A stretch of 64,000 nt of DNA from Actinomarinicola tropica (GCF_009650215.1 NZ_CP045851.1:845189-909188); one strand, 5' to 3'; positions 1 to 64,000 are shown, counted from the first letter of the stretch. Notes: generated by a model from the letters alone, not told the origin. A program made the numbers and translations.

Positions 1-345
1 CTCCTCGAGCTCATGAACCTCCTGCCCTGACTGGAGGTCGTCGTCCTTGTCGGCAAGGCCGCCCAGAAGGCCTGGGCGATCGCCAAGCCTCCGCTTCCAC
101 GCTCCATCGCCGTGCTGAGGTGTCCCCACCCAAGTCCGCAGAACGTCAACACCCGGCCCGCAGCGAGGCAGGAGATCCTCGACGCCTTCGCTGACGCGGC
201 GGCGCGGCTGGTGGCGTCGGACGCGAGTCGAACGACGTGCCCCTCCTGCGGCACCGGCGGGGTGCCGGAGACCTCGCACCTCGCGGGAGGGACCTACGTC
301 TGTCCCCGCTGCTCGCGAACGTGGTCCGGGCCGGCCGCAGGGTGA
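1..345 (+). pseudogene. Uracil-DNA glycosylase superfamily C-terminal part, interrupted by in-frame TGA
   Basis: Read in frame from base 1, this stretch encodes LLELMNLLP, a TGA stop at 28-30, then LEVVVLVGKAAQKAW and later HPSPQNVNTRP. The last two look like the end of a uracil-DNA glycosylase superfamily domain, in which an HPS-type loop contacts DNA. Homology runs through the stop in one frame, so a single CGA-to-TGA change would explain it. After the glycosylase part comes a tail with two CxxC pairs (CPSCGTGG and YVCPRC), probably a zinc ribbon. The 5' part lies outside the window. A separate short gene starting at GTG 112 is possible but would begin inside the domain. Confidence 0.6.
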
Positions 346-412
346 GCCGCGAGTGTTGCCCTGGCCGCCCGTCGGAGGCCACAGCTCATCGCCCGGAGGT
401 CTCGCGACGGAC

Positions 413-982
413 CTATGTCAGCTGGCGACGCAGCACCTTGAGGCGCGAGCGCACTGGACTGGGCGACATACCCATGAGGTTGAGCGGCGGATCAAGGCGC
501 TTCAGTACGTCGTCCTCCAGCGCGGCGAGGCTTGACCGGTCCTTCCACCCGAACGTCGCGACCCGCAGGTGCGTGTGGATCCAGCTCGTCACTGCTCGGT
601 TGCTCATCGCGTCAAGCTTGCCGGGCCGCTCGAGACGGAGGTCGAGGGGGATGAAGAGCACAGCAGAGAGCGTCTTGCGGAACGTGCTACTGGAGATGTT
701 GCCGCGAAGGTGGTTTCCCCGGATTCGCGACTTCAGCGTGGCGGATCGCTCCACGCCCGCACGGCTCGAGCTCGCGCCCGCCTGGCCGCCGTAGATCAAC
801 CCGGGTAGCTCGGTGTCGAACACCGTGCCGAGCGCCCGACGACCCGCATCGTCTACCCACCACGAGTAGAGCCCGGGCAAGTCGACGTCGGCATGGCCTA
901 CAGGGAACGTCGACGCCGGTCGTGCGTTCTTCTCATCGCCGAGGTGCCCCACTGCGCTGTCGATGGCGGTCGGTGGGTCCAT
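413..982 (-). CDS. GIY-YIG-like nuclease domain protein
   Basis: The 189-residue product has GLYSWWVDD at about 37-45 and LIYGGQAG at about 62-69. The spacing fits the two beta strands of a GIY-YIG nuclease fold, with GLY for GIY and IYGG for YIG. An arginine-rich segment (SRIRGNHLRGN) follows where the family has its catalytic arginine. The ATG at 982 begins 8 nt after the stop of the DUF6884-like gene, so the two are very likely cotranscribed. An earlier ATG at 1021 would overlap that gene. The biological target is unknown. Proteins of this kind often sit beside YaaA-like genes, which suggests a DNA-related role. Confidence 0.6.
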   Translation of the reverse strand: MDPPTAIDSAVGHLGDEKNARPASTFPVGHADVDLPGLYSWWVDDAGRRALGTVFDTELPGLIYGGQAGASSSRAGVERSATLKSRIRGNHLRGNISSSTFRKTLSAVLFIPLDLRLERPGKLDAMSNRAVTSWIHTHLRVATFGWKDRSSLAALEDDVLKRLDPPLNLMGMSPSPVRSRLKVLRRQLT

Positions 983-989
983 CACGTGA

Positions 990-1916
990 TCACAGCATCT
1001 CGACGGCCAGCCCAGCACCACGGGAGCTGGTCCAGGCCTCGTCTAAGCCCCCGTCGAGGTAGGCGACGAGCGCCTCGCCGAGTGTCGCTGGGACGAGGCG
1101 CATCGCCCCGCCTCCCGAGAAGCGCGGAGCGACGATACGTGCAGTGATGCCGCACCGCTCCCATCGATGACGGCGGACGACGTTTGCGTACCTCGTCGTG
1201 CGACCGCAGAACGCGACGATCTCACGCAGGTCCAAGCTGCGGCACACCTCTACGAGCGCCCGTCCTAGGAGCCCCCGAGGCCAGTCAGACGGTGCGATGG
1301 CTCGGTCGTAGGTGCCGATCTCTTCGTGCGGATGGAGCACGCCGTACCCGCCCGAGAGGATGACGAGCGGCTGGCCGTCGTCCACGGCATGAGCGATCGC
1401 CGGGCCGGCTGTGGCGTAGAGCGCACCGCGATAGCGGTGGATCGCCGGCCTCGCGCTGGTCTCGTCGACCTGAGCGAGGAACGCAACGCGTCGTCGTGCC
1501 TCTGCCAGCTCATGGGCGAGCGGCGGTGGCACCAGTGCAGAGACAGCGGCTGACGACCCTCGCGGTGCCCCGCCCAACGCTTTCGTACCCGAGCACGGGA
1601 TGACGACGAGGGTCGAGCGCGGCGGGGGAAGTGGCGAGGAGGGGGTTCGCGTCGCTGCCTGCGACCTCGATTGGTATCGCTGCTGCGTCGCCGCAGTTGC
1701 AGGTGGTTGGTCGGTCACCTGAGACACGTTCCCGGGGAAGTTCCCGATGCGACCATCGGCGCGCTCACGACGAACGATGTCGCCGCCGGTCGCCAGCCGA
1801 TGACAGATCTGGTTGACCTGCTGATGGGGGTGGACGCCTGTGTGGATGCGGAGCTCGGCATCCGTCGCACCGGGATGACGCCGGATCGCCGCCAACAATC
1901 GCTCGGCGTTCGTCAT
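990..1916 (-). CDS. YaaA/DUF6884-like protein with N-terminal winged-helix-like region
   Basis: The 308-residue protein begins with about 60 residues that look like a helix-turn-helix (AERLLAAIRRHPGATDAEL...). A Pro/Gln/Ser-rich linker follows to about residue 100. The C-terminal domain carries PCSGTKA near 107 and LSGGYGVLHPHEEIGTYD, the two landmarks of the DUF6884/YaaA group. YaaA itself binds DNA and protects against peroxide stress, but whether this distant relative does so is inference. The start at 1916 overlaps the stop of the upstream gene (ATGA). A much longer open frame upstream is antisense-like noise. Confidence 0.65.
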   Translation of the reverse strand: MTNAERLLAAIRRHPGATDAELRIHTGVHPHQQVNQICHRLATGGDIVRRERADGRIGNFPGNVSQVTDQPPATAATQQRYQSRSQAATRTPSSPLPPPRSTLVVIPCSGTKALGGAPRGSSAAVSALVPPPLAHELAEARRRVAFLAQVDETSARPAIHRYRGALYATAGPAIAHAVDDGQPLVILSGGYGVLHPHEEIGTYDRAIAPSDWPRGLLGRALVEVCRSLDLREIVAFCGRTTRYANVVRRHRWERCGITARIVAPRFSGGGAMRLVPATLGEALVAYLDGGLDEAWTSSRGAGLAVEML

Positions 1917-2290
1917 GCAGGGCTCTCGAGGTCGGAGGCCGCCCATCCCGGCGGGTGTGCAACGCGCCTTTCGATGAAGGCGTCCACGTCGAACCCGTGA
2001 TCGGAGAGCCGGCGCCGTGCCTCGGCTCGAGTGGCGAGGTCGAACAGCGTCTTGTACCAGGGGAGCAGCGCAGTGGCCTCGGCGGTCAGGGCGAGTCGTC
2101 CCGCTTCCCACAACGTCGTGAAGCCGTCGGAGCCGTTGCCCCGGCGCAGAAGCCGAAGTGTGGCTTCGGCCCCGCCCTGATCGGCGAGCATCTGCACGAA
2201 CCGCGTGGGGTTGTAGCCGATATCCTGCTTCATCGTTTCCACGGCGTTCAACATCTCCCGATGGAAGTGGACCTCCGCCTCGCGGGCCAT
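1913..2290 (-). CDS. Conserved protein of unknown function, first gene of the GIY-YIG/DUF6884 operon
   Basis: The 125-residue protein is charged, soluble and probably all-helical. It contains YNPTRFVQMLADQGG followed by LWEAGRLALTAEA and a C-terminal RRRLSDHGFD. I recognise this pattern as a small family seen beside nuclease or restriction-like genes, without an assigned function. There is no signal peptide or membrane segment. Its stop overlaps the next start by four bases, so it leads a translationally coupled three-gene operon. Its role may be DNA-related by association only. Confidence 0.6.
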   Translation of the reverse strand: MAREAEVHFHREMLNAVETMKQDIGYNPTRFVQMLADQGGAEATLRLLRRGNGSDGFTTLWEAGRLALTAEATALLPWYKTLFDLATRAEARRRLSDHGFDVDAFIERRVAHPPGWAASDLESPA

Positions 2291-2341
2291 CGCGTCGAGA
2301 GTATCGGTGGCGTCGACCGCGCTGCTCTCGACCCTGCCCGA

Positions 2342-3334
2342 CTACTGCATCTCTTCGGGACCCCAGATCTGCCACCTGAACCGCCCATCGAGGTCCGTCA
2401 GCTCCGCGACCACGATGATCCGCGGGCCGGACCCGTGGTAGCACCAGATCCCGGCCCCGACGTACGGGTCGTCAAGCGGGTCGCATGCCCATTCCGGACT
2501 GGATCCCAGCTGCTCGTCGGCGAGACGACGCAGCTCCGCTGAGACGCCGTCGATGATCTCCCGACCCGATGGCGGGGGAGGCGGAGGCGGTGGCGACGGC
2601 GGCGAGGGGATGGCATAGCCATCGGAGGTCCGCTCAGCTCGGGCTTCGGTCACGGTGCCGTCCGCGCAGCTCAGGTGGCAGTCGTTCAGCCACACCACGA
2701 TGCCGCCGTCGCTGCTGATCTGTGCGTCCATGGCGTAGCGGGTCTCATCGCCTTGTCCAGCGAAGGCGAGGAGCGTCCAGTCGCCATCGACGTGTCCGAG
2801 TGCGGCCACTGCGATGCCGTTGCCGTAGTAGGTCGGGACGAGGAAGCGAAGGTCATTGCCGTCGCCGTCGGCGACGATGCGAGCGCCCTCGCCGTCTGGC
2901 ACGGCGACGCTCTCGGCCTCAGCCTCCGCGGCTGTCTGTCCTTCGAGCTCGACCTGAGCCGCCACGCCCCACCCGGCGAGGGGGTCGAAGTCCCAGATCC
3001 GACTCGTGCCACCGGCCGCGCTGGCGGCCGTCGGTCGTTGACGGGGGCCCCACAGCGGATCTCTGCTCCAGGTCGAGTCGCTCAGTTCGGTCGCGACCAG
3101 CGTGTGCCACTCCCGTTGGGCGCGCGCCATGACCGCTTCTGGGTCCTCCGCGGTGGTCGTCGTGGTCGGTTCGGCGGTCGTCGATGTCGACGTCGGCGTG
3201 GCTTCGCTCGACGACGTCGGGCTGTCGCTGCTGCAGGCCGCTGCCACAACGACCATCGCGACGATGAAAGCGGCGAGGACGCCGCGAAGTTGCTTGTTGC
3301 CGTCTCCGCGGCGAGGTCGCGCGGTCTTCGACAT
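2342..3334 (-). CDS. Putative lipoprotein with Thr/Ser-rich linker and proline stretch
   Basis: The 330-residue product starts at an ATG 8 nt after GGAAGG on its strand. A charged N-terminus and hydrophobic segment lead to a lipobox ending in Cys34 (VVAAAC), so it should be anchored on the outer face of the membrane. A Thr/Ser-rich spacer follows. A globular region contains WDFDPLAGWGVAAQVEL and may sense or bind something outside the cell. A run of eight prolines near 244-257 separates a final domain of about 73 residues with two cysteines. No enzyme motif is visible. It is the last gene of a likely operon with the two membrane genes at 3391-4367. Confidence 0.6.
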   Translation of the reverse strand: MSKTARPRRGDGNKQLRGVLAAFIVAMVVVAAACSSDSPTSSSEATPTSTSTTAEPTTTTTAEDPEAVMARAQREWHTLVATELSDSTWSRDPLWGPRQRPTAASAAGGTSRIWDFDPLAGWGVAAQVELEGQTAAEAEAESVAVPDGEGARIVADGDGNDLRFLVPTYYGNGIAVAALGHVDGDWTLLAFAGQGDETRYAMDAQISSDGGIVVWLNDCHLSCADGTVTEARAERTSDGYAIPSPPSPPPPPPPPSGREIIDGVSAELRRLADEQLGSSPEWACDPLDDPYVGAGIWCYHGSGPRIIVVAELTDLDGRFRWQIWGPEEMQ

Positions 3335-3390
3335 CTGCATGGCCTTCCACTGGGCGGAATGGCGGTGGTTGACGCGTCGACGTGGTGATC

Positions 3391-3648
3391 TCACTCGCTG
3401 TCACCCACAGCCAGAATCGGCAGGACCACGACGGTCGTGAGCAGCCAGCACGCCGACACGACGATCGGATCGACGACGAACAGCCACAGGATCCCCGTGG
3501 CGAGGCCGCCGTCGGTCTCCCAGCCGATGATCGGCATGGTGCCGCCGACGAAAGCGACCACCGTCATCCACGTCGTGAGGACGACGGTGCCGATCCCGCT
3601 CAGCGTCGCGACGCCCTTGGCAGCGAGGGTCAGGCCGGTTCCGCTCAC
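3391..3648 (-). CDS. Small membrane protein
   Basis: Starting at GTG 3648, whose TGA overlap with the upstream stop marks translational coupling, this 85-residue protein has two hydrophobic stretches, around residues 20-38 and 50-78. They are separated by a short Gly/Asp loop. There is no recognisable domain. The coupling to the DUF4352-like gene suggests the two act together at the membrane. A longer open frame from 3744 exists but would lie inside the upstream gene. Confidence 0.5.
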   Translation of the reverse strand: MSGTGLTLAAKGVATLSGIGTVVLTTWMTVVAFVGGTMPIIGWETDGGLATGILWLFVVDPIVVSACWLLTTVVVLPILAVGDSE

Positions 3649-4367
3649 GACTCGGCCCACCAAACCCTTTCGTCGTCGAAGCTGAAGAGCGGCTCGACGA
3701 AGATGGCGCCCGATCCGAGGACCGAGGCCGGCATCCGCAGGCACAGGTTGCCCTCCACCGTGCCACCGGCCACGACGCTGGGCTGGTCCATCAGCTGGTC
3801 CGGCTCGACGGCCATGCAGTCGTGGTCCACGTAGATCCGCCCGTCGTTGCCGATGTAGCCGACCGACAGGTCCATGCCGGCGAAGCCTTCGCCGTCACCG
3901 CCGTAGGTGGCCCGCACCCGCACCAGCGCGTAGACCTCGCCATCGGCAGGCGGGTCGTTGAACTGGTTGGCTTCGAGCACCTGGGCCGTCGCATCCGAGG
4001 TGAACCCGACGACCGTGACCTCGTAGTCGCCGACCGGGGCGGTCTCGCCGATGGCCAACGGGGTACCCCGAGAGCCTCGCTCAGCTGAAGCGGCGGTGGT
4101 CGACGTGCTGGGGGCGGGCTTCTCCGTGGTGCTGCTCGGAGCCGTGTCGTCCGCCAGGTCGTCTTCGGTGGACGTCGACTCCGCGATCTCGCTGGTCGTG
4201 GTGAGGTCGCCGGCGGCGTCCGCATCGTCGGATTCGGTGCCGCCGGCGGCGACGCCCACGACGAGGCCAGCGACGAACGCCAGCGGGACGAGCACCCGCT
4301 TCTTGGAGAACCAGGACCGGGAGGTCGGCTCCGAGGGCGCGTCGGGGGAGGGGGAAGTGGTGGTCAT
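3645..4367 (-). CDS. Membrane-anchored DUF4352-like protein
   Basis: The 240-residue product has a single N-terminal membrane segment at about 24-43 (VLVPLAFVAGLVVGVAAGG), then an acidic Thr/Ser linker typical of exported actinobacterial proteins. The C-terminal domain begins with GTPLAIGETAPVGDYEVTV and looks like the DUF4352 immunoglobulin-like fold. In that family the fold is extracytoplasmic and of unknown function. I chose the ATG at 4367 because the open frame upstream has no membrane-protein character. It heads the operon with the genes at 3391 and 2342. Confidence 0.6.
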   Translation of the reverse strand: MTTTSPSPDAPSEPTSRSWFSKKRVLVPLAFVAGLVVGVAAGGTESDDADAAGDLTTTSEIAESTSTEDDLADDTAPSSTTEKPAPSTSTTAASAERGSRGTPLAIGETAPVGDYEVTVVGFTSDATAQVLEANQFNDPPADGEVYALVRVRATYGGDGEGFAGMDLSVGYIGNDGRIYVDHDCMAVEPDQLMDQPSVVAGGTVEGNLCLRMPASVLGSGAIFVEPLFSFDDERVWWAES

Positions 4368-4629
4368 CGGTTGCCCGCTTTCGCTCAGGCCGGACCCGTT
4401 TGGGGCACCGGCGATCTGTCGAGCGAACCGTAAGAACCGCCTGTGACAGTTACAGGCGTGTGATTTCAGGGCGCCTCGATCCACGCGCGATGGTCGACCG
4501 TGCCGCCCTCGGGCGCTCAGACCGACGACGAGTCTGCCGATCTACGGATCGTGGTCGACGAGGCCCGATTCACCCTCGATCGGCTGTCCATCCACAGAAT
4601 GACCCGCAACAACCCGGAGGACCGAAGCG

Positions 4630-5391
4630 ATGAGCACCGAGACACCCGGAGGGCGCGCCGAGCCGTCTCGTGCACTGACGCTGCTCGACAAGACGCTGTC
4701 GCTGCAGGCGCCGCTGACCGAACGTCACATCGAGCGACTCCGGCGGAGTCGCCCAGGCGCAACGCCGAGCGAGATCGTCCGCCGGCTCAACGGCCAGCTA
4801 CGCGCCGCAACCATCTCTGCCGGGGCGGGCGTGGGCGCCGCCGCAGCGGCGCCAGGCGTGGGCACGGGCGCAGCGCTGGCGTTGACGGGCGGCGAGGCGG
4901 TCGCCTTCCTCAACGCCACGGTCCTCTACATCCTTGCCCGCGGCGAGGTCCACGGGGTCAAGGTCGAGGATGTCGAGCGACGCCGCACACTCGCGATGGC
5001 CATCATGCTCGGCGACGCGGGCGCCAAGGGGGTCGGCAAGGCCGCGGAACGTACGGGTCGACACTGGGCGAAGCACCTCGTGCGCGACATCCCTCAGGAG
5101 AGCATCAGGGCGATCAACAAGGTGCTCGGACATCACTTCGTGACGAAGTACGGCACCAAGCAGGGGATCATCGTCCTCGGCCGCGTCATCCCGTTCGGGA
5201 TCGGAGCCGTGATCGGCGGTTCAGCGAACGCCGTGTTCAGCCAGGGCATCATCTCGGCGTCCAACCGAGCGTTCGGGAGTCCTCCGAACTCGTGGAGTGA
5301 CCCGCAGTCAGATTCGAGCGTCGTCGAGACGCCTGCTGGTCCACAGCGGCCCTTCGACCCGGAGGATGAGGCGACTGATCCTCAACCGTGA
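4630..5391 (+). CDS. Hypothetical membrane-associated protein (EcsC-like character)
   Basis: The 253-residue product begins with a charged N-terminal 60 residues containing LTERHIERLRR. Two Gly/Ala-rich hydrophobic regions follow, at about 62-105 and 178-202 (GIIVLGRVIPFGIGAVIGG), with an acidic tail after them. The pattern of amphipathic helices and a GAV-rich hairpin resembles EcsC-type proteins, but the match is weak. A GGAGG lies 10 nt before the ATG. The gene at 5413 follows 21 nt downstream with its own ribosome site and is probably in the same transcript. Confidence 0.5.
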   Translation: MSTETPGGRAEPSRALTLLDKTLSLQAPLTERHIERLRRSRPGATPSEIVRRLNGQLRAATISAGAGVGAAAAAPGVGTGAALALTGGEAVAFLNATVLYILARGEVHGVKVEDVERRRTLAMAIMLGDAGAKGVGKAAERTGRHWAKHLVRDIPQESIRAINKVLGHHFVTKYGTKQGIIVLGRVIPFGIGAVIGGSANAVFSQGIISASNRAFGSPPNSWSDPQSDSSVVETPAGPQRPFDPEDEATDPQP

Positions 5392-5412
5392 GAAGGACAG
5401 GAGGCGCACGTC

Positions 5413-5685
5413 ATGCAGCGAGTCTCACTCGATGAGGTCTGGAATCGGGTCGTCGCCCGTGCGGGGGAGACCTTCACGCAGGTACGAGGAGGCGAGTTCA
5501 CCTATGAGGTCGACAGCAACCTGCTGCACCTTGATCGCACGAACCAAGCGATCTCCAGGTCCCAACTCGGCGAGGCGCTCGAGTTGGTGCCGCTGAAGAG
5601 CACCACCGTTGTCCAGCACCTTCGGGCGCCGTCATACCTCTACGCCATCCTGACGGACACGCGGATCCGCGAGGACGATTGGTAG
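5413..5685 (+). CDS. Hypothetical small protein
   Basis: This is a 90-residue soluble protein with an excellent ribosome-binding site (GGACAGGAGGCG) just before the ATG and normal codon use for the region. The sequence (MQRVSLDEVWNRVVARAGE...) predicts mixed alpha/beta structure without cysteines or membrane segments. The phrase LTDTRIREDDW closes the protein. I do not recognise the family. Its position directly behind the membrane protein at 4630 suggests joint expression. Confidence 0.5.
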   Translation: MQRVSLDEVWNRVVARAGETFTQVRGGEFTYEVDSNLLHLDRTNQAISRSQLGEALELVPLKSTTVVQHLRAPSYLYAILTDTRIREDDW

Positions 5686-5780
5686 CCGGATCCTGTTAGC
5701 TGATCCGTCCTGCTGTGACCACGTGCATGTCCGGTCGCCTCACTGCGCCGACCGATCGGCGGTCACGACAACCAACCAGC

Positions 5781-6416
5781 TCAGGAATGCGCCATCCACA
5801 GGACGATGTCCAGTCGGCGCAGCAGAGAGATGTGGTCCGGGGCCGCGGCGGTCACCCTCGAGATCTCCGTTCGCCGTTCGGGGTCTGCCAACACCTCCGT
5901 GAAGGCTGCCCAGTGAGAGCGCACGGGCGGAAGAGCGTCCCGGACGATGCGGTCGAAGATGGGAACGAGTCGAGGTCGCTTCGTGGCCAGCAACTTCGAG
6001 ATCTTCGTTGTGCCCATGCCGTTGCCCTTCGCGGGCTCCGGCCAGCAGGCGGTACCGAGAAGGCTCCACAGCCGCCACAGGTCGCCGTCGGGAGCAAGGA
6101 GCTCGGGCCGATCCCAGAGGTCGGTGTTCGCCGGGACGTTGGCGAGCAAGGAGGAGACTCTGAGCTGTCCGGCTTCGCTCAGCAACCAGACCGCCACCTC
6201 GGCTGGAATGTTCACGCTCAGGGTGGAGACGGCGACGATGTCCGCTGCGGTGATCCGATTCGTGCGATCCCGGTCGGCCAGCACCTCGAACTTCGAGCCA
6301 GTGAACGGCTCGGTCGGATGGAAGTACCGCTGGATGTTGTTCTGAGCAACCGCTCCATCATCGGCGGTCACGATCGCCATGACGGCGTCGACGAACTGGC
6401 GATGTTCGTCGGTCAT
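5781..6416 (-). CDS. DUF6308 family protein
   Basis: The 211-residue protein contains GMGTTKISKLLATKRPRLVP followed by IFDRIVRDAL, the signature I associate with DUF6308. The GxGxTKxSKLLAxKRP segment looks like a helix-hairpin-helix-type nucleic-acid-binding turn, but this is inference. No catalytic residues are evident. It follows, with an ATGA overlap, the 47-residue gene at 6413-6556. No function is established for the family that I can state with confidence. Confidence 0.6.
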   Translation of the reverse strand: MTDEHRQFVDAVMAIVTADDGAVAQNNIQRYFHPTEPFTGSKFEVLADRDRTNRITAADIVAVSTLSVNIPAEVAVWLLSEAGQLRVSSLLANVPANTDLWDRPELLAPDGDLWRLWSLLGTACWPEPAKGNGMGTTKISKLLATKRPRLVPIFDRIVRDALPPVRSHWAAFTEVLADPERRTEISRVTAAAPDHISLLRRLDIVLWMAHS

Positions 6417-6556
6417 CGGAAGATCCGCCGGGCCAGGCGGCCGGTGGCCTTGCCGTAGATCCGGCGGCCGACGCGTCGACCGGCGCGTCCCTTGCGCACG
6501 GCGCTCACGTCGTTCCAGATCCGCAGCGCCTTGTAGATCGAGCTCTTGAGCGACAC
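6413..6556 (-). CDS. Small basic protein, probable
   Basis: From GTG 6556, preceded by CGGAGGACG, this encodes a 47-residue highly basic protein (MSLKSSIYKALRIWNDVSAV..., ending in repeated RR and GRLARRIF). Its stop overlaps the start of the DUF6308 gene. Similar short Arg/Lys-rich proteins starting SLxSSIYKALR are known to me from other actinobacteria, without a function. The charge suggests RNA or DNA binding. An upstream ATG at 6625 would add a low-complexity, unlikely extension. Confidence 0.5.
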   Translation of the reverse strand: MSLKSSIYKALRIWNDVSAVRKGRAGRRVGRRIYGKATGRLARRIFR

Positions 6557-6638
6557 CCGTCCTCCGTTGCCTCGTCGTCCGAGACTCGGATCGGCTGTGG
6601 AGCTCCCGACCTGAGGAGCGCGCATACGACGCGCAGCC

Positions 6639-7976
6639 TCAACGACGCAGGACCGTCGCCACGACCGCGGGCCTGAGCAGCGCCGTCGGCCGGTCGACGA
6701 GGCCGGCCACCCGCATGAACGCCCGCGCCACCGACGGGTCGGTCGCCGCCGCGCGCTGCACCCGCGCGACGTAGCGGCCCATCACCGCGTCGGCCCGGGT
6801 GCGACGCCCCACCACGCCCGGCATCGCCAGGTCCGCGGCCGACGACATCCGCCACGCGTCCTCCACGACCCGCGCCACCGCCCGGGCTGCGGCGACCGTC
6901 GAACGGCCTCTCTCAACCAGCTCCCGCCGCAGCGTCCGCGCCTGGAGCGCCGCTACCGACATGCCCTGGCCGTAGAGCGGGTTGAGGCTGCACACCGCGT
7001 CGCCGACCGGCATCAGCCCGTGGGGCAGGTGGCGCATACGGTCGTAGCGGCGGCGCACCCCGGCGGGGAAGCGGAACCGCATCGGCTCGTCGACCGGCTC
7101 CCCGTCGGCCAGCGCGTCGGCGATGTCGGGGAACGGCAGGGTGCGGGCGAACGCCTCGAACCCGTCGGGGTCCGCCGGCGGTGCGTCGTCGCCGTAGCCG
7201 CCGAGCGTCGCCAGCCACACCCCGTCCTCGACCCGGCTCAGCCCACCGCCGCGCGGCGCCTCGGGCGTCGGCCCCTCGATGCACGCCAGCGCACCGTCGA
7301 GGACGTCCTCGTCGAGCCGGTACCGGCGGGTCGCGTAGGTGATGCCGACGACCACCTTCTCCTCGGCCGGCGCGCCGACGCCCATCTCGTCGAGCCACCG
7401 CGGCAGTTGGCTGCCACGCCCGGTCGCGTCGACGACCAGGTCGGCCGCGAGGGCCACCTCGTCGCCACCCTCGTCATCACCGCGCACGAGGACGCGGGCG
7501 CCGGTCACCCGACGACCGCCCTCGGCGACCTTCAGGCCGACGACCTCGGCCGGCGGGCCGAGCTCGACGTTGGGTCGCTCGGCGACCCGCCGGCGCACGG
7601 CGGCCTCGAGGCGGGGACGGGTCACGCTCACGAGGCTCAACCCGCCGTGATCGGCGACGAACCGGTGGCCCCCGAAGTACAGGCGGCTGTCGCCCAACGT
7701 GTCGCCGATCGGCGCGCCCTCGGCCGCCAGCTCGTCGGTGATCCCCGGCAGCATCTCCTCGAGCGCCAGGTGCCCGCCGGCGAGCAGGGCATGGGTGTGC
7801 CGGCCCTGGGGGACGCCCTTGCGGGGGTGCGGACCGTCGGGCACGGTGTCCCGCTCGATCACGGTGACCTGGTCGTACGCGTCGGCCAGCGCGTAGGCCG
7901 CGAGCAGCCCTCCCATGCTCCCGCCGAGCACGACCGCCCGGTCCCTGGCCGGCGTGGTGCCACGTCCTGCACGCAT
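6639..7976 (-). CDS. FAD-dependent oxidoreductase/monooxygenase
   Basis: The 445-residue enzyme has an N-terminal Rossmann fold, VVLGGSMGGLLAAYAL at about 15-30, followed by VIERD to bind the FAD ribose. The DATGRGSQLPRW segment lies near 190, and a second FAD motif, GDAVCSLNPLYGQGM, near 325. This is the group that includes squalene-epoxidase-like and halogenase-like flavoproteins. The HTHALLAGG stretch is typical of the group. It acts in the cytoplasm or at the membrane, with unknown substrate. It is apparently monocistronic and is driven by a promoter block shared with the gene at 12192-13622. Confidence 0.7.
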   Translation of the reverse strand: MRAGRGTTPARDRAVVLGGSMGGLLAAYALADAYDQVTVIERDTVPDGPHPRKGVPQGRHTHALLAGGHLALEEMLPGITDELAAEGAPIGDTLGDSRLYFGGHRFVADHGGLSLVSVTRPRLEAAVRRRVAERPNVELGPPAEVVGLKVAEGGRRVTGARVLVRGDDEGGDEVALAADLVVDATGRGSQLPRWLDEMGVGAPAEEKVVVGITYATRRYRLDEDVLDGALACIEGPTPEAPRGGGLSRVEDGVWLATLGGYGDDAPPADPDGFEAFARTLPFPDIADALADGEPVDEPMRFRFPAGVRRRYDRMRHLPHGLMPVGDAVCSLNPLYGQGMSVAALQARTLRRELVERGRSTVAAARAVARVVEDAWRMSSAADLAMPGVVGRRTRADAVMGRYVARVQRAAATDPSVARAFMRVAGLVDRPTALLRPAVVATVLRR

Positions 7977-8023
7977 CGGATCTCCTCCCTCGGTGCCAGG
8001 AGACGAGAGCGGCGCAACGGGCC

Positions 8024-8060
8024 GATGATACGAAACCGCCCCCGGCCGCGCCGGTGACGA
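8024..8060 (-). promoter_or_regulatory. Candidate promoter of FAD oxidoreductase (shared block, copy A)
   Basis: On the minus strand this reads CGTCACCGGCGCG, then CCGGGG, then TCGTATCATC, ending 47 nt before the start codon at 7976. The same arrangement with nearly the same spacing precedes the gene at 13622. TATCAT could be a -10 and CACCGG a non-housekeeping -35. The assignment to an ECF-type sigma factor is inference. Confidence 0.45.
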
Positions 8061-8084
8061 GGGACGGACCCCCGCCGCGTCGTC

Positions 8085-8543
8085 CTACGAGGCCACCGGC
8101 ACGACGCAGGCCGACTCCGTGCGGAGTCGGGTGCGCAGCGCCCAGGCCAGCGCGGCGATCGCCGCCACCTGGAGGAGCGGCTGGACCGGTTCGAACCAGT
8201 TGAGCGCGCCCGACGTGCCCAGCGCGAGCAGCACGAGCTTGTTGCACACGGGGCACCCGACGGCGAAGAACGTGAGCATCCCCCCGGCGAGCCCGGTGCG
8301 GGTCGGACGGTCGAGCTCGTCCGCCTCGCCCTCGACGGGCGAGGCGACGTAGGTCGCGGCGAGCAGCCCGGCCAGCACGGCCGACACGAGCAGCGCCGGC
8401 CACGACCACCAGGTCGGTGGGATCTCGCGCCCGAAGACCGGCGTCGGGATCATCGCCGTCGGCACGCCGACGACCAGGACGTAGGCGACGGCGGTGGCCG
8501 CGGCGACGCCCCAGCGACGGCCGGTCCAGTAGGCGATCGTCAT
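8085..8543 (-). CDS. Membrane protein with CPVCNK motif
   Basis: The 152-residue protein has about four hydrophobic segments. Between the second and third is FFAVGCPVCNKLVLLALGTSGAL, a CxxC pair next to or inside the membrane. The pair suggests thiol redox or metal binding. The start (ATG 8543) overlaps the stop of the small gene upstream. It is the last gene of the region running down from the metal ATPase, so a role in metal or thiol handling is plausible. Function is not established. Confidence 0.6.
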   Translation of the reverse strand: MTIAYWTGRRWGVAAATAVAYVLVVGVPTAMIPTPVFGREIPPTWWSWPALLVSAVLAGLLAATYVASPVEGEADELDRPTRTGLAGGMLTFFAVGCPVCNKLVLLALGTSGALNWFEPVQPLLQVAAIAALAWALRTRLRTESACVVPVAS

Positions 8544-8728
8544 CGGGCGGACGGCTCGACCGAGCAGGCGCTCGGGGCGAACCGCGCGGGGAACGCCCTG
8601 GTCACGACGAACGTGACGGCGACGGCGACCAGTGCGGCGAGCGCACCCCAGCCGTCGCTCCCGGTGACGCTGGTGACCGACAGCCCGGCGATCCAGGCGG
8701 CGACGACGTAGCGGACGTATCCACACAT
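8540..8728 (-). CDS. Small membrane protein coupled to CPVCNK protein
   Basis: It is a 62-residue protein with a starting MCGYVRYVVAAW and two hydrophobic helices (AAWIAGLSVTSVTG and ALAALVAVAVTFVVTRA), ending in a hydrophilic tail with a cysteine. The stop overlaps the next start by four bases. A start at 8755 is also possible and would add nine residues. It resembles one-to-two-helix partners of thiol or metal membrane proteins only in outline. Confidence 0.5.
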   Translation of the reverse strand: MCGYVRYVVAAWIAGLSVTSVTGSDGWGALAALVAVAVTFVVTRAFPARFAPSACSVEPSAR

Positions 8729-8785
8729 ACCCGCCACGGTATCGGAGGCACGCATGCGGTCCTCGACGCTCCGGCGAGCGACGGC

Positions 8786-9538
8786 TCAGATCTGGGCGAG
8801 GTCGTGGAGCGCCGGCGAGTCGACGATCCGGATCCAGCGCCGCCCCGTCTCGATGACCCCGTCGCGCCCCAGCCGGGCGAGGATGCGGCTGACGGTCTCG
8901 CTCGCCGTGCCGGTGAGACCGGCCAGGTCATCACGAGACAGTGGCAGGTCGAGCAGGATCCCGTCGCGGCGGCGGACCCCGACCCGGCCCTCGAGCATGG
9001 CCAGCGCGGCGGCCACCCGCTGCTCGCTGTCGGCGGCACCCAGGGCGTGGATGTGGCGGTGCGCCTGCTCCAACCGGCGGGCCATGACGCCGAGCCCGAG
9101 ACGGGCGACCGACGGATGGCTGTCGAGGATCTCGCCGAAGGCCGCTTCGTCGAGGCCGAGCACGCACAGCGGGGTCAACGCCCACACCGAGTCCGGGTAG
9201 GTCTCGGCGCCGAGCAGGGGCAGCGTCCCGATGAAGTCCCCGGGACGGGCGACGTCGATGAGCACCTCGGTGCCGTCGAGCGCGGTGCGCACCACCTTGG
9301 CGGTGCCGGCGGCCACGACGAAGATGCGTCGGGCGGGCTCGCCGGCGTGCATGACCGCCGTCCCCGCCGCGTGGTCATGGACCGTGCAGCGGCGCTCGAC
9401 GTCGTCCAACCCGGCCTCGTCGAGACCGGCGAAGAACGGGACGTGCGCCAGGGCGTGCCGGCGCACGTCGACCGTGCAGCTGGCGGCGTCGTGCACCGGC
9501 ACGGAGAGCGGCGTACGTCGAGGACCCATCGCGCTCAC
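8786..9538 (-). CDS. Crp/Fnr family transcriptional regulator
   Basis: The 250-residue regulator has a cyclic-nucleotide-binding-like beta-roll at about 30-150 (HAGEPARRIFVVAAGTAKVV, PGDFIGTLPLLG), a long dimer helix, and a winged helix at about 170-235. The recognition helix reads ASETVSRILARL, with the E-xx-SR arrangement that in Fnr contacts TTGAT half-sites. Only three cysteines are seen, and the four-cysteine cluster of oxygen-sensing Fnr is absent. The effector is therefore unknown. It lies 1 nt after the P-type ATPase gene, and an Fnr-type box sits upstream of that operon. Confidence 0.8.
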   Translation of the reverse strand: MSAMGPRRTPLSVPVHDAASCTVDVRRHALAHVPFFAGLDEAGLDDVERRCTVHDHAAGTAVMHAGEPARRIFVVAAGTAKVVRTALDGTEVLIDVARPGDFIGTLPLLGAETYPDSVWALTPLCVLGLDEAAFGEILDSHPSVARLGLGVMARRLEQAHRHIHALGAADSEQRVAAALAMLEGRVGVRRRDGILLDLPLSRDDLAGLTGTASETVSRILARLGRDGVIETGRRWIRIVDSPALHDLAQI

Positions 9539-9539
9539 G

Positions 9540-11498
9540 CTACCGAGCGACCGGCGACGCCTGACCCCGGACCGGCTCGGTCGCCGTCGGGCCCAGGTCG
9601 GCCGGCAGCGGCGCCGGCTCGGACCCGCCGCGGAGCAGGCGCACCGCGTTGAGGACGACGGCCACGACCGACACCTGATGCACGAGCATGCCGGCGGCCA
9701 TCATCACCTCTCCCAGGAGCACCCCGACCAGCAGGCTGGTCACGGTGAACAGGGCGATGGCGACGTTCTGGCGGACCACCCGGGCCGTGCGCCGGGACAG
9801 GTCGATGGCGGTCGCCACGCGAGCCAGGTGCCCGGACAGGATGCCGACGTCGGCGGTCTCGACGGCGACCGCGGTGGCCCCGCCTCCGAACGCGATGCCC
9901 ACGTCGGCGGTGGCGAGCGCCGGTGCGTCGTTCACCCCGTCGCCGATCATGGCGACGACGTGGCCCCTCTGCTGCAGCTCGCGGATGGCCGCCAGCTTGT
10001 CCTCGGGCGACAGGTCGCCCCGCACCCGGTCGATGCCCACCGCCCGGCCGACGGCGTCGCCCACGAGCTGGGAGTCGCCGGTCAGCATCACGATCTCCTC
10101 GACCCCGATGTCCCGCAACCGCTCGATGCCGGCGGCGGCGTCGGCGCGGACCTCGTCGGCGAGGCCGAGCACGCCGACGATCGTCCCGTCGTCGATGACG
10201 ACCATCGACGTTCGTCCGGCAAGCCGCAGCTGCTCGAGCCGGTCGAGGACGACGGCGTCGACCTCGACACCGAGCTCGGCGGCCAGTGACGTGGTGCCGA
10301 CGGCGACCGTCCGACCCTCGAAGGTGGTCTCGACGCCGGCGCCGGCGTGGTGGACGAAGGCGCCATGATCGACCGAGGGGACGATCCCCTGCGCCGCGGC
10401 CGCGGCGAGGATCGGTGCGGCCAACGGGTGCTCGGACCCGGACTCGGCGGCCGCGGCGACCGCCAGGACGTCGCGCTCGGCGGCCCCCTCGACCGGCACC
10501 ACGTCGACGAGCCGAGGAGCGCCGACGGTCAGCGTGCCGGTCTTGTCGAAGGCCACAGCGGTGACCTTGCCGACCAGTTCGAGGTGCTCCCCGCCCTTGA
10601 CGAGGACGCCGTCGCGAGCGGCGCGGCCGATGCCGGCCACCATCGACACCGGCATCGAGATCACCAGCGCGCCGGGGCAGGCGATGACGAGCAGCGTCAG
10701 CGCCAGCTCGACCTGGCGGGTGAGGGCGAAGGTGACGGCCGCGAGCACCGCGATCGCCGGGGTGTACCAGGCGGCGAAGCGCTCGATCGCCCGCTGGGCG
10801 GGAGCCTTCGACTCCTGCGCCTCCTCGACCCGGTGGATGATCCGGGCCAGGGCGGTGTCGGCACCGACGCCGGTGGCGCGAACCTCGATGAGGCCGCCTG
10901 CGGTCACCGTGCCCGCGTAGACGGTGCGGCCCGCCGACGCCTCGACCGGCATCGACTCGCCGGTGATGCTGGACTCGTCGACCGCGGCACGGCCGGCGAC
11001 GACCTCGCCGTCGACCGGGATCTTCCCGCCGGGGCGGACGACGACGATCTCGCCGCGTCGAACCTCCGACGGCGACACGACGACCTCCTCGCCGTCGCGC
11101 CGCACGGTGGCGGTCTCGGGGGCCAGCTCGAAGAGGCGGGCCAGGGCGTTGCGGGTCCGCCCCACCGCGGCACGCTCGAGCGCCCCGCCGAGGGCGAACA
11201 GGAACGTGACCGCCGCCCCCTCCCAGAGCTCACCGATCACGAACGCGCCGGTGACTGCGATCGTGACCAGGGCCTCGATCCCGATCCGGCGGATCCGCAG
11301 GTCACGCACGGCCCGCACCGCGATGGGGCGCCCGGCGACGAGCGTGGCCGCGACCAGGCCGGCGTCGAACAGGGCCGTCGACCGGCCGCGCACGAGGAAG
11401 GCGAACGCGATGAGCGCCGCGCTCGCGAGCGGGATGGCCCAAGGCCCCCGCGCCGACCGGCGCAGGGGCCCCTCTCGGGCGATCGTGGTCGTGGTCAC
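9540..11498 (-). CDS. P1B-type heavy-metal translocating ATPase with CPG motif
   Basis: The 652-residue pump has TGES at 179-182 in the actuator domain, DKTGT with the phosphorylated Asp at 318, SEHPLA (the P1B HP signature) at about 355-360, and GDGVNDAPAL near the end. The membrane metal-site motif is CPG (274-276) in ACPGALVIS rather than CPC. There is no fused N-terminal metal-binding domain. That role is supplied by the separate HMA protein at 11495, which overlaps it by ATGA. It exports a transition metal from the cytoplasm. The specificity cannot be read from the sequence because of the altered motif. Confidence 0.85.
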   Translation of the reverse strand: MTTTTIAREGPLRRSARGPWAIPLASAALIAFAFLVRGRSTALFDAGLVAATLVAGRPIAVRAVRDLRIRRIGIEALVTIAVTGAFVIGELWEGAAVTFLFALGGALERAAVGRTRNALARLFELAPETATVRRDGEEVVVSPSEVRRGEIVVVRPGGKIPVDGEVVAGRAAVDESSITGESMPVEASAGRTVYAGTVTAGGLIEVRATGVGADTALARIIHRVEEAQESKAPAQRAIERFAAWYTPAIAVLAAVTFALTRQVELALTLLVIACPGALVISMPVSMVAGIGRAARDGVLVKGGEHLELVGKVTAVAFDKTGTLTVGAPRLVDVVPVEGAAERDVLAVAAAAESGSEHPLAAPILAAAAAQGIVPSVDHGAFVHHAGAGVETTFEGRTVAVGTTSLAAELGVEVDAVVLDRLEQLRLAGRTSMVVIDDGTIVGVLGLADEVRADAAAGIERLRDIGVEEIVMLTGDSQLVGDAVGRAVGIDRVRGDLSPEDKLAAIRELQQRGHVVAMIGDGVNDAPALATADVGIAFGGGATAVAVETADVGILSGHLARVATAIDLSRRTARVVRQNVAIALFTVTSLLVGVLLGEVMMAAGMLVHQVSVVAVVLNAVRLLRGGSEPAPLPADLGPTATEPVRGQASPVAR

Positions 11499-11734
11499 TG
11501 GAACCCCCTCGGGGCTGCGGCGTAGCCCGCGGCGCGGACCGCTGCGACCAGGTCGTCGACCGTGGCCACGTCGGGGTCGTGGACGACCTCGATCCGACCG
11601 GTCGCGAAGTGGACGGTGCCCCGCTCGACCCCGTCGAGGGCGGCGAGGCGCGTCTCGATCTTGGCGATGCAGGACGGGCAGGACAGCTCGTTGCTGTACA
11701 GGTTGGTGGTGCGCAGGGCGGTGGTGGTCGTCAT
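11495..11734 (-). CDS. Heavy-metal-associated (HMA) domain protein, metallochaperone
   Basis: The 79-residue, CopZ-like ferredoxin-fold protein has the metal-binding loop ELSCPSC at Cys19 and Cys22, with serine in place of the usual methionine region. VEVVHDP-like strand and AGYAAAP complete the fold. It should deliver a soft metal ion to the ATPase, whose start overlaps its stop by four bases. The pair is therefore translationally coupled and likely produced in fixed ratio. Confidence 0.8.
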   Translation of the reverse strand: MTTTTALRTTNLYSNELSCPSCIAKIETRLAALDGVERGTVHFATGRIEVVHDPDVATVDDLVAAVRAAGYAAAPRGFQ

Positions 11735-11765
11735 GGTGACTCCTCTTCTCTCAGTGCGGCGTCGC

Positions 11766-11945
11766 TCAGGTGGCGACGTCGTGGCGGTGGACGAACCGGA
11801 TCCCGAGCTCGAGCGTGACGAGGCTCAGCACGACCGCCACGACGATGCCGGTGGCGCTGATGTCCAGCTCGGCGGCCCGTGCGGTGGCGGCGATCGCCAG
11901 CAGGAAGAGCCCTTGGATCAGGTGCTTGCGGAGGTGGGTCTGCAT
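11766..11945 (-). CDS. Small membrane protein heading the metal-ATPase operon
   Basis: The 59-residue protein (MQTHLRKHLIQGLFLLAIAATA...) has two hydrophobic stretches, at about 12-24 and 32-46, and ends in FVHRHDVAT. The His-x-His-Asp end could bind metal. GGAG stands 6 nt before the ATG. It is the first gene of the minus-strand group continuing into the HMA chaperone and ATPase. I do not recognise the family. Confidence 0.55.
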   Translation of the reverse strand: MQTHLRKHLIQGLFLLAIAATARAAELDISATGIVVAVVLSLVTLELGIRFVHRHDVAT

Positions 11946-11993
11946 GGTGATCTCCGATGTCGTCTCGTCACCCCGCCCGGTCGGTGAGGCGCT

Positions 11994-12025
11994 CGTTCCT
12001 TCTGGATCGACCGTACGAAGGAACG
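11994..12025 (-). promoter_or_regulatory. Palindromic operator upstream of metal-ATPase operon
   Basis: CGTTCCTTC at 11994-12002 and its exact reverse complement GAAGGAACG at 12017-12025 are separated by 14 nt. The palindrome lies about 50 nt upstream of the ATG at 11945, where a promoter or operator would be expected. Confidence 0.45.
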
Positions 12026-12037
12026 CGAGGGAGGTCC

Positions 12038-12051
12038 CTGACGCAGATCAG
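12038..12051 (-). promoter_or_regulatory. Fnr/Crp-type box upstream of metal-ATPase operon
   Basis: CTGACGCAGATCAG agrees at 7 of 10 fixed positions with the Fnr-type consensus TTGAT-N4-ATCAA. The Crp/Fnr protein encoded downstream in the same direction has the matching E-xx-SR recognition helix, so autoregulation of the operon is likely but not shown. Confidence 0.45.
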
Positions 12052-12191
12052 GTAGTCGCGACTTCGCGCGTCGTCACCCTGTCGCACCGACGCCGCCGGG
12101 CGCCGACGACCTCGGGAGCGCGCTGCCGAGACCGTGAAGCTCCGGGAACGGATGGTGTCCCTCGCGCTTCACAGACCGCGGGAGATCGGGC

Positions 12192-13622
12192 TCAACCTGC
12201 GGCTGTGCCGACCGCGCCGACGGGGTTCTGCGTCGACGCGGCGCCGAGCTCGGTCATGCGAGCCAGTCCACGATCGACGACGTCGGCCACCCTCGCGACG
12301 GCGGCTCGCACCGCGGGGTCGTCGCGCCGTGACGGGTCGACGCGGGCGGGGTTGAGCGCGCAGCCGTTGGCCCACGCGGCGATGTCGGGCTCCGCGCCGT
12401 AGGTGCGGGCGGCCACGGTGCCGCGGGCCTGCATCAGCGCCCAGTCGGCGGTCGAGTCGGGGAGCGTGTTCGGCGGGCAGAGCCGGTTGCGCTCCCGGTC
12501 GTCGTCGCGGGTCGCCTCCACGTAGCCGGCGAGCGCCGCGCAGAAGCACGGGAAGCCCACGCGGACCGTCTGCAGCCGGATCGCATCCGGTCCCCACACG
12601 GGCACGAGCGGCGGGTACCGCAGCCCCGACGCCGCGCAGTGCACGACGAGCGTGCCGGCCGCGAGCGGGATCGTCTCGTCGGCAAACGCCATCTCCCGCC
12701 CGGTCACGTACCGGACGTGGCCCCGCCGGACGACGTGCTCGATCGTGCGGAGCAGGTCCAGCTCCCACGCGCCGAGCGTCGGCGTCTTGGCCATGGTGGG
12801 GGTGACGTCGCGATCGACCCGCAGCATGACGCCGGCGGCCTCGAGCCGCAGGAACAGGTCGTCGAGCGACTCGGCCTCGGCCGCCGCGCTCATCGTCTCG
12901 GCGACGAGCCCGAACCCCACGACGGGGTCGGGCTGCACGACGGCGCGGTTCAGCATCCATGGGTCGCGGGGCCGCACCCACGTGATGCGGTCCGGCACGA
13001 CCCCGTGGCCGAGCAGCCAGACGATCGCGTCGGTCGCCGTCTTGCCCGACCCGACGATCACGTAGCGGTCGGCCGCCGCCTCGAGGCGGGCCAGGTCGTT
13101 GACGGGGACGACGTGCGCGCCGTCGGCGACCCCGAACGGCGGTGGCGTCGTGGCCGGGATGGTCGGCGACAGGTACGTGGCGTCGACGACCCGACGCCGG
13201 ACGTGGACCTCCACCGTCTCGCCCGACACGCGCGACGTGACCAGGTGCGTCGAGCCGTCGGTGCGGTGCTCGTGGCCGCCGAGGAACGTCACCCGTCCGG
13301 TGCCGACGAAGCGCCGGCGGAGGACGTCGTCGTAGTACGCCTGGATCTCGGGCTGGCTGGCCCGCTCGTGGAGGCCCGCCTCGGGTCCGGTCTGCTGCAC
13401 CTCGCCGTGCCCGAGCGGCGTCGACGCGACGCCGTAGAAGAGCGACGCCTGGTGGAGCTGCACGAACGGATACGCGTCCTGCCAGTGACCACCGGCGGCG
13501 TGGCGACGGTCGACCATCGTGACGTGCACGTCGGCGTGGTCGATGAGGGCGTCGGTGAACGCCATGCCCATCGCCCCAGCGCCGACGACCAGGTAGTCGG
13601 TCTCCAACGATCGGATCGCCAT
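12192..13622 (-). CDS. Flavin-containing monooxygenase-like FAD/NAD(P)-binding protein
   Basis: The 476-residue protein starts MAIRSLETDYLVVGAGAMGM with a typical GxGxxG FAD fold, then VDRRHAAGGHWQDAYPFVQLH, resembling the GGxW region of flavin monooxygenases. A second GSGKTATDAIVWLL fold near 185-200 should bind NAD(P)H. The ATG at 13622 follows GGGAGGTGAG. The substrate is unknown. It is monocistronic and shares its promoter block with the FAD gene at 6639-7976, so the two may answer to the same signal. Confidence 0.7.
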   Translation of the reverse strand: MAIRSLETDYLVVGAGAMGMAFTDALIDHADVHVTMVDRRHAAGGHWQDAYPFVQLHQASLFYGVASTPLGHGEVQQTGPEAGLHERASQPEIQAYYDDVLRRRFVGTGRVTFLGGHEHRTDGSTHLVTSRVSGETVEVHVRRRVVDATYLSPTIPATTPPPFGVADGAHVVPVNDLARLEAAADRYVIVGSGKTATDAIVWLLGHGVVPDRITWVRPRDPWMLNRAVVQPDPVVGFGLVAETMSAAAEAESLDDLFLRLEAAGVMLRVDRDVTPTMAKTPTLGAWELDLLRTIEHVVRRGHVRYVTGREMAFADETIPLAAGTLVVHCAASGLRYPPLVPVWGPDAIRLQTVRVGFPCFCAALAGYVEATRDDDRERNRLCPPNTLPDSTADWALMQARGTVAARTYGAEPDIAAWANGCALNPARVDPSRRDDPAVRAAVARVADVVDRGLARMTELGAASTQNPVGAVGTAAG

Positions 13623-13668
13623 CGGCTCACCTCCCGGGGCCACGACGACGGGAGCCGGGTGGCGGGCA

Positions 13669-13706
13669 GATGATACGAGTCCGTCCCCGGACGCGCCGGT
13701 GACGGG
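13669..13706 (-). promoter_or_regulatory. Candidate promoter of flavin monooxygenase (shared block, copy B)
   Basis: On the minus strand CGTCACCGGCGCG, CCGGGG and TCGTATCATC occur in the same order and spacing as at 8024-8060, ending 46 nt before the start at 13622. Two unrelated flavoprotein genes 5.6 kb apart thus share a promoter-like block. Confidence 0.45.
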
Positions 13707-13710
13707 AGGC
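13685..13710. repeat. 26-bp direct repeat, left copy
   Basis: The sequence beginning CCCCGGACGCGCC and ending GGGAGGC recurs exactly at 14655-14680. The two copies flank the gene at 13731-14645. This copy also forms part of the shared promoter block. Confidence 0.85.
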
Positions 13711-13718
13711 ATGAGCCA

Positions 13719-13724
13719 TAGGGT
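13719..13724 (+). promoter_or_regulatory. Leaderless -10, TAGGGT
   Basis: TAGGGT ends 6 nt before GTG 13731, matching the TANNNT-to-start spacing seen at other leaderless starts in this window. Confidence 0.45.
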
Positions 13725-13730
13725 GGCGCT

Positions 13731-14645
13731 GTGCGGGAGCGGTCAGGGCGATTGGGGGGCGGGCGACGCCAGAGGACGGGGACCCGAGCGGTGCGATCGC
13801 GCCGGCGGTGGCGCTCAGTGTCGTTCCTTCTCGTCGCGGTCTCAGCCCTCCCGGGCTGTTCGTTCGACGGTACGGACTACGTCGAGGAGGTGACACTCAC
13901 GCCCGACGGGCGCCCACGCACGTTCGTGGTCTACGACGACCTCGTCGGCGACCTTCGGTGGTTCGAGAGCGATGACGGCGGCATCACATGGGAGATGACC
14001 TGGGACGAAGTGGGGCACTCCGACGATGAACCCCACGCCGAGGTGTGCCGGCGCGACGGCTGGTGCTTCCGCGCGAGTGGCGAGGCCGTCGAGGAGCGCC
14101 CGCCGGGCGGCGGGTGGCGCCACTCGTACGGCCTCACGGAGGACCAGGAGAGGGTCCTCGAGTACCGGAACGGCGTTCACAGCGGCGAGCGCTTCACCAC
14201 GGTGGTCGTGGTCCCGGTCGACGGGGGCGAGCACGTGATCGCGGCCGCCTCGGACCAGGGTGTGGTCGTCCTCGACACGGCGGGCGAGTGGCACACGCAG
14301 GCGGTGGGTGGCGTTGCGCCCGGCGGCCCCGACCTGGCCATCTGGCCACTGAGGATGGTGGAGATGGTCGCATGGTGGGTCCCGGTGCCCGCCGCCGTGG
14401 TGATCGTCCGGTTGTCACGGCGGGACCGGGGACCCGGTCGACGGCCGAACCGGCCGGGTCCGGTGCTCGTCGCCGCTCTCCTTGCGCTCGTCCTCTGGGT
14501 TACAGGCGCACTGGCGTGGCAGGTCCTCGCCGCGTTCCGTGTCGCTCCCTCCGTCGTGGCCTCGGTGACAGCGGTGTTCTGGACGCTGGCTGTGGTGGTG
14601 CCGCTGCTGTGGCTCAGAGGCGCGCCGCGGAGGTCGAGCGCCTGA
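13731..14645 (+). CDS. Putative lipoprotein with C-terminal membrane helices
   Basis: The 304-residue product begins at GTG 13731, six bases after TAGGGT. A basic N-terminus and hydrophobic segment lead to SALPGC (Cys43), a lipobox. The exported part contains DGGITWEMTWDEVG, similar to an Asp-box of beta-propellers, and one disulphide-capable pair (CRRDGWC). Three hydrophobic helices fill the last 100 residues. A lipoprotein that also ends in the membrane is unusual, so the start and topology are uncertain. The gene is flanked by 26-bp direct repeats. Confidence 0.5.
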   Translation: MRERSGRLGGGRRQRTGTRAVRSRRRWRSVSFLLVAVSALPGCSFDGTDYVEEVTLTPDGRPRTFVVYDDLVGDLRWFESDDGGITWEMTWDEVGHSDDEPHAEVCRRDGWCFRASGEAVEERPPGGGWRHSYGLTEDQERVLEYRNGVHSGERFTTVVVVPVDGGEHVIAAASDQGVVVLDTAGEWHTQAVGGVAPGGPDLAIWPLRMVEMVAWWVPVPAAVVIVRLSRRDRGPGRRPNRPGPVLVAALLALVLWVTGALAWQVLAAFRVAPSVVASVTAVFWTLAVVVPLLWLRGAPRRSSA

Positions 14646-14654
14646 CCGGGCCTC

Positions 14655-14680
14655 CCCCGGACGCGCCGGTGACGGGAGGC
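14655..14680. repeat. 26-bp direct repeat, right copy
   Basis: This is an exact copy of 13685-13710. Its last 12 bases form the left arm of the hairpin at 14668-14695. Confidence 0.85.
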
Positions 14681-14695
14681 GGACCTCCCGTCACC
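14668..14695. terminator. Bidirectional terminator-like hairpin
   Basis: GGTGACGGGAGG and CCTCCCGTCACC form a perfect 12-bp stem with a CGGA loop. It lies between convergent genes ending at 14645 and 14724, where it could terminate both. No T-tract follows, as is common in high-G+C actinobacteria. Confidence 0.65.
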
Positions 14696-14723
14696 GAACC
14701 GAGGGTTGCGAGCGACCGACGCC

Positions 14724-17288
14724 CTACTGCGTGGCGATCGCTCCGAGGATGTCGAGCTTCGCTGCCCGGCGGGCCGGACCGGTGGCGGCCACCACGCCGG
14801 CGACACCGGCCGCGGCCATGATCACCAGCAGCTGCGGCACGGGCAGCACCAGGTGCGTCACCTGCTCCTCGGCCAGTGCCCGCACCATGCCCCACGCCCC
14901 GCCGATCGCCAGGCCGGCGCCGAGCGTCGCGGCGAGCACGGCGATCAGCACCGACTCCCACCGCACCGCGGCCCGCACCTGGCGGCGGTGCATGCCGATC
15001 GCCCGCAGCAGCCCCAGCTCCCGGGTCCGTTCGTGCACCGACAGGGCCAGCGTGTTGGCGATCCCGATCAGGGCGATCACCACGGCCAGTGCCAGCAGGC
15101 CGTAGATCAGGTTGAGCATCTGGTCGATCTCCGCGGTGACCGTCTCCTTCAGCTCGGCCTGGTCGTCGATCTGGGCGTTCGGCCACTCCGCCACCGCGGC
15201 CTCGACCGCGGCCCGGGACTCGGCGGCCGGCACCCCGTCGGCGACACCGACGAACACCTGCCGGTCGTACACGTCGGCCACGTGCGCATCGAAGGTGGCG
15301 ACGTCGACGACCCAGTCGCTGTAGGCGCTCGGCAGGTAGCCGTCGAAGATCGCCCGCACCTCGAGCGCCACGTCGGCGCCGTCGGCGAACCGCACCGACA
15401 CCGTGTCGCCCACGGCCAGCCCCTCATCCGTCGCCATGTCCGACGAGATGGCGACGCCGTCGTCGCCGACACGATCGAGCGCACCGGAGGAGAGCTCCAG
15501 GTCGTAGAGCTCGTCGAACACAGCGGTGTCGACCGCGGTCAACTGGCTGCCGACGCCGTCGACCTCGGCGGGGGTGTCCCGCACCGGCGAGATCAACTCG
15601 ACAGCGGAGCTCGCCAGCAGGTCCTCCTCGATGTCCACGCCGAACCCGCCGGTGAACGACCCCGAGTCGACGACGTAGTCCGCCCGGAACGACCCGTCGA
15701 CGGCCGCGGCTACCGACTCCTTGGTCGAGGCGGCGACGATCGTGATGAACCCGACCAGCGCCACGCCGATCATCAGCGCCGACGCCGTGGCCGCGGTGCG
15801 CTTCGGCGCCCGGCGGGCGTTCTCCTTGGCGTAGCGGCCGGTGATGCCAGAGAGGCGAGCCGCCGGCGCGCCGAGCACCGCCATCGCCGGCCGCACCAGC
15901 ACCGGACCGAGCGTGATGACCCCGACGAGGATCGTGCCCGCACCGAGACCGAGGACCGGCAGCCCGTCCGTCCCGCCGGCGACCATGCCCGCGGCGAAGG
16001 CCACGACACCGAGCGCCGTCAGGAGGGTGCCGGCGACGGTCCGCCCGACCGAGGCGTTCGACCGGTCGATGGCGACGTCGCGCAGCGCGGCGATCGGCCG
16101 CACCTTGCTGGCCCGCACCGCGGGGACGATGGCGCTCAGCACGCTCACGCCGACGCCGACCACGAGAGCGGTGACGACGGTGCCCGACGCGACGACCAGC
16201 GGCCCGCTCGGGATGTCGAGCCCGACCCCGGCGAGCAGCGCCCGCAAGGCGAACGACAGGCCGACGCCGGCGAGCAGGCCCAGTCCGGCGGCGACGACGC
16301 CGACGGCCACCGACTCGAGCACCACCGACCGCAGCACCTGGGCCCGGCGGGCGCCGATCGCCCGCAGCAGCGCCAGGTCCTTCAGCCGCTGGGCCACCAC
16401 GATCGAGAACGTGTTGTAGATGATGAACGTCCCGACGAAGAGCGCCACGTAGGCGAACGCCATCAGGAACGAGTTGAAGAAGCCGAGGTCCTCCGCCAGC
16501 TGGTCCTGCTGGTCGGCGGTGTCCTGCTCGCCGGTGACCACCTCGAGCCCCGAGCCGGCCGCGCCGACCGTGGCCGAGAGCCGCTCGGCCAGCTCGGTCG
16601 AGGACACGCCGCCCTCGGCGGCCACGACGACCATGTCGAAGCGGTCGGCCTCGGCGAAGAGCCGCTGCGCGGTGGCGTCGTCGGTGGCGACGAGCGTCGT
16701 GCCGGGCAGGCCGTCGACGTCGCCGTAGGCGGCGGTGCCGACGAGGGTGAGCGTGGCCGGGCCCTCCTTGGTGAGGACCTGGATCTCGTCGCCGACCGTC
16801 CAGCCCTCGGCGTCGGCGGTGCGCTGGTCGACGACCGCCTCGTCGGCGGACTCCGGCGCCCGACCGTCGGAGAGCGAGAACGGGTTGAGCCGCTCGTCGT
16901 CGATCCAGTTGGCGCCGATCGTGACGTTGAGCCCGTCGTCGGCCGCCGCGGCCTCGCCGTCGGCGTGCACGAGCTGGGCGGTGCCCTGGATCGAGCCCCG
17001 GGCGACGGCCACGCCGTCCACCGCGGCGACGTCGTCGACCACCGCGGCGTCGAGCCGGCCACGGGCCGAGGCGAACGCCCCCTCGACCACCGAGTCGCTC
17101 CGGACGATCACGTCGGTGCCCTCGTTGGCCGAGGCGATCACCTCGTCGAAGGTCGCCTCCATCGTGTCGGTCAGCACCATGGTGCCGGCCATGAACGCCA
17201 CGCCGAGCACGACGGCGAGGCCGGTGAGCAAGTAGCGCACCTTGTGGGCCCACAGGCCCTTGAGGGTCAGGGAGAACATGGCGGTCAC
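14724..17288 (-). CDS. ABC transporter permease, FtsX/MacB type
   Basis: The 854-residue protein has a cytoplasmic start (LTLKGLWAHKVRYLLTGLAVVLG), a first membrane helix, a periplasmic-type domain to about 250, then three helices. A second external domain and a final three helices follow. The FtsX signatures LLRAIGARRAQV and LLRAIGMHRRQV occur in both halves. It is a fused-duplicate permease of the MacB/LolCE class, which moves peptides, lipoproteins or drugs by mechanotransmission rather than through a channel. The ATPase gene overlaps it upstream by ATGA. Confidence 0.85.
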   Translation of the reverse strand: MTAMFSLTLKGLWAHKVRYLLTGLAVVLGVAFMAGTMVLTDTMEATFDEVIASANEGTDVIVRSDSVVEGAFASARGRLDAAVVDDVAAVDGVAVARGSIQGTAQLVHADGEAAAADDGLNVTIGANWIDDERLNPFSLSDGRAPESADEAVVDQRTADAEGWTVGDEIQVLTKEGPATLTLVGTAAYGDVDGLPGTTLVATDDATAQRLFAEADRFDMVVVAAEGGVSSTELAERLSATVGAAGSGLEVVTGEQDTADQQDQLAEDLGFFNSFLMAFAYVALFVGTFIIYNTFSIVVAQRLKDLALLRAIGARRAQVLRSVVLESVAVGVVAAGLGLLAGVGLSFALRALLAGVGLDIPSGPLVVASGTVVTALVVGVGVSVLSAIVPAVRASKVRPIAALRDVAIDRSNASVGRTVAGTLLTALGVVAFAAGMVAGGTDGLPVLGLGAGTILVGVITLGPVLVRPAMAVLGAPAARLSGITGRYAKENARRAPKRTAATASALMIGVALVGFITIVAASTKESVAAAVDGSFRADYVVDSGSFTGGFGVDIEEDLLASSAVELISPVRDTPAEVDGVGSQLTAVDTAVFDELYDLELSSGALDRVGDDGVAISSDMATDEGLAVGDTVSVRFADGADVALEVRAIFDGYLPSAYSDWVVDVATFDAHVADVYDRQVFVGVADGVPAAESRAAVEAAVAEWPNAQIDDQAELKETVTAEIDQMLNLIYGLLALAVVIALIGIANTLALSVHERTRELGLLRAIGMHRRQVRAAVRWESVLIAVLAATLGAGLAIGGAWGMVRALAEEQVTHLVLPVPQLLVIMAAAGVAGVVAATGPARRAAKLDILGAIATQ

Positions 17289-18043
17289 CGTCCGAGGTGC
17301 TTCATGCGATCGAGGATCGCGTCGGGTGTGGGGTCGTCGATCGAGTCGACGATGCGGCCGTCGGCCAGCACGACCACGCGGTCGGCGTAGGACGCGGCGA
17401 CCGGGTCGTGGGTGACCATGACGATGGTCTGGCCCAGGTCGCGGACGGCCTGGCGCATGAACGTGAGGATCTCCGAGCTCGACCGGCTGTCGAGGTTCCC
17501 GGTCGGCTCGTCGGCGAAGATGATCTCCGGCTGGCCGGCCAGCGCCCGGGCCACCGCGACCCGCTGCTGCTGGCCGCCGGACAGCTCGCTCGGCCGGTGC
17601 GACAGGCGGGGACGCAGCCCGACCGTGTCGATCACCTGCTGGAGCCAGCCGGTGTCGGGCGTGCGCCCGGCGAGCGACGCCGGCAGCGTGATGTTCTCGA
17701 GCGCGGTGAGCGTCGGCACCAGGTTGAAGGCCTGGAAGATGAAGCCGATCCGGTCCCGGCGCAGCGCGGTGAGGGCCCGGTCCTTCAGCGTCGTCAGGTC
17801 GATGTCGCCGATGAACACCTGGCCCGACGTGAGGTCGTCGAGGCCGGCGACGGTGTGCATCAGCGTCGACTTGCCCGAGCCCGACGGGCCCATGATCGCG
17901 GTGAAGCGTCCGGCCTCGAAGTCGATCGAGACGTGGTCGAGAGCGGCGACCGCGCCCTCGCCGGAGCCGTAGACCTTCGTGGCGTCGACGGCCCGGGCGG
18001 CGGTGGGGGTGCCGGTCGTCGTGGGGGAGGTGGAGGTGAGCAT
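17285..18043 (-). CDS. ABC transporter ATP-binding protein, MacB/LolD type
   Basis: The 252-residue ATPase has Walker A GPSGSGKST at 52-60, the signature LSGGQQQRVAVARALAG, and Walker B IIFADEP followed by TGNLD, the LolD/MacB hallmark. The ATG at 18043 is preceded by GGAGGTGAG, and the stop overlaps the permease start. It powers the permease at 14724. Its promoter region is shared head-to-head with the sensor kinase at 18186, suggesting that the two-component system controls the exporter. Confidence 0.9.
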   Translation of the reverse strand: MLTSTSPTTTGTPTAARAVDATKVYGSGEGAVAALDHVSIDFEAGRFTAIMGPSGSGKSTLMHTVAGLDDLTSGQVFIGDIDLTTLKDRALTALRRDRIGFIFQAFNLVPTLTALENITLPASLAGRTPDTGWLQQVIDTVGLRPRLSHRPSELSGGQQQRVAVARALAGQPEIIFADEPTGNLDSRSSSEILTFMRQAVRDLGQTIVMVTHDPVAASYADRVVVLADGRIVDSIDDPTPDAILDRMKHLGR

Positions 18044-18108
18044 GGGGCCACGATGCGGCTGCGGGGGTGCGCGCGTCGTCGGCCCACGGGCCATGCCGTG
18101 CGGCGCCG

Positions 18109-18128
18109 CGTACACCTCGGGATGTACG
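18109..18128. promoter_or_regulatory. Palindrome in the exporter/kinase intergenic region
   Basis: CGTACA at 18109-18114 and TGTACG at 18123-18128 form a 6-bp inverted repeat with an 8-nt spacer, 45 nt upstream of the kinase -10. It is a plausible site for the LuxR-type regulator encoded at 19355. Confidence 0.45.
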
Positions 18129-18172
18129 CCCCGGTCAACCGCGCGGCCGATGCGCGCCCCGGCCGGCCTCTG

Positions 18173-18178
18173 TACCGT
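18173..18178 (+). promoter_or_regulatory. Leaderless -10, TACCGT
   Basis: TACCGT lies 7 nt before the kinase GTG at 18186, so the transcript probably begins at or next to the start codon. Confidence 0.5.
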
Positions 18179-18185
18179 CCAGGCC

Positions 18186-19358
18186 GTGCAGATCCGCGCG
18201 CGTGCGAGACGACCTTGGACCTGGCTGCGGGGCCGCCCGACCTGGATGCTCGACGCCGGCATCGCCACCGTGTTCGTGATCGGCGGGTTCCTCTCGACCA
18301 GCCAGCGGATCTACGCCGACGTCGCCTACGAGCCCCGCGACGGCTGGGCCTACGCGCTGATCCTCGCCGCGACCCTCCCGTACTACGTGCGCCGCCGGGC
18401 GCCGCTGCCGGTGTTCCTCGCCAGCACCGTGGCCGTCGCCGTGCTGTCCCTCCAGGACTACGCCCCCGGCGCCCTGCCCCTCTTCGCGCTCTTCGGCGCC
18501 TACACCGTCGGCGCGCACCGTCCCCTCACCGAGGCCGTGACCGCGGCGGCCGCCGCCGCGGTGCTCCTCCTCGTCCTCTTCGTCGGCGACAGCGAGAACT
18601 TCGGCGTCGCAGCGCTGGTGTCGAACCTCGGCATCTTCGCCGCCGCCATCCTCCTCGGCTGGAACGTCCAGTCCCGACGCCTCCGGCTCGAGGCTCTCGA
18701 GCGGGGTCACCTCGAGGCAGCACGTGCCGCGGCGGCCGACGAGCGGCTGCGCATCGCCCAGGAGCTGCACGACGTGGTCGCCCACTCGCTCGGCGTCATC
18801 GCCGTGCAGGCCGGCGTCGGCGCCCACATGCTCGACCAGGACGTCGAGGAGGCCCGCAAGGCGCTCGACAACATCTCGACGACGAGCCGCTCGAGCCTCG
18901 CCGAGATCCGCCGCCTGCTCGGCGTGGTGCGCGAGCGCGACGACGCCGCCGAGTACGCCCCCGCCCCCGGCCTGGCCGACCTGCCCCGCCTGGTGCGCGA
19001 CATGGGCGAGGTCGGCCTCGACGCCGAGCTGATCGTGGACGGCGACCTCGGCGAGCTGCCGTCCGGTGTCGAGCTCGCCGCCTACCGCATCATCCAGGAG
19101 GCGCTCACCAACGCCCTGCGCCACGCCCACGCCCGGCACGTCACCGTGCGGGTGACGCCGGGGCCGGGCGAGGTCGGCATCGTCGTCACCGACGACGGGC
19201 GGGGCGGCGCGCCCGACCCGGCGTCGACCGGACACGGGCTCGTCGGCATGCGGGAGCGGGCCGCCCACTACGGCGGCACGGTCGAGGCCGGTCCGCTCCC
19301 CGAGGGCGGGTGGCGGGTCGCGACGTGCCTCCGCTACGACACCGAGCCGGCCCGGTGA
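18186..19358 (+). CDS. Sensor histidine kinase, NarL/DesK class
   Basis: The 390-residue kinase has about five hydrophobic helices in the first 160 residues and a short coiled segment (RLRLEALERGHLEAARAAA). The HisKA_3 box ERLRIAQELHDVVAHSLGV contains the phospho-accepting His. The HATPase domain has QEALTNALRHAHA and DDGRGG. No large extracytoplasmic domain is visible, so it should sense in or at the membrane. The GTG start fits the leaderless -10 seven bases upstream. The response-regulator start overlaps its stop. Confidence 0.85.
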   Translation: MQIRARARRPWTWLRGRPTWMLDAGIATVFVIGGFLSTSQRIYADVAYEPRDGWAYALILAATLPYYVRRRAPLPVFLASTVAVAVLSLQDYAPGALPLFALFGAYTVGAHRPLTEAVTAAAAAAVLLLVLFVGDSENFGVAALVSNLGIFAAAILLGWNVQSRRLRLEALERGHLEAARAAAADERLRIAQELHDVVAHSLGVIAVQAGVGAHMLDQDVEEARKALDNISTTSRSSLAEIRRLLGVVRERDDAAEYAPAPGLADLPRLVRDMGEVGLDAELIVDGDLGELPSGVELAAYRIIQEALTNALRHAHARHVTVRVTPGPGEVGIVVTDDGRGGAPDPASTGHGLVGMRERAAHYGGTVEAGPLPEGGWRVATCLRYDTEPAR

Positions 19359-20032
19359 TCCGCGTCGCGGTCGCCGACGACCAGGCCCTCGTCCGCAGCG
19401 GCTTCTCCGTGCTGCTCGGGTCGGCGCCTGACATCGAGGTCGTGGGCGAGGCCGGCGATGGCCGGGAGGCGATCGAGCTCGTCCGCCGGGAGCGACCCGA
19501 CGTCGTCCTCATGGACATCCGCATGCCCGAGGTCGACGGCCTCGAGGCCACGCGCACCATCACCGCCGACCCGGCGACGGCCGGCACCCGCGTGCTCGTG
19601 CTGACGACGTTCGACCTCGACGAGTACGTGTTCGAGGCGCTGCGCGGCGGGGCGAGCGGGTTCCTGCTGAAGGACACGCTGCCCGCCGACCTCCTCGCCG
19701 CCGTGCGGGTGGTGGCCGGGGGAGAGGCGCTGCTCGCGCCCAACGTGACCCGCCGCCTCATCGAGCAGGTCGTACGAGGCGCCGACGCGCCGACGCTGGC
19801 GATGCCGCCGGGGATGGACCAGTTGACCGAGCGGGAGCGGGAGGTGCTCGTCGCCGTGGCCCAGGGCCTGTCGAACGCCGAGATCGCCGAGGCGCTCTTC
19901 ATGAGCCACGCCACGGCCAAGACCCACGTGAGCCGGGTGCTCACCAAGCTCGACGCCCGCGACCGCGCCCAGCTGGTCGTGCTGGCCTACGAGTCCGGGC
20001 TCGTGTCCCCGGGCCGCGGGCGGGCGTCCTAG
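19355..20032 (+). CDS. LuxR/NarL-type response regulator
   Basis: The 225-residue regulator has acidic residues at 8-9, the phospho-acceptor Asp54 in VLMDIRMPEVDG and Lys in FLLKDT. A C-terminal LuxR helix-turn-helix reads LTEREREVLVAVAQGLSNAEIA. The start GTG overlaps the kinase stop (GTGA). It probably regulates the divergent exporter, a common arrangement for this class, through the palindrome at 18109-18128. The target is inference. Confidence 0.85.
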   Translation: MIRVAVADDQALVRSGFSVLLGSAPDIEVVGEAGDGREAIELVRRERPDVVLMDIRMPEVDGLEATRTITADPATAGTRVLVLTTFDLDEYVFEALRGGASGFLLKDTLPADLLAAVRVVAGGEALLAPNVTRRLIEQVVRGADAPTLAMPPGMDQLTEREREVLVAVAQGLSNAEIAEALFMSHATAKTHVSRVLTKLDARDRAQLVVLAYESGLVSPGRGRAS

Positions 20033-20041
20033 AGCCCCGCG

Positions 20042-20060
20042 TGTCGATTACTTATCGACA
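20042..20060. promoter_or_regulatory. Palindromic operator before the Fic gene
   Basis: TGTCGAT, TACTT, ATCGACA is a perfect 7-bp inverted repeat with a 5-nt spacer. It begins 10 nt after the response-regulator stop and covers the -35 position of the Fic promoter (-10 at 20080), so it could be a repressor site. Confidence 0.5.
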
Positions 20061-20079
20061 TACCGACCCGATATGCGGA

Positions 20080-20085
20080 TAGGTT
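20080..20085 (+). promoter_or_regulatory. Leaderless -10, TAGGTT
   Basis: TAGGTT stands 6 nt before the Fic start GTG at 20092. Confidence 0.5.
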
Positions 20086-20091
20086 ACCGAC

Positions 20092-21261
20092 GTGATCTAC
20101 CAGGCTCCGGGGCTCACCGATCTCGACAGGTACGTGCTCGACGAGATCGAGTCGCTGCGAGATCGTCTGCGGTACCAGCTCCGGCAACCGCGTCGGTGGT
20201 ACGGCACCCTTCGACGCGCCACGGCGGCGCGGGCGGTGCAGGGCTCGAACTCCATCGAGGGCTACCACGCGAGCGTCGAGGACGTCGCAGCGGTCCTCGA
20301 CGACGAGGAGCCGCTCGACGCCGACACCGAGACCCGACGAGCCATCGCGGGCTACCGCGACGCCATGACCTACGTGCTCCAGCTCGCGAGCTCCGAGCCG
20401 CCGAGAACACTCGACGCGTCACTCCTGCTCTCCCTCCACTTCATGATGATCAAGCACGACCTCGCCAAGAACCCCGGATCGTGGCGGCCAGGTGGGGTGT
20501 GGGTCGAGGACGCCGACGGCAGGGTGACCTACCAGGCTCCGCCACGCGACGGCCTCGAGGGACTGGTCGACGAGATGCTCGGCCAGCTCGCTGACGGCTC
20601 GGGCGTCTCGCTCGTCGACGCGGCGATGGCGCACCTCAACCTGGCGCTGATCCATCCCTTCAGCGACGGGAACGGTCGGATGGCACGCTGCGTCCAGTCG
20701 TTCGTTCTGGCACGCGACGGGCTCCTCGCGCCGGAGTTCCTCAGCATCGAGGAGTACCTCGGTCGCAACACCAGCGACTACTACGGGGTGCTCACCGAGG
20801 TGGCCGCTGGGTCCTGGTCGCCCCAGCACAGCGCACGGCCCTGGCTCACGTTCTGCCTCACCGCCCACTACCGCCAGGCACAGACCGTGCTCCGCCGCAT
20901 CGACGAAGCTGCGGCGTTGTGGGATCGGTGTGACGCTCTCGTGCGGCGGCACGGCCTGCCGGAGCGTTCGATCGGGGTGCTCTGCGACGCCGCACGGGGC
21001 TGGCGGATCCGGCGTTCGCTCTACGTCAAGGCCGTGCGCTCGTCGGTCGGCGACGAGATCACCGACGACAGCGCCACTCGCGACCTCAGGGCGCTGAGTG
21101 CCGCAGGGCTCCTCGACCCCCGAGGCGAGAAGCGCGGGCGCACCTACCTGGCGACGCCGCAACTGCGCGCCGCGTGGGAGGAGATCCGGAATCACCGTCC
21201 CACTCCCGTGGTCGTCGACCCCTACGAACTCGCTCAGCTCAAACTGCCCGGCCTCGGTTGA
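20092..21261 (+). CDS. Fic family protein (AMP transferase), self-inhibited class
   Basis: The 389-residue protein carries the Fic motif HPFSDGNGRMAR with catalytic His188. This places AMP or a related group on hydroxyl side chains of target proteins. The inhibitory motif S52-N-S-I-E56-G57 lies N-terminal to the Fic core, which marks the intramolecularly inhibited class. The C-terminal 120 residues contain a winged-helix-like segment (DDSATRDLRALSAAGLLDPRGEKRGRTYLAT) often fused to such Fic proteins. It is a stand-alone gene with a leaderless-type start. The targets are unknown. Confidence 0.85.
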   Translation: MIYQAPGLTDLDRYVLDEIESLRDRLRYQLRQPRRWYGTLRRATAARAVQGSNSIEGYHASVEDVAAVLDDEEPLDADTETRRAIAGYRDAMTYVLQLASSEPPRTLDASLLLSLHFMMIKHDLAKNPGSWRPGGVWVEDADGRVTYQAPPRDGLEGLVDEMLGQLADGSGVSLVDAAMAHLNLALIHPFSDGNGRMARCVQSFVLARDGLLAPEFLSIEEYLGRNTSDYYGVLTEVAAGSWSPQHSARPWLTFCLTAHYRQAQTVLRRIDEAAALWDRCDALVRRHGLPERSIGVLCDAARGWRIRRSLYVKAVRSSVGDEITDDSATRDLRALSAAGLLDPRGEKRGRTYLATPQLRAAWEEIRNHRPTPVVVDPYELAQLKLPGLG

Positions 21262-21300
21262 CGCCCGCCGACACGGGTGAGTCGATCGTGGCACGACAGC

Positions 21301-21372
21301 CGGTTCCACCTCGGTGCGACAGGAGAGAGCAGCAGCCACGGGGGCTGTGGTTGTCGCACCGAGGCGGAACCG
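21301..21372. repeat. Inverted-repeat hairpin element, locus 1
   Basis: A left arm at 21301-21321 (core GTTCCACCTCGGTGCGACA) faces a right arm at 21352-21372 (core TGTCGCACCGAGGCGGAAC) with one mismatch over 21 bp. A small inner CAGCC/GGCTG stem lies between them. It sits between convergent genes, so it can act as a bidirectional terminator. The same arms recur at 25930 and 27956-28024. Confidence 0.75.
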
Positions 21373-21423
21373 GACCACCGACGAGGAGGAGCACCTCGGG
21401 CTGGTGGCGCGCCCGCGGGCGCG

Positions 21424-22026
21424 TCAGCCGAGGTCGATCACCTGGTGGCACTCGACGACGGCCGACACGTCCACGCCCTCGTCGGTCGTGCCCATGATCG
21501 TGATCGCCGCGGTGTCGCCCTCGTCCTCGAGGGTGAGCAGGGCGCTGCTGCCCCGGGCGAGGTGGTAGCGGTTCTCGCCGACCCGGGCGGTCGCGGCGAA
21601 CGCCGAGTTGCCGGTCGCCGCCGCGTCGATGTCGTCGATGTCGATCTGGAAGCTGTGGAAGCCGTCCGGCTCGTCGAGCATGTACTGGAGGCCAAACGTG
21701 CCCTCGCCCGTCCCGTGCCGGCTGCAGCCGTACTCCGGGACGGTCGCGTTGTGGGTGCCCGAGTCGGCACCACCGTCGAGGCTGAGCATGATCGAGGCGA
21801 CCCCGTCGCCGCTTGGTCCCTCGTCCGAGCCCCCGGAGGTGCCCGAGTCGCCGCCGCTGCCCTCGTCGGTCGACCCGCCCTCGTCGGTGGCACCCTCGTC
21901 CGCCGACGAGGTCTCCTCTGTGTCCGGAGATGCGTCGTCGTTGCTGTCGTCGTCGCCGCCACAGGCGCCGAGCGCGAGGAGCCCGACGACGATGGCAGCG
22001 GTGGCCCGTGCACGTGTGTTCATCAT
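21424..22026 (-). CDS. Putative lipoprotein with acidic linker
   Basis: The 200-residue product has a short signal and a lipobox LLALGAC (Cys22). A 60-residue linker rich in Asp, Ser, Glu and Gly follows, then a compact domain with two cysteines (EYGCSRHG and VVECHQV). The domain phrase SIMLSLDGGADSGTHNATV suggests a beta-rich fold exposed outside the cell. The ATG at 22026 or the next codon at 22023 may be used. AGAGGA lies about 12 nt upstream. The family is not recognised. Confidence 0.55.
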   Translation of the reverse strand: MMNTRARATAAIVVGLLALGACGGDDDSNDDASPDTEETSSADEGATDEGGSTDEGSGGDSGTSGGSDEGPSGDGVASIMLSLDGGADSGTHNATVPEYGCSRHGTGEGTFGLQYMLDEPDGFHSFQIDIDDIDAAATGNSAFAATARVGENRYHLARGSSALLTLEDEGDTAAITIMGTTDEGVDVSAVVECHQVIDLG

Positions 22027-22097
22027 GTGGTCGAGCGTCCTCTGACCGCCCACTCTCGGTCACCATCCCTTTGCGCCAACCTGCGACACTGGCCGGC

Positions 22098-24641
22098 GTG
22101 CTGGTCGGACGGGAGACGGAGCTCGCCGCGCTCGGTGAGGCGCTCGCCGAGGGGCGATCCGTTCTCGTCACCGGCGAACCGGGCGTGGGCAAGACGTCGC
22201 TCGTCCGGGCCGCGGTCGCGGCGAGCGGGCTCCCGGCCCGTGAGGGCGGCGCGTTCTCCGTGCTGTCGTGGATGCCGTACCTGCCCTTGCGCCGCGCCGT
22301 CGGCCTCGCCCTGCCGCGCACCGTGGAGGGCGCCGCCCTGCTCGACCCCGGTGCCATGGCCGCCGAGGTGGAGGACCGACTCGACGGCGCGATCCTCGTG
22401 CTGGACGACCTCCAGTGGGCCGACGACTCGACCCTCGCCGCCACGGCGCTGCTCGTGGCCCGGGTGCCGGTCGTCGCCATCGCCCGTCGTGACGGCGACG
22501 GCGCGGCCGACGTCCGAGCGACCCTGCGGGACGAGGGCATCGAGGAGCTCACGGTCGAACCGCTCGACGCCGACGCGGTCGAAGCGCTCGTCCGCCAACG
22601 CCACCCCGACGCCGGGCCGGGCGAGGTCCGCCGATTGCGGGAGCGCAGCGGCGGCAACCCGCTCATCCTCGGCGAGCTCCTCGACAGCGGCGGCGACGCC
22701 CCCGACAGCCTGCGCCTCGCCCTCGCTGCCCGCCTGCGCCGCCTCGACGCACCGACCAGGGAGACCTTCGAGCTGCTCGCCCTCGCCGGTCGACCGCTAC
22801 CTGCCGCGCTGATCGACCTGCACGCCGTTACTCGGCTGGTCGAGACCGACCTGGCTGTTCGGGACGAGGACCGCCACCTCTCGGTGCGCCACGCCCTCTT
22901 GGCCGAGGTCGCCGTCGCCGAGCTCGATGACGAGGTCGCCACCGCACGCCACTCCCGGCTGGCGGCCCTGCTCCGCGACGATCCGGGCAGCGCCGCCGCG
23001 CACCACCTCGCGGCGGGCGAGCGCGATGCCGCGCGGGCCGCCGCCCTCGTTGCGGCCGCCGCCACTCCCCACCCGCTCGAAGCGGCCCGCCACCTGGCCA
23101 TCGCCGCCGAGTGCACCGAGGGGCCCGAGGCCCACGACCTCCGCCTCCGCGCGGCGCAGGGGCTCGTCACCGCCGGCGAGATGCGCCGCGCCCACGCTGT
23201 CCTCGGCGACGAGCCGCCACCCACCCCCGACCAGGCCGCGACCTGGCACCTGCTGCGCTCTCGCGCCCGGTGGGCCGAGGGCGACAACGACGGCTTCGTC
23301 CGCGAGCTCCACGCCGGCCTCGCTCTCGCACCCGCCGTCAGCCCCGACGTGCGCCTCCGCCTCGACGTCGAGTCCCTGCGAGAGGCCGTGCTCATCGTCA
23401 TCGGCGGCGAGATCCCCGACGACGCCGTCGAGGACGCCCGGCGCGTGGTCGCCGCCGCCGACATCGCGGGCGTGGCGCGCGCCCGTGCCCACTTCCAGCT
23501 CGGGACGCTCCTCTACATGCTCGAGCAGGACGGATGGGCCGAGGAGCTGGAGCGCAGCCAGCGACTGGCGGTCGAGGAAGGCGACGTCGAGTGCGAGCTG
23601 CTCGCCGGCAACAACCTCGTCACCGCCCACGAGTTCATGGGCGACCCGCACATCGGCCGCCGGATCGCCGAGCGCATGCGCGAGCGCAGCCGGGACCTGC
23701 GCGCCTCGGCGTGGGAGCACCAGTTCACCGCGCTCCTCCTCAACCTGCAGATGCACGCCGGCGACGTGCGCGGCGCGGTGCGGGGCGGCGTCGACCTGCT
23801 CGGCGAACCGCTCGAGCTGCGCACCCGCCAGCAGGTCGAGGTCACCGTCGTCTACTCGCTCATCTGCATGGGCGGGCTCGAGCTGGCCCGTGCCCGGCTC
23901 GACGACCTCGCCGAGGACGCCACCGAGGACTGGATGGGCCAGACCCAGGTGGCGTTTCTCATGGCCGACCTGGAGCTGGGCGCGGGTCGTCCCGAGGCGG
24001 CGTTGGCTTGGTTGGCAAAGGTGCCCGACCTGGCGACCGCCGCCGTGGCCGACGTGGCCGGGCCGATCGAGGCGTGGGCCCGGCTCGAGCTCGGCCTCGA
24101 CGTGGAGCCTCCCGCCACCGCCGCCTCGTCGCTCGACGTGCCCGATCTGCCGGCGCTCTCCCAAGGAGAGGTGCGGGCCGTCGCCCTGCTCTCCCGCGGC
24201 GAGCACGCCGCCGCATCCGACCTGTTCGACGCGCTCGCCGGCCCCTACGGCACACACCACCTCCGGGGCCGGGTCCGTTGCCTTCTCGGCGCCGGGCTCG
24301 CCCGCCGTGCCCTCGGCGACGCCGACGGCGCCCGGGCGCGCCTGCTCGAAGGGGAGGGGGTGGCGCTGGCCCACGGACTGCGGCCGCTGGTCGACCGGCT
24401 CCACCGCGAGCTGCGCGGCGTCGGCATCCGTCGGGCGTCGCAGCGGGCACCTCGCGACGACAGCGGGCTCACGGCGCGCGAGGCCGAGCTGATGGGACTC
24501 GTCGCCCAGGGCTTGACCGACCGAGAGATCGCCCGCCGGCTCGGGCTGAGCCCGGCGACGGTGAAGAGCACGATCCGCTCGGCGATGACCCGCCTCGGCG
24601 TCGAGTCCCGCGGTCAGGCGGTGTTGGCGCTCACCGGCTGA
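22098..24641 (+). CDS. Large LuxR-family ATP-binding regulator (LAL type)
   Basis: The 847-residue protein starts LVGRETELAALGEAL, then Walker A TGEPGVGKTS at about 25-34 and Walker B ILVLDDLQWADD. This STAND-type ATPase module is followed by a long TPR-like helical region and ends in a LuxR helix-turn-helix (LTAREAELMGLVAQGLTDREIARRLG). Proteins of this build are usually activators that respond to a ligand bound by the ATPase/TPR part. Start GTG 22098 was taken because homology begins there. It is divergent from the lipoprotein at 21424. Confidence 0.8.
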   Translation: MLVGRETELAALGEALAEGRSVLVTGEPGVGKTSLVRAAVAASGLPAREGGAFSVLSWMPYLPLRRAVGLALPRTVEGAALLDPGAMAAEVEDRLDGAILVLDDLQWADDSTLAATALLVARVPVVAIARRDGDGAADVRATLRDEGIEELTVEPLDADAVEALVRQRHPDAGPGEVRRLRERSGGNPLILGELLDSGGDAPDSLRLALAARLRRLDAPTRETFELLALAGRPLPAALIDLHAVTRLVETDLAVRDEDRHLSVRHALLAEVAVAELDDEVATARHSRLAALLRDDPGSAAAHHLAAGERDAARAAALVAAAATPHPLEAARHLAIAAECTEGPEAHDLRLRAAQGLVTAGEMRRAHAVLGDEPPPTPDQAATWHLLRSRARWAEGDNDGFVRELHAGLALAPAVSPDVRLRLDVESLREAVLIVIGGEIPDDAVEDARRVVAAADIAGVARARAHFQLGTLLYMLEQDGWAEELERSQRLAVEEGDVECELLAGNNLVTAHEFMGDPHIGRRIAERMRERSRDLRASAWEHQFTALLLNLQMHAGDVRGAVRGGVDLLGEPLELRTRQQVEVTVVYSLICMGGLELARARLDDLAEDATEDWMGQTQVAFLMADLELGAGRPEAALAWLAKVPDLATAAVADVAGPIEAWARLELGLDVEPPATAASSLDVPDLPALSQGEVRAVALLSRGEHAAASDLFDALAGPYGTHHLRGRVRCLLGAGLARRALGDADGARARLLEGEGVALAHGLRPLVDRLHRELRGVGIRRASQRAPRDDSGLTAREAELMGLVAQGLTDREIARRLGLSPATVKSTIRSAMTRLGVESRGQAVLALTG

Positions 24642-24672
24642 GTGCGGTCCCCGCCACGCGGCCGGCCCCTGG

Positions 24673-25194
24673 TCAGCGGCGGGCGTGGGCCGCGAGCAGC
24701 GCCGCTGTTGTTGGCGCGCCGTAGGCGAGGCGCGCCGCGGCCAGACGCCGGTCGGCCGTGCGGCGCGAGATGTGCAGCGCTGCCGCGGCGTCGCCGAGCC
24801 GCATCCCGCCGGCCAGCAGCTCGATCAGGCGCTCCTGGTCGTCGTCGAGCACGGGTGCGTCGCTGCTCGCGCTGCCGCCGACGTGGTGCTCCAGCGGCCC
24901 GATGCGCCGCAGGTCGTCGCACAACTGGTCGACCAGCTCGCGGCCGGTGCCACCGGACGCCGTCGCATGGACGAGGACCCCGTCGCCCTCGAGCGCGGCG
25001 AGCACGACGGCCGCGGCACCCTCGCTGTCCACGACGGTTCCGGCGCGCACGACCGGCCCGGTGGCGGTCCTCGGAGCGGGCGTCCGCCACCCGTCGACGA
25101 CCACCCAGCCGTGACGCTCGACGAACCGCCGTCGCTGCGCCACGTCGCCCGGCGTGCCCTCGACCACCACCAGCGGCGGCTGCCCCTCGTCCAC
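24673..25194 (-). CDS. LuxR-type helix-turn-helix protein
   Basis: The 173-residue protein has an N-terminal alpha/beta part (PLVVVEGTPGDVAQRRRFVE) that looks like a degenerate receiver domain without a clear phospho-acceptor. The C-terminal LuxR-like helix-turn-helix reads DDDQERLIELLAGGMRLGDAAAALHISRRTADRRLA. I chose GTG 25194, which follows GGAGGACG. ATG 25269 would add 25 Arg/Pro-rich residues. It is divergent from the damaged secreted-protein gene at 25330 and may regulate it. Confidence 0.6.
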   Translation of the reverse strand: MDEGQPPLVVVEGTPGDVAQRRRFVERHGWVVVDGWRTPAPRTATGPVVRAGTVVDSEGAAAVVLAALEGDGVLVHATASGGTGRELVDQLCDDLRRIGPLEHHVGGSASSDAPVLDDDQERLIELLAGGMRLGDAAAALHISRRTADRRLAAARLAYGAPTTAALLAAHARR

Positions 25195-25329
25195 CGTCCT
25201 CCTCGCCGACCCGTTCGTCCGACGCCATGGTGCCTCACCCGAACGGGGGTCCGGCGCTGCAACCCTCATCGGCGGTGGGGCGGCGGCCGACGCACCCGAG
25301 GCACCACCACGCTCTCCGCTGGAGGACCG

Positions 25330-25906
25330 ATGCCCGCCCTGGGCGCTGCCGCATCCCGTGCCCTGACCGCCCTCGTCGCCGTGGCGATCGCCGTCGCCGC
25401 CCTCGCCCCGGCCCCGGTGGCCGCCGACGACCTCGACGCCCCGCCCGATCTGCTCCCCGCGGGGTCGAGCGCGGACTGGCTCACCGTCTGGAACGAGCTG
25501 CGCGCCGGGGCCGGGCTCGACCCGGTGACGGTGTCCGCGCCCGACGCCCCCGAGTCGCTGGTGGCCAGCTCCTGGGCCCGCTACGTCGTGGACAACGACA
25601 CGACGGCGTCCGATCCCGCCCAACCACCTCGGGATCGGTCGGCTCGACGACGACAGCGGCTCGGTCAACCTCGCGATGCCGAGCTCGGTCGTGGCCGTGG
25701 GGAGTGCCGACACCGACGTCGAGGTCGACGTGGTGGCGTTCGGCCCACCGCCCGACCTCCCCGATCTCGACACCGGCGCCATCACGGCGGCAGCCCTCGG
25801 CGGCGACCCCGATGCCGCAGGCCAGATGGGTGCCGCCATCCTCGGCGGCCTCGACGACGTCTCGGGTCGGCTCCCTCAGATCCGCCGGATGGTCTCGCTG
25901 GGCTGA
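25330..25906 (+). pseudogene. Secreted protein gene with frameshift
   Basis: An ATG after TGGAGGACCG encodes a clear signal peptide (ALTALVAVAIAVAALAPAPVAAD) and an exported domain (VWNELRAGAGLDP..., SSWARYVVDND) that faintly resembles the start of a CAP/SCP domain. Near 25620-25630 the coding sense moves to the next frame (HLGIGRLDDDSGSVNLAMPS..., ending RRMVSLG at 25906). The shift falls in a C/A-rich run (CCCGCCCAACC). It is either a real one-base indel or a sequencing error. Confidence 0.5.
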
Positions 25907-25929
25907 GTCGATGCGGCCGTGGCGGGGTC

Positions 25930-25948
25930 GTTCCGCTTCGGTGCGACA
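25930..25948 (+). repeat. Single arm of the hairpin family, locus 2
   Basis: GTTCCGCTTCGGTGCGACA matches the left arms at 21301 and 27956 with one or two changes. I see no partner arm nearby, so this is a solo copy between the damaged gene and the SLH gene. Confidence 0.6.
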
Positions 25949-25999
25949 ACGGGTGGGTCCTCTACAGTCGCCCCGATCGGGCGAGCGAAGGGCGACGAG

Positions 26000-27934
26000 A
26001 TGCGCGGGCAGGGTGGGACGAGGCGGACGCGGGCGATGCGGTGGCTGGTGCTCGTCGCGCTGGTGGCGAGCGTGGTCGCTGTGCCGTCGACGGCCGATGC
26101 CGCGACGTCGTGGTGGACGCCCGAGGAGCGACTCGGCGCCGACGAGGCGAGCATCGAGGAGGTGCACGACGTCGTCCTGACACACGACGGCCGGCTGCTG
26201 CTGCTGTACACGCTCCCCCAGTCCATCCGCGTGCGCGTCCAGTCCCGCGCCGGGACGTGGGGCGAGCCGACTCGGCTCTTCGCCAACTCCTATCCGGTCC
26301 ACCTCGAGGGTGCTGCGGTCGTCACGGATGACTCGACCTACGTCGTCTGGACCGACGGCGGGTCGACGATCCACGTGTCGCAGCTCGTCGGGAACGACTG
26401 GGTCGAGCTGCAGCCGATCGTGGCCGACGGGTCCGTGACCCACGTCGATGCCGCCGTGACGCCCGAGGGTCGCGTGGCCGTCGCCTGGGACGAGTACCGG
26501 TCGCCGGGTAGCAGCATCGTGCTCGCCACGGCCACGTTCGACGGTGCCACGTGGACCGAGCCGACGTCGCTGGAGATCGACGATTCGCTGCGAGAGATCC
26601 GACTCGAGGTCGCTGACGACGGAACGCGCGTCCTCACGATGCGCGGCGGCGGGACGACGACCAGCCCGCTGAACGGCGTCTACGCGTTCACCCTCGTCGG
26701 CACGGACTGGTCGGCGCCCCGCCGTCTGTCGAACGGCTCCGACGGCGTGGAGCGCGCCAACATCGCGTCCACGAGGCACGGTGTCGTCATCGCCCTCCGC
26801 GAGCGCAACCACAACGAGAACGACACCTGGAACGCACGCCTCATCACGTTCGGCAACGGCTCCTGGTCGACGAAGACGCTGCCACGCCAGACCTTGGACG
26901 TCGGTGGTCCCGCCCTAACGGTGGGCCCCGACCGTCGGGCGCAGGTAGCGGTCGCCTACGAAGACTCCGTGCAGGGCCCCTGGGGAGAGGTTCGCACCTA
27001 CCGGCACCTCGGGGGTGCGACGTGGGACGGACCCGAGATCGCCATCTCGGTGCAGGGAGCCCACTGGTTCGGCGACGGGCTGGGCCTTGCGATCGGACCG
27101 GACGGGACGTCGGTCGTGACGGCGGGCATCTACCACCCTGAGCTGCCGGGGCTGGTGGCGTCCGTGCGCGGGCCGGGGAAGCCGTGGCCCGACGCAGGGC
27201 TGCTCGGGGTGGGCTTCGACAACATCGTGGAGGTCCACCCGGTGATCGATGCCGACGGCGTCGTGCACCTCGTGTGGAAGAGCGGCCGAGGGTGGTGGAG
27301 CACGTCGGGCATCGCCATCCCGTTCGACGACATCCAGCCGGGCGCGTTCTACACGTGGCCGGTGCTGTGGGCCGCAGATGTCGGTCTCACGACCGGCGTT
27401 GGAGGGACCGACGAGTTCCAGCCGAACCGGTCGATCACCCGCGCCGAGGCGATCACCACGCTCTGGCGCTTGGCAGGGGAGCAGGCCGCTCCGCCGTCGG
27501 GCTTCGAGGACGCTGCACCGAACGCGTTCTACACGCGGGCGGTGAACTGGGCCCGGCACTCCGGACTGACCACGGGCGTGGGCGGGTCGAACCGCTTCGA
27601 GCCGAACAGGACGATCACCCGTGCCGAGCTCGTCACGCTGTTGTGGCGCCTGGACGGCTCGGACGGCGCGCCGCCCGCGGGGTTCGTGGACGTGGCGCCG
27701 ACCGCGTTCTACGCCCGCTCGGTCAACTGGGCCAAGCACACCGGCATCACCACGGGCGTCGGCGGGTCGAACCGCTTCGAGCCCAACCGTGACGTGACCC
27801 GGGCCGAGGCGTTCACGTTCGTCCACCGGCTCGCCAGCAGCACGGACGTGTCGGCCGCCGGCATCGCCTCACCCTCGGCGATCGACGAGCCGCCGTTCGG
27901 GCTGAGGTTGCAGCCGGCCGTCCCTCTCGACTGA
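26000..27934 (+). CDS. Surface protein with beta-propeller-like region and three SLH domains
   Basis: The 644-residue exported protein has a signal peptide (WLVLVALVASVVAVPSTADA). About 400 residues of repeated W/D-rich strands follow (GTWGEPTRLF, ATWTEPTSLE, TDWSAPRRLS), as in sialidase-like propellers. Three S-layer homology domains lie at about 440-625, each ending in ITRAE or VTRAE and each containing TTGVGG. SLH domains bind cell-wall polymers, so this should decorate the cell surface. The ATG at 26000 follows GAAGGGCGACGAG. The propeller ligand is unknown. Confidence 0.8.
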   Translation: MRGQGGTRRTRAMRWLVLVALVASVVAVPSTADAATSWWTPEERLGADEASIEEVHDVVLTHDGRLLLLYTLPQSIRVRVQSRAGTWGEPTRLFANSYPVHLEGAAVVTDDSTYVVWTDGGSTIHVSQLVGNDWVELQPIVADGSVTHVDAAVTPEGRVAVAWDEYRSPGSSIVLATATFDGATWTEPTSLEIDDSLREIRLEVADDGTRVLTMRGGGTTTSPLNGVYAFTLVGTDWSAPRRLSNGSDGVERANIASTRHGVVIALRERNHNENDTWNARLITFGNGSWSTKTLPRQTLDVGGPALTVGPDRRAQVAVAYEDSVQGPWGEVRTYRHLGGATWDGPEIAISVQGAHWFGDGLGLAIGPDGTSVVTAGIYHPELPGLVASVRGPGKPWPDAGLLGVGFDNIVEVHPVIDADGVVHLVWKSGRGWWSTSGIAIPFDDIQPGAFYTWPVLWAADVGLTTGVGGTDEFQPNRSITRAEAITTLWRLAGEQAAPPSGFEDAAPNAFYTRAVNWARHSGLTTGVGGSNRFEPNRTITRAELVTLLWRLDGSDGAPPAGFVDVAPTAFYARSVNWAKHTGITTGVGGSNRFEPNRDVTRAEAFTFVHRLASSTDVSAAGIASPSAIDEPPFGLRLQPAVPLD

Positions 27935-27955
27935 GCAGGAGGCGTCGTCGGTCCT

Positions 27956-28024
27956 GTTCCGCCTTGGTGCGACACTTCGGGCTCTGCGTGGCCCGGCGCT
28001 GCAGCTGTCGCACCGAGGCGGAAC
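27956..28024. repeat. Inverted-repeat hairpin element, locus 3
   Basis: A 19-bp left arm (27956-27974) and right arm (28006-28024, TGTCGCACCGAGGCGGAAC) differ at one position, which would be a G-U pair in RNA. It lies between convergent genes ending at 27934 and 28048, like locus 1. Confidence 0.75.
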
Positions 28025-28047
28025 GGGTCGATCGCCGACGGACGTGC

Positions 28048-28680
28048 TCAGGTGGCGGTGGCGACCGGTACCCGCCGCGACGGCCACGCGAGGGTCAGGA
28101 CCACGGTGGCGACACCCGCGACGATCCCGGACGTGCGGGTTCCGGCCGGGTCGCCATCGACGACGAACCACGCCGCACCGACCGTGATCCCGATGGCTGC
28201 AGCGAAGCTCGGCGTCAGTGCCAGCAGCGTGGTGGGCCTCGACGCACGGACGACCGGCTCCGACGCCGACGTGTCCGATCCCTTCACCGTGGCGAGCGCC
28301 CGCTGCAGCCCGGTCGCCGCCTCGGCCCACAGCCGGTACCGGTCCTGGAGGAAGGCGATCGACAGGGCGAGAGCTGCGAGCCAGGGACCGCTCAGGTGCT
28401 CGCTGTCCCGCAGTTCTGCGCTGATCGACGACCCGACGGCGAACCCGATGGCCACGAGGACCCACACCCCGCAGGCGCGTCCGGCGGCGCGGGCCGGCGA
28501 TCCGCCCGCACCAGAGCGTCGGAGGGCGTCCACGACGTCACCGGCACGATGCGCCCCTCGACCGGCATCGATGGGGACGACGTCGAGGACCGCTGTGGCG
28601 AGCTCGGACGGAACGTCCCACTCGTCGGCCAGCTCCGCGACCGTCACCGTCCTCCATCGCCCCAGGCCCACGCCGATCAC
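28048..28680 (-). CDS. Hypothetical membrane protein
   Basis: The 210-residue protein begins with a soluble region of about 55 residues (VTVAELADEWDVPSELATAVLD) that resembles a small helix-turn-helix. Four hydrophobic segments follow in two pairs, around 65-100 and 150-200. GTG 28680 sits six bases after TAGGGT on the minus strand, the leaderless pattern. I do not recognise the family. Divergence from the MazEF-like genes at 28791 leaves about 110 bp of shared promoter region. Confidence 0.55.
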   Translation of the reverse strand: MIGVGLGRWRTVTVAELADEWDVPSELATAVLDVVPIDAGRGAHRAGDVVDALRRSGAGGSPARAAGRACGVWVLVAIGFAVGSSISAELRDSEHLSGPWLAALALSIAFLQDRYRLWAEAATGLQRALATVKGSDTSASEPVVRASRPTTLLALTPSFAAAIGITVGAAWFVVDGDPAGTRTSGIVAGVATVVLTLAWPSRRVPVATAT

Positions 28681-28686
28681 GGGACG

Positions 28687-28692
28687 ACCCTA
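28687..28692 (-). promoter_or_regulatory. Leaderless -10, TAGGGT
   Basis: TAGGGT (minus strand) lies 6 nt before GTG 28680. Confidence 0.5.
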
Positions 28693-28777
28693 GGTCGCCG
28701 CGTCGGCGGAGTTGTCGAGACGACGCGGACCATCCCCGGCGTCGCGTGGGGCTCATGGGATGTACGACGATACGTGA

Positions 28778-28783
28778 TACGGT
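28778..28783 (+). promoter_or_regulatory. Leaderless -10, TACGGT
   Basis: TACGGT lies 7 nt before the antitoxin GTG at 28791. GATACGTGATACG just upstream contains a GATAC direct repeat that could be the autorepression site. Confidence 0.5.
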
Positions 28784-28790
28784 CGCCGAC

Positions 28791-29030
28791 GTGGGCAGAG
28801 CGCTGTCGGTGCGACTGGACGACGAGGCGGAGCGGGCCCTGCGCCTCCTGCAGGCGACGGGCATGACGACGTCGGAAGCCATCCGATCGTCGTTGATCGA
28901 CACCGCTCGGCGTCGGTCGCGGCGGGCGGATCTCGCAGCAGAGGCGGCGGCGCTGGAGGCCGACGAGGTGGACCGTGAGGAGATGGCCGGCGTCGCCGAG
29001 CTCATGGAAGCGCTCCGTGCGCCGGGGTGA
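28791..29030 (+). CDS. Ribbon-helix-helix antitoxin of a MazEF-type pair
   Basis: From GTG 28791 this encodes 79 residues beginning MGRALSVRLDDEAERALRLL, then TTSEAIRSSLIDTARR, a ribbon-helix-helix DNA-binding domain. An acidic C-terminal tail follows that would wrap the toxin. Frame and leaderless -10 both favour this start over an ATG at 28746. It overlaps the toxin start by 14 bases. The antitoxin should repress its own promoter. Confidence 0.75.
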   Translation: MGRALSVRLDDEAERALRLLQATGMTTSEAIRSSLIDTARRRSRRADLAAEAAALEADEVDREEMAGVAELMEALRAPG

Positions 29031-29334
29031 CATCCACCGGCTGAAGGTCCCGAAGGGGATCGGTCACGAAAAGAGCGGCGAGCGGTTCGGTGTGGTCGTG
29101 CAAGCCGATGAGCTGCTGCCGCGCTCGGTCGTGCTGGTCGCGCCGACCTCCCGCAGCGCGCGCCCGGCATCGTTCCGACCGGTGATCGACGTGGCGGGCA
29201 CGGCCACCCGCGTCCTCGTCGAGCAGGTCGGCGCGGTCGACGCCTCCCGCTTGGGGCGGCGCGTGGGCCACGCCACCGCGCAGGAGATGTGGGACATCGA
29301 CGAGGCGCTGCTCGTCGTGCTCGGCCTGCGCTGA
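29017..29334 (+). CDS. MazF/PemK-type toxin (endoribonuclease)
   Basis: The 105-residue protein begins RRGDIHRLKVPKGIGHEKSGERFGVVVQ, the MazF/PemK beta-barrel signature, and continues with VLVAPTSRS and VLVEQVGAVDASRLG. MazF proteins cut single-stranded mRNA or tRNA at short sequences. GTG 29017 was chosen because homology begins at once, and it overlaps the antitoxin gene. Its stop is 3 nt from the stop of the convergent gene at 29338. Confidence 0.8.
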   Translation: MRRGDIHRLKVPKGIGHEKSGERFGVVVQADELLPRSVVLVAPTSRSARPASFRPVIDVAGTATRVLVEQVGAVDASRLGRRVGHATAQEMWDIDEALLVVLGLR

Positions 29335-29337
29335 CGG

Positions 29338-30861
29338 TCAGCCGGTCAGCCGGTCGAGGACGTTGCGGGTGATCTGCTCGACCTGGGGGTCGCGCCCGGC
29401 CAACCCGTGCGCCCAGTCGGTGCTGCCCGACGTGATGACGACCCCGCCGGCCGGCGACGTGTAGGTGCCGAGCACGGCGTGGCCGTGGGCGATCCGCTCG
29501 ACGTTCTCCTCGGAGCGTTCGCCGAACAGCCGCCCGGCGATGAACTCGATCTCCGACGGCTCGTGCGGTGCGGGGGGTCGCGTGGCCGTCGTGCGCGTGA
29601 AGTGCGCGGCCGGCGCGGTGCCGAGGATCTCGAACCCCTCGGGCGTCCCGTCCGCCCCCGTCGCGTACGGAAGCCCGTCGCGGTAGGTGAAGTCGCAGCC
29701 GTCGCACTCGTAGCCGACGAGCGTGACGCCGGCGCCGAGCAGGTCGCCGTAGTCGAGACCCGTCCCCTCGAACATCCAGTGTCCGGCCCGGTGGATCGTG
29801 TAGCCGCCGGCGCCCTGGGTGACCCGCTTGCCGATCCGGTGGTAGCCGCCCCGGGCGAAGCTGACCCCGGTCATGTGGTTCTCCGGGCGACCGATCAGGT
29901 GGTCGGACCAGATGCTCGTCAGCGCCGCTTGCCGCTCGGTGTCGAACACCGGGTCCTGCTTGAAGCGGCCCTTGTAGCCGACCATCGTCGCCGCCGGACC
30001 CTCGGGCGTGCGGTCCTCCAGGCGGACCTGCCAGAACGACGTGTTGCCGGAGAAGAACACCGCGTGCCCGCCGCGGGTGATGTGGGCCTCGACCGTGTCG
30101 CGCATCGGCCCCGACCAGTACTCGTCGTGGCCGACGGAGAGGTAGAGCGGGTAGGCGCCGGAGCCGAGCAGCTCCGGGTGATCCTCGAGGTCGGCGTTGG
30201 TGACGACGTCGATGCCGTACCCCTCACGCTCGGCCCACTGGAGGAACGGCAGCTCCCAGTCCGGCCATCCTGCCGACCCGGCGTAGGGGGACAGGTGGTT
30301 GAGCTGGAGGTAGCCGACGTGGGCCGCCATCTGCGGGTCGGGCGGGGCGGTCGTGGTCACCCGACGGCCGAGGCCCGGCGGCTTGTGGAGGTAGCCCGCG
30401 GCCATCGGCCGCTGGAACGAGACGTGCGTGCCACCGGTGTAGAGGTTCGGTCCGCCGAAGTCGTTGTAGGCGTTCCACGTGTTGGTCGACAGGGCGAGCA
30501 GCGCCCGGCCCGTCGGCTCGCCGACCCGCGGCCGCACGACGAAGAAGGCGTGGTTGCGCCGCACCTTCCCGTCGACGTCGACGGTGAGCAGCACCTCGTA
30601 GTAGCCGGAGCGCCAGTCGTCGCCGACCTCGAGCGCGAGTGCGGCCGGCCAGTCGCATCCCTGGCTCGCCGCGTCGGGCGGGGTCTCGTGGAAGGAGGCG
30701 GGCACGGCCGCGTCCGTGAACACGACCGTGCGCTCGGCGCCGACCCGCGCCACCTCGACCGACACCGGGACGCTGCGAGGCGACGACACGTGGAGCGCGA
30801 CCGAGCCCCCCGGCTCGACCGACTGAGGCCAGCAGTACCCGTGCACCGTCTCGAACGCCAT
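29338..30861 (-). CDS. N,N-dimethylformamidase beta-subunit-like protein
   Basis: The 507-residue protein contains LALLSTNTWNAYNDFGG-type sequence (LLALSTNTWNAYNDFGGPNL), YLSVGHDEYWSGPMRD and GHAVFFSGNTSFWQVRLED, the landmarks of the C-terminal domain of the dimethylformamidase large subunit. The N-terminal part is immunoglobulin-like. Family members hydrolyse amides or carry glutamine-amidotransferase-like folds, and the substrate here is unknown. There is no signal peptide. The ATG is six bases from TAGGGT on its strand, and the gene is divergent from the SNF2 gene. Confidence 0.7.
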   Translation of the reverse strand: MAFETVHGYCWPQSVEPGGSVALHVSSPRSVPVSVEVARVGAERTVVFTDAAVPASFHETPPDAASQGCDWPAALALEVGDDWRSGYYEVLLTVDVDGKVRRNHAFFVVRPRVGEPTGRALLALSTNTWNAYNDFGGPNLYTGGTHVSFQRPMAAGYLHKPPGLGRRVTTTAPPDPQMAAHVGYLQLNHLSPYAGSAGWPDWELPFLQWAEREGYGIDVVTNADLEDHPELLGSGAYPLYLSVGHDEYWSGPMRDTVEAHITRGGHAVFFSGNTSFWQVRLEDRTPEGPAATMVGYKGRFKQDPVFDTERQAALTSIWSDHLIGRPENHMTGVSFARGGYHRIGKRVTQGAGGYTIHRAGHWMFEGTGLDYGDLLGAGVTLVGYECDGCDFTYRDGLPYATGADGTPEGFEILGTAPAAHFTRTTATRPPAPHEPSEIEFIAGRLFGERSEENVERIAHGHAVLGTYTSPAGGVVITSGSTDWAHGLAGRDPQVEQITRNVLDRLTG

Positions 30862-30867
30862 GCCGGG

Positions 30868-30873
30868 ACCCTA
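30868..30873 (-). promoter_or_regulatory. Leaderless -10, TAGGGT
   Basis: TAGGGT (minus strand) lies 6 nt before ATG 30861. Confidence 0.5.
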
Positions 30874-30893
30874 CGTGGACGCGGGTGGGCAGG

Positions 30894-30899
30894 TACGGT
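30894..30899 (+). promoter_or_regulatory. Leaderless -10, TACGGT
   Basis: TACGGT lies 8 nt before GTG 30908. The divergent start codons at 30861 and 30908 are only 46 nt apart, so the two promoters must overlap. Confidence 0.5.
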
Positions 30900-30907
30900 C
30901 CCGGCCC

Positions 30908-33109
30908 GTGAACGATCCGATGGTCGCCTCGGGCGACTCCGCGGCGACGATCATCGAGACCGTCGACGAGCTGCGGGCGCAGATCCGCAGCCTGCTCGAC
31001 CTGCGGCTCACCACCGTCGCCGCCGCCCAGCAGGCGCACGACACAGCGCAAAACAGCGGCGTCCACGCCCAGCTCGCCCAGATGCCGATCGACGCGCTGA
31101 AGGAAGCCACCGACGGCCGCCTGCGCCTCGGCCCGCTCGAGGACGCAGGGATCGCCACCGTCGCGCAGGTGCGTCAGGCCGGCCCTCGCCAGCTCGAGGC
31201 CATCCCCGGTGTCGGCCCGAAGACGTCGGTCCAGCTGGTGGCGGCGGCCGCCCAGGTCGAGGCGGCCCTGCGCGACGCCACCCGCGTCCGCTTCGACGTC
31301 GACGCCCGCCCGACCGAGCAGACCGCGCTGCTCGACGCCCTCCGCCAGGTCGACCTCGTCGAGCGCCACGTCGAGCCGTTCGCCCCGCGCCTCGAGGAGG
31401 TCGCCGCGGCGATCGACGCCGACGTCGACACGGCACGGCTCCAGGCCACCCGGCTGAAGCGCTTCTTCGCCGGCCGGCGGAAGAAGGAGGAGTCCGCTGC
31501 CGCGCTCGAGCGCCTCACCGACCTCCTGCTCTCCCCGGAGATGTCGCTGCTTGCGAGCGAGCTCTCGGGCGCACGCGCTGCGCTCGGCGCCCCCGCCGAG
31601 GGTCCGACCGACGTGTGGGACGACTACCTCGCCCGGCCGGTCGTCTACAACGGCCTGCTCGCCGAGCTGGCCGGGCTCGGACCCGATGCCGACGCCACCC
31701 ACGGGCTGCTCCCGGAGGAGATCGTCGCCCGCATCGAGGCCTTCGACCTCGACACCACGCTCCTGCGGGCCTCGCTGCGCGGCTACCAGGCGTTCGGCAC
31801 CACCTTCGCCCTGGTGCAGAAGCGGGTCATCCTCGGCGACGACATGGGCCTCGGCAAGACGATCGAGGCGCTCGGCGTCCTCACCCACCTCGCCGCCGGC
31901 GGCGCCACGCACTTCCTCGTCGTGTGCCCGGCCAGCGTGCTCGCCAACTGGGAGCACGAGATCCGCCGCCACACCGAGCTCACCCGGACGTTCCGCCTCC
32001 ACGGCGACGCCCGCGACGCGGCCATGGCCGACTGGGTGGCCGGCGGCGGCGTCGCCATCACGACGTTCGACACGTTGAAGGCGCTGACCCGGCCCGACAT
32101 CGCGCTCCACGCCGTCGTCGTCGACGAGGCCCACTTCGTGAAGAACCCCGGTGCCCAGCGCACGAAGGTGGTGCGCGCGTGGCTCGCCGGGGCGGAGCAC
32201 GTCCTGCTGATGAGCGGCACCCCGATGGAGAACCGGGTCGAGGAGTTCCGCGTGCTCGTCGACCACATCCGCCCCGACCTGGCGTCGCGCATCGACGTGT
32301 CGGCGGGGATCGCCGGCGCCGACGCGTTCCGCCGGGCCGTCGCACCCGTCTACCTGCGCCGCAACCAGACCGACGTGCTCGACGAGCTGCCGCCACGCAT
32401 CGACGCCGCCGACTGGCTCGACCTCGAGGGTCCGTCGCTCGCCGCCTACCGCGACGCCGTCGCCGCCGAGAACTTCATGGCCATGCGCCGCGCCGCGTTC
32501 ATGTGCGAGCCGTCGACCGACTCGCCGAAGCTCGCCCGACTGCTCGAGATCGTCGACGAGGCCGCGGAGAACGGCCGCAAGGTCGTCGTCTTCTCCTTCT
32601 TCCTCGACGTGATCGAACGGGTCCACGCCGCGGTGGGGGAGCTGGCGGTCGGACCGCTCACCGGCAGCATCCCGGCGCCGGACCGCCAGGTCCTCGTCGA
32701 CGAGTTCTCCGCCCGGCCCGGCCCCGCGGTGCTCGTGTCCCAGATCGAGGCCGGGGGCGTGGGGCTCAACATCCAGGCGGCGTCGGTCGTCGTGCTCACC
32801 GAGCCGCAGTGGAAGCCGACGACCGAGGAGCAGGCCATCGCGCGATGCCACCGCATGGGCCAGGTCCGCCCCGTCGAGGTGCACCGGCTGCTGACCGAGG
32901 ACAGCGTCGACGAGCGGATGGTCGAGATCCTCGCGGCCAAGTCCGCGCTGTTCGCCGACTACGTGCGCCAGAGCACCATGCGTGACGCGTCGCCGGCGGC
33001 CGTCGACGTCACCGACGAGGCGAGCACCGCCGAGGTGGTGTCGCAGGCGCAGCAGGAGGCCGAGATCATCGCCGCCGAGCGCGAGCGGCTCGGCCTCGCC
33101 GCCGGGTGA
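30908..33109 (+). CDS. SNF2-family DEAD/DEAH-box ATPase
   Basis: The 733-residue protein has a helical N-terminal region (REIRSLLDL..., with a helix-hairpin-helix segment LEAIPGVGPKTSVQLVAAA at about 97-115). The Swi2/Snf2 motor has Walker A GDDMGLGKTIEALG near 310, VVVDEAHFVKNP near 401, LLMSGTPMENRVEEF, and a helicase C-terminal lobe with QIEAGGVGLNIQAAS and EEQAIARCHRMGQ. It should translocate on double-stranded DNA or remodel nucleoprotein. The HhH segment suggests direct DNA contact. GTG 30908 fits the leaderless -10. Confidence 0.85.
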   Translation: MNDPMVASGDSAATIIETVDELRAQIRSLLDLRLTTVAAAQQAHDTAQNSGVHAQLAQMPIDALKEATDGRLRLGPLEDAGIATVAQVRQAGPRQLEAIPGVGPKTSVQLVAAAAQVEAALRDATRVRFDVDARPTEQTALLDALRQVDLVERHVEPFAPRLEEVAAAIDADVDTARLQATRLKRFFAGRRKKEESAAALERLTDLLLSPEMSLLASELSGARAALGAPAEGPTDVWDDYLARPVVYNGLLAELAGLGPDADATHGLLPEEIVARIEAFDLDTTLLRASLRGYQAFGTTFALVQKRVILGDDMGLGKTIEALGVLTHLAAGGATHFLVVCPASVLANWEHEIRRHTELTRTFRLHGDARDAAMADWVAGGGVAITTFDTLKALTRPDIALHAVVVDEAHFVKNPGAQRTKVVRAWLAGAEHVLLMSGTPMENRVEEFRVLVDHIRPDLASRIDVSAGIAGADAFRRAVAPVYLRRNQTDVLDELPPRIDAADWLDLEGPSLAAYRDAVAAENFMAMRRAAFMCEPSTDSPKLARLLEIVDEAAENGRKVVVFSFFLDVIERVHAAVGELAVGPLTGSIPAPDRQVLVDEFSARPGPAVLVSQIEAGGVGLNIQAASVVVLTEPQWKPTTEEQAIARCHRMGQVRPVEVHRLLTEDSVDERMVEILAAKSALFADYVRQSTMRDASPAAVDVTDEASTAEVVSQAQQEAEIIAAERERLGLAAG

Positions 33110-33123
33110 GCCACACTGTGCCG

Positions 33124-33717
33124 ATGCGGGCGCTCGAGGGGTGGACGATCGACCGGTACGGCGGGCCGGAGCTGACCCGCATCGTCGACCCCGAAGGCAC
33201 CGTGGCCGCCACCGTCACGCCGGGCGGACGGGCGTGGGCGCCGCTGTGGAAGGTCGTGGGGCTCGAGGGGAAGCTCCGGCAGTACGAGTCCGAGGCCTGG
33301 GCGTCGCGAGGCGGCAACGTCCCGATCCACGGCCGGGCGGTCGTCACGCTCGCCGACGGGACGGAGGTGCGGCTCCGCCACGGCGCGCCGCACGGGCCCC
33401 GACGCCGCGCGCAGGACGTCCGGGTCGCCGTCGCCGGTCGGCGCTACGGGTTCGCCCACCGATCCGCGGGCACCGCGGAGGTCCGGCGCGACGGCGAGGT
33501 CATCGTGCACGCGACGGCCAGCGGCGAGCGCGGCCGCCCCGACGATGCCGTGCCCGCGGCGTTCACCCGCGGCGTCGACCTCGCCGTGCGTGCTCCGCTC
33601 GACCGCACCGACGAGGTGGTCGTCGTGCTCCTGACCGAGCTGTGCGGACCGCCGGGGCGCGCCGGGGCGGTTCGCCGGTTCGCCGGCGCGCTGTGGGACA
33701 TGGCCAAGAACCCCTGA
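33124..33717 (+). CDS. Hypothetical protein
   Basis: The 197-residue soluble protein (MRALEGWTIDRYGGPELTRIVDPEG...) is predicted mostly beta, with repeated strand pairs such as RAVVTLADGTEVRLRHG. CACACT lies six bases before ATG 33124, a weak leaderless -10. A GTG at 33106 overlapping the SNF2 stop (GTGA) is the alternative start and would make the two genes coupled. I do not recognise the family. Confidence 0.55.
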   Translation: MRALEGWTIDRYGGPELTRIVDPEGTVAATVTPGGRAWAPLWKVVGLEGKLRQYESEAWASRGGNVPIHGRAVVTLADGTEVRLRHGAPHGPRRRAQDVRVAVAGRRYGFAHRSAGTAEVRRDGEVIVHATASGERGRPDDAVPAAFTRGVDLAVRAPLDRTDEVVVVLLTELCGPPGRAGAVRRFAGALWDMAKNP

Positions 33718-33729
33718 CGGCGCCGCGCG

Positions 33730-33822
33730 TCAGTGGGAGCTCTTGGTCCCGATGTAGGTGGTGACGATCGCCATGACGGCGATGATCAGCGCGATGAGGA
33801 CCGCAGCGATGGGCCACTCCAT
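33730..33822 (-). CDS. Thirty-residue single-span membrane protein
   Basis: An ATG preceded by GAGAGGGGGAG encodes MEWPIAAVLIALIIAVMAIV followed by TTYIGTKSSH. It is one transmembrane helix with a short polar tail. The ribosome site is strong and the composition is unlike the antisense frames, so it is probably real. Tiny single-helix proteins of this kind are frequent and unannotated in actinobacteria. A partner is unknown, but the membrane gene at 33920 is just upstream on the same strand. Confidence 0.5.
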   Translation of the reverse strand: MEWPIAAVLIALIIAVMAIVTTYIGTKSSH

Positions 33823-33919
33823 GGCTCCCCCTCTCCGAGGCGGGTCGAGGACACCCTGACCGTCGCGCCCGGCTCGGTCCGCAGCCAGAGGCGAACGTCC
33901 CCGAGCGCCGGCGAGCCGC

Positions 33920-34567
33920 TCAGCTGGTCGCGGCGGCCACCACGATGGCGATGACGACGACCGCGGCGATCACCGCGCCGACCACCCCGAACGCGAAGAG
34001 CCACGGGTTCGAGTACATGAGCGGCACGGCCTTCGGATACCGGTCCTTGATGTCGCCGTAGGACACCGGGCCCGACGGCTGCCACGTGGGCCGCTGCATC
34101 GCCGACGCCATCGCGTACAGCTGCTCCCGGGACCAGAACGGCCCGTTGAACATCGCCACCTTCCTGGCCTCGGTGTCGGTGACGATGAGCGTGGTGTCGA
34201 CGCGGGTGTCGAAGTGGCGGAGCTCCCGGGCGAAGATCACGAGGCCGATCCGGTCGGAGGGCACGGTGGTGTTGCGGAACAGGTCCTTGCGGACGAGGCC
34301 TCGCGGGCCCACCGACGTGAACGCCCGCTGGAAGTAGGCCCACGTGCCGAGCGCCCCGACCGCGAGCGTGACGCCGGCGATCGCCAGCGAGAGGCCGACG
34401 TCGTTCATCCGGAACGCGTTGAACGCCACGATGGCGACGAGGAACCCGGGCACCTGGAGGAACTTCGACCGGTAGGTCTCCCAGGAGGGGCGGAAGACGA
34501 TCGTGCCGTCGGGCTCGACGACGGTGCCGGTGGGCCAGTGGTAGGTGGCTGGGTCGGGGGTGGTCAC
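33920..34567 (-). CDS. Hypothetical membrane protein with PH-like character
   Basis: From GTG 34567 the 215-residue product begins MTTPDPATYHWPTGTVVEPDG. It has two hydrophobic helices near 42-85 (FLVAIVAFNAFRMND... and LSLAIAGVTLAVGALG), a central soluble region rich in beta strands (RIGLVIFARELRHFD, DTTLIVTDTEARKVAMF), and a last helix (VVGAVIAAVVVIAIVVAAA). Such architecture recalls bacterial PH-domain membrane proteins. No function can be given. The ATG at 34639 is an alternative start. Confidence 0.55.
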   Translation of the reverse strand: MTTPDPATYHWPTGTVVEPDGTIVFRPSWETYRSKFLQVPGFLVAIVAFNAFRMNDVGLSLAIAGVTLAVGALGTWAYFQRAFTSVGPRGLVRKDLFRNTTVPSDRIGLVIFARELRHFDTRVDTTLIVTDTEARKVAMFNGPFWSREQLYAMASAMQRPTWQPSGPVSYGDIKDRYPKAVPLMYSNPWLFAFGVVGAVIAAVVVIAIVVAAATS

Positions 34568-34602
34568 CCCGTGAGGTTCGCACACCGCAGGGTGTGGTCC
34601 GG

Positions 34603-34794
34603 TCACCGCACCCAGCGCTGGTCGTGGACCCTCCGCCACGCCTCGATCCGGCGAGCCTCGCCCGCCTGGCGGCGGGTCCGCGCCGCTGCGACGACCGCCC
34701 CGAGCGCCGCGGCCAGCACAGCGACGGCGGACGCCGCCCGCACGCCGGGACGTCGCCGGCGGGACGCGTCGAAGGAGAGGAGGAGGGGGAACAT
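34603..34794 (-). CDS. Small single-span membrane protein
   Basis: The 63-residue product begins MFPLLLSFDASRRRRPG, then one Ala/Val-rich helix (AVAVLAAALGAVVAAA) and a basic tail ending RRVHDQRWVR. It lies directly upstream of the membrane gene at 33920. GAAAGCGGGCA stands before the start, as it does before the gene at 4367, and a related TGAC-GTTAC motif occurs about 70 nt upstream of both. Confidence 0.45.
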   Translation of the reverse strand: MFPLLLSFDASRRRRPGVRAASAVAVLAAALGAVVAAARTRRQAGEARRIEAWRRVHDQRWVR

Positions 34795-34899
34795 CGGATC
34801 TGCCCGCTTTCGTGGTCCGTGGTCGAGTTGTCGACCGTTGTGATCGGACAGTACGAAGGGGGTCTGACGGTTACGCCGGTGTCATTCGTGTCACGGGTG

Positions 34900-35682
34900 T
34901 CATTCGGCGGCCGGAGAGGCCATGCGCGCGAAGTGCAGCGCCACCGGACCGGCGTCGACGTGGGCGACCGGCACGTCGAGGTCGTAGACCTTGCGCAGGA
35001 CGGCCTCGGTCACCACCTCGGCCGGTGCGCCGTCGGCGATCACCTGCCCGTCCTTCATCGCGATGACGCGGTCGCTGTGGTGCGCGGCCACGTTCACGTC
35101 GTGCAGCACGACGACGACGGTCTTGTCGAGCTGCTCGGCCATCGAGCGGATCGTCTCCATCGACTGCGCAGCATGCCGCAGGTCGAGGTTGTTCAGCGGC
35201 TCGTCGAGCAGCACGAAGTCGGTGTCCTGTGCGAGCACCATGGCGATGTAGGCCCGCTGCCGCTGACCGCCCGACAGCTGGTCGAGCCGGCGCCCGGCGA
35301 ACGTTCCCAGCTCCAGGTGCTCGATGGCCAGGTCGACCTGGCGGTGGTCGTCCTCCTGCAGCCTCCCCTTACAGTGCGGGTAGCGCCCGAACTCCACCAG
35401 CTCCCGCACGGTCAGCCGGATCGGCAGGTGGTTCTCCTGGCGCAGGATCGACAGCCGGCACGACAGCTCGGCGCTCGGCGTGGCGAGGACGTCCACCCCG
35501 TCGAGCAGCACCCGTCCGCCGTCCGGTGCGAGCAGTCGGCCGACCATCGACAGCAGCGTCGACTTGCCGGCACCGTTGGCGCCGATGAGGGACACGACCC
35601 CGCCGCGCGGGATCTCGAGGCTCACCCGGTCGACGACGGTGGTCGATCCGTAGCGCTTGGTGATGCCGTCGATGGTGATCAC
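34900..35682 (-). CDS. Iron-siderophore ABC transporter ATPase
   Basis: The 260-residue ATPase has Walker A GANGAGKST, signature LSGGQRQRAYIAMVLAQ and Walker B FVLLDEPLNNLD, with RYPHCKGR of the FepC/YclP class. GTG 35682 overlaps the stop of the permease upstream. It drives import of a ferric siderophore through the two permeases at 35679 and 36685, with the binding protein at 37699. Iron supply is the expected regulator. Confidence 0.85.
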   Translation of the reverse strand: MITIDGITKRYGSTTVVDRVSLEIPRGGVVSLIGANGAGKSTLLSMVGRLLAPDGGRVLLDGVDVLATPSAELSCRLSILRQENHLPIRLTVRELVEFGRYPHCKGRLQEDDHRQVDLAIEHLELGTFAGRRLDQLSGGQRQRAYIAMVLAQDTDFVLLDEPLNNLDLRHAAQSMETIRSMAEQLDKTVVVVLHDVNVAAHHSDRVIAMKDGQVIADGAPAEVVTEAVLRKVYDLDVPVAHVDAGPVALHFARMASPAAE

Positions 35683-36698
35683 GAACGGGGCTCCCTGAGG
35701 AGGAGGACGATGAAGTAGAGGCCGCCGAGGAAGCTGACGATCATGCTCGCACGGGTCTGGAACTCGAGGAGCTCCTCGAGCAGGAACTGGGCGCCGACGA
35801 CGGCGACCACACCGGCGAGGCCGGCGGCCGGGATCGTGTAGCGGTGGCGGAAGGTGCCGGTCAGGCGGTACGCGAGGTTCGACACGAGCAGGCCGAGGAA
35901 CGTGATCGGCCCGACCAGCGCGGTGGCCACCGACACGAGCACGGCCACCGCGACGAGGGTCCGATCGGCGACCCGGGCGTGGTCGACGCCGAGACCCACC
36001 GCCGAGTCCCGACCGAGGGCCATGACGTCGAGCCGTCCCACCCACCGCCAGGTGACGGCGAGCACGACGACGACGATGGCTCCCGCCACGCGCAGGAGGT
36101 CCTCGTCGACGTTGGCGAAGCTGGCGAAGAACTGGTCCTGGAGGGTGGCGTACTCGTTGGGGTCGATGAGTCGGGCGACGAGCTGGGTGAGGCTGCGGAA
36201 CATCCCCGCCAGGACGACGCCGACGAGGAGCAGCGCCACGATGTCCTGGCTCGCCGGGCGCAGGAACACCCGCTGCAGCACCAGGGCGAAGCCGACCATG
36301 ACGAGCAGCTCGAACCCGAAGCGCACCCGCACGTCGATGGCCAGGAAGGCGAAGGTCCCGAACGTGTAGGCGGCCAGGCTCTGCACCATGAGGTAGAGCG
36401 CGTCGAAGCCCATCAACGACGGGGTGAGGATGCGGTTGCCGGTGATCGTGTGGAACATCACCGTGGCGGCGCCGAGCGACACGCCGACGAGGGTCATGCC
36501 CGCGACCTTCCTCGCCCGCAGCTCGAGCGCGAACGAGAGCGACCCCCGCAGGTCGTAGGTCATGAACGCGACGATCGACGCCACGGCGAGCACGCCGAGG
36601 ACGACGATGACGAGCCGGGCCCGGCGCGGCGAGAAGGTGCCCGGGCGCTCGACCGCGGCGAGCGAGAGGTCGACGGGCGAGAGCTCAGCGGGCATCAC
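35679..36698 (-). CDS. Iron-siderophore ABC transporter permease (FecCD family)
   Basis: The 339-residue protein has about nine to ten hydrophobic helices. It contains DVMALGRDSAVGLGVDH, the cytoplasmic coupling loop, and GPITFLGLLVSNLAYRLTG, the FecCD signature. It pairs with the second permease, whose 3' end overlaps its start by 14 bases, to form the channel. YclO-like by gene order and composition. Confidence 0.85.
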   Translation of the reverse strand: MMPAELSPVDLSLAAVERPGTFSPRRARLVIVVLGVLAVASIVAFMTYDLRGSLSFALELRARKVAGMTLVGVSLGAATVMFHTITGNRILTPSLMGFDALYLMVQSLAAYTFGTFAFLAIDVRVRFGFELLVMVGFALVLQRVFLRPASQDIVALLLVGVVLAGMFRSLTQLVARLIDPNEYATLQDQFFASFANVDEDLLRVAGAIVVVVLAVTWRWVGRLDVMALGRDSAVGLGVDHARVADRTLVAVAVLVSVATALVGPITFLGLLVSNLAYRLTGTFRHRYTIPAAGLAGVVAVVGAQFLLEELLEFQTRASMIVSFLGGLYFIVLLLREPRS

Positions 36699-37692
36699 GG
36701 AACCTCGTCCGGGCGATGAGCCCGATGAAGATCGCCCCGCCGATGACGCCCATGACCGTGCCCACCGGGATCTCGAACGGGTAGCGGATCGTCCGACCGA
36801 GGATGTCGCAGACCAGCAGCACGATGGCGCCGGTGAGGGCGGTCACCGGCAGCACGCGGCGGACGTTGTCGCCCACGATCATCGTCGTCACGTTGGGGGC
36901 GACGAGCCCGAGGAAGGGGATGGCGCCGACGACCACGACCACGACCGCGCTCACGGTGGCCACGAGCCCCAAGCCGATGGTGACGGTGCGCCGGTGGTCG
37001 ACCCCCAGGTTGACGGCGTGGTCCCGTCCCATGCCGGCGACGGTGAAGCGGTCGGCGTAGCGGTAGGCGACGACGGTCAGGGCGCCCACCAGGTAGAGCA
37101 GCTCGTAGCGTCCCCGGAGCGTGGCCGAGAAGTCCGCCGTCGTCCACGCCGCGAGCGTCTGGAGCAGGTCGGCCCGGAACGCGAAGAAGTCGGTGGTCGC
37201 CTCGACCACCGCGCCGAACATGATCCCGACCAGGGGCACGACGATGATGTCGGAGAAGCGCAGCCGTTGGACGAGGGCGAGGAACACGCCGGTGCCGACG
37301 AGGGCGAACACGACGGCGACCAGCATCTTGCCGAGCACCGACGCCGTCCCGAACCACATCGTGGCGACGAGCAGCCCGAGGGTCGCCGACTCGATCGTGC
37401 CGGCGGTCGACGGGGCCACGAAGCGGTTCTGGGTCAGCCCCTGCATGATGAGACCGGCCACAGCCATGGCCGAGCCCGAGAGCACGATCGCCAGCAGGCG
37501 CGGCACTCGACTGGTCAGGAAGATCGTGCGCTGCTGCTCGTCGCCGGCGAGCAGGTCCCACGGGGACACGGCGCTGACGCCCACGAAGAGCGACAGCGCC
37601 CCGACGACGAGCAGCACCAAGCCGCCGATCGCGGCGACCCGGAGGTCGGCGACCCGGCGATCGGCGGCCTGGTGCGAGACGTCCGGGACCAA
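36685..37692 (-). CDS. Iron-siderophore ABC transporter permease (FecCD family)
   Basis: The 335-residue permease carries GLIMQGLTQNRFVAPSTAGT and GAIPFLGLVAPNVTTMIVG, both FecCD hallmarks, plus the coupling segment GMGRDHAVNLGVDH. The TTG at 37692 is used because homology begins close to it and no ATG or GTG fits. The gap from the binding-protein stop is 6 nt. It is YclN-like by order. Confidence 0.8.
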   Translation of the reverse strand: MVPDVSHQAADRRVADLRVAAIGGLVLLVVGALSLFVGVSAVSPWDLLAGDEQQRTIFLTSRVPRLLAIVLSGSAMAVAGLIMQGLTQNRFVAPSTAGTIESATLGLLVATMWFGTASVLGKMLVAVVFALVGTGVFLALVQRLRFSDIIVVPLVGIMFGAVVEATTDFFAFRADLLQTLAAWTTADFSATLRGRYELLYLVGALTVVAYRYADRFTVAGMGRDHAVNLGVDHRRTVTIGLGLVATVSAVVVVVVGAIPFLGLVAPNVTTMIVGDNVRRVLPVTALTGAIVLLVCDILGRTIRYPFEIPVGTVMGVIGGAIFIGLIARTRFRDAR

Positions 37693-37698
37693 CGGACG

Positions 37699-38694
37699 TC
37701 AGGGGAGGCTGGACTCGACGTCGTCCAGGATCTGCTCGATGCCCGGCAGCGAGTTCGACGTGATGTACCAGGCGAAGGAGTCGACGTAGACGACCCGGTC
37801 GTCGCTCCACGCCGGGGTCTGACCGACGAGCTCGTTGTCGAGGACCTGCTCGGCGGCCTCGCCCTCCTCGCCGATGGCGGCCGAGCGGTCGATCACGAAC
37901 ATGACGTCGGGGGCGGCCTCGAGGATGAACTCGAACGAGACGGCCTCGCCGTGGGTGGCCTCGTCGGACAGCGACTCGTCCGCGGCGCCGTAGCCGAGCA
38001 GGTCGTGGACCAGGCCGAACCGGGAGCCGGGGCCGTAGGCGGTGACCTCGGCGCCGCTGGTCATGAGGATCAGGGCGTCACCGGCCTCACCGGTCTGCGC
38101 GGCGATCTCCTCGACGCGGGCGTCGATGGCGTCGAACCGCTCGGCCACCTCGTCCTCGACGCCGAAGATCTCACCGATCGACTCGTGGCGCGCACGGAGG
38201 GCCTCGAGGTAGTCGACGTCCTCGGCCGGGGTGAGGTCGACCGTCGGCGCGATCTCGGACATGTCCGGGTAGGTCGCCGACGACCGGGTGGCGACGATGA
38301 TGAGGTCCGGCTCGAGGGCGTTGATCGCCTCGTAGTCCGGCTCGAACGCGGTGCCGACCGATTCGATGTCGGCGAGCTCGTCGGGCACCGTGCCGGCCAC
38401 GCCGAGCCCGTCGATCGCGATCCCGAGGTCGAGGAGGCTGAGGGCCACGCCGGTGTCCATCACCACGACCGTCTCGGGGTCGGTCGGCACCTCGTCGGTG
38501 CCCGAGTAGTGCTCGATCGTGACGGTGCCCGACGCCTCCTCGGCGTCGCCGTCGTCCTCGGTGCCCTCCTCGCCCGACGCATCGGCCTCGGTCGTCGCCG
38601 AGGAGTCGTCGTCGGCGGTGTCGCTGTCGTCGCCGCACGCCGCTGCGAGCAGCAGCAGGGCCAGGATGAGGGCGAGGGGCCGATATCGGCGCAT
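37699..38694 (-). CDS. Iron-siderophore binding lipoprotein (YclQ/FatB-like)
   Basis: The 331-residue lipoprotein has lipobox LLLAAAC (Cys20), an acidic linker, then VVVMDTGVALSLLDLGIAIDGLG and VGTAFEPDYEAINALEPDLII. These are the features of class III binding proteins of the YclQ/FatB group, which in known cases bind catecholate siderophores such as petrobactin. That specificity is inference. AAGGAGC precedes the ATG. It is the first gene of a four-gene import operon. Confidence 0.85.
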   Translation of the reverse strand: MRRYRPLALILALLLLAAACGDDSDTADDDSSATTEADASGEEGTEDDGDAEEASGTVTIEHYSGTDEVPTDPETVVVMDTGVALSLLDLGIAIDGLGVAGTVPDELADIESVGTAFEPDYEAINALEPDLIIVATRSSATYPDMSEIAPTVDLTPAEDVDYLEALRARHESIGEIFGVEDEVAERFDAIDARVEEIAAQTGEAGDALILMTSGAEVTAYGPGSRFGLVHDLLGYGAADESLSDEATHGEAVSFEFILEAAPDVMFVIDRSAAIGEEGEAAEQVLDNELVGQTPAWSDDRVVYVDSFAWYITSNSLPGIEQILDDVESSLP

Positions 38695-38718
38695 GTGGGG
38701 AGCTCCTTGGGATCGGTG

Positions 38719-38734
38719 TTAGGAGCGCTTACTA
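38719..38734. promoter_or_regulatory. Possible iron-regulator box
   Basis: TTAGGAGCGCTTACTA is an imperfect palindrome around AGCGCT, 25 nt upstream of the binding-protein start. It starts like the DtxR/IdeR consensus (TTAGG), but the other half fits poorly. Confidence 0.3.
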
Positions 38735-38789
38735 CCGTGCCATCACCAATCCGAGCAAGCCCTGGGCCCTCCGGGCCTGCGCCGACCCC

Positions 38790-39797
38790 TCACGTGCGCC
38801 GCCCGGTGCGTGGCGACCAGGGCAGCTGCGGGACGTGCGGCGCCAGCAGGCACAGGCCCGTCGTCACCGCCGCCGCGAGCGCCACGCCCCAGGACTGGTC
38901 CACCTGGCGCATCCAGCCCGCCTCCTGGAGCAGCCCGTAGATCAGGTAGTGGCCGATGAACAGCCCGAGCGCCCGGGCGCCGGCGTCGCGCACGAACCGG
39001 TCGAACCGTCGGAGTACCCGAGGCCAGGTCAGCTGGCACGCCGCGAGGGCCAGGGCGGTGCCCGCGAGGCCGGGCAGGACGAACGCCGCATCGCCGGGGT
39101 ATCGGTCCGGTTCGACGCCCGAGACGACGAGCAGCGCCACCCCAGCGGACATGACGACCGCGGCCAGCTGGACGCCACGCCGGTCGCCGAGCAGCCCGTG
39201 GCGGGACGCAGCGACGCCCACGAGGACGAAGCCGAGGTAGGTGACGACGGGGAACGTCCCGCCGAGCAGGTGCTCGGCCACCCAGCCCGACTCGTCGGCC
39301 GCCCGTCGCTCGAGCCACGGGCCGAGGACGAGCACGCCGGCGGCCACAGCCGGGAGGACCCGGGTGGGGACCACCGCGAGCAGGGACGCGGCGGCGACGA
39401 CCGTGATGCCGATGGCCTCGAGGACGCCGAAGCCGTACTCGGTCCGGAAGATCGCCAGGTGGATCAGGAGACCGATCGGCACCAGCAGTCCGTACCGGCG
39501 CAGCACCTCGACGGCGACGGCTCCTCGTGATGCGCCCCGGCGTCGGCGGGACGTCGCGAAGAGCGCCAGCGACGCCCCCGACACGCAGAAGAACGCCACC
39601 GCCGCCACGTCGGTCACCACGAAGTACCGCCATCCGGGGATGACCTCGCGGGCGTCGCCGGAGATCCAGTCGAGGAGGTGGTGGAACAGCATGGCCACGA
39701 GGGCGAGCCCCCGCAGGCGGTCGAGGGCCGCGAGGCGGGAGCCGCCCCTGGTGGCGGCGGCGTGCGGGCGGGTGCGGGTGGAGGTCGGGGTCGTCAT
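38790..39797 (-). CDS. Membrane acyltransferase-like protein (DUF1624/HGSNAT type)
   Basis: The 335-residue protein has about ten hydrophobic helices. It begins with LAALDRLRGLALVAMLFHHLLDW, the DUF1624 signature in which the conserved Arg and His occur, and continues with VAFFCVSGASLALF. The family includes the heparan-alpha-glucosaminide acetyltransferase catalytic domain, so transfer of acyl groups across the membrane to sugars is plausible. The substrate is unknown. It is divergent from the cyclase gene at 39956. Confidence 0.65.
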   Translation of the reverse strand: MTTPTSTRTRPHAAATRGGSRLAALDRLRGLALVAMLFHHLLDWISGDAREVIPGWRYFVVTDVAAVAFFCVSGASLALFATSRRRRGASRGAVAVEVLRRYGLLVPIGLLIHLAIFRTEYGFGVLEAIGITVVAAASLLAVVPTRVLPAVAAGVLVLGPWLERRAADESGWVAEHLLGGTFPVVTYLGFVLVGVAASRHGLLGDRRGVQLAAVVMSAGVALLVVSGVEPDRYPGDAAFVLPGLAGTALALAACQLTWPRVLRRFDRFVRDAGARALGLFIGHYLIYGLLQEAGWMRQVDQSWGVALAAAVTTGLCLLAPHVPQLPWSPRTGRRT

Positions 39798-39955
39798 GAC
39801 CGCCGCGCACTACCCCCGCAGTCCGGGCCCCACCCGAGGGGACGCCCGCGGTCATCGGTCACATCCGCCGGAGACGGGCCGATCGGCCCTCACCCTCAGG
39901 GAGGACCCTCCGACCAAGGAGGCGACGGGCCTTCGCTCGGCCCGCTGGAGAGACG

Positions 39956-41581
39956 ATGTCGCCGACCCCGCGACCCCTGCCCGATCCGACGCCCGGCGAC
40001 GACGTGGCCGATCGGCGCGCGCCGGGTCGGCTCCGCCGGGCCCGCCGGACGTGGGGCCTCGCGAGCATCCTCACCCTCGTCGCCGGGCTGACGTTCACCG
40101 GCGTTGCCTTCTCCGCCGAGCGGCGCAGCGCGGAGGAGGAGGCCGAGAAGGCGACCGAGGTCCTCGTCGGCGACGTGACGGCGGCCTTCCACATCGAGCT
40201 CCAGCGCCAGAGCGACCTGGTGGTCAGCACCGCCGGCGCCGTCGCCACGAACCCCGACATGACGACGGCGGACCTCGAGGGCTGGGTGCGGTCGGCCCGC
40301 ATCATCGAGCGGTACCCCGAGCTGACCGGGGTGGGCTTCGTCCGCTACGTCCCCCGCGCCGAGCTCGACGTCCACGCGGCGCGGCTCGCCGCCGACCCGG
40401 CGGTGGCGTCGATCCTCGGTCCGGCCGGGGAGCTGCTCGTCGTGGCCGACACCGGCAGGGCCCACGTGTGCCTGGTCCAGGCCGTCGGCTTCCAGGCGAC
40501 GCCCACCGAGATCGTCGAGCCGAACATCGACATCTGCGCCGACCCGAGCCTGGCGTCCACCATCGGCCCGATGATCTCCACCGGGGGCTCGGTGTACCGG
40601 TCCGGGACGACGGTCGCCGGCGACATCCCGCTCATCGTCGTCACGCCGGTCTTCGCCGGCGACGAGGTGCCGTCGACGATCTCCGCGCGTCGTGACGCCT
40701 TCATCGGGGCGATCGCCACGCTCCTCGACGCCGACCGCGTCGTCGCTCGCGTCGTCGGCGATCGCGAGGACGTCGCCGTCGACCTCCGCTACCGCGACGC
40801 CTACTCCGACGTGTCGTTCCGCGCCGGCGACCTCGCAGCGGCCGCCGGGCCGCAGCGCGTCGCGCCGCTCGTCCCGGGGTGGCGGCTCACGGTGCGGGCC
40901 GTCGACGACCCGTCGGTGGGGTGGACGCGCACCGCGTTCGTCCTCGTCGTCGCCGGCGTCGCGGCCCCGGTCCTGCTCGCCACGCTCTTGTACGTGCTCG
41001 GCACCGGCCGGGCCCGCGCGCTCACGCTCGTCGACGAGGCGACCGAGGAGCTCCGGCACCGGGCGCTGCACGATCCGCTGACGGGTCTCGCCAACCGCGG
41101 CCTCATCGCCGAGCGTGCCGACGCGCTCGTCGCCCGGGCCCGGCGGGACGGGTCGGTGCCGGCGGCGCTGTTCATCGACCTCGACGGCTTCAAGGACGTG
41201 AACGACACCCACGGCCACCAGGCCGGCGACGAGGTCCTGGCGACGTTGGCGGTCCGCATCCGGGACGAGATCCGCGAGTCCGACACGGTGGGGCGGCTCG
41301 GGGGTGACGAGTTCGTCGTGCTCCTCGACGGCGCGTCCTCGGTGGAGAGCCCCGAGTCCGTCGCCCGCCGGCTCGTCGAGGCCATCCGGACGCCGATCCT
41401 CCTCGACGGTGGTCGGGTGGAGGTGACGGTCAGCGCGAGCATCGGCGTGGCCGCGGGGCTCCGGGCCGACGGCGGGCAGCTGCTCCACGACGCCGACGTG
41501 GCGGTCTACCGGGCCAAGGACGCCGGCAAGGACGGGTGGTCGCTGGCCGAATCGGTCCCCGACGTTCCGGCGGCGCCCTGA
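39956..41581 (+). CDS. CHASE-domain diguanylate cyclase
   Basis: The 541-residue protein has an N-terminal helix (ASILTLVAGLTFTGVAFSA) and a periplasmic CHASE sensor of about 220 residues (ELTGVGFVRYVPRAELD, RIIERYP). A second helix near 325 and a C-terminal GGDEF domain follow. GGDEF occurs intact at 449-453, with RESD, an inhibitory c-di-GMP site, five residues before it, so it should synthesise c-di-GMP and be product-inhibited. CHASE domains sense small molecules. GGAGAG precedes the start. No EAL domain is present. Confidence 0.85.
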   Translation: MSPTPRPLPDPTPGDDVADRRAPGRLRRARRTWGLASILTLVAGLTFTGVAFSAERRSAEEEAEKATEVLVGDVTAAFHIELQRQSDLVVSTAGAVATNPDMTTADLEGWVRSARIIERYPELTGVGFVRYVPRAELDVHAARLAADPAVASILGPAGELLVVADTGRAHVCLVQAVGFQATPTEIVEPNIDICADPSLASTIGPMISTGGSVYRSGTTVAGDIPLIVVTPVFAGDEVPSTISARRDAFIGAIATLLDADRVVARVVGDREDVAVDLRYRDAYSDVSFRAGDLAAAAGPQRVAPLVPGWRLTVRAVDDPSVGWTRTAFVLVVAGVAAPVLLATLLYVLGTGRARALTLVDEATEELRHRALHDPLTGLANRGLIAERADALVARARRDGSVPAALFIDLDGFKDVNDTHGHQAGDEVLATLAVRIRDEIRESDTVGRLGGDEFVVLLDGASSVESPESVARRLVEAIRTPILLDGGRVEVTVSASIGVAAGLRADGGQLLHDADVAVYRAKDAGKDGWSLAESVPDVPAAP

Positions 41582-41619
41582 CGGGTACGTGAGGGTCTCG
41601 ACCCCCACGGGAGGACCTC

Positions 41620-42423
41620 GTGTCCGACATCGATCTCACCGGCCGCCCCTTCGCGGTCGTCACCGGCGCCTCGACCGGCATCGGTCGCCAGCTCGGCCTC
41701 CAGATGGCCGAGCGCGGCTACGACCTGCTCGTCACCGCCGACGACGAGGCGCTCGTCGGTGCCGCCGAGGAGATGCGCCAGCACGGCACCCACGTCGACC
41801 CCGTCCAGGTCGACCTGCGCTCCGTCGATGGCGTCGACCAGCTCGTCAGCGCGATCCGTGGGCGAGGCCGTGCGCCCGACGCCCTCCTCCTCAACGCGGG
41901 GACGGGCGTGAGCGGTGCGTTCCTCGACGAGCCGCTCGACGACCACCTCGACGTCCTGGCCGTGAACGTGACGAGCGTGCTGCGCACGTTCCACGCGATC
42001 GTGCCCGACATGGTGCAGCGCGGCGACGGGCGGGTGCTCATCACGTCCTCGGTCACCGCGGCGGCGCCCGGGCCCTACATCTCCGTCTACAGCGCTTCGA
42101 AGGCCTTCCTCCAGTCGTTCAGCCAGGCGGTGCGGACCGAGCTCTCCGACTCCGGGGTCACGGTCACCGCGCTGATGCCCGGGCCCACCGACACCGAGTT
42201 CTTCGAGAGGGCCGACATGCTCGACACCCGCCTCGGTCAGATGAACAAGGACGATCCGGCCGACGTGGCGCGCGACGGCATCGAGGCGATGCTCGCCGGC
42301 AAGGACCACGTCGTCGGCGGCGCGGCGAAGAACCACCTGACGGTCGCGGCGTGGAGCCTGGCGCCGGAGAAGCTGGCGTCGGCGATCAACACCCGGTTCA
42401 CGAAGCCCGGCACCGGCGACTGA
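41620..42423 (+). CDS. Short-chain dehydrogenase/reductase
   Basis: The 267-residue enzyme starts at GTG 41620 after GGGAGGACC. It has TGASTGIGRQLGLQ for the nucleotide, NAGTGVSG, ITSSVTAAAPG and the catalytic YSASK. The C-terminus is long for the classical group and includes HVVGGAAKNHLTVAAW. It is NAD(P)-dependent with unknown substrate. The gene is 38 nt after the cyclase gene. Confidence 0.8.
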   Translation: MSDIDLTGRPFAVVTGASTGIGRQLGLQMAERGYDLLVTADDEALVGAAEEMRQHGTHVDPVQVDLRSVDGVDQLVSAIRGRGRAPDALLLNAGTGVSGAFLDEPLDDHLDVLAVNVTSVLRTFHAIVPDMVQRGDGRVLITSSVTAAAPGPYISVYSASKAFLQSFSQAVRTELSDSGVTVTALMPGPTDTEFFERADMLDTRLGQMNKDDPADVARDGIEAMLAGKDHVVGGAAKNHLTVAAWSLAPEKLASAINTRFTKPGTGD

Positions 42424-42452
42424 CGCTGCGGCGGGCCGTGGCGTCGAGCCGG

Positions 42453-42992
42453 TCAGGGCCGCTCGACCCGGCCGGCGGCGCGCAGCGGGTTGCGGATGAA
42501 GGTGAGGAGCGAGAGCCCGAGGCCGTAGGTGTGCACCACCTGCGGCGGGGCGATGCGGACGAAGGCCCCCGCAGGGTGCTCGAGCTCGCCGTGGCTGGTG
42601 ACGGCTGTGATCCGCCCGTCGCGCGCCAGCTCGAGGATGTGCGGATCGTCGATCGGGAGCAGCTCGGCGGTCGACGCGTACATCGCCGTGGCGGGCGGCC
42701 CGACCGGGAGCCGTCGGATCGGCACGTTGACCGACACGTGGGCGTTGGCCGCGATGTTGCGGCCCTTGCGGCTGTCGCGCTCGATCGAGATGTAGAGCGC
42801 GCCGTCGGCCTCGGCGTAGAGGACGCCGGCGCTGTGTGGGCGGTGGACGGGGGAGCTCGTGCCGAGGACGCAGTAGGAGCGGCGGGCGATGCGCCGCACC
42901 ACGTCCTCCCACGTGGGGTGGGCGAGGGAGGCGTCGGCCAGGGCCGAGCCGGTGGCGCCGTCGAGGGGCGGGGTGTGGTCGGTGGTGGTCAT
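42453..42992 (-). CDS. Pyridoxamine 5'-phosphate oxidase-like flavin-binding protein
   Basis: The 179-residue protein has the split-barrel FMN fold: SYCVLGTSSPVHRPHSAGVLYAE, then LYISIERDSRKGRNIAANAHVSV. The barrel fold is clear, but the residues that define the true vitamin B6 enzyme are not. It may bind FMN, F420 or haem, as many actinobacterial relatives do. It is divergent from the AraC regulator at 43074, which may control it. Confidence 0.65.
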   Translation of the reverse strand: MTTTDHTPPLDGATGSALADASLAHPTWEDVVRRIARRSYCVLGTSSPVHRPHSAGVLYAEADGALYISIERDSRKGRNIAANAHVSVNVPIRRLPVGPPATAMYASTAELLPIDDPHILELARDGRITAVTSHGELEHPAGAFVRIAPPQVVHTYGLGLSLLTFIRNPLRAAGRVERP

Positions 42993-43060
42993 GGCATCAT
43001 TCGACGCCAGCCGGGCGAGACGGTCCATGGGTTCCCGTCTCGGATCCATGCGCGAGCGTC

Positions 43061-43066
43061 TACGGT
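43061..43066 (+). promoter_or_regulatory. Leaderless -10, TACGGT
   Basis: TACGGT lies 7 nt before ATG 43074 of the AraC-type regulator. Confidence 0.5.
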
Positions 43067-43073
43067 GTGCCCG

Positions 43074-44030
43074 ATGGACGTGCTCACCGGCCTCCTCGAC
43101 GGTCCGCGTGCCCGCAACGCGTTCCTGCTCCGCTCGTTGCTCGAGCCGCCGTGGTCGCTCCGGTTGCAGGACGAGTCGCCGCTCACGATCGCCGCGATCC
43201 TGCGTGGCGACGCCTGGCTCGACCTGCTCGACGGATCGCCCCCGGTGCGACTCGGGGTGGGCGACGTGGCCGTCGTGCGCGGCCCCGACCCGTACGTGCT
43301 CGCCGACGCCGCCGGTCGGCCACCCCAGATCGTCGTCCACCCGGGTCAGCGGTGCACCACCCTTGACGGCGTCGACCTGCACGACGCCATGACCCTCGGC
43401 GTGCGCACGTGGGGCAACGACCCCGACGGGTCGACGTCGCTGCTCTGCGGCACCTACGAGGTGGACGGCGCGGTGAGCGACCGGCTCCTCGCCGCGCTGC
43501 CGCGCCATCTCGTCGTCGGTGCCGGCCGTGCCGACCAGCGCCTGGTTGACCTGCTCGCCGAGGAGGTCCTGCGCGACGGCCCCGGCCAGCAGGTGATGCT
43601 CGACCGGCTCCTCGACCTCCTCCTCGTCTCGACGTTGCGCCAGTGGTTCGCCGAGTGCGCCGAGGACGCGCCCGGCTGGTTCCGGGCCGCCGCCGACCCG
43701 ATCGTCGGGCCCGCCATCCGCCTCCTCCACGACGAGCCGGCCCGGCAGTGGACCGTCGCCTCGCTGGCCGCCGAGGTCGGCGCGTCGCGGGCGGCCTTCG
43801 CGCGGCGCTTCGCCGAGCTGATGGGCGAGCCCCCGATGACGTACCTGACGAACTGGCGGCTCGCGCTGGCCGCCGACCTGCTCCTCGAACCGGGGGCCAC
43901 GCTCGGGTCGGTCGCCCGGCGCGTCGGCTACGCCAGTCCGTACGCGCTGAGCTCGGCGTTCTCGCGGGTGCGCGGGGTCAGCCCGAAGGAGCACCGCACC
44001 GAGCAGCTCGCCGCCGTCGGCGGTCCCTGA
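43074..44030 (+). CDS. AraC-family regulator with cupin sensor
   Basis: The 318-residue regulator has a cupin-like ligand domain at 1-190 (LTIAAILRGDAWLDLLDG, VRLGVGDVAVVRGPDPYVL). The AraC double helix-turn-helix begins near 210 (QWTVASLAAEVGASRAAFARRF) and contains PMTYLTNWRLALAADLL. Members of this group sense small organic molecules. It is divergent from the split-barrel gene and 36 nt before the SDR at 44067, both plausible targets. Confidence 0.85.
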   Translation: MDVLTGLLDGPRARNAFLLRSLLEPPWSLRLQDESPLTIAAILRGDAWLDLLDGSPPVRLGVGDVAVVRGPDPYVLADAAGRPPQIVVHPGQRCTTLDGVDLHDAMTLGVRTWGNDPDGSTSLLCGTYEVDGAVSDRLLAALPRHLVVGAGRADQRLVDLLAEEVLRDGPGQQVMLDRLLDLLLVSTLRQWFAECAEDAPGWFRAAADPIVGPAIRLLHDEPARQWTVASLAAEVGASRAAFARRFAELMGEPPMTYLTNWRLALAADLLLEPGATLGSVARRVGYASPYALSSAFSRVRGVSPKEHRTEQLAAVGGP

Positions 44031-44066
44031 CGCGAGCTGTCAGGGAGGCGCACCGACGATGGGCGC

Positions 44067-45029
44067 ATGACCGAGACCTCCGCACCCACCCCTGACGCTC
44101 TCCCGCTGGCCGGCCGCGTGGCCGTCGTCGCCGGCGCCACCCGCGGCGCCGGCCGCGGCATCGCCGTCGCGCTCGGCGAGGCCGGCGCCACCGTCTACTG
44201 CACCGGCCGCACCACCCGCGAGCGTCGCTCCGACTACGACCGCCCCGAGACGATCGAGGAGACGGCCGAGATGGTCACCGCGGCCGGCGGCACCGGCATC
44301 GCCGTGGCGATGGACCACCTCGAACCGGAGCAGGTGTCCGACCTGGCCGCCCGCGTCGACCGGGAGCAGGGGCGGCTCGATGTGCTCGTCAACGACATCG
44401 CCGGCGAGCACCTCGCCGAGTGGGACCTGCCGATCTGGGAGCAGGACCTCGAGCGCGGCCTGCGCTACCTGCGCACCGCTGTGCACACCCACCTCATCGC
44501 CGCCCACCACCTGCTGCCGCTCATGATCCGCGAGCCGGGCGGCCTGGTCGTCGAGGTGACCGACGGGACGACCGAGTACAACTCGACCCACTACCGCATC
44601 TCGGCCTTCATCGACCTGGCGAAGGCCTGCGCCAACCGGCTCGGCTACTCGCTCGGCGCCGAGCTCGAGCCGCACGGCGGCACGGCCGTCGCGCTCACGC
44701 CGGGCTGGATGCGCAGCGAGCTGATGCTCGACACCTTCGGCGTCACCGAGGAGAACTGGGAGGAGGTCACCCGGGCGAACCTCGGCACCGAGGAGCTGCC
44801 CCCGGACGACTTCCTCGTGTCGGAGACGCCGCTGTTCGTCGGGCGCGGGGTAGCGGCGCTGGCCGCCGACCCCGACCGGGCCCGGTGGAACCGCCGCTCG
44901 ATCGAGGCCTTCGACCTCGCCGAGGCCTACGGGTTCACCGACGTCGACGGGTCGCGCCCCGACGCCTGGGGCTACATCGTCGAGGTGCGCGAGGCCGGCA
45001 AGCCGGTCGACGTCACCGGCTACCGCTGA
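44067..45029 (+). CDS. SDR-family oxidoreductase with replaced catalytic tyrosine
   Basis: The 320-residue protein has VAVVAGATRGAGRGIAVALGE for NAD(P) and CTGRTTRERRS behind it. Where this SDR subgroup has YDLAK at the active site, the sequence reads FIDLAK, so the catalytic Tyr of YxxxK is replaced by Ile. The lysine remains. It may be inactive or use another residue (Tyr in HYRIS lies nearby). GGGAGG precedes the ATG. AraC control is likely. Confidence 0.7.
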   Translation: MTETSAPTPDALPLAGRVAVVAGATRGAGRGIAVALGEAGATVYCTGRTTRERRSDYDRPETIEETAEMVTAAGGTGIAVAMDHLEPEQVSDLAARVDREQGRLDVLVNDIAGEHLAEWDLPIWEQDLERGLRYLRTAVHTHLIAAHHLLPLMIREPGGLVVEVTDGTTEYNSTHYRISAFIDLAKACANRLGYSLGAELEPHGGTAVALTPGWMRSELMLDTFGVTEENWEEVTRANLGTEELPPDDFLVSETPLFVGRGVAALAADPDRARWNRRSIEAFDLAEAYGFTDVDGSRPDAWGYIVEVREAGKPVDVTGYR

Positions 45030-45060
45030 GCAAGCGCCCGCGAGCCCGCCGCCTGCTCGT

Positions 45061-45156
45061 GGGGGCGATGTCGCCAGCCCGTTGGCGCGATCGCCCCCGC
45101 GGGCCGCTCGCGGGGGCGATGTCGCCAGCCGGGTGGCGCGATCGCCCCCGCGGGCC
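45061..45156. repeat. Tandem pair of 45-bp hairpins, 51-bp period
   Basis: Two near-identical units, 45061-45105 and 45112-45156, each run GGGGGCGATGTCGCCA ... TGGCGCGATCGCCCCC and fold on themselves into a long GC-rich stem. They lie between convergent genes ending at 45029 and 45202. They probably act as a double terminator and are prone to slippage. Confidence 0.75.
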
Positions 45157-45201
45157 TCGACGCACGCCCGCGGGCGCTCCGGGACCGGCCCCTCCGCGCC
45201 G

Positions 45202-46194
45202 TCAGGCGATGGCGTCGAGCAGGGCCCAGCCCGGGGCGTCGAGGCGGGGGAGGAGGCGCGGGCCGGTGGTGCCGAGGGCGACGACCGCGGTGCGGCGCGT
45301 CCGGTCGACCGCCAGGAAGCTCGACGCGCCGTAGGTGCCGCCGTTGTGCCAGACGACGTCCCCGCGGGGGGAGGTGCGCGTCATCCAGCCGAGGCCGATG
45401 CGCATGTCGGGGGCCGGCCCCTTGCGGCGCGGCGTCATCGCCAGCTGCATGGCGTCGCCGACGGCGCCGGAGGGCGGGTCGAGGGTGATCCGCGCGAAGG
45501 CGAGGAGGTCGGCCGGGGTGGCGCGCAGGGCACCGCACGCCGCGAGCGCACCGAACGTCCACGCCGGCGTCCCCTTGCCCTTGCGCACGCCGGGCACCAC
45601 CTCGGTGCCGTCCCCGCAGGTGCCGACGCCCGTCCGGTGCAGGTCGAGCGGCTCGAGGATCCGGCTGCGCAGCAGCTCGCCGTAGGGCTGGCCGGCGACT
45701 CGTCCGAGGATGTGGCCGAGCAGGCCCATCCCGAAGTTCGAGTAGCTGAGCCGGTCGCGCCGCGCCCGTCGCGTCCGGCGACCGAGCACGTCGAACACCA
45801 TCGCCTCGTCGAGCTGCGCGTAGGGGTTCGCCCCGCGGGCGCGGCGCAGGAGCGCCGGGGGGATCGAGGGGAAGCCGCCGCGGTGGGTGGCGAGGTCGTC
45901 GAGCGTGGGCTGACGGTCGGGCGGCGGGAGCCGGGCGGCGACGTCGTCGGGCAGGTGGGTGCCGATGGGGTCGTCCAGACGGACCTCGCCCCGGAGCGAC
46001 ATCTCTGCGAGGAGCATGCCCGTGAAGCCCTTGGTGATCGAGGCGATCTCCCAGCAGTCGTGCCGAGGGTCGGGTCGCGACCTCAGGTCACCGAGCGCGA
46101 CGACGTGCTCCTCGTCCTCCGCCAGCACCGCGACGACGACGCCGGGCACCTTCCCGACGACGGGCCCGACGTGCTCCCTCACGAGGTCCTCCAC
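45202..46194 (-). CDS. Serine hydrolase, class C beta-lactamase fold
   Basis: The 330-residue protein has the nucleophile motif SITK in IASITKGFTGMLL and the YSN of RLSYSNFGMGLLG, both diagnostic of the beta-lactamase/penicillin-binding-protein fold. No signal peptide is visible, so it is probably cytoplasmic. Substrates of such proteins range from peptides to esters. GTG 46194 lies seven bases from TAGCGT, the leaderless pattern. Confidence 0.75.
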   Translation of the reverse strand: MEDLVREHVGPVVGKVPGVVVAVLAEDEEHVVALGDLRSRPDPRHDCWEIASITKGFTGMLLAEMSLRGEVRLDDPIGTHLPDDVAARLPPPDRQPTLDDLATHRGGFPSIPPALLRRARGANPYAQLDEAMVFDVLGRRTRRARRDRLSYSNFGMGLLGHILGRVAGQPYGELLRSRILEPLDLHRTGVGTCGDGTEVVPGVRKGKGTPAWTFGALAACGALRATPADLLAFARITLDPPSGAVGDAMQLAMTPRRKGPAPDMRIGLGWMTRTSPRGDVVWHNGGTYGASSFLAVDRTRRTAVVALGTTGPRLLPRLDAPGWALLDAIA

Positions 46195-46201
46195 CGGCGG
46201 G

Positions 46202-46207
46202 ACGCTA
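46202..46207 (-). promoter_or_regulatory. Leaderless -10, TAGCGT
   Basis: TAGCGT (minus strand) lies 7 nt before GTG 46194. Confidence 0.5.
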
Positions 46208-46223
46208 CGCGGCCGTCCGATCC

Positions 46224-46619
46224 CTATGCGCCGTCGCCGGCTGCGAATGCCTCCAGAGCGTCCGCGATCACGGCGAGGTCCGTCGGGCCCGAGGCGACGG
46301 TCATCACGAGCCTGTAGACGTCCTCGTTCGACGCGTTGGCGACGCTCCTACCGTTGATCTCCAAGAACACCGCCGTGGCGAGCCAGCCGAGGCGCTTGTT
46401 GCCGTCGATCAGGGCGTGGTTGTTCACGACGGACTGGAGGAGCGCCGCCGCCTTCTGCCAGGTCGTGGGGTAGGCGTCGTGTTCGCCGACCGTCGTCTGC
46501 GGTCGGGCGACGGCCGCGGCGAGCAGACCGACGTCGCGCACGGGCGGCGGATCGCCGAGCAACCGTGCGGCCAGTGCGATGAGGTCGTCGAGGTCCAGGA
46601 ACTCGACGGGGTCCGTCAC
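46224..46619 (-). CDS. Doc-type toxin (Fic/Doc fold kinase)
   Basis: The 131-residue protein has NHALIDGNKRLGWLATAVFL, the Doc form of the Fic motif in which Lys replaces the Gly of GNGR. In the P1 Doc toxin this fold phosphorylates and inactivates elongation factor Tu. The start overlaps the antitoxin stop by ATGA. The length is typical of Doc. Confidence 0.8.
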   Translation of the reverse strand: MTDPVEFLDLDDLIALAARLLGDPPPVRDVGLLAAAVARPQTTVGEHDAYPTTWQKAAALLQSVVNNHALIDGNKRLGWLATAVFLEINGRSVANASNEDVYRLVMTVASGPTDLAVIADALEAFAAGDGA

Positions 46620-46819
46620 CGGCCGAGGCGGTCGATGGCGTCGGCGTGGACGTCGAGGATCAGGTCGGCGGCCGCCGCGACCTGGCTGCGGTGATCCGCT
46701 CGGGCGACGTAGTCGCGGATGGCGCGTCGAGCGGCGTCCTGCATCGAGATGCCGTCTTTGGCGGCACGCTCCTTCAGAGCGCGCTGCTCCTCGTCGGTGA
46801 GGCGGAGCGTCATGGCCAT
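46616..46819 (-). CDS. Ribbon-helix-helix antitoxin of the Doc pair
   Basis: The 67-residue protein begins MAMTLRLTDEEQRALKERAA and continues DGISMQDAARRAIRDYVAR, a ribbon-helix-helix repressor with a toxin-binding tail. Its ATG at 46819 is six bases from TACCAT on the minus strand. A palindrome at 46828-46844 overlaps that -10, so the protein probably represses its own operon. Doc is more often paired with Phd, so this is an alternative antitoxin class. Confidence 0.75.
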   Translation of the reverse strand: MAMTLRLTDEEQRALKERAAKDGISMQDAARRAIRDYVARADHRSQVAAAADLILDVHADAIDRLGR

Positions 46820-46825
46820 CGCGCG

Positions 46826-46831
46826 ATGGTA
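46826..46831 (-). promoter_or_regulatory. Leaderless -10, TACCAT
   Basis: TACCAT (minus strand) lies 6 nt before ATG 46819 and overlaps the operator palindrome. Confidence 0.5.
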
Positions 46832-46844
46832 TCGGAGTGATACC
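46828..46844. promoter_or_regulatory. Antitoxin autorepressor operator
   Basis: GGTATC, GGAGT, GATACC is a perfect 6-bp inverted repeat covering the antitoxin -10. A ribbon-helix-helix dimer bound here would block transcription. Confidence 0.6.
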
Positions 46845-46871
46845 AACTGTGCCCAGGCCCTGAGGCGCTGG

Positions 46872-47864
46872 TCAGGTGGGCTGGAGCTCGGCGGCCGCAG
46901 CGGTGAGCTCGAGGGAGCGCAGGCGGGTCTCGGCCGTCGGTGCGGAGTGCACGACGATCAGCTCGTCGGCGCTTGCGTGGTCGGCGAACCAGTCGAGGTA
47001 CTCCCGCACCGCCTCGGGCGAACCGGTGGCGGTGTAGCGCATCATCCCGAGGACCTGCTGGCCCTGGGGCGAGGCGAGCAGCGTGTCGGCCTCGTCGTCG
47101 GACAGGTCGCGGCCCGGCACGAGGAAGCGGGCGAGGCGCCGACGTCGAGTGCGCAGCTGGAGCTCGAGCGCCTCCTCCTCGGACGGCGCGGCGATGACGT
47201 TCACGCCCGCGATCACGTGCGGTTCGGCCAGCTGCTCCGAGGGACGGAACCGCTGGCGGTAGATGGCGACGGCCTGCTCCAGCGCATCGGGCGCGAAGTG
47301 GGAGGCGAACCCGTAGGGGAGGCCCAGCAAGGCGGCGAGCTGGGCGCCGTAGAGCGACGAACCGAGGATGTAGAGCGGCACGTTCGTGCCCTTGCCGGGG
47401 AAGGCGTCGACACCGCTGATGCGAGACTCGCCGGTGAGGAAGCCCTGGAGCTCCTGGACGTCCTGGGGGAACGTGTCAGCGGCCTGGTGGTCGCGGCGCA
47501 GCGCCTGGAGGAGGGTCACCTGGTCGGTCCCGGGCGCCCGGCCGAGGCCGAGGTCGATCCGCCCCGGGTGCAGCGACGCCAGCGTCCCGAACTGCTCGGC
47601 GATCGTGAGCGGCGAGTGGTTGGGGAGCATCACGCCGCCGGCGCCGAGTCGGATCGTCGAGGTGTGCGCCGCCACGTGGGCGATCAGCACGCTCGTCGCC
47701 GACGAGGCGATCGACTTCATGTTGTGGTGCTCGGCGTACCAGACCCGGCGGTAGCCGAGCTCCTCCGCCCGCCGGGCCACGGCGACCGTCTGGTGGAGGG
47801 CATCGCCGATCTCCGTGCCCCGGTCGACGGTGGCGAGGTCGAGGACGGAGAGGGGGACGGTCAC
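46872..47864 (-). CDS. LLM-class flavin-dependent oxidoreductase
   Basis: The 330-residue protein has the luciferase-like TIM-barrel signs: [64 protein letters not shown]-type sequence, and [10 protein letters not shown] near the end. Relatives use FMN or F420 for oxidations of diverse compounds. The GTG at 47864 follows AGGAG at about 10 nt. The bacterial group with [15 protein letters not shown] is large and mostly uncharacterised. Confidence 0.8.
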
Positions 47865-47934
47865 GTTGCAGCAGCTCCTGGATGGCGTCGGGGTGACGTG
47901 GCGACGCCCGGACGGATCCGGGCGGCACCCGGGG

Positions 47935-48348
47935 TCAACGCCTCTCGGCTGCGTTCTCTTCCCGGTCGGCGCGGTCGAGCCGTTCCCGGGCATCGGTCCA
48001 CCCGGGCAGCGGCGCCGGGTCGTGGGTCCAGGTGACGAAGGTGGACCCGGCCATGCGCGACCGGAAGGCGCGCATCACGTCGCGGTGCAGCGGATCGGCG
48101 GCGTAGGCGTCGAGGGAGGCCTGGTCCCGCCACGTCGACAGCGTGAAGAAGGTGCGACGGAGGGGGTGGGCCTCGAGGTCGAGCCGCACGCCCCCGTCGA
48201 CCTCGGCGAAGCGACGCTGCAGCCGCAGCGCCGCGCGCAGGAAGGCGGGGACGTCGCGGAGGCACCGCAGCTCGAGCCGCGACGCCATCGTGACGAGCTG
48301 CGTCGAACCGTCGACGTCGTGGGTGCCGGTCTGGGTGGGGGTCCTCAT
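47935..48348 (-). CDS. Dimeric alpha/beta-barrel monooxygenase-like protein
   Basis: The 137-residue protein has [18 protein letters not shown], then [31 protein letters not shown], the pattern of small antibiotic-biosynthesis-monooxygenase or DUF3291-like folds. CAGGAGCGAG precedes the ATG. No cofactor residues are evident. It lies 70 nt upstream of, and in line with, the LLM gene. The palindrome at 48376-48389 lies in its promoter region. Confidence 0.55.
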
Positions 48349-48375
48349 CAGCTCGCTCCTGGTGACTCCATAACG

Positions 48376-48389
48376 CTGTTGTGTAACAG
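48376..48389. promoter_or_regulatory. Palindrome upstream of the monooxygenase-like gene
   Basis: CTGTTGTGTAACAG is a 5-bp inverted repeat with a 4-nt centre, 28 nt from the start at 48348. The form resembles MarR/TetR operators. No regulator gene adjoins it. Confidence 0.4.
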
Positions 48390-48465
48390 TGTGATGGATG
48401 AGCGTGGCGAGCGCAAGGGCCATCTCGGTACCGAACGCGACACATGGGGTCGCGATCCGTACCAG

Positions 48466-48497
48466 GAACCGATCGGTGCCAAGAACCGATCGGTGCC
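48466..48497. repeat. Tandem 17-bp repeat
   Basis: GAACCGATCGGTGCC occurs at 48466-48480 and 48483-48497, each with a CCGATCGG palindrome. A weaker third copy (GGTACCGAAC) precedes them. It lies 80-110 nt upstream of the zinc-ribbon gene, possibly as activator sites. Confidence 0.55.
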
Positions 48498-48563
48498 GAG
48501 AACGAGGGCGGAGCGCGCCGGACCGGCACCCGTCGGCGCGGCCGCGAGGTCGGCCGGCATCGG

Positions 48564-48569
48564 TACGCT
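48564..48569 (+). promoter_or_regulatory. Leaderless -10, TACGCT
   Basis: TACGCT lies 7 nt before ATG 48577. Confidence 0.5.
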
Positions 48570-48576
48570 GCCGGCC

Positions 48577-48894
48577 ATGCAGTGTCCGGTGTGCGTCGAC
48601 CAGCAGCTCTCGATCTCGTCCCGAGAGGGGGTGGAGATCGACTTCTGCCCCCAGTGCCGGGGCGTGTGGCTCGACCGCGGCGAGCTCGACAAGATCATCG
48701 ACCGTGCGGCGCCCGAGTCACCGCCGGCTCCTGCCGCGTCGGCTCCTCGCTACGACGAACGACCACGTGACGACCGGCCCCGGTACGAGGATCGAGGTCG
48801 GTACGAGGATCGAGGCCGGTACGACGACCGCGACCGCTACGACAAGAAGCGGCGCCGGAAATCGTTCCTCGAGGAGATCTTCGACTTCGACTGA
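48577..48894 (+). CDS. TFIIB-type zinc-ribbon protein
   Basis: The 105-residue protein has CPVC at 3-6 and CPQC with CRGVWLDRGELDKI, the bacterial zf-TFIIB module. A Pro/Ala linker and a low-complexity tail of repeated RYEDRGRYDDR segments follow, ending KKRRRKSFLEEIFDFD. The acidic end could bind a basic partner. Function of the family is unknown. The start matches the leaderless -10. Confidence 0.75.
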   Translation: MQCPVCVDQQLSISSREGVEIDFCPQCRGVWLDRGELDKIIDRAAPESPPAPAASAPRYDERPRDDRPRYEDRGRYEDRGRYDDRDRYDKKRRRKSFLEEIFDFD

Positions 48895-48919
48895 CCGGCT
48901 GGGCCCGCCCCGGCCGGCC

Positions 48920-49474
48920 TCAGCTCAGCGAGGCGAGGGAGTCGCGCACCGCGCCGAGCTCGGCCACCACGGACTCGAGCTCCCGGCCCAGGGCCGTGCC
49001 GTCGTCGCCCGCCGTCACCGCCACCTCGGCGGCGCGCGCCACGAGGGCGCCGAGGCGCGCGTCGAGCAGGCGGAGCCGGTCGTCGGCGTCCTCCACCGTG
49101 TTGAGGATGCGCTGGGTCGACGTGAACCGAGCCGTGAGAGCCGCCATGAGGGCGGGGTCGACCGAGGGGTCGCGCCGGGCTCGCTTGTACTCGTCGGTCA
49201 CGCGCTCGGCCTCCACGCTGCGTGACATCTCGTCGGCGGCGTGGGCCCGTTGCGCCGTGTCCCACACGGCCCGCACCCCGTCGTCGACCCGGACCGAGAG
49301 CTCGGTCATCCGGTCGCGGACCGGTCCGGGGCGGATGCCACCGACGACGGCTTGCCAACGGGCCCGTGCCGCGAGCGCATCGGTGACGTGCGCCGCCCAA
49401 CGAGGTGCGAGCGCACGCGGATCGATGCCGGCGAGCGGATCGGGCGGCGGCTCCTGGCGGCGACGGCGGAACAT
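48920..49474 (-). CDS. Hypothetical helical protein
   Basis: The 184-residue protein is almost wholly alpha-helical and charged (LAARARWQAVVGGIRPG, VDDGVRAVWDTAQRAHAADEMSRSVEAERVTDEYKRARR), with the look of a coiled coil. No signal peptide or known domain is seen. ATG 49474 is eight bases from TAGCGT on the minus strand. The RILNTVEDADDRLRLLDARLGALVARAAE segment is typical of coiled-coil structural proteins. Confidence 0.6.
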   Translation of the reverse strand: MFRRRRQEPPPDPLAGIDPRALAPRWAAHVTDALAARARWQAVVGGIRPGPVRDRMTELSVRVDDGVRAVWDTAQRAHAADEMSRSVEAERVTDEYKRARRDPSVDPALMAALTARFTSTQRILNTVEDADDRLRLLDARLGALVARAAEVAVTAGDDGTALGRELESVVAELGAVRDSLASLS

Positions 49475-49482
49475 CGCCCGGG

Positions 49483-49488
49483 ACGCTA
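49483..49488 (-). promoter_or_regulatory. Leaderless -10, TAGCGT
   Basis: TAGCGT (minus strand) lies 8 nt before ATG 49474. Confidence 0.45.
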
Positions 49489-49499
49489 CCGCCGGAGCG

Positions 49500-50120
49500 T
49501 CAGGTCGAGGCCGGCGCGCCGAGCAGGAGCTCGAGGTGGTGGCGGAGCACCGCGAGCTGGCGTGCCATGTGCTGCGGGTCGCCCTCGGCGCGCACGAGGA
49601 GGAAGGCGCCCTCGAAGGTGGCGAAGACGTGGTCGGCGACAGCGTCGATGTCGTGATCGGCCAGGTGTGGCCGTGATGCCGACGCGGCCCTGAGCTTGTC
49701 GCCGATGCGGGCCCGCCACTCGGCGATCGATGCTCGGACGAGGTCGGAGGTTGCCGGGTCGGTGAGCTCGGCTTCGTAGATGAACGACACGAAGAGGCAG
49801 GCCGGCTGCGCCTCGACCGCCGCGGTCGCCGCCGACTCGAACCCCCGCACGAAGAGGAGCAGCTGCTCGGCCGGGTCGTCGCTCGCCTGCTCGGCGGCGC
49901 GCATCTGGGACTCGAGCAGGTCGGCGTCGGCTGCGGCGTAGCGCTCGACGAGCGCTCGACCGAGCGCGGCCTTGGTGGGGAAGTGGTGGAAGAACGCGCC
50001 CTTCGACGCGCCGGCGTCCTCCAGCACGGCGTCGACCGTCGTCGCTGCGAAGCCCCGCTGGAGGACCAGACGTTCGGCGGTGTCGAGGATGCGGTCGCGG
50101 GCGGCGGCGGGACGAGGCAC
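49500..50120 (-). CDS. TetR-family transcriptional regulator
   Basis: The 206-residue repressor starts at GTG 50120 and has the TetR helix-turn-helix DRILDTAERLVLQRGFAATTVDAVLEDAGASKGAFFHHFPTK at about 8-48 in two pieces. A larger ligand-binding domain follows. GTG 50120 is six bases from TATCGT, and longer frames are not conserved-looking. It is divergent from the alpha/beta hydrolase and flavodoxin genes and should repress both sides through the operator at 50144. Confidence 0.85.
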   Translation of the reverse strand: MPRPAAARDRILDTAERLVLQRGFAATTVDAVLEDAGASKGAFFHHFPTKAALGRALVERYAAADADLLESQMRAAEQASDDPAEQLLLFVRGFESAATAAVEAQPACLFVSFIYEAELTDPATSDLVRASIAEWRARIGDKLRAASASRPHLADHDIDAVADHVFATFEGAFLLVRAEGDPQHMARQLAVLRHHLELLLGAPAST

Positions 50121-50126
50121 GCCGTC

Positions 50127-50132
50127 ACGATA
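50127..50132 (-). promoter_or_regulatory. Leaderless -10, TATCGT
   Basis: TATCGT (minus strand) lies 6 nt before GTG 50120. Confidence 0.5.
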
Positions 50133-50143
50133 GCCCTCGACAA

Positions 50144-50157
50144 ACCGACTAGTTGGT
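50144..50157. promoter_or_regulatory. TetR-type operator
   Basis: ACCGACTAGTTGGT is symmetric at 12 of 14 positions around ACTAGT. A weaker related site (ACCGGATGGTCGGT) lies at 50180-50193. Both are in the divergent promoter region of the regulator and hydrolase. Confidence 0.6.
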
Positions 50158-50221
50158 CTGTATGGTCGAACGCGAACAGACCGGATGGTCGGTTCACGGC
50201 CGGTCGACGAGGAGGAACGAC

Positions 50222-51094
50222 ATGACCGCCACCGCACGCCCCGCCCCCCGCTCCACCGCCCCCGCGGTCCGCGCCCACGAGGTGCGCGTCGGCGCGCTCC
50301 GGCTCCACGTGCGCGACGTCGGCGAACCGGACGCCCTGGTCGTCGTCGTGCTCCACGGGATCATGGGCCACGCCCGCGAGTGGGACCCGGTCGTCGAGGC
50401 GCTGGCGTCACGCGGCCGTCGGGTGCTTGCGATCGAGCAGCGCGGCCACGGGCGCTCCGACCACGCCGGCACCTACGACGCCCGGTCGATGGCCGCCGAC
50501 GTGCTCGGCGTGCTCGACGTCCTCGGCGTCCGCCGCGCCGATCTGGTGGGCCACTCGATGGGCGGGATGATCGGGATGGTCCTCGCTGCCGCCCACCCCG
50601 AGCGCATCCGCCACCTCGCCCTCCTCGACGTCGTCCCCGATGCCATCGCGTCCCCGGACGCGCACGAGCTCGCGGCGTGGATGGCCCAACTCGCCGAGGC
50701 CCGGTACACGTCCGTCGACGAGGCCGTCGCGGTGTGGCTGGCGGGCGATCCGTTCGCCCACCCCGTCCACATGCGCCGCTACGTCGAGCACTGCCTGCGC
50801 GAGGAGCCCGACGGTCAGCTGGCGTGGCGGTTCGACGGCGCCCGGCTCGGCCGCTTCGTCACCGACGGCGTCAGCGCCGAGCAGCTGTGGGATGCGGCCC
50901 TGCGGCTGTCCGAGCCGCCGCTCCTCGTGCGGGGGGAGCACAGCCCGTTCGTCACGCACGATGCGGCGGTGACGTTCGCCGACCGCACCGGCGCCTGCGT
51001 CGTCACGATCCCGCACGCGGCCCACGACCTCGGCGTCGAGCGGCCCGAGGCCGTCGTCGTCGCGCTCGACGAGGACTGGGCCGCCCTCCGTTAG
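50222..51094 (+). CDS. Alpha/beta hydrolase
   Basis: The 290-residue enzyme has the oxyanion segment VVVLHGIMGHAREWDPV, the nucleophile elbow GHSMGG, and a late His in PHAAHDLGVERP. It belongs to the large hydrolase group that includes esterases and C-C bond hydrolases. The N-terminal 25 residues are Pro/Ala-rich. GAGGAGGAACGAC gives a strong ribosome site. It is probably repressed by the divergent TetR protein. Confidence 0.8.
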   Translation: MTATARPAPRSTAPAVRAHEVRVGALRLHVRDVGEPDALVVVVLHGIMGHAREWDPVVEALASRGRRVLAIEQRGHGRSDHAGTYDARSMAADVLGVLDVLGVRRADLVGHSMGGMIGMVLAAAHPERIRHLALLDVVPDAIASPDAHELAAWMAQLAEARYTSVDEAVAVWLAGDPFAHPVHMRRYVEHCLREEPDGQLAWRFDGARLGRFVTDGVSAEQLWDAALRLSEPPLLVRGEHSPFVTHDAAVTFADRTGACVVTIPHAAHDLGVERPEAVVVALDEDWAALR

Positions 51095-51124
51095 CCGGCG
51101 CGGTGTCGGGGGTAGCGGGCGACG

Positions 51125-51742
51125 ATGGCCACGAACCTCACCGCCGTCGCACTCAACTGCACGCTCAAGTCCGGTCCGGACGAGTCGAGCACCGACCTCC
51201 TGCTCGCCGAGGTCGCCGCCGAGCTGCGGTCCCACGGCGTCGAGGTGGCGCCCATCATCCGGGTCGCGGACCACGACGTGAAGCCCGGCGTCACCTCCGA
51301 CGAGGGCGACGGCGACGACTGGCCGGCGATCCGCCGGCAGGTCCTCGACGCCGACATCGTCGTCATCGGCACCCCGATCTGGCTCGGGCAGCCCTCGTCG
51401 ATCGCCCACCGGGTGATGGAGCGCATGGACGCCTTCCTCGGCGAGACCGACGACGAGGGGCGCATGGTCAGCTACGGGCGGGTGGCGATGGTGGCGGTCG
51501 TCGGCAACGAGGACGGCGCGCACCACGTGTCGGCCGAGCTGTTCCAGGCGATGAACGACGTCGGCTTCACGATCGCCGCCAACGCCGTCACCTACTGGGT
51601 CGGCGAGGCGATGCAGGGCACCGACTACAAGGACCTGGACGAGCGGCCCGAGACGACGGCCCGGGCGACCCGCATGTCGGTGCGCAACACCGTGCACCTC
51701 GCGGGCCTGCTGAAGGGTTCGCAGTACCCCGGCGGGGAGTGA
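51125..51742 (+). CDS. Flavodoxin-like NAD(P)H oxidoreductase
   Basis: The 205-residue flavoprotein begins LTAVALNCTLKSGPDESSTDLLL, the FMN phosphate loop of NADPH-dependent FMN reductases, and has ADIVVIGTPIWLGQPSS and MVAVVGNEDGAHHVS. It likely binds FMN and reduces quinones, azo or nitro compounds. The gene is 30 nt after the hydrolase and in the same direction, so the two form a TetR-controlled pair. Confidence 0.75.
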   Translation: MATNLTAVALNCTLKSGPDESSTDLLLAEVAAELRSHGVEVAPIIRVADHDVKPGVTSDEGDGDDWPAIRRQVLDADIVVIGTPIWLGQPSSIAHRVMERMDAFLGETDDEGRMVSYGRVAMVAVVGNEDGAHHVSAELFQAMNDVGFTIAANAVTYWVGEAMQGTDYKDLDERPETTARATRMSVRNTVHLAGLLKGSQYPGGE

Positions 51743-51757
51743 CCGACGTTCGGGCGG

Positions 51758-52267
51758 CTACGGGAAGCTGATCGTCTCGGTGGAGCCCGGGGCGACCTCG
51801 ATCGTGCCGATCTCCTCCAGCTCGTCGATGCCGGCGAAGGGGTCGTCCGGGTCGACGTAGCGAGCCCGGATGATCCGGACAGTGGCCGGGCCGCCCTCGG
51901 TCACCTCGATCTCCACGCCGCCGGACTCGATCCAGTTGGAGTACAGCTGCCAGCGGGGCCGGTCGGTGATGCTCCAGGTCGCGGACAGCGGCTGCTGCTC
52001 CTCGCCTTGCGCGACGAGCGTCGACACGACCACGGCGGTGGTGCCGGCGGGGCCGTCGACCTCGTAGCCGAACACCGCCGGGTTCTCGGCGTCGTCGCCA
52101 GCTGCTTCTTGGGTGCCCTCGTCGGAGGAGCCGCCGCTCTCGGGGCCAGCGGTCTCGGCGGCGGGGTCGGTCGCGGCATCGGCGTCGTCGCCGTCATCGG
52201 AGGAGCAGGCCGCCAGGCCGGCGACGGCCAGTGCGGAGAGGAGCAGAAGGAGCAGGCGACGGTGCAT
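51758..52267 (-). CDS. Putative lipoprotein
   Basis: The 169-residue product has a signal with lipobox AVAGLAAC (Cys21), an acidic Ser/Asp/Glu spacer, and a beta-rich domain (FGYEVDGPAGTTAVVVSTLVAQG...; ATVRIIRARYVDPDDPFAG). TGGAGGCCC precedes the ATG. It is divergent from the collagen-like operon, and the two share the direct repeats at 52309-52347. The function is unknown. The exposed domain may belong with the surface system opposite. Confidence 0.6.
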   Translation of the reverse strand: MHRRLLLLLLSALAVAGLAACSSDDGDDADAATDPAAETAGPESGGSSDEGTQEAAGDDAENPAVFGYEVDGPAGTTAVVVSTLVAQGEEQQPLSATWSITDRPRWQLYSNWIESGGVEIEVTEGGPATVRIIRARYVDPDDPFAGIDELEEIGTIEVAPGSTETISFP

Positions 52268-52308
52268 CGGGCCTCCAGGGTCTCGGTGGTGGGACCGTAC
52301 GCACGCCC

Positions 52309-52347
52309 GTGAAAGCGCGGTGAAAGCGCCCCTGGTCGGACTTTCAC
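52309..52347. promoter_or_regulatory. Operator-like repeats between lipoprotein and collagen-like operon
   Basis: GTGAAAGCG occurs at 52309-52317 and again at 52320-52328, eleven bases apart. The inverted form CTTTCAC is at 52341-52347. One turn of spacing and position in a divergent promoter suggest binding of a regulator dimer. Confidence 0.45.
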
Positions 52348-52368
52348 GCCACTCACAGGCGGCCGCCG

Positions 52369-52374
52369 TACGTT
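52369..52374 (+). promoter_or_regulatory. Leaderless -10, TACGTT
   Basis: TACGTT lies 6 nt before GTG 52381. It would drive the collagen-like operon starting with the short leader peptide. Confidence 0.45.
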
Positions 52375-52380
52375 CCGCCG

Positions 52381-52410
52381 GTGACCGACGCGCGCGGTGG
52401 TGCGGTGTGA
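52381..52410 (+). CDS. Possible nine-residue leaderless leader peptide
   Basis: GTG 52381, right behind the -10, opens a frame MTDARGGAV with TGA at 52408-52410. That TGA overlaps the GTG of the collagen-like gene (52407). The arrangement resembles the short leaderless ORFs that couple to downstream genes in mycobacteria. It could equally be chance, since the peptide is too short to test by coding statistics. Confidence 0.35.
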   Translation: MTDARGGAV

Positions 52411-53201
52411 GCGTCGCCGAGTGGATCGGCGAATGGTTGGCGTCCCTGGCGGGTGGACCTCCCGCGCCCGGGGGACCCCCGACGGGCCTCGGTCCGGGCG
52501 CCGGCCCTGGCGGCCCCGCCGGTGCCGGTGGCCCGCCACCTCCTCGCGGCCCCGGTGGTCCGGGCGGCCCCGGCGGACCGAGCGGTCCGGGTGGGCCTGG
52601 CGGTCCCGGTGGTCCCGGTGGTCCCGGTGGTCCCGGTGGTCCCGGCGGTCCGGGTGGACCTCCCCCCGGTCCGCCGCCCCCGCCCCCCGGCCCTCCTGAC
52701 GGACCAGGCCCCGACGGGCCCCCTGCGGATGGATCCACTCCCGACGGACCCCCGGGCGACGACCCCGGCGGCCCCGGCGGCCCCGGCGGTGGGGAGGACC
52801 CCGACGACGCGCCGACGATCGGCGACCTCTGGGACAGCGCGAAGAAGGCCGTGAGTGATCTCGCCGACATCGCCGACCAGGTGATCGACATCGGCCTCAG
52901 CGACAACCGCACCGCCGACGAGCAGATCGTGTGGGACGCCGCGGGGCCCAACATCGTCGACGTCGGGGTCGGCGCAGCCGGCGCGGTCGACGGCGCCAAG
53001 GGCACCCCCAAGGTTCCCGGCGCGGGACCGGTCGGGGTGGCCAACGAAGCCGTGAAGTACGGCACCGCCGGCGCCAAAGCCGTCGACACCTTCACCCGCG
53101 CCGTGAACTCCCGCACCAGCGCTGCGGACGCGGCGTACTCCCACAAGCCGGGCCGCGAGAGCAGCTCGAGCTCGGACTCCGACAGCGGGAGCGACGAATG
53201 A
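52407..53201 (+). CDS. Collagen-like Gly-Pro-rich protein
   Basis: The 264-residue protein has an amphipathic start (VAEWIGEWLASLAG). A Gly/Pro domain runs from about 16 to 130, with an uninterrupted GPG/GGP triplet run at 48-85 and a PPPPPPG stretch near 90. An Ala/Gly/Val-rich part with predicted helices (131-235) and a Ser/Asp tail follow. No signal peptide or membrane helix is seen, so how it reaches the surface is unclear. The GTG overlaps the leader stop and its own stop overlaps the PrsW start. Bacterial collagen-like proteins are typically surface fibres or spore filaments. Confidence 0.6.
   Translation: MSVAEWIGEWLASLAGGPPAPGGPPTGLGPGAGPGGPAGAGGPPPPRGPGGPGGPGGPSGPGGPGGPGGPGGPGGPGGPGGPGGPPPGPPPPPPGPPDGPGPDGPPADGSTPDGPPGDDPGGPGGPGGGEDPDDAPTIGDLWDSAKKAVSDLADIADQVIDIGLSDNRTADEQIVWDAAGPNIVDVGVGAAGAVDGAKGTPKVPGAGPVGVANEAVKYGTAGAKAVDTFTRAVNSRTSAADAAYSHKPGRESSSSSDSDSGSDE
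52602..52646. repeat. Nine-bp tandem repeat in the collagen-like gene
   Basis: Five consecutive units of GGTCCCGGT, the last ending in C, encode the GPG run. Such exact repeats allow slippage that changes the triplet number by whole codons. Confidence 0.75.
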
Positions 53202-54214
53202 GCTTCCCGCCCGTCCGGGGTCTCGCCCGCCTGCCCTGGCGGTGGATCGCCCACGTCAGCCTCGCGGTGACCGTCGTCCTCTTCGCGCTCGCCCTCCCGC
53301 AGCTCGCCGACGGCGACTGGTCGGACCTGCGCACCTCGGCGCTCCACCACGGGTGGGTCCTCGTGTGGCTCCTCGCCCTCTCCTACCTGGCGCGCTCGCG
53401 CTCCCTGCTCAACGTCCTCGGCGCGGCGATGGGCGGCTTCTTCACCGCGATGTGGATCTCGCTGACCGTCGGCGGGCGCACCGCCGAGTGGCTCGGTGCC
53501 TACGACCCGTGGCAGCTGTCGTTCGCCGTGCCGGTCATCGAGGAGGTGGCGAAGGTCGTGCCCCTCCTCATCGTCATCCTCGCCTGGCGGGGCCGGCCCG
53601 ACGGCTCGCCCGGCGCGGTCGACCTCGCGATCCTCGGCGTGGCCTCGGGTGCCGGCTTCGCGTTCCACGAGGACGCGCTGTGGTCGCGCGTGTCCGGCAG
53701 CGGCTTCGACACCCCGCTCGGATGGGTGCTGCCCACGGCGCACACCGACGCCGGGATCGTCGCCGGTCACGCCGGCTGGACCGGCATGGTGGGCCTCGCC
53801 CTGGGCATCTGGGTCGTGAACCGCCGTCGCCGGTGGACGGCACTGCTGCCCGTCGCCGCCCTCGCGCTGGCGATCGCCGACCACGGGCTGTGGAACGACC
53901 CCGTGCTGCGCGGCGACTGGCGAGCGGTCCTCCTCGACGGGTGGCTCCCCGTCGTGCTGTTCCTCGTCGGGACCGCCGTGGCACTGGTGATCGAGACCCG
54001 ACGGGTCCACCGGGCCACCGGTGGTGCCACCACCCGCCTCGCCCGCAACCTCCCGCGTCTGCTCGTCCGGTCGTGGAGCCCGTGGAACCTGGTGCTCCGC
54101 ATCGTGCGCGGCACCGGGATCATCCGCCTCTCCGCGATGACCGCCCACCAGCTCGCGTGGCTGGAGAGCGGGCCGCGCGGTGCCCGCCCCGCCACCCAGG
54201 AGGTCCGTTCGTGA
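53198..54214 (+). CDS. PrsW-type intramembrane metalloprotease
   Basis: The 338-residue protein has about eight hydrophobic helices and the conserved elements of the PrsW family: VIEEVAKVVPLL with the Glu-Glu pair, GAGFAFHEDALW, GHAGWTG and DHGLWND. PrsW cleaves anti-sigma factors in Bacillus, and relatives occur in varied contexts. The ATGA overlap ties it to the collagen-like gene and the GTGA overlap to the lipoprotein. Its role may be to mature or release one of them, which is inference. Confidence 0.75.
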   Translation: MSFPPVRGLARLPWRWIAHVSLAVTVVLFALALPQLADGDWSDLRTSALHHGWVLVWLLALSYLARSRSLLNVLGAAMGGFFTAMWISLTVGGRTAEWLGAYDPWQLSFAVPVIEEVAKVVPLLIVILAWRGRPDGSPGAVDLAILGVASGAGFAFHEDALWSRVSGSGFDTPLGWVLPTAHTDAGIVAGHAGWTGMVGLALGIWVVNRRRRWTALLPVAALALAIADHGLWNDPVLRGDWRAVLLDGWLPVVLFLVGTAVALVIETRRVHRATGGATTRLARNLPRLLVRSWSPWNLVLRIVRGTGIIRLSAMTAHQLAWLESGPRGARPATQEVRS

Positions 54215-56310
54215 CCCACCGACGTCACCTCCTCGTCCTGCTGGTCGCCGTCGCCGCGCTCGGCCTGACCGCGTGCCAAGGCGGCGATCCGTGCGACCCT
54301 CCGACCGACGGCGGACCGATCTTCAACGTGGAGCAAGCGCAAGGCGTGGCGGACTGCCCGCCACCGTGTGACGGCTGCGGGGGCGGTACGGGTGAACCCC
54401 ACCTCGTCACCTTCGACGAGCGGCGCTACGACCTGCAGTCCGCCGCCGAGCTGGTGGCTGCACGGGATCGCGACGGCACCTTCGAGGTGCAGTGGCGCCA
54501 GGAGCCCTACGGGAACCACCCGGTGGCCAGCATCACCGCCGTGGCGATGAGGATCGGCGACGTCCGGCTGTCGGTGGTCGGCGGCGACGAGGTGGTGCGC
54601 CTCGACGGTGAGGTCCTCGACCTCGAGCCGGGCGAGGGCCGCATCCTGCCGACGGGTGTCGTCGTCCACCGGCGGGACGAGCAGGTCGTGGTGACCCACG
54701 AGGCGAGCGGGTCGAGCGTCCATGTCCAGATGAGCACGTCGATGATGGGCGTCCTCATCGACCCACCCGACGAGGCCGAGGGCCGCATGGAGGGTCTGCT
54801 CGGCGACGCCGACGGCGACCCCTCGAACGACCTCGTCGGCCCTGACGGCTCCGTCCTCGACGGCGACTCGTGGGAGTCCGTCCACCCGGCGCTCGCCGAG
54901 GCCTGGCGGGTCGACGACGACTCGACCCTGTTCGACTACGAGGACGGCGCCGGCCCGGACACCTACTGGGACCCCACGTTCCCCCCGGCCCCCGTCGACG
55001 ACCTCGACGACGAGGCGCTCGACGCGGCCCGGGCGCTCTGCGCCGCGGCCGGCGTCACCGACGCTGGCCTTCTCGAGGAGTGCGCCTTCGACCTCGTCGT
55101 CACCGGCGACGCGTCGCTCGTCGACGTCTACGTCCTGCAGCAGAAGGCGATGGGCATCCCCCTCGGCGACGAGGTCGACACCGCCCCTGACGAACCGACC
55201 CTCGACGTGGTCGACGACGCGGTCGTCTGGACCGCCGTGCTCGACGACCGCTCCCGGCCGGTGTGGGGCGATGCCACCGACCGCGTCGCCCTCGTCCACG
55301 TCGAGACCGGCGACGACGGCGTCGACACGCTGATCGCCCTCGACGCCCGCAGCGGCGAGGAGCTGTGGGCCGTCGACGGGGTCGAGCCGAGCGTCCCCGC
55401 CACGATCGCCGGCGACCTCGTCGTGGTCGCCACGTCGGCCGACGGTCCCCTGGCCGGACCCGCCGGTGAGCGCGGCCTCGCCGCGCTGGACCTGGCGACC
55501 GGCGCTTCCGTCGACGAGGTGCGCTTCGAACCCGACGACGGAGAGGCCCCCATCGACACCGGCAGCACGCTCCACCTGGTGGGCGGCGTCGTCGTCCACG
55601 TCGGCAACGGGGTGGCGCGCGGCCTCGCCCCCGAGACCCTCGAGCTGCGCTGGACCACCGAGCTGCCCGGCCGCACCGACCTCGTCCCTGCGGTCGACGG
55701 CGACCGGATCTGGCTCGGCTGGCGTGACGGTGACGGCACGGAGATCGCCGTGCTCGACCCCGCGAACGGCGAGCTCACCGCCCGAGACGTCCTCGACGGG
55801 CGTCCCTCGGCGCCGACGGCGCGGGCCGTCGCCGACGGGGCGCTCGTCGTGGCGCTGCGAGGGGAGGCGACCGCATGGGTGCGCCTCGACGTCGAGGGTG
55901 ACGACATCTCGACGGCCTGGGTCCACGAGCTCGACGAGGACGAGCGGGGCGCCGATCGCCTCGCGATCTCCGGTCGATCCGTCGTCGGCTACACCGATGC
56001 CGACGTCGTGAGCGCCGTCGGCCTCGACGACGGACGTCGGCTCTGGGACGTCACGACGACCAGCTTCAACAACAACGACGAGCAGGTCGCCGCGACCGAC
56101 GGCGGCGCCACGATCGTCGGCAGCTTCGGCGGCGCCTACCTCGAGGCGTTCGACGCCGACGGCGGTGAGCTCTGGTTGCTGGATCCGAGCGACGTCGCCC
56201 GGACCGGCTCCCCGGGGTCGGTCGCCGCCCTCGGCCGTGCTGGTGATCTGGTGGTGGCGACGAGCCCCGCCGACGGGGCGGTGATCGTGGTCGCCGTCGC
56301 CCTCGACTAG
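54211..56310 (+). CDS. Lipoprotein with von Willebrand factor D domain and PQQ-like propeller
   Basis: The 699-residue lipoprotein has lipobox LGLTAC (Cys22), then a short Cys-rich segment (DCPPPCDGCGGG). The VWD domain starts GEPHLVTFDERRYDLQSAAEL and continues through GLLGDADGDPSNDLV to about residue 225. From about 300 to the end, WD/PQQ-like strands recur (LIALDARSGEELWAVDG, LAALDLATGASVDEV, AVLDPANGELTARD). It should sit on the outer face of the membrane and bind proteins or ligands. The GTG follows CAGGAGG at 8 nt. Its TAG stop overlaps that of the convergent regulator. Confidence 0.8.
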   Translation: MTHRRHLLVLLVAVAALGLTACQGGDPCDPPTDGGPIFNVEQAQGVADCPPPCDGCGGGTGEPHLVTFDERRYDLQSAAELVAARDRDGTFEVQWRQEPYGNHPVASITAVAMRIGDVRLSVVGGDEVVRLDGEVLDLEPGEGRILPTGVVVHRRDEQVVVTHEASGSSVHVQMSTSMMGVLIDPPDEAEGRMEGLLGDADGDPSNDLVGPDGSVLDGDSWESVHPALAEAWRVDDDSTLFDYEDGAGPDTYWDPTFPPAPVDDLDDEALDAARALCAAAGVTDAGLLEECAFDLVVTGDASLVDVYVLQQKAMGIPLGDEVDTAPDEPTLDVVDDAVVWTAVLDDRSRPVWGDATDRVALVHVETGDDGVDTLIALDARSGEELWAVDGVEPSVPATIAGDLVVVATSADGPLAGPAGERGLAALDLATGASVDEVRFEPDDGEAPIDTGSTLHLVGGVVVHVGNGVARGLAPETLELRWTTELPGRTDLVPAVDGDRIWLGWRDGDGTEIAVLDPANGELTARDVLDGRPSAPTARAVADGALVVALRGEATAWVRLDVEGDDISTAWVHELDEDERGADRLAISGRSVVGYTDADVVSAVGLDDGRRLWDVTTTSFNNNDEQVAATDGGATIVGSFGGAYLEAFDADGGELWLLDPSDVARTGSPGSVAALGRAGDLVVATSPADGAVIVVAVALD

Positions 56311-59300
56311 GGGTCGTCGACGACCGGGACGCCGATCTCGTCCATGGCCCGCCGGTAGGCCGTGGCCGCCGCGTCCGCCTGGCCATGGGCGCCGAGCGCG
56401 CGCAGCGCGCCGATGAGGCCCCGGTGCGCCCCCTCGTCGTAGGGGTCGAGGTCGAGCAGGTCCCGGTGGGCCTCGGATGCCACGAGGTGGTCGTCGTGCT
56501 CCTCGGCGAGCTGGGCGGCGCAGCGGAGGACGGCGGCCGTCGCGGCGTCGACCTCTCGGCGGAGGCCGTCGGCCCAGGACGCGTACGGCTCGTCCGGCAT
56601 CGCCGGGCCGCTCCGGGCGCGTCGGGCCGCGTGGAGCAGCTCGGTGGCCGCCGGGTCGTTCCGCCGGACGGCGTCGAGCGCCTCGTCGGCGGCGTCGAGG
56701 AACCTCTCGGCGTCCACGTCGACGTGTGCGGTGACGAGTCGGAGCGCACCCCCGTCGGCGGCGACGAACGTGTTCGTCGGATGGCCCCGCCCGGGATCGA
56801 GCGACCGCCGCACCGTCGAGAGCGCGACGGACAGCCGGTTCGCCAGGACCGACGGGTCCTCGTCCGGCCAGAGGAGGTCCATGACCTCCTCGCGTGGCAC
56901 GGGCGCGCCACGTCGGGCGACGAGGATCTTCAGCAGCTCCCGGGCCTTGCGCGACGTCCAGCGGGGCACGGTGCCGTCGGTGGCGACCACCTCGAAGGTG
57001 CCGAGCACCGCGACGCGAGCGGTGGGTGCGCCCGGCTCGGTGGACGGGTCGTCGGCCGTCCGCGGCGTGGGTGGGACGACGATGGCCGTGAGGGCGTCGA
57101 CCCGCTCGTCGAAGACCCGCAGCCCGCAGCGCTCGACCGTGTCGGCGGCTTCGGCCACGAGGTCGGGCAGGCGCGGGTCGTCGGTGCGTCCCAGAGCGAC
57201 GAGTGCCTCGGCCAGGTCGAGCTGGGCCTCGGTGAGCCACGGCCGGGCGCCGAGGCGGGCCGACACCTCGATGGCGTGGGCGAGGTGGGCGAGCCCCTCC
57301 TCGACGTGGCCGAGGTGGATCGCGAGCGCACCGAGCGGGCGGGCGACCGTACCCCACGTCGCCGCCCCCAGGCCGATCGGCACGACGTGGTCGGCGTAGG
57401 GGAGCAGCTCCTCCCACACCGCGGTACCGAGCTCGGGGTCGTCGACGGCCACCGCCGTCTCGGCCAGCGTGGCGAGGGTGAGGAGCGTGGCCTGGTCGTG
57501 GGGGAGCACCTTCGGCGCCGGGACCTCGGCGAGGATGCCCCGCGCTGCGTCCAGCCGCCCGGCCCGCGCCGCGAGCCACGCCAGCACCGCTTTCCACACG
57601 ACGGCGTCGGGCTCGGCGCGACGCTGCTCGACGTAGGCCGGCTCCATCTCGTCGACCCGTCCCTGCATCCAGCGGGCCACGCCCACCTGGCCCCAGAAGA
57701 CCGCCGGCCCGTCGGGGTCGCCGAGCGCCTCGGCCAGGGCGTAGCAGGACTCGGCGAGCGCGATGACCCGCTCGGCGTCGCCGTCGAGCATGGCCCGCGT
57801 CGTCCGGAACCAGAGCGCGTGGCGGGCGAAGCGGGGCGCGGCGACGGTGTCGATCACGTCGTGCTGCACGGACAGCTGGGCGTCGAGCGCGCCGACGTCG
57901 CCCCGCTCGAGCAGCGCGGCCATGAGGAGGAAGCGGCCGTGGACGAGAAGGTCGCGCTCGTCGCTCGACTCGGCCAGGGCGATGATCTCGCGCGCTGTGG
58001 CGAGCCGACGCACGAGCGTGCGGGGGCCCAGGTCGGCCACCTGCTCGGCGACGAGGGCCTGGCCGAGGGCGACCGGGTCGTCCGCGGTCCGGGCGAGGTC
58101 GACCGCGACGGCGGCGTGATCGACCGCGCCGTCGGGGTGCTCGACGAGGATCGCCGTCGCCAGCGCGGCGTGGAGCCGAGCACGCAGGGCGGTGTCCACG
58201 GCGGGCGTCGCGAGCTCGAGGGCCCGTCGGACCTGACGGCCGTGCTCGGCCGCGACGTCGCCGGAGAAGAAGAACTGGATCGTGTGGCGTGCGGCGGCTC
58301 GGGCGATGGTCACCGGGTCGTCGGTGGCGACGGCCAGCTCCCACGCCCGCCCGTAGTGCGGCTCGGCCGCGGCACGACCCGCGGTCGCCATCTCCGCTCC
58401 GGCGAGGTCGAAAGCCACCTCGAACGCGAGATCGCCCGCCTCCGTGTCGTGCGCGACGACCACCTCCCAGGCTCGGCGGAGCAGGCCGACCGCCTCCTCC
58501 GAGGCCATCGCCCGGTGGGCCACGGTCGCGGCGCGACGGCAGGCGTCGACGGCGTCGCGCCAGTGCTCTGCGCCGGCCCGCAACAGGTGGCGGGCGCGCT
58601 CCGCGGCGCGCTCCGGCGGATCCCCGACGAGGTCCGCGGCGCGGCGGTGCATGGCGGCGAGCGTCGGCCCGTCCACCGCGCGCTCGGCGGCGTCGGCGAC
58701 GAGCGCATGGGGGAACCAGCCGCCGGGGTCGGCGAGGAGGTCGGCGGCGACGGCCTCGTCGAGCGCCGGTGCGATCTCACCGCGGGGGACGCCGGCGACC
58801 GCGACCACGTCGTCGTGGGGGGCGCCCGGTCCGAGCACGGCGCGGGCGGCGAGGAGGTGGCGACCCGCGGAGGAGAGGCGCGCGAGTCGCCGGTCGAGCA
58901 CGGTCCTCAGCGCGTCGGCCGGTGAGGCGTCGGCCATCGCCTGCTCGTGCAGCAGGACCTGCTCGACGTAGAGGGGGTTGCCCCCGGTGGCCGCGAGCAC
59001 GCGCTCGACGTCGCCGGGAGCGACGCCGAGTGCCACCAGCGCGTCGCCGTCGAGCCCGGCGAGCGTGGTGCGGTCGCTCAGGTCTGCGAGCGCCTCGATC
59101 TGGTCGGCGACCTCCGGGCGGGCCGCGGCGTCGGCCTCGCGGTACGTGCCCACGACGAGGACGGGCTCCTCGCGCAGGTGGGCGGCGGCGAAGTGCAGCA
59201 GCAGGAGGCTCGCCGGGTCGGCGTCGTGGAGGTCGTCGACGACGACGAGGAGCGGGGTGCGTCGTGCGGCGTCGGCGATGACCGCGGCCGTGGCGTCGAA

Positions 59301-59687
59301 GAGCTCGAAGCGGTCGACGGCGCCGTGGTCCTCGTCGAGGACGAGCGCTGCCAGGTCCACCCCGGTGCGCCGGCCGAGCAGCTCGCGCACGATCTGGGTC
59401 CACGGCCAGTACGGGGGCGTGCTCGCCCCCTGCCAGACCTGGGCCCAGACCACCCGGTGGCCGGTGCGGCGCGCCTCCTCGGCCAGCTGGCGGACCAGGC
59501 GGGACTTGCCGATGCCGGGCTCCCCGCCGACGAGTCGGAGGCGCGGCCCGTGGCCGCCGGCGCCGGGCAGCGCCGCGGCGAGTGTGAACAGGTCGGCATC
59601 CCGGCCGACGAACGGCAGCCGCGCCGCGGGCGCACCCGTCGCCGGGACGCTGCGCATGGTGGTCCGGCGAGGACGGGCTGCGGTCAT
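56307..59687 (-). CDS. Large AAA/TPR regulator with C-terminal BTAD (SARP-like) module
   Basis: The 1126-residue protein starts with an ATPase (FVGRDADLFTLAAALPG, Walker A GGEPGIGKSRL, LVVVDDLHDADP) and a very long TPR region. A winged helix (TSRKARELLKILVARRGAPVPREEVMDLLWPDED) and BTAD domain (DPYDEGAHRGLIGALRALG) lie at the C-terminus, after about residue 880. In SARP regulators the DNA-binding/BTAD part is N-terminal and ATPase follows, so the order is reversed. It probably senses a cell signal and activates promoters nearby. The stop shares CTAG with the VWD lipoprotein. Confidence 0.8.
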   Translation of the reverse strand: MTAARPRRTTMRSVPATGAPAARLPFVGRDADLFTLAAALPGAGGHGPRLRLVGGEPGIGKSRLVRQLAEEARRTGHRVVWAQVWQGASTPPYWPWTQIVRELLGRRTGVDLAALVLDEDHGAVDRFELFDATAAVIADAARRTPLLVVVDDLHDADPASLLLLHFAAAHLREEPVLVVGTYREADAAARPEVADQIEALADLSDRTTLAGLDGDALVALGVAPGDVERVLAATGGNPLYVEQVLLHEQAMADASPADALRTVLDRRLARLSSAGRHLLAARAVLGPGAPHDDVVAVAGVPRGEIAPALDEAVAADLLADPGGWFPHALVADAAERAVDGPTLAAMHRRAADLVGDPPERAAERARHLLRAGAEHWRDAVDACRRAATVAHRAMASEEAVGLLRRAWEVVVAHDTEAGDLAFEVAFDLAGAEMATAGRAAAEPHYGRAWELAVATDDPVTIARAAARHTIQFFFSGDVAAEHGRQVRRALELATPAVDTALRARLHAALATAILVEHPDGAVDHAAVAVDLARTADDPVALGQALVAEQVADLGPRTLVRRLATAREIIALAESSDERDLLVHGRFLLMAALLERGDVGALDAQLSVQHDVIDTVAAPRFARHALWFRTTRAMLDGDAERVIALAESCYALAEALGDPDGPAVFWGQVGVARWMQGRVDEMEPAYVEQRRAEPDAVVWKAVLAWLAARAGRLDAARGILAEVPAPKVLPHDQATLLTLATLAETAVAVDDPELGTAVWEELLPYADHVVPIGLGAATWGTVARPLGALAIHLGHVEEGLAHLAHAIEVSARLGARPWLTEAQLDLAEALVALGRTDDPRLPDLVAEAADTVERCGLRVFDERVDALTAIVVPPTPRTADDPSTEPGAPTARVAVLGTFEVVATDGTVPRWTSRKARELLKILVARRGAPVPREEVMDLLWPDEDPSVLANRLSVALSTVRRSLDPGRGHPTNTFVAADGGALRLVTAHVDVDAERFLDAADEALDAVRRNDPAATELLHAARRARSGPAMPDEPYASWADGLRREVDAATAAVLRCAAQLAEEHDDHLVASEAHRDLLDLDPYDEGAHRGLIGALRALGAHGQADAAATAYRRAMDEIGVPVVDDP

Positions 59688-59726
59688 GACACGGGCGAGG
59701 CTACCGAGCCGCCCGGTGCCGCTGGG

Positions 59727-61124
59727 TCAGCCCGGTCGGCCGTGCACCGCGAGCGATGCGTTGGCGTAGCGCTCGTCGTCGGTGACCTCGTCCCCGAACC
59801 AGGCCGGGGGTTCGAGCGCGGCGAGCGCCTCGTCGGAGTCCGCCTCGACCTCGACGAGCACCAGGCCCTGCAGGTCCCCGGCGAACACGTCGAGCTCGGC
59901 GACGCCGACCTCGATGGGGATGCGGTAGCGGGTCTTCTCGATCCGTCGGCCCGCGGTGTGGGGCCACGCGGCCTCGAACCGGTCGCGCCCGATCTTCCAC
60001 TCCAGCTCGGTCCGGACCCGACCCGACCCGCCCTTGATCGTGAGCGTCCGGGCGCCGTCGGACGTCTCTCGCACCCTCACCGCGACGTCGCCGTCGAGGG
60101 CCAGGTACCCCTGGCGGATCGCCGTGCCGTCGTCGGGCAGGTCGGGGAGCTCGCGCACGAGGAAGGTCCGCTCCCGCTCGACCGAGGCGTGGGGTGCGGC
60201 AGCGGCGCGCTGCTCGGCGACGGCCCGGTCCCACGGGTCGGCGAGCCGGGCGACGAACGACGAGGCCGAGCCGCCGTAGACCTCCCGCCCGAGTGCGATG
60301 GCTGCCGTGCGCAGCTCCCGCTGGCGCCGTCGGGCCGCCCGGCGCGCCGCGTCCCGCGCGTCGTCGTCGACCTCGCCGGCGGCCTCGTCCAGCGACTCGA
60401 CCAGCACGGCCAGGTCGTGGTCGTCGCCGAGGAGGTCCGACAGCTCGTCGAGCTGGGCGACGAGCGGCGCGGCGGTGTCCGGGTCGGCGGGCGCCAGCAG
60501 GCGCGCCTGGTACCAGAGCCGCTTCACCGCCTTGCGCCACTCGTGGGACCGGCGGTCGCTCCCGTCCTTCTTCTCCAGCCGCCGCCACGCGGTGCGGCCG
60601 TCTCGGTAGGTCCGTTCGAGCCCGTCGCGCAGCGGGGCCGGGTCGGCGGGCAGCGGCCACGCCTCGACCAGGGCGCGGGCCCGGACGATCCGCTCCCTCG
60701 CGTCGGCGATGCGGGGATCGTCGGCGTGGAGGCTCGCCGACGCCGCGGCGGCGATCGCCGCCTGGCGGTCCCGCACCACCGTCAGCCGCCGTGCCGCCTT
60801 CCCGGACGCGGCGTCGACGAGGTCGTCGAGCGTCGAGAGCAGCACCTGGGCGTCGCGGATGTCCGACAGCTGCCGCCCGGCGTCGCGCGCGTCGGCGTTG
60901 ACCGGCGCGTAGGTGTCGCCGAGCGCCGGTCGCGCGAGCCGGGCCAGGCCGCGCAGCTCCTTGCCCCGCTTGCGCACCTCGTGCACGGCGGTGGCGACGT
61001 CCTCCGGCTCGGGCGTCGGGCCCAAGCCGTCCAGCCGGTCGATCGCCTCGTCGAGGCAGCCGAGGGCCACGCGGCGGAGCGCCTCGTCGAGCGGCCGGGT
61101 GGGGTCGAGCTCGTAGGTCGCCAT
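59727..61124 (-). CDS. CHAD-CYTH domain protein
   Basis: The 465-residue protein has an N-terminal CHAD domain (VHEVRKRGKELRGLARL, HEWRKAVKRLWYQARLL) rich in His and Arg. CHAD domains bind polyphosphate. A C-terminal CYTH domain has VERERTFLV, KTRYRIP and LVLVEVEADSDE. The CYTH signature ExExK reads ERERT, so the lysine is missing, and triphosphatase activity is in doubt. The usual order is CYTH before CHAD, so this is also reversed. It likely acts on polyphosphate metabolism or localisation. Confidence 0.75.
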   Translation of the reverse strand: MATYELDPTRPLDEALRRVALGCLDEAIDRLDGLGPTPEPEDVATAVHEVRKRGKELRGLARLARPALGDTYAPVNADARDAGRQLSDIRDAQVLLSTLDDLVDAASGKAARRLTVVRDRQAAIAAAASASLHADDPRIADARERIVRARALVEAWPLPADPAPLRDGLERTYRDGRTAWRRLEKKDGSDRRSHEWRKAVKRLWYQARLLAPADPDTAAPLVAQLDELSDLLGDDHDLAVLVESLDEAAGEVDDDARDAARRAARRRQRELRTAAIALGREVYGGSASSFVARLADPWDRAVAEQRAAAAPHASVERERTFLVRELPDLPDDGTAIRQGYLALDGDVAVRVRETSDGARTLTIKGGSGRVRTELEWKIGRDRFEAAWPHTAGRRIEKTRYRIPIEVGVAELDVFAGDLQGLVLVEVEADSDEALAALEPPAWFGDEVTDDERYANASLAVHGRPG

Positions 61125-61205
61125 CCCCCCGTCCTATCCCGCCCGCCGCGGATGTAGCCTGCCGCCGTCCGGGGATCTGGGGCCCCGGCGCTCGAGGGGG
61201 TCCAC

Positions 61206-62669
61206 ATGACCGAGCACGTCGACGTGCTGATCGTCGGAGCCGGCATCTCCGGGATCGGCGCCGCCTACCACCTGCAGACGCAGCGCCCGGGCACGACGTT
61301 CGCGCTGCTCGACGCCCATCCCGCGGCCGGCGGCACGTGGTGGACGCACCGCTACCCGGGCATCCGCTCCGACAGCGACCTGTTCACCTTCGGCTACCGC
61401 TTCAAGCCGTGGACGGGCACCCCGATCGCCACCGGCGAGGAGATCCTCAAGTACCTGAGCGAGGTCATCGAGGAGAACGACCTCGGTCGGCACATCCGCT
61501 ACGAGCACCGGGTGGAGGCGGCGTCGTGGTCGTCCGAGGACGCCCTCTGGACCGTCGAGGCCGTCCGGCTCGACACCGGCGAGCAGGTGCGGTTCACCGC
61601 CCGGTTCCTGTGGATGTGCCAGGGCTACTACCGCCACGACCAGGGGTACACGCCGGAGTGGGAGGGGTTCGACGACTTCGAGGGCCGGGTCGTGCACCCC
61701 CAGCTGTGGCCCGACGACCTCGACCTCACCGGCCAGCGCGTCGTGGTCATCGGGTCGGGCGCCACCGCGGCGACCCTCATCCCCAACATCGCCGACCGGT
61801 GTGCCCACGTGACGATGCTCCAGCGGTCGCCGACGTTCTTCTTCGTGAAGCCGAACTCGAACGAGGTCGCGGACATGCTGCGCGAGCTCGACATCCCCGA
61901 CGAGTGGGTCCACGAGATCGTCCGGCGCAAGATCATCCACGACCAGGACGCGATCACGAAGCTGTCGTTCGACGACCCCGAGGCGCTGCGTGCGTTCCTC
62001 ATCGAGACGATCAGGCCCCTCGTGCCCGAGGGGGTCGACGTCGACCGCCACTTCAACCCGCCGTACCGGCCGTGGCAGCAGCGGATCGCGGTGCTGCCCG
62101 ACGGTGACCTCTTCGCCGCGATGCGGTCGGGGCAGGCGAGCGTCGTCACCGACCAGATCGAGCGCTTCGACGCCACCGGCATCCAGCTGGCGTCGGGCGA
62201 GCACCTCGACGCCGACGTCGTCATCACCGCCACCGGCTTCGACCTGAGCGTGATGGGCGATGTGTCGTTCGCCGTCGACGGGCAGGCCGTCGACTTCGCC
62301 GACACGGTCACCTACCGGGGGATCATGTTCACCGGCGTGCCGAACATGGCCTACGTGTTCGGCTACTTCCGGGCCAGCTGGACCCTGCGCGCCGACCTGA
62401 TCAGCGACTTCGTCTGCCGGCTGCTCGACCACATGGACGAGCGCGTCGCGTCCTCGGTCGTGCCGGCCGTGCCGGACGAGGAGGCCGACATGGCCCTGCT
62501 CCCGTGGGTCGAGCCGGACAACTTCAACCCCGGGTACCTCACCCGGTCGATGCACCTCATGCCCCGCCAGGGCGACCGGCTGCCGTGGCGGCTGCTGCAC
62601 GACTACGCCGAGGAGCGCGAGATCATCGCCGGCGCCGACCTCGACGACGGGCGCCTCCACTACAGCTGA
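61206..62669 (+). CDS. Baeyer-Villiger-type flavin monooxygenase
   Basis: The 487-residue protein has the N-terminal FAD motif GAGISGIG, GGTWWTHRYPGIRSDSD, the Baeyer-Villiger fingerprint FEGRVVHPQLWP, and the NADPH fold VVIGSGATAATLIP. It should insert an oxygen next to a carbonyl or oxidise S/N atoms. The ATG lies behind GAGGGGG, and a TAGCCT -10 lies about 50 nt upstream, giving a leadered transcript. It is 118 nt before the SDR gene and could act in sequence with it on the same compound. Confidence 0.8.
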   Translation: MTEHVDVLIVGAGISGIGAAYHLQTQRPGTTFALLDAHPAAGGTWWTHRYPGIRSDSDLFTFGYRFKPWTGTPIATGEEILKYLSEVIEENDLGRHIRYEHRVEAASWSSEDALWTVEAVRLDTGEQVRFTARFLWMCQGYYRHDQGYTPEWEGFDDFEGRVVHPQLWPDDLDLTGQRVVVIGSGATAATLIPNIADRCAHVTMLQRSPTFFFVKPNSNEVADMLRELDIPDEWVHEIVRRKIIHDQDAITKLSFDDPEALRAFLIETIRPLVPEGVDVDRHFNPPYRPWQQRIAVLPDGDLFAAMRSGQASVVTDQIERFDATGIQLASGEHLDADVVITATGFDLSVMGDVSFAVDGQAVDFADTVTYRGIMFTGVPNMAYVFGYFRASWTLRADLISDFVCRLLDHMDERVASSVVPAVPDEEADMALLPWVEPDNFNPGYLTRSMHLMPRQGDRLPWRLLHDYAEEREIIAGADLDDGRLHYS

Positions 62670-62691
62670 CCGGCGACCTCCGACCGAGGAG

Positions 62692-62705
62692 GGGACGTTC
62701 GTCCC
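62692..62705 (+). terminator. Short hairpin after the monooxygenase gene
   Basis: GGGAC, loop GTTC, GTCCC forms a 5-bp stem 23 nt beyond the stop at 62669. It is weak and may be only an attenuating hairpin before the SDR gene. Confidence 0.35.
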
Positions 62706-62787
62706 TACCGCCGCGGCCCCGGCGGTGTCAGCGTGGATCCGTGGGTGGATCCCGCGCCCGGGGCGCGGCGGAACCGAGGAGGTCGCC

Positions 62788-63555
62788 ATGACCGACTACC
62801 CGCAGGGGAACCGACTCGACGGCAAGGTGGCGCTGATCTCGGGCGGGGCCCGTGGTCTGGGCGAGGCGTTCGCCCGCGCCATGGTCGCCCAGGGGGCGAA
62901 GGTGGTCATCGGCGACATGCTCGACGACGACGGCAAGGTCCTCGCCGACGAGCTGGGTGAGGCCTGCACCTACGTGCACCTCGACGTCACCGACCGGACG
63001 CAGTGGGACGCGGCGGTCGCCGCCGCCACCCGGACCTACGGCCGGCTCAACGTGCTCGTCAACAACGCCGGCATCGTGCGGTTCGGTCCGATCGACGAGT
63101 TCCCGGTCGAGCAGTGGGACGAGGTGCTCGACGTGAACCTGAACGGCGTGTTCCACGGCATCCAGGCGTCGGTCGCGGCGCTGAAGGACGCGGCGCCGAG
63201 CTCGATCATCAACATCTCGTCGACCGCCGGCCTGCAGGGCTACGTCGCGCTCTCCGCCTACAACGCCACGAAGTTCGCGGTGCGGGGTCTGACCAAGTCG
63301 GTGGCGCTCGACCTCGGGACCGCCGGGGTGCGCTGCAACTCGGTGCACCCGGGGGCGGTGCTCACGCCGATGACCGAAGACCTCGACCTCCCGCAGCGCC
63401 ACGTGGCGATGCGTCGGGTCGGGCAGCCGCCGGAGCTCGCGCACCTGGTCGTCTACCTGGCGAGCGACGAGTCGACGTTCTGCACCGGGGCGGAGTTCAC
63501 CGCCGACGGCGGCGAGACGGCCGGGCTCGCGGCGGGGGCCACGGCCACGACCTGA
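62788..63555 (+). CDS. Short-chain dehydrogenase, hydroxysteroid dehydrogenase-like
   Basis: The 255-residue classical SDR has SGGARGLGEAFARAM, NNAGIVRFGP, STAGLQGYVALSAYNATK with catalytic Tyr and Lys, and a C-terminus with HPGAVLTPMTED. The set resembles 3-alpha/20-beta-hydroxysteroid dehydrogenases. CGAGGAGGTCGCC precedes the ATG. A steroid or terpenoid substrate fits with the upstream monooxygenase but is inference. Confidence 0.8.
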   Translation: MTDYPQGNRLDGKVALISGGARGLGEAFARAMVAQGAKVVIGDMLDDDGKVLADELGEACTYVHLDVTDRTQWDAAVAAATRTYGRLNVLVNNAGIVRFGPIDEFPVEQWDEVLDVNLNGVFHGIQASVAALKDAAPSSIINISSTAGLQGYVALSAYNATKFAVRGLTKSVALDLGTAGVRCNSVHPGAVLTPMTEDLDLPQRHVAMRRVGQPPELAHLVVYLASDESTFCTGAEFTADGGETAGLAAGATATT

Positions 63556-63570
63556 CGGGGACCGGATCAC

Positions 63571-63608
63571 GGTGCCGCCGGTGGCACGGGGTTCCCACCG
63601 GCGGCACC
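63571..63608. terminator. Bidirectional terminator hairpin
   Basis: GGTGCCGCCGGTGG and CCACCGGCGGCACC form a perfect 14-bp stem with a 10-nt loop, between genes ending at 63555 and 63628. It should terminate both. Confidence 0.75.
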
Positions 63609-63627
63609 GCTCCGGTGCCGGTCACGC

Positions 63628-64000
63628 TCAGGCCAGGTCGGCGAGCACCTTGTCGATGGCCTCGAGGAAGGACTGCGAGCCCTCCTTGGCCATCTCGTAC
63701 TGCTCATCGGTGAGCCCGCCGCCGTTCTGGACGACGGTCACCTCGGTGCGGCCGTCGACCTCCCGGAGGCTCATCTGCATGAGGTCGTCGGTGTCGCGCA
63801 CCTCGCCCTCGTCGCTGATGGCGATGACGAGGCGGTCGGGCGGCTCGACGACGACGAACTCGCCGACCCAGTGGATCTCGTTGCCCTCGTAGGTCATCGT
63901 GCCGCGCCAGGTGCCGCCGTCGCGCAGGTCCCACTCGTGGACCTCCATCGGCACGTCGGCGCCGAACCACCGGGCGAAGAGGTCGGCTTCGGACAGCGCC
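63628..64000 (-). CDS. SRPBCC (AHSA1-like) domain protein, partial
   Basis: The visible 124 residues begin ALSEADLFARWFGADVPMEVHEWDLRDGGTWRG and include WVGEFVVVEPPDRLVIAI, the curved-sheet START/AHSA1 fold, and a final helix. The N-terminus lies beyond the window edge. Such proteins bind hydrophobic ligands or assist Hsp90-like factors, and here the role is unknown. It is convergent with the SDR gene across a hairpin. Confidence 0.7.
   Translation of the reverse strand, partial: ALSEADLFARWFGADVPMEVHEWDLRDGGTWRGTMTYEGNEIHWVGEFVVVEPPDRLVIAISDEGEVRDTDDLMQMSLREVDGRTEVTVVQNGGGLTDEQYEMAKEGSQSFLEAIDKVLADLA

Follow-up and report, generated by a model that had tools for sequence, protein, structure and literature searches.

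To our knowledge, substrates have been established for very few PrsW proteases. One of the closest described systems is PrsW/RsiW/SigW of Bacillus subtilis, in which a PrsW-family membrane protease passes on an outside signal through membrane proteolysis. The PrsW combinations known from comparative genomics of Gram-positives and actinobacteria are fusions to toxins or intracellular signalling domains (PMC3482391). Also relevant to the locus reported here are the BamB/PQQ-type propeller lipoproteins, which are lipid-anchored beta-propellers, the VWD-containing assemblies formed by FCGBP, mucins and VWF, and the actinobacterial PHO boxes, which consist of 11-nt tandem direct-repeat units, GTTCACC in Streptomyces (PMC4415409).

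The locus lies in a 64,000-nt stretch of DNA, called the window below (G000:C1:845189-909188; 73% GC), from a one-contig genome of 3.7 Mb. Its three-gene operon resembles the B. subtilis system in having a PrsW-family membrane protease and, as we propose, in relaying an outside signal through membrane proteolysis, but it contains a lipoprotein and a disordered protein instead of a sigma or anti-sigma factor gene. Since no sigma or anti-sigma domains were found among the neighbouring genes scanned, the known PrsW pathway does not appear to be reproduced here. As in the published fusions, PrsW is combined with other modules, but in the window its partners are separate genes and no toxin or signalling domain is fused to it. 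We found no open-access paper containing both 'PrsW' and 'VWD domain', in agreement with the view of a preliminary description of this DNA that no described system has this gene set. A conserved operon linking PrsW to one lipoprotein and a small partner directly names candidate substrates. It also assigns a bacterial VWD domain to a specific genetic unit for which an inducing condition is predicted, so that VWD function could be tested in a heterologous host or in a relative that can be cultivated.

All three genes are encoded on the plus strand. The first gene, g1 (52407-53201, GTG start), encodes a Gly/Pro-rich, largely disordered and probably cytoplasmic protein of 264 residues, g2 (53198-54214, ATG start) a PrsW-family intramembrane protease of 338 residues, and g3 (54211-56310, GTG start) a lipoprotein of 699 residues with a VWD domain and a BamB-like propeller. 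The end of each of the first two genes shares 4 nt with the start of the next (ATGA at g1/g2, GTGA at g2/g3), and gene order and coupled starts recur in genomes G060 and G131, upholding the earlier claim of a single operon; the three genes probably constitute a functional unit. The operon had previously been given a start at 52369, which is not a start codon and proved to be the first base of a -10-like TACGTT. A possible leaderless upstream open reading frame of 9 codons (52381-52410, plus strand) begins 6 nt past this -10 region and has a TGA stop overlapping the GTG of g1, and in G060 an upstream frame of 8 codons is arranged as in the window. This would suit leaderless initiation and translational coupling, a suggestion that is weak because it draws on two sequences only and because G060 has an SD-like AGGGG.

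The third protein carries an LTAC lipobox with the lipidation residue at Cys22, followed by a Cys/Gly/Pro-rich linker of about 35 residues, the VWD domain (residues 60-213), a Cys-containing tail and the propeller (about 335-699). Profile searches supported both the VWD domain named in the preliminary description (PF00094, E=1.2e-12, 48.8 bits against a cut-off of 22.9) and the PQQ/BamB propeller (PF13360, E=4.9e-10, 39.9 bits, cut-off 27.6). Comparison of a g3 family profile with PDB chains retrieved FCGBP (3e-55), mucin-5B (8e-13) and VWF (1.5e-7), with which g3 has VWD motifs including GEPHxxTFDxxxY and GLLGDADGD...ND in common. In contrast to these proteins, g3 is a bacterial lipoprotein with a single VWD domain fused to a propeller, and Pfam detected no C8-TIL tandem in it. 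The best Foldseek matches of the modelled propeller were BamB structures (E 3e-13), whereas the model is locally poor within the VWD part, which leaves sequence as the basis of the VWD assignment. Unlike BamB, g3 has a VWD domain ahead of its propeller and gives no evidence for a BAM-type role; its score against the BamB functional equivalog TIGR03300 was 27.9 bits, below the cut-off of 285.2.

The PrsW assignment of g2 was likewise borne out by profile search (PF13367, E=4e-18, 66.1 bits against a curated cut-off of 23.5). The protein has eight hydrophobic segments and the motifs EExxK (115-119), E158, H191 and H229/N233. Across five loci, the candidate active-site residues E115, E116, K119, E158, H229 and N233 are invariant, and H191 is present in four of the five. 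The g2 model (pLDDT 60) matched APH-1 with a Z score of 11.7 over 188 residues and Rce1 with 4.2, scores that helical bundles may reach by chance. PDB matches to Lnt and ABC transporter folds were set aside as chance-level helical matches, and a PrsW-type polymorphic toxin was rejected because g2 showed no domain besides PrsW in Pfam and NCBIfam.

The first protein had been described as a collagen-like triplet protein, and the protease had been suggested to process or release a surface or matrix component. Window g1 does contain an unbroken run of 13 Gly-X-Y triplets in which the X and Y positions are nearly all Gly or Pro and which is partly encoded by a 9-bp tandem repeat, but the corresponding stretch is (GPPPD)n with at most four triplets in G060 and Asp/Gly-rich with six in G131. 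No family match, the collagen profile included, was obtained in Pfam or NCBIfam, and by inspection no signal peptide was evident at the g1 start. The triplets stand as observed, whereas the collagen reading was rejected and a surface or matrix role of g1 is not supported. Outside the low-complexity linker, g1 has a short conserved N-terminal helix, whose start aligns between the window and G060 as MSVxExIGxWLxSLAxG, and a conserved C-terminal part whose beginning (PTxxDLxDSxKxAxxxLxDIA) and acidic end also align among relatives. Given the missing Pfam collagen match, a sensible reading of g1 is that of a cytoplasmic protein with a disordered linker between short conserved parts. Its identity between the window and G060 or G131 is 42-51%, largely over low-complexity sequence.

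Recurrence of the operon in related genomes, whose absence the preliminary description had named as refuting its reading, was confirmed in G060 and G131, which belong to one genus in another family of the same order and whose copies surfaced through Pfam profile searches, and looser layouts were found elsewhere; the operon is absent from most of the order. PrsW and VWD genes adjoin in both genomes, with a GTGA overlap at g2/g3 as in the window and g1 and g2 joined via TGATG; g1 of G131 is cut off by the contig end. Compared with the window, identity is 55-56% for PrsW and 46-47% for g3 by MAFFT (43% by BLAST). For the G060-G131 pair, Nei-Gojobori dN/dS was 0.15 for g2, 0.30 for g3 and 0.39 for the C-terminal part of g1, indicating that all three genes are under purifying selection as proteins; divergence between the window and G060 is too high for an informative ratio. 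The flanks of the G060 operon are unrelated to those of the window, so the conserved unit is the three genes. Other genes shared between these two genomes show identities of 53% (SARP), 64% (PPK) and 73% (PstS), so that operon divergence is similar to or somewhat above theirs. This is compatible with old common descent and loss, and transfer is possible; phage origin was rejected, as viral contigs contained no relatives.

Beyond these genomes, the module is rare and patchy. A search with g2 alone found relatives in none of the 58 nearest relatives, the same-genus genome G001 has no operon, only 8 among 248 genomes from the order encode VWD domains, and a wider scan of genome contigs gave a single short match, in a Kiritimatiellae MAG. 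Profile searches covering 395 genomes from the class and 396 from the phylum added two strong matches to the PrsW subfamily, in the more distant actinobacterial genomes G467 and G851, with no more full-length members in the orders around them. In total, the operon or its looser layout was found in 5 genomes among roughly a thousand searched. In G467, genes for a partly Pro-rich protein of 181 residues, for PrsW and for a 575-residue lipoprotein succeed one another, with a 7-nt gap at the first junction and an ATGA overlap at the second. In G851, the gene for a Pro-rich protein of 219 residues terminates in an ATGA that may provide the start of the PrsW gene, which is itself followed by the gene for a small lipoprotein. 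Neither lipoprotein matched a Pfam family or is related to g3, and homology of the first proteins to g1 was undetectable (hhalign E 0.09 and 0.26), so they were rejected as g1 homologues and are positional analogues only. A lipoprotein gene of one kind or another comes directly after PrsW at each of the five loci; because the G467 and G851 lipoproteins are unrelated to g3, the pairing of PrsW with a lipoprotein is more constant than the VWD domain. The G851 PrsW copy (L060:1946-3058) may be decaying, damaged or affected by an assembly error, because its reading frame is interrupted near the start and the third-motif His is Gln. Other PrsW loci of the phylum with callable genes (L061, L063-L066 and L071) have unrelated neighbours; gene calls are unreliable at some high-GC loci.

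Upstream, the operon shares a 139-bp intergenic region, as noted in the preliminary description, with a divergent lipoprotein gene (51758-52267, minus strand; 169 residues, LAAC lipobox) that matched no family above cut-off and is absent beside the G060 operon. This region holds an operator-like repeat and all three CTTTCAC copies of the 64-kb window. An exact direct repeat, CTTTCACCGCGCTTTCAC (52309-52326, minus strand; CTTTCAC-N4-CTTTCAC, 11-bp period), faces the divergent gene, 9 nt from its -10-like TACGGT (52294-52299, minus strand). On the operon side, a putative g1 promoter (52341-52374, plus strand) has an imperfect version with one CTTTCAC (52341-52347) and CTCACAG (52352-52358), followed by TACGTT (52369-52374). 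The block is partly conserved upstream of G060 g1, where the operator is also imperfect (CTTTCAG n4 CTCACAG).

In a whole-genome search for the repeat that allowed two mismatches at most, the sole other site lay upstream of pstS (two mismatches), and G060 gave three sites, one of them upstream of pstS; as a control, the pattern read backwards matched once in each of these genomes. The motif TTCACN6TTCAC did not occur in 360 kb of sampled background (18 stretches). PstS was called with TIGR02136 at E 2e-55 and 6e-57, just under the strict cut-off, and the pst region also contains ppk together with a gene for a response regulator of the OmpR/PhoB type, at about 386.8-387.5 kb of the genome. At both the operon and the divergent gene, 9-10 nt separate the final 7-mer from the -10 region. 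For the exact repeat of the pstS promoters this distance is about 32 nt, but additional 11-nt units occupy the intervening sequence, the last of them ending 10 nt before the -10. The -10 regions themselves are alike: GTACGGTCCC at pstS1 and the divergent lipoprotein gene, CCGTACGTTCCG at g1 and CCGTAGGTTCCG at G060 g1. Relative to the pstS boxes, each repeat of the operon boxes carries a single G-to-T change (CTTTCAC for CGTTCAC). Thus, the site has two 7-mers, an 11-bp period and a -10 spacing like that of the genome's own pstS in common with the actinobacterial PHO box, but with CTTTCAC instead of CGTTCAC and an imperfect operon-facing part it is a candidate operator only. From these sequences we infer that the operon promoter may be under phosphate control. 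Exact 7-mer repeats with an 11-bp period, differing in sequence, are also present ahead of the first genes of the G467 and G851 loci; the probabilities obtained by shuffling were 0.014 for G467, 0.047 for G851 and 0.019 for the window, in a test chosen post hoc, after the window repeat had been seen. As a separate observation, the tandem pstS paralogs at G000:C1 about 379100-381452 (L100:9100-11452) each have an upstream CGTTCAC-type repeat, which is exact at the second copy and has one degenerate unit at the first.

The 11-bp period, however, also fits SARP regulators, and the gene convergent with the operon (56310-59687, minus strand) is of the SARP/AfsR type; its domain order is reversed, with AAA_16 N-terminal and Trans_reg_C and BTAD C-terminal. 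Control of the promoter by this gene product instead of a phosphate regulator, with phosphate irrelevant, would agree with the reported binding of heptameric direct repeats by SARPs (PMC5930380), and BTAD regulators adjoin the operon in both the window and G467. In Streptomyces, the SARP AfsR competes with PhoP at shared boxes, where G or T at one position shifts the preference between them (PMC6988585); the G-to-T change relative to the pstS boxes may correspond to this switch. We nevertheless regard SARP control as somewhat unlikely, as the repeat-to--10 geometry and the -10 sequence resemble those of the pstS promoters and the G060 SARP ortholog (53% identity) is unlinked to the operon. This loss of linkage also led us to reject the convergent gene as an operon member.

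Taken together, these features suggest that the operon encodes a so far undescribed module for sensing or processing at the membrane. Our main reading, to which we assign a probability of roughly 0.4, is that PrsW works with a lipoprotein facing outward and with a disordered partner in the cytoplasm, and that a regulator of the PhoP/AfsR type controls all three genes. The proteins would be made from one coupled mRNA and act as a functional membrane module, possibly as a complex. On the outer face of the cytoplasmic membrane, g3 with its VWD domain and BamB-like propeller would be the binding or sensing part, and PrsW, as an active intramembrane protease, may have its cleavage tied to g3, with either partner conceivably the protein that is cut. 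The g1 protein would serve as inner partner or substrate, and its N-terminal helix may touch the membrane. An outside event would then be relayed inward through proteolysis, this direction of signalling being the presumed one. Expression would depend on an OmpR/PhoB- or AfsR-type activator at the direct-repeat operator shared with the divergent lipoprotein gene, with phosphate limitation the most likely inducing condition if phosphate control applies. In favour of the module, PrsW lies between a low-complexity protein and a lipoprotein across loci, mostly with coupled translation; against it, the g1-position proteins of G467 and G851 have no detectable g1 homology.

The main rival to the module reading, close to the idea of the preliminary description, makes PrsW a sheddase that cuts g3 near its lipid anchor and frees an adhesive or ligand-binding VWD-propeller ectodomain, with g1 regulating PrsW from inside. 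A lipoprotein gene directly after PrsW in all five loci, the typical presence of VWD domains in extracellular assembly proteins and the linker of about 35 Cys/Gly/Pro-rich residues between anchor and VWD are consistent with it. However, processed lipoproteins have no transmembrane segment, whereas RsiW, the one PrsW substrate that is well known, is an anti-sigma factor that spans the membrane (PMC3482391), and we consider shedding unlikely. Loose co-transcription, in which a membrane protease of general function and a lipoprotein for adhesion use a common promoter with no joint action, is quite unlikely: the rare, patchy distribution and the VWD-propeller lipoproteins lacking an adjacent PrsW in G100 and in a second G060 copy would suit it, but gene order and overlaps persist at about 45-56% identity amid unrelated flanks, and a protease gene followed by a lipoprotein gene is seen again where the lipoprotein is a different one.

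Returning to the module reading, a rather improbable extension would be a new PrsW-centred class of transmembrane modules in which a disordered cytoplasmic protein and PrsW are constant, the outward-facing lipoproteins are exchangeable (VWD-propeller in the window), phosphate starvation is the inducer and extracellular binding is relayed inward by proteolysis.

Several further VWD frames were observed. Larger VWD-propeller proteins, with no PrsW gene called alongside, are encoded at L023:1411-5085 (G060), with a long (SGGD)n repeat ahead of the VWD domain, and at L026:4497-7727 (G100), which suggests that bacterial VWD-propeller proteins form a wider family. Very long frames, encoding some 3,500-3,600 residues and including a VWD domain, are present at L024:1474-12324 and L025:1398-11990, in two genomes from one family of the order. 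At L004:784-3014 (G001), a VWD frame lies between a short, phospholipase A2-like reading frame containing CDWHDQCY and an ankyrin-like one, possibly representing a single gene split by frameshifts.
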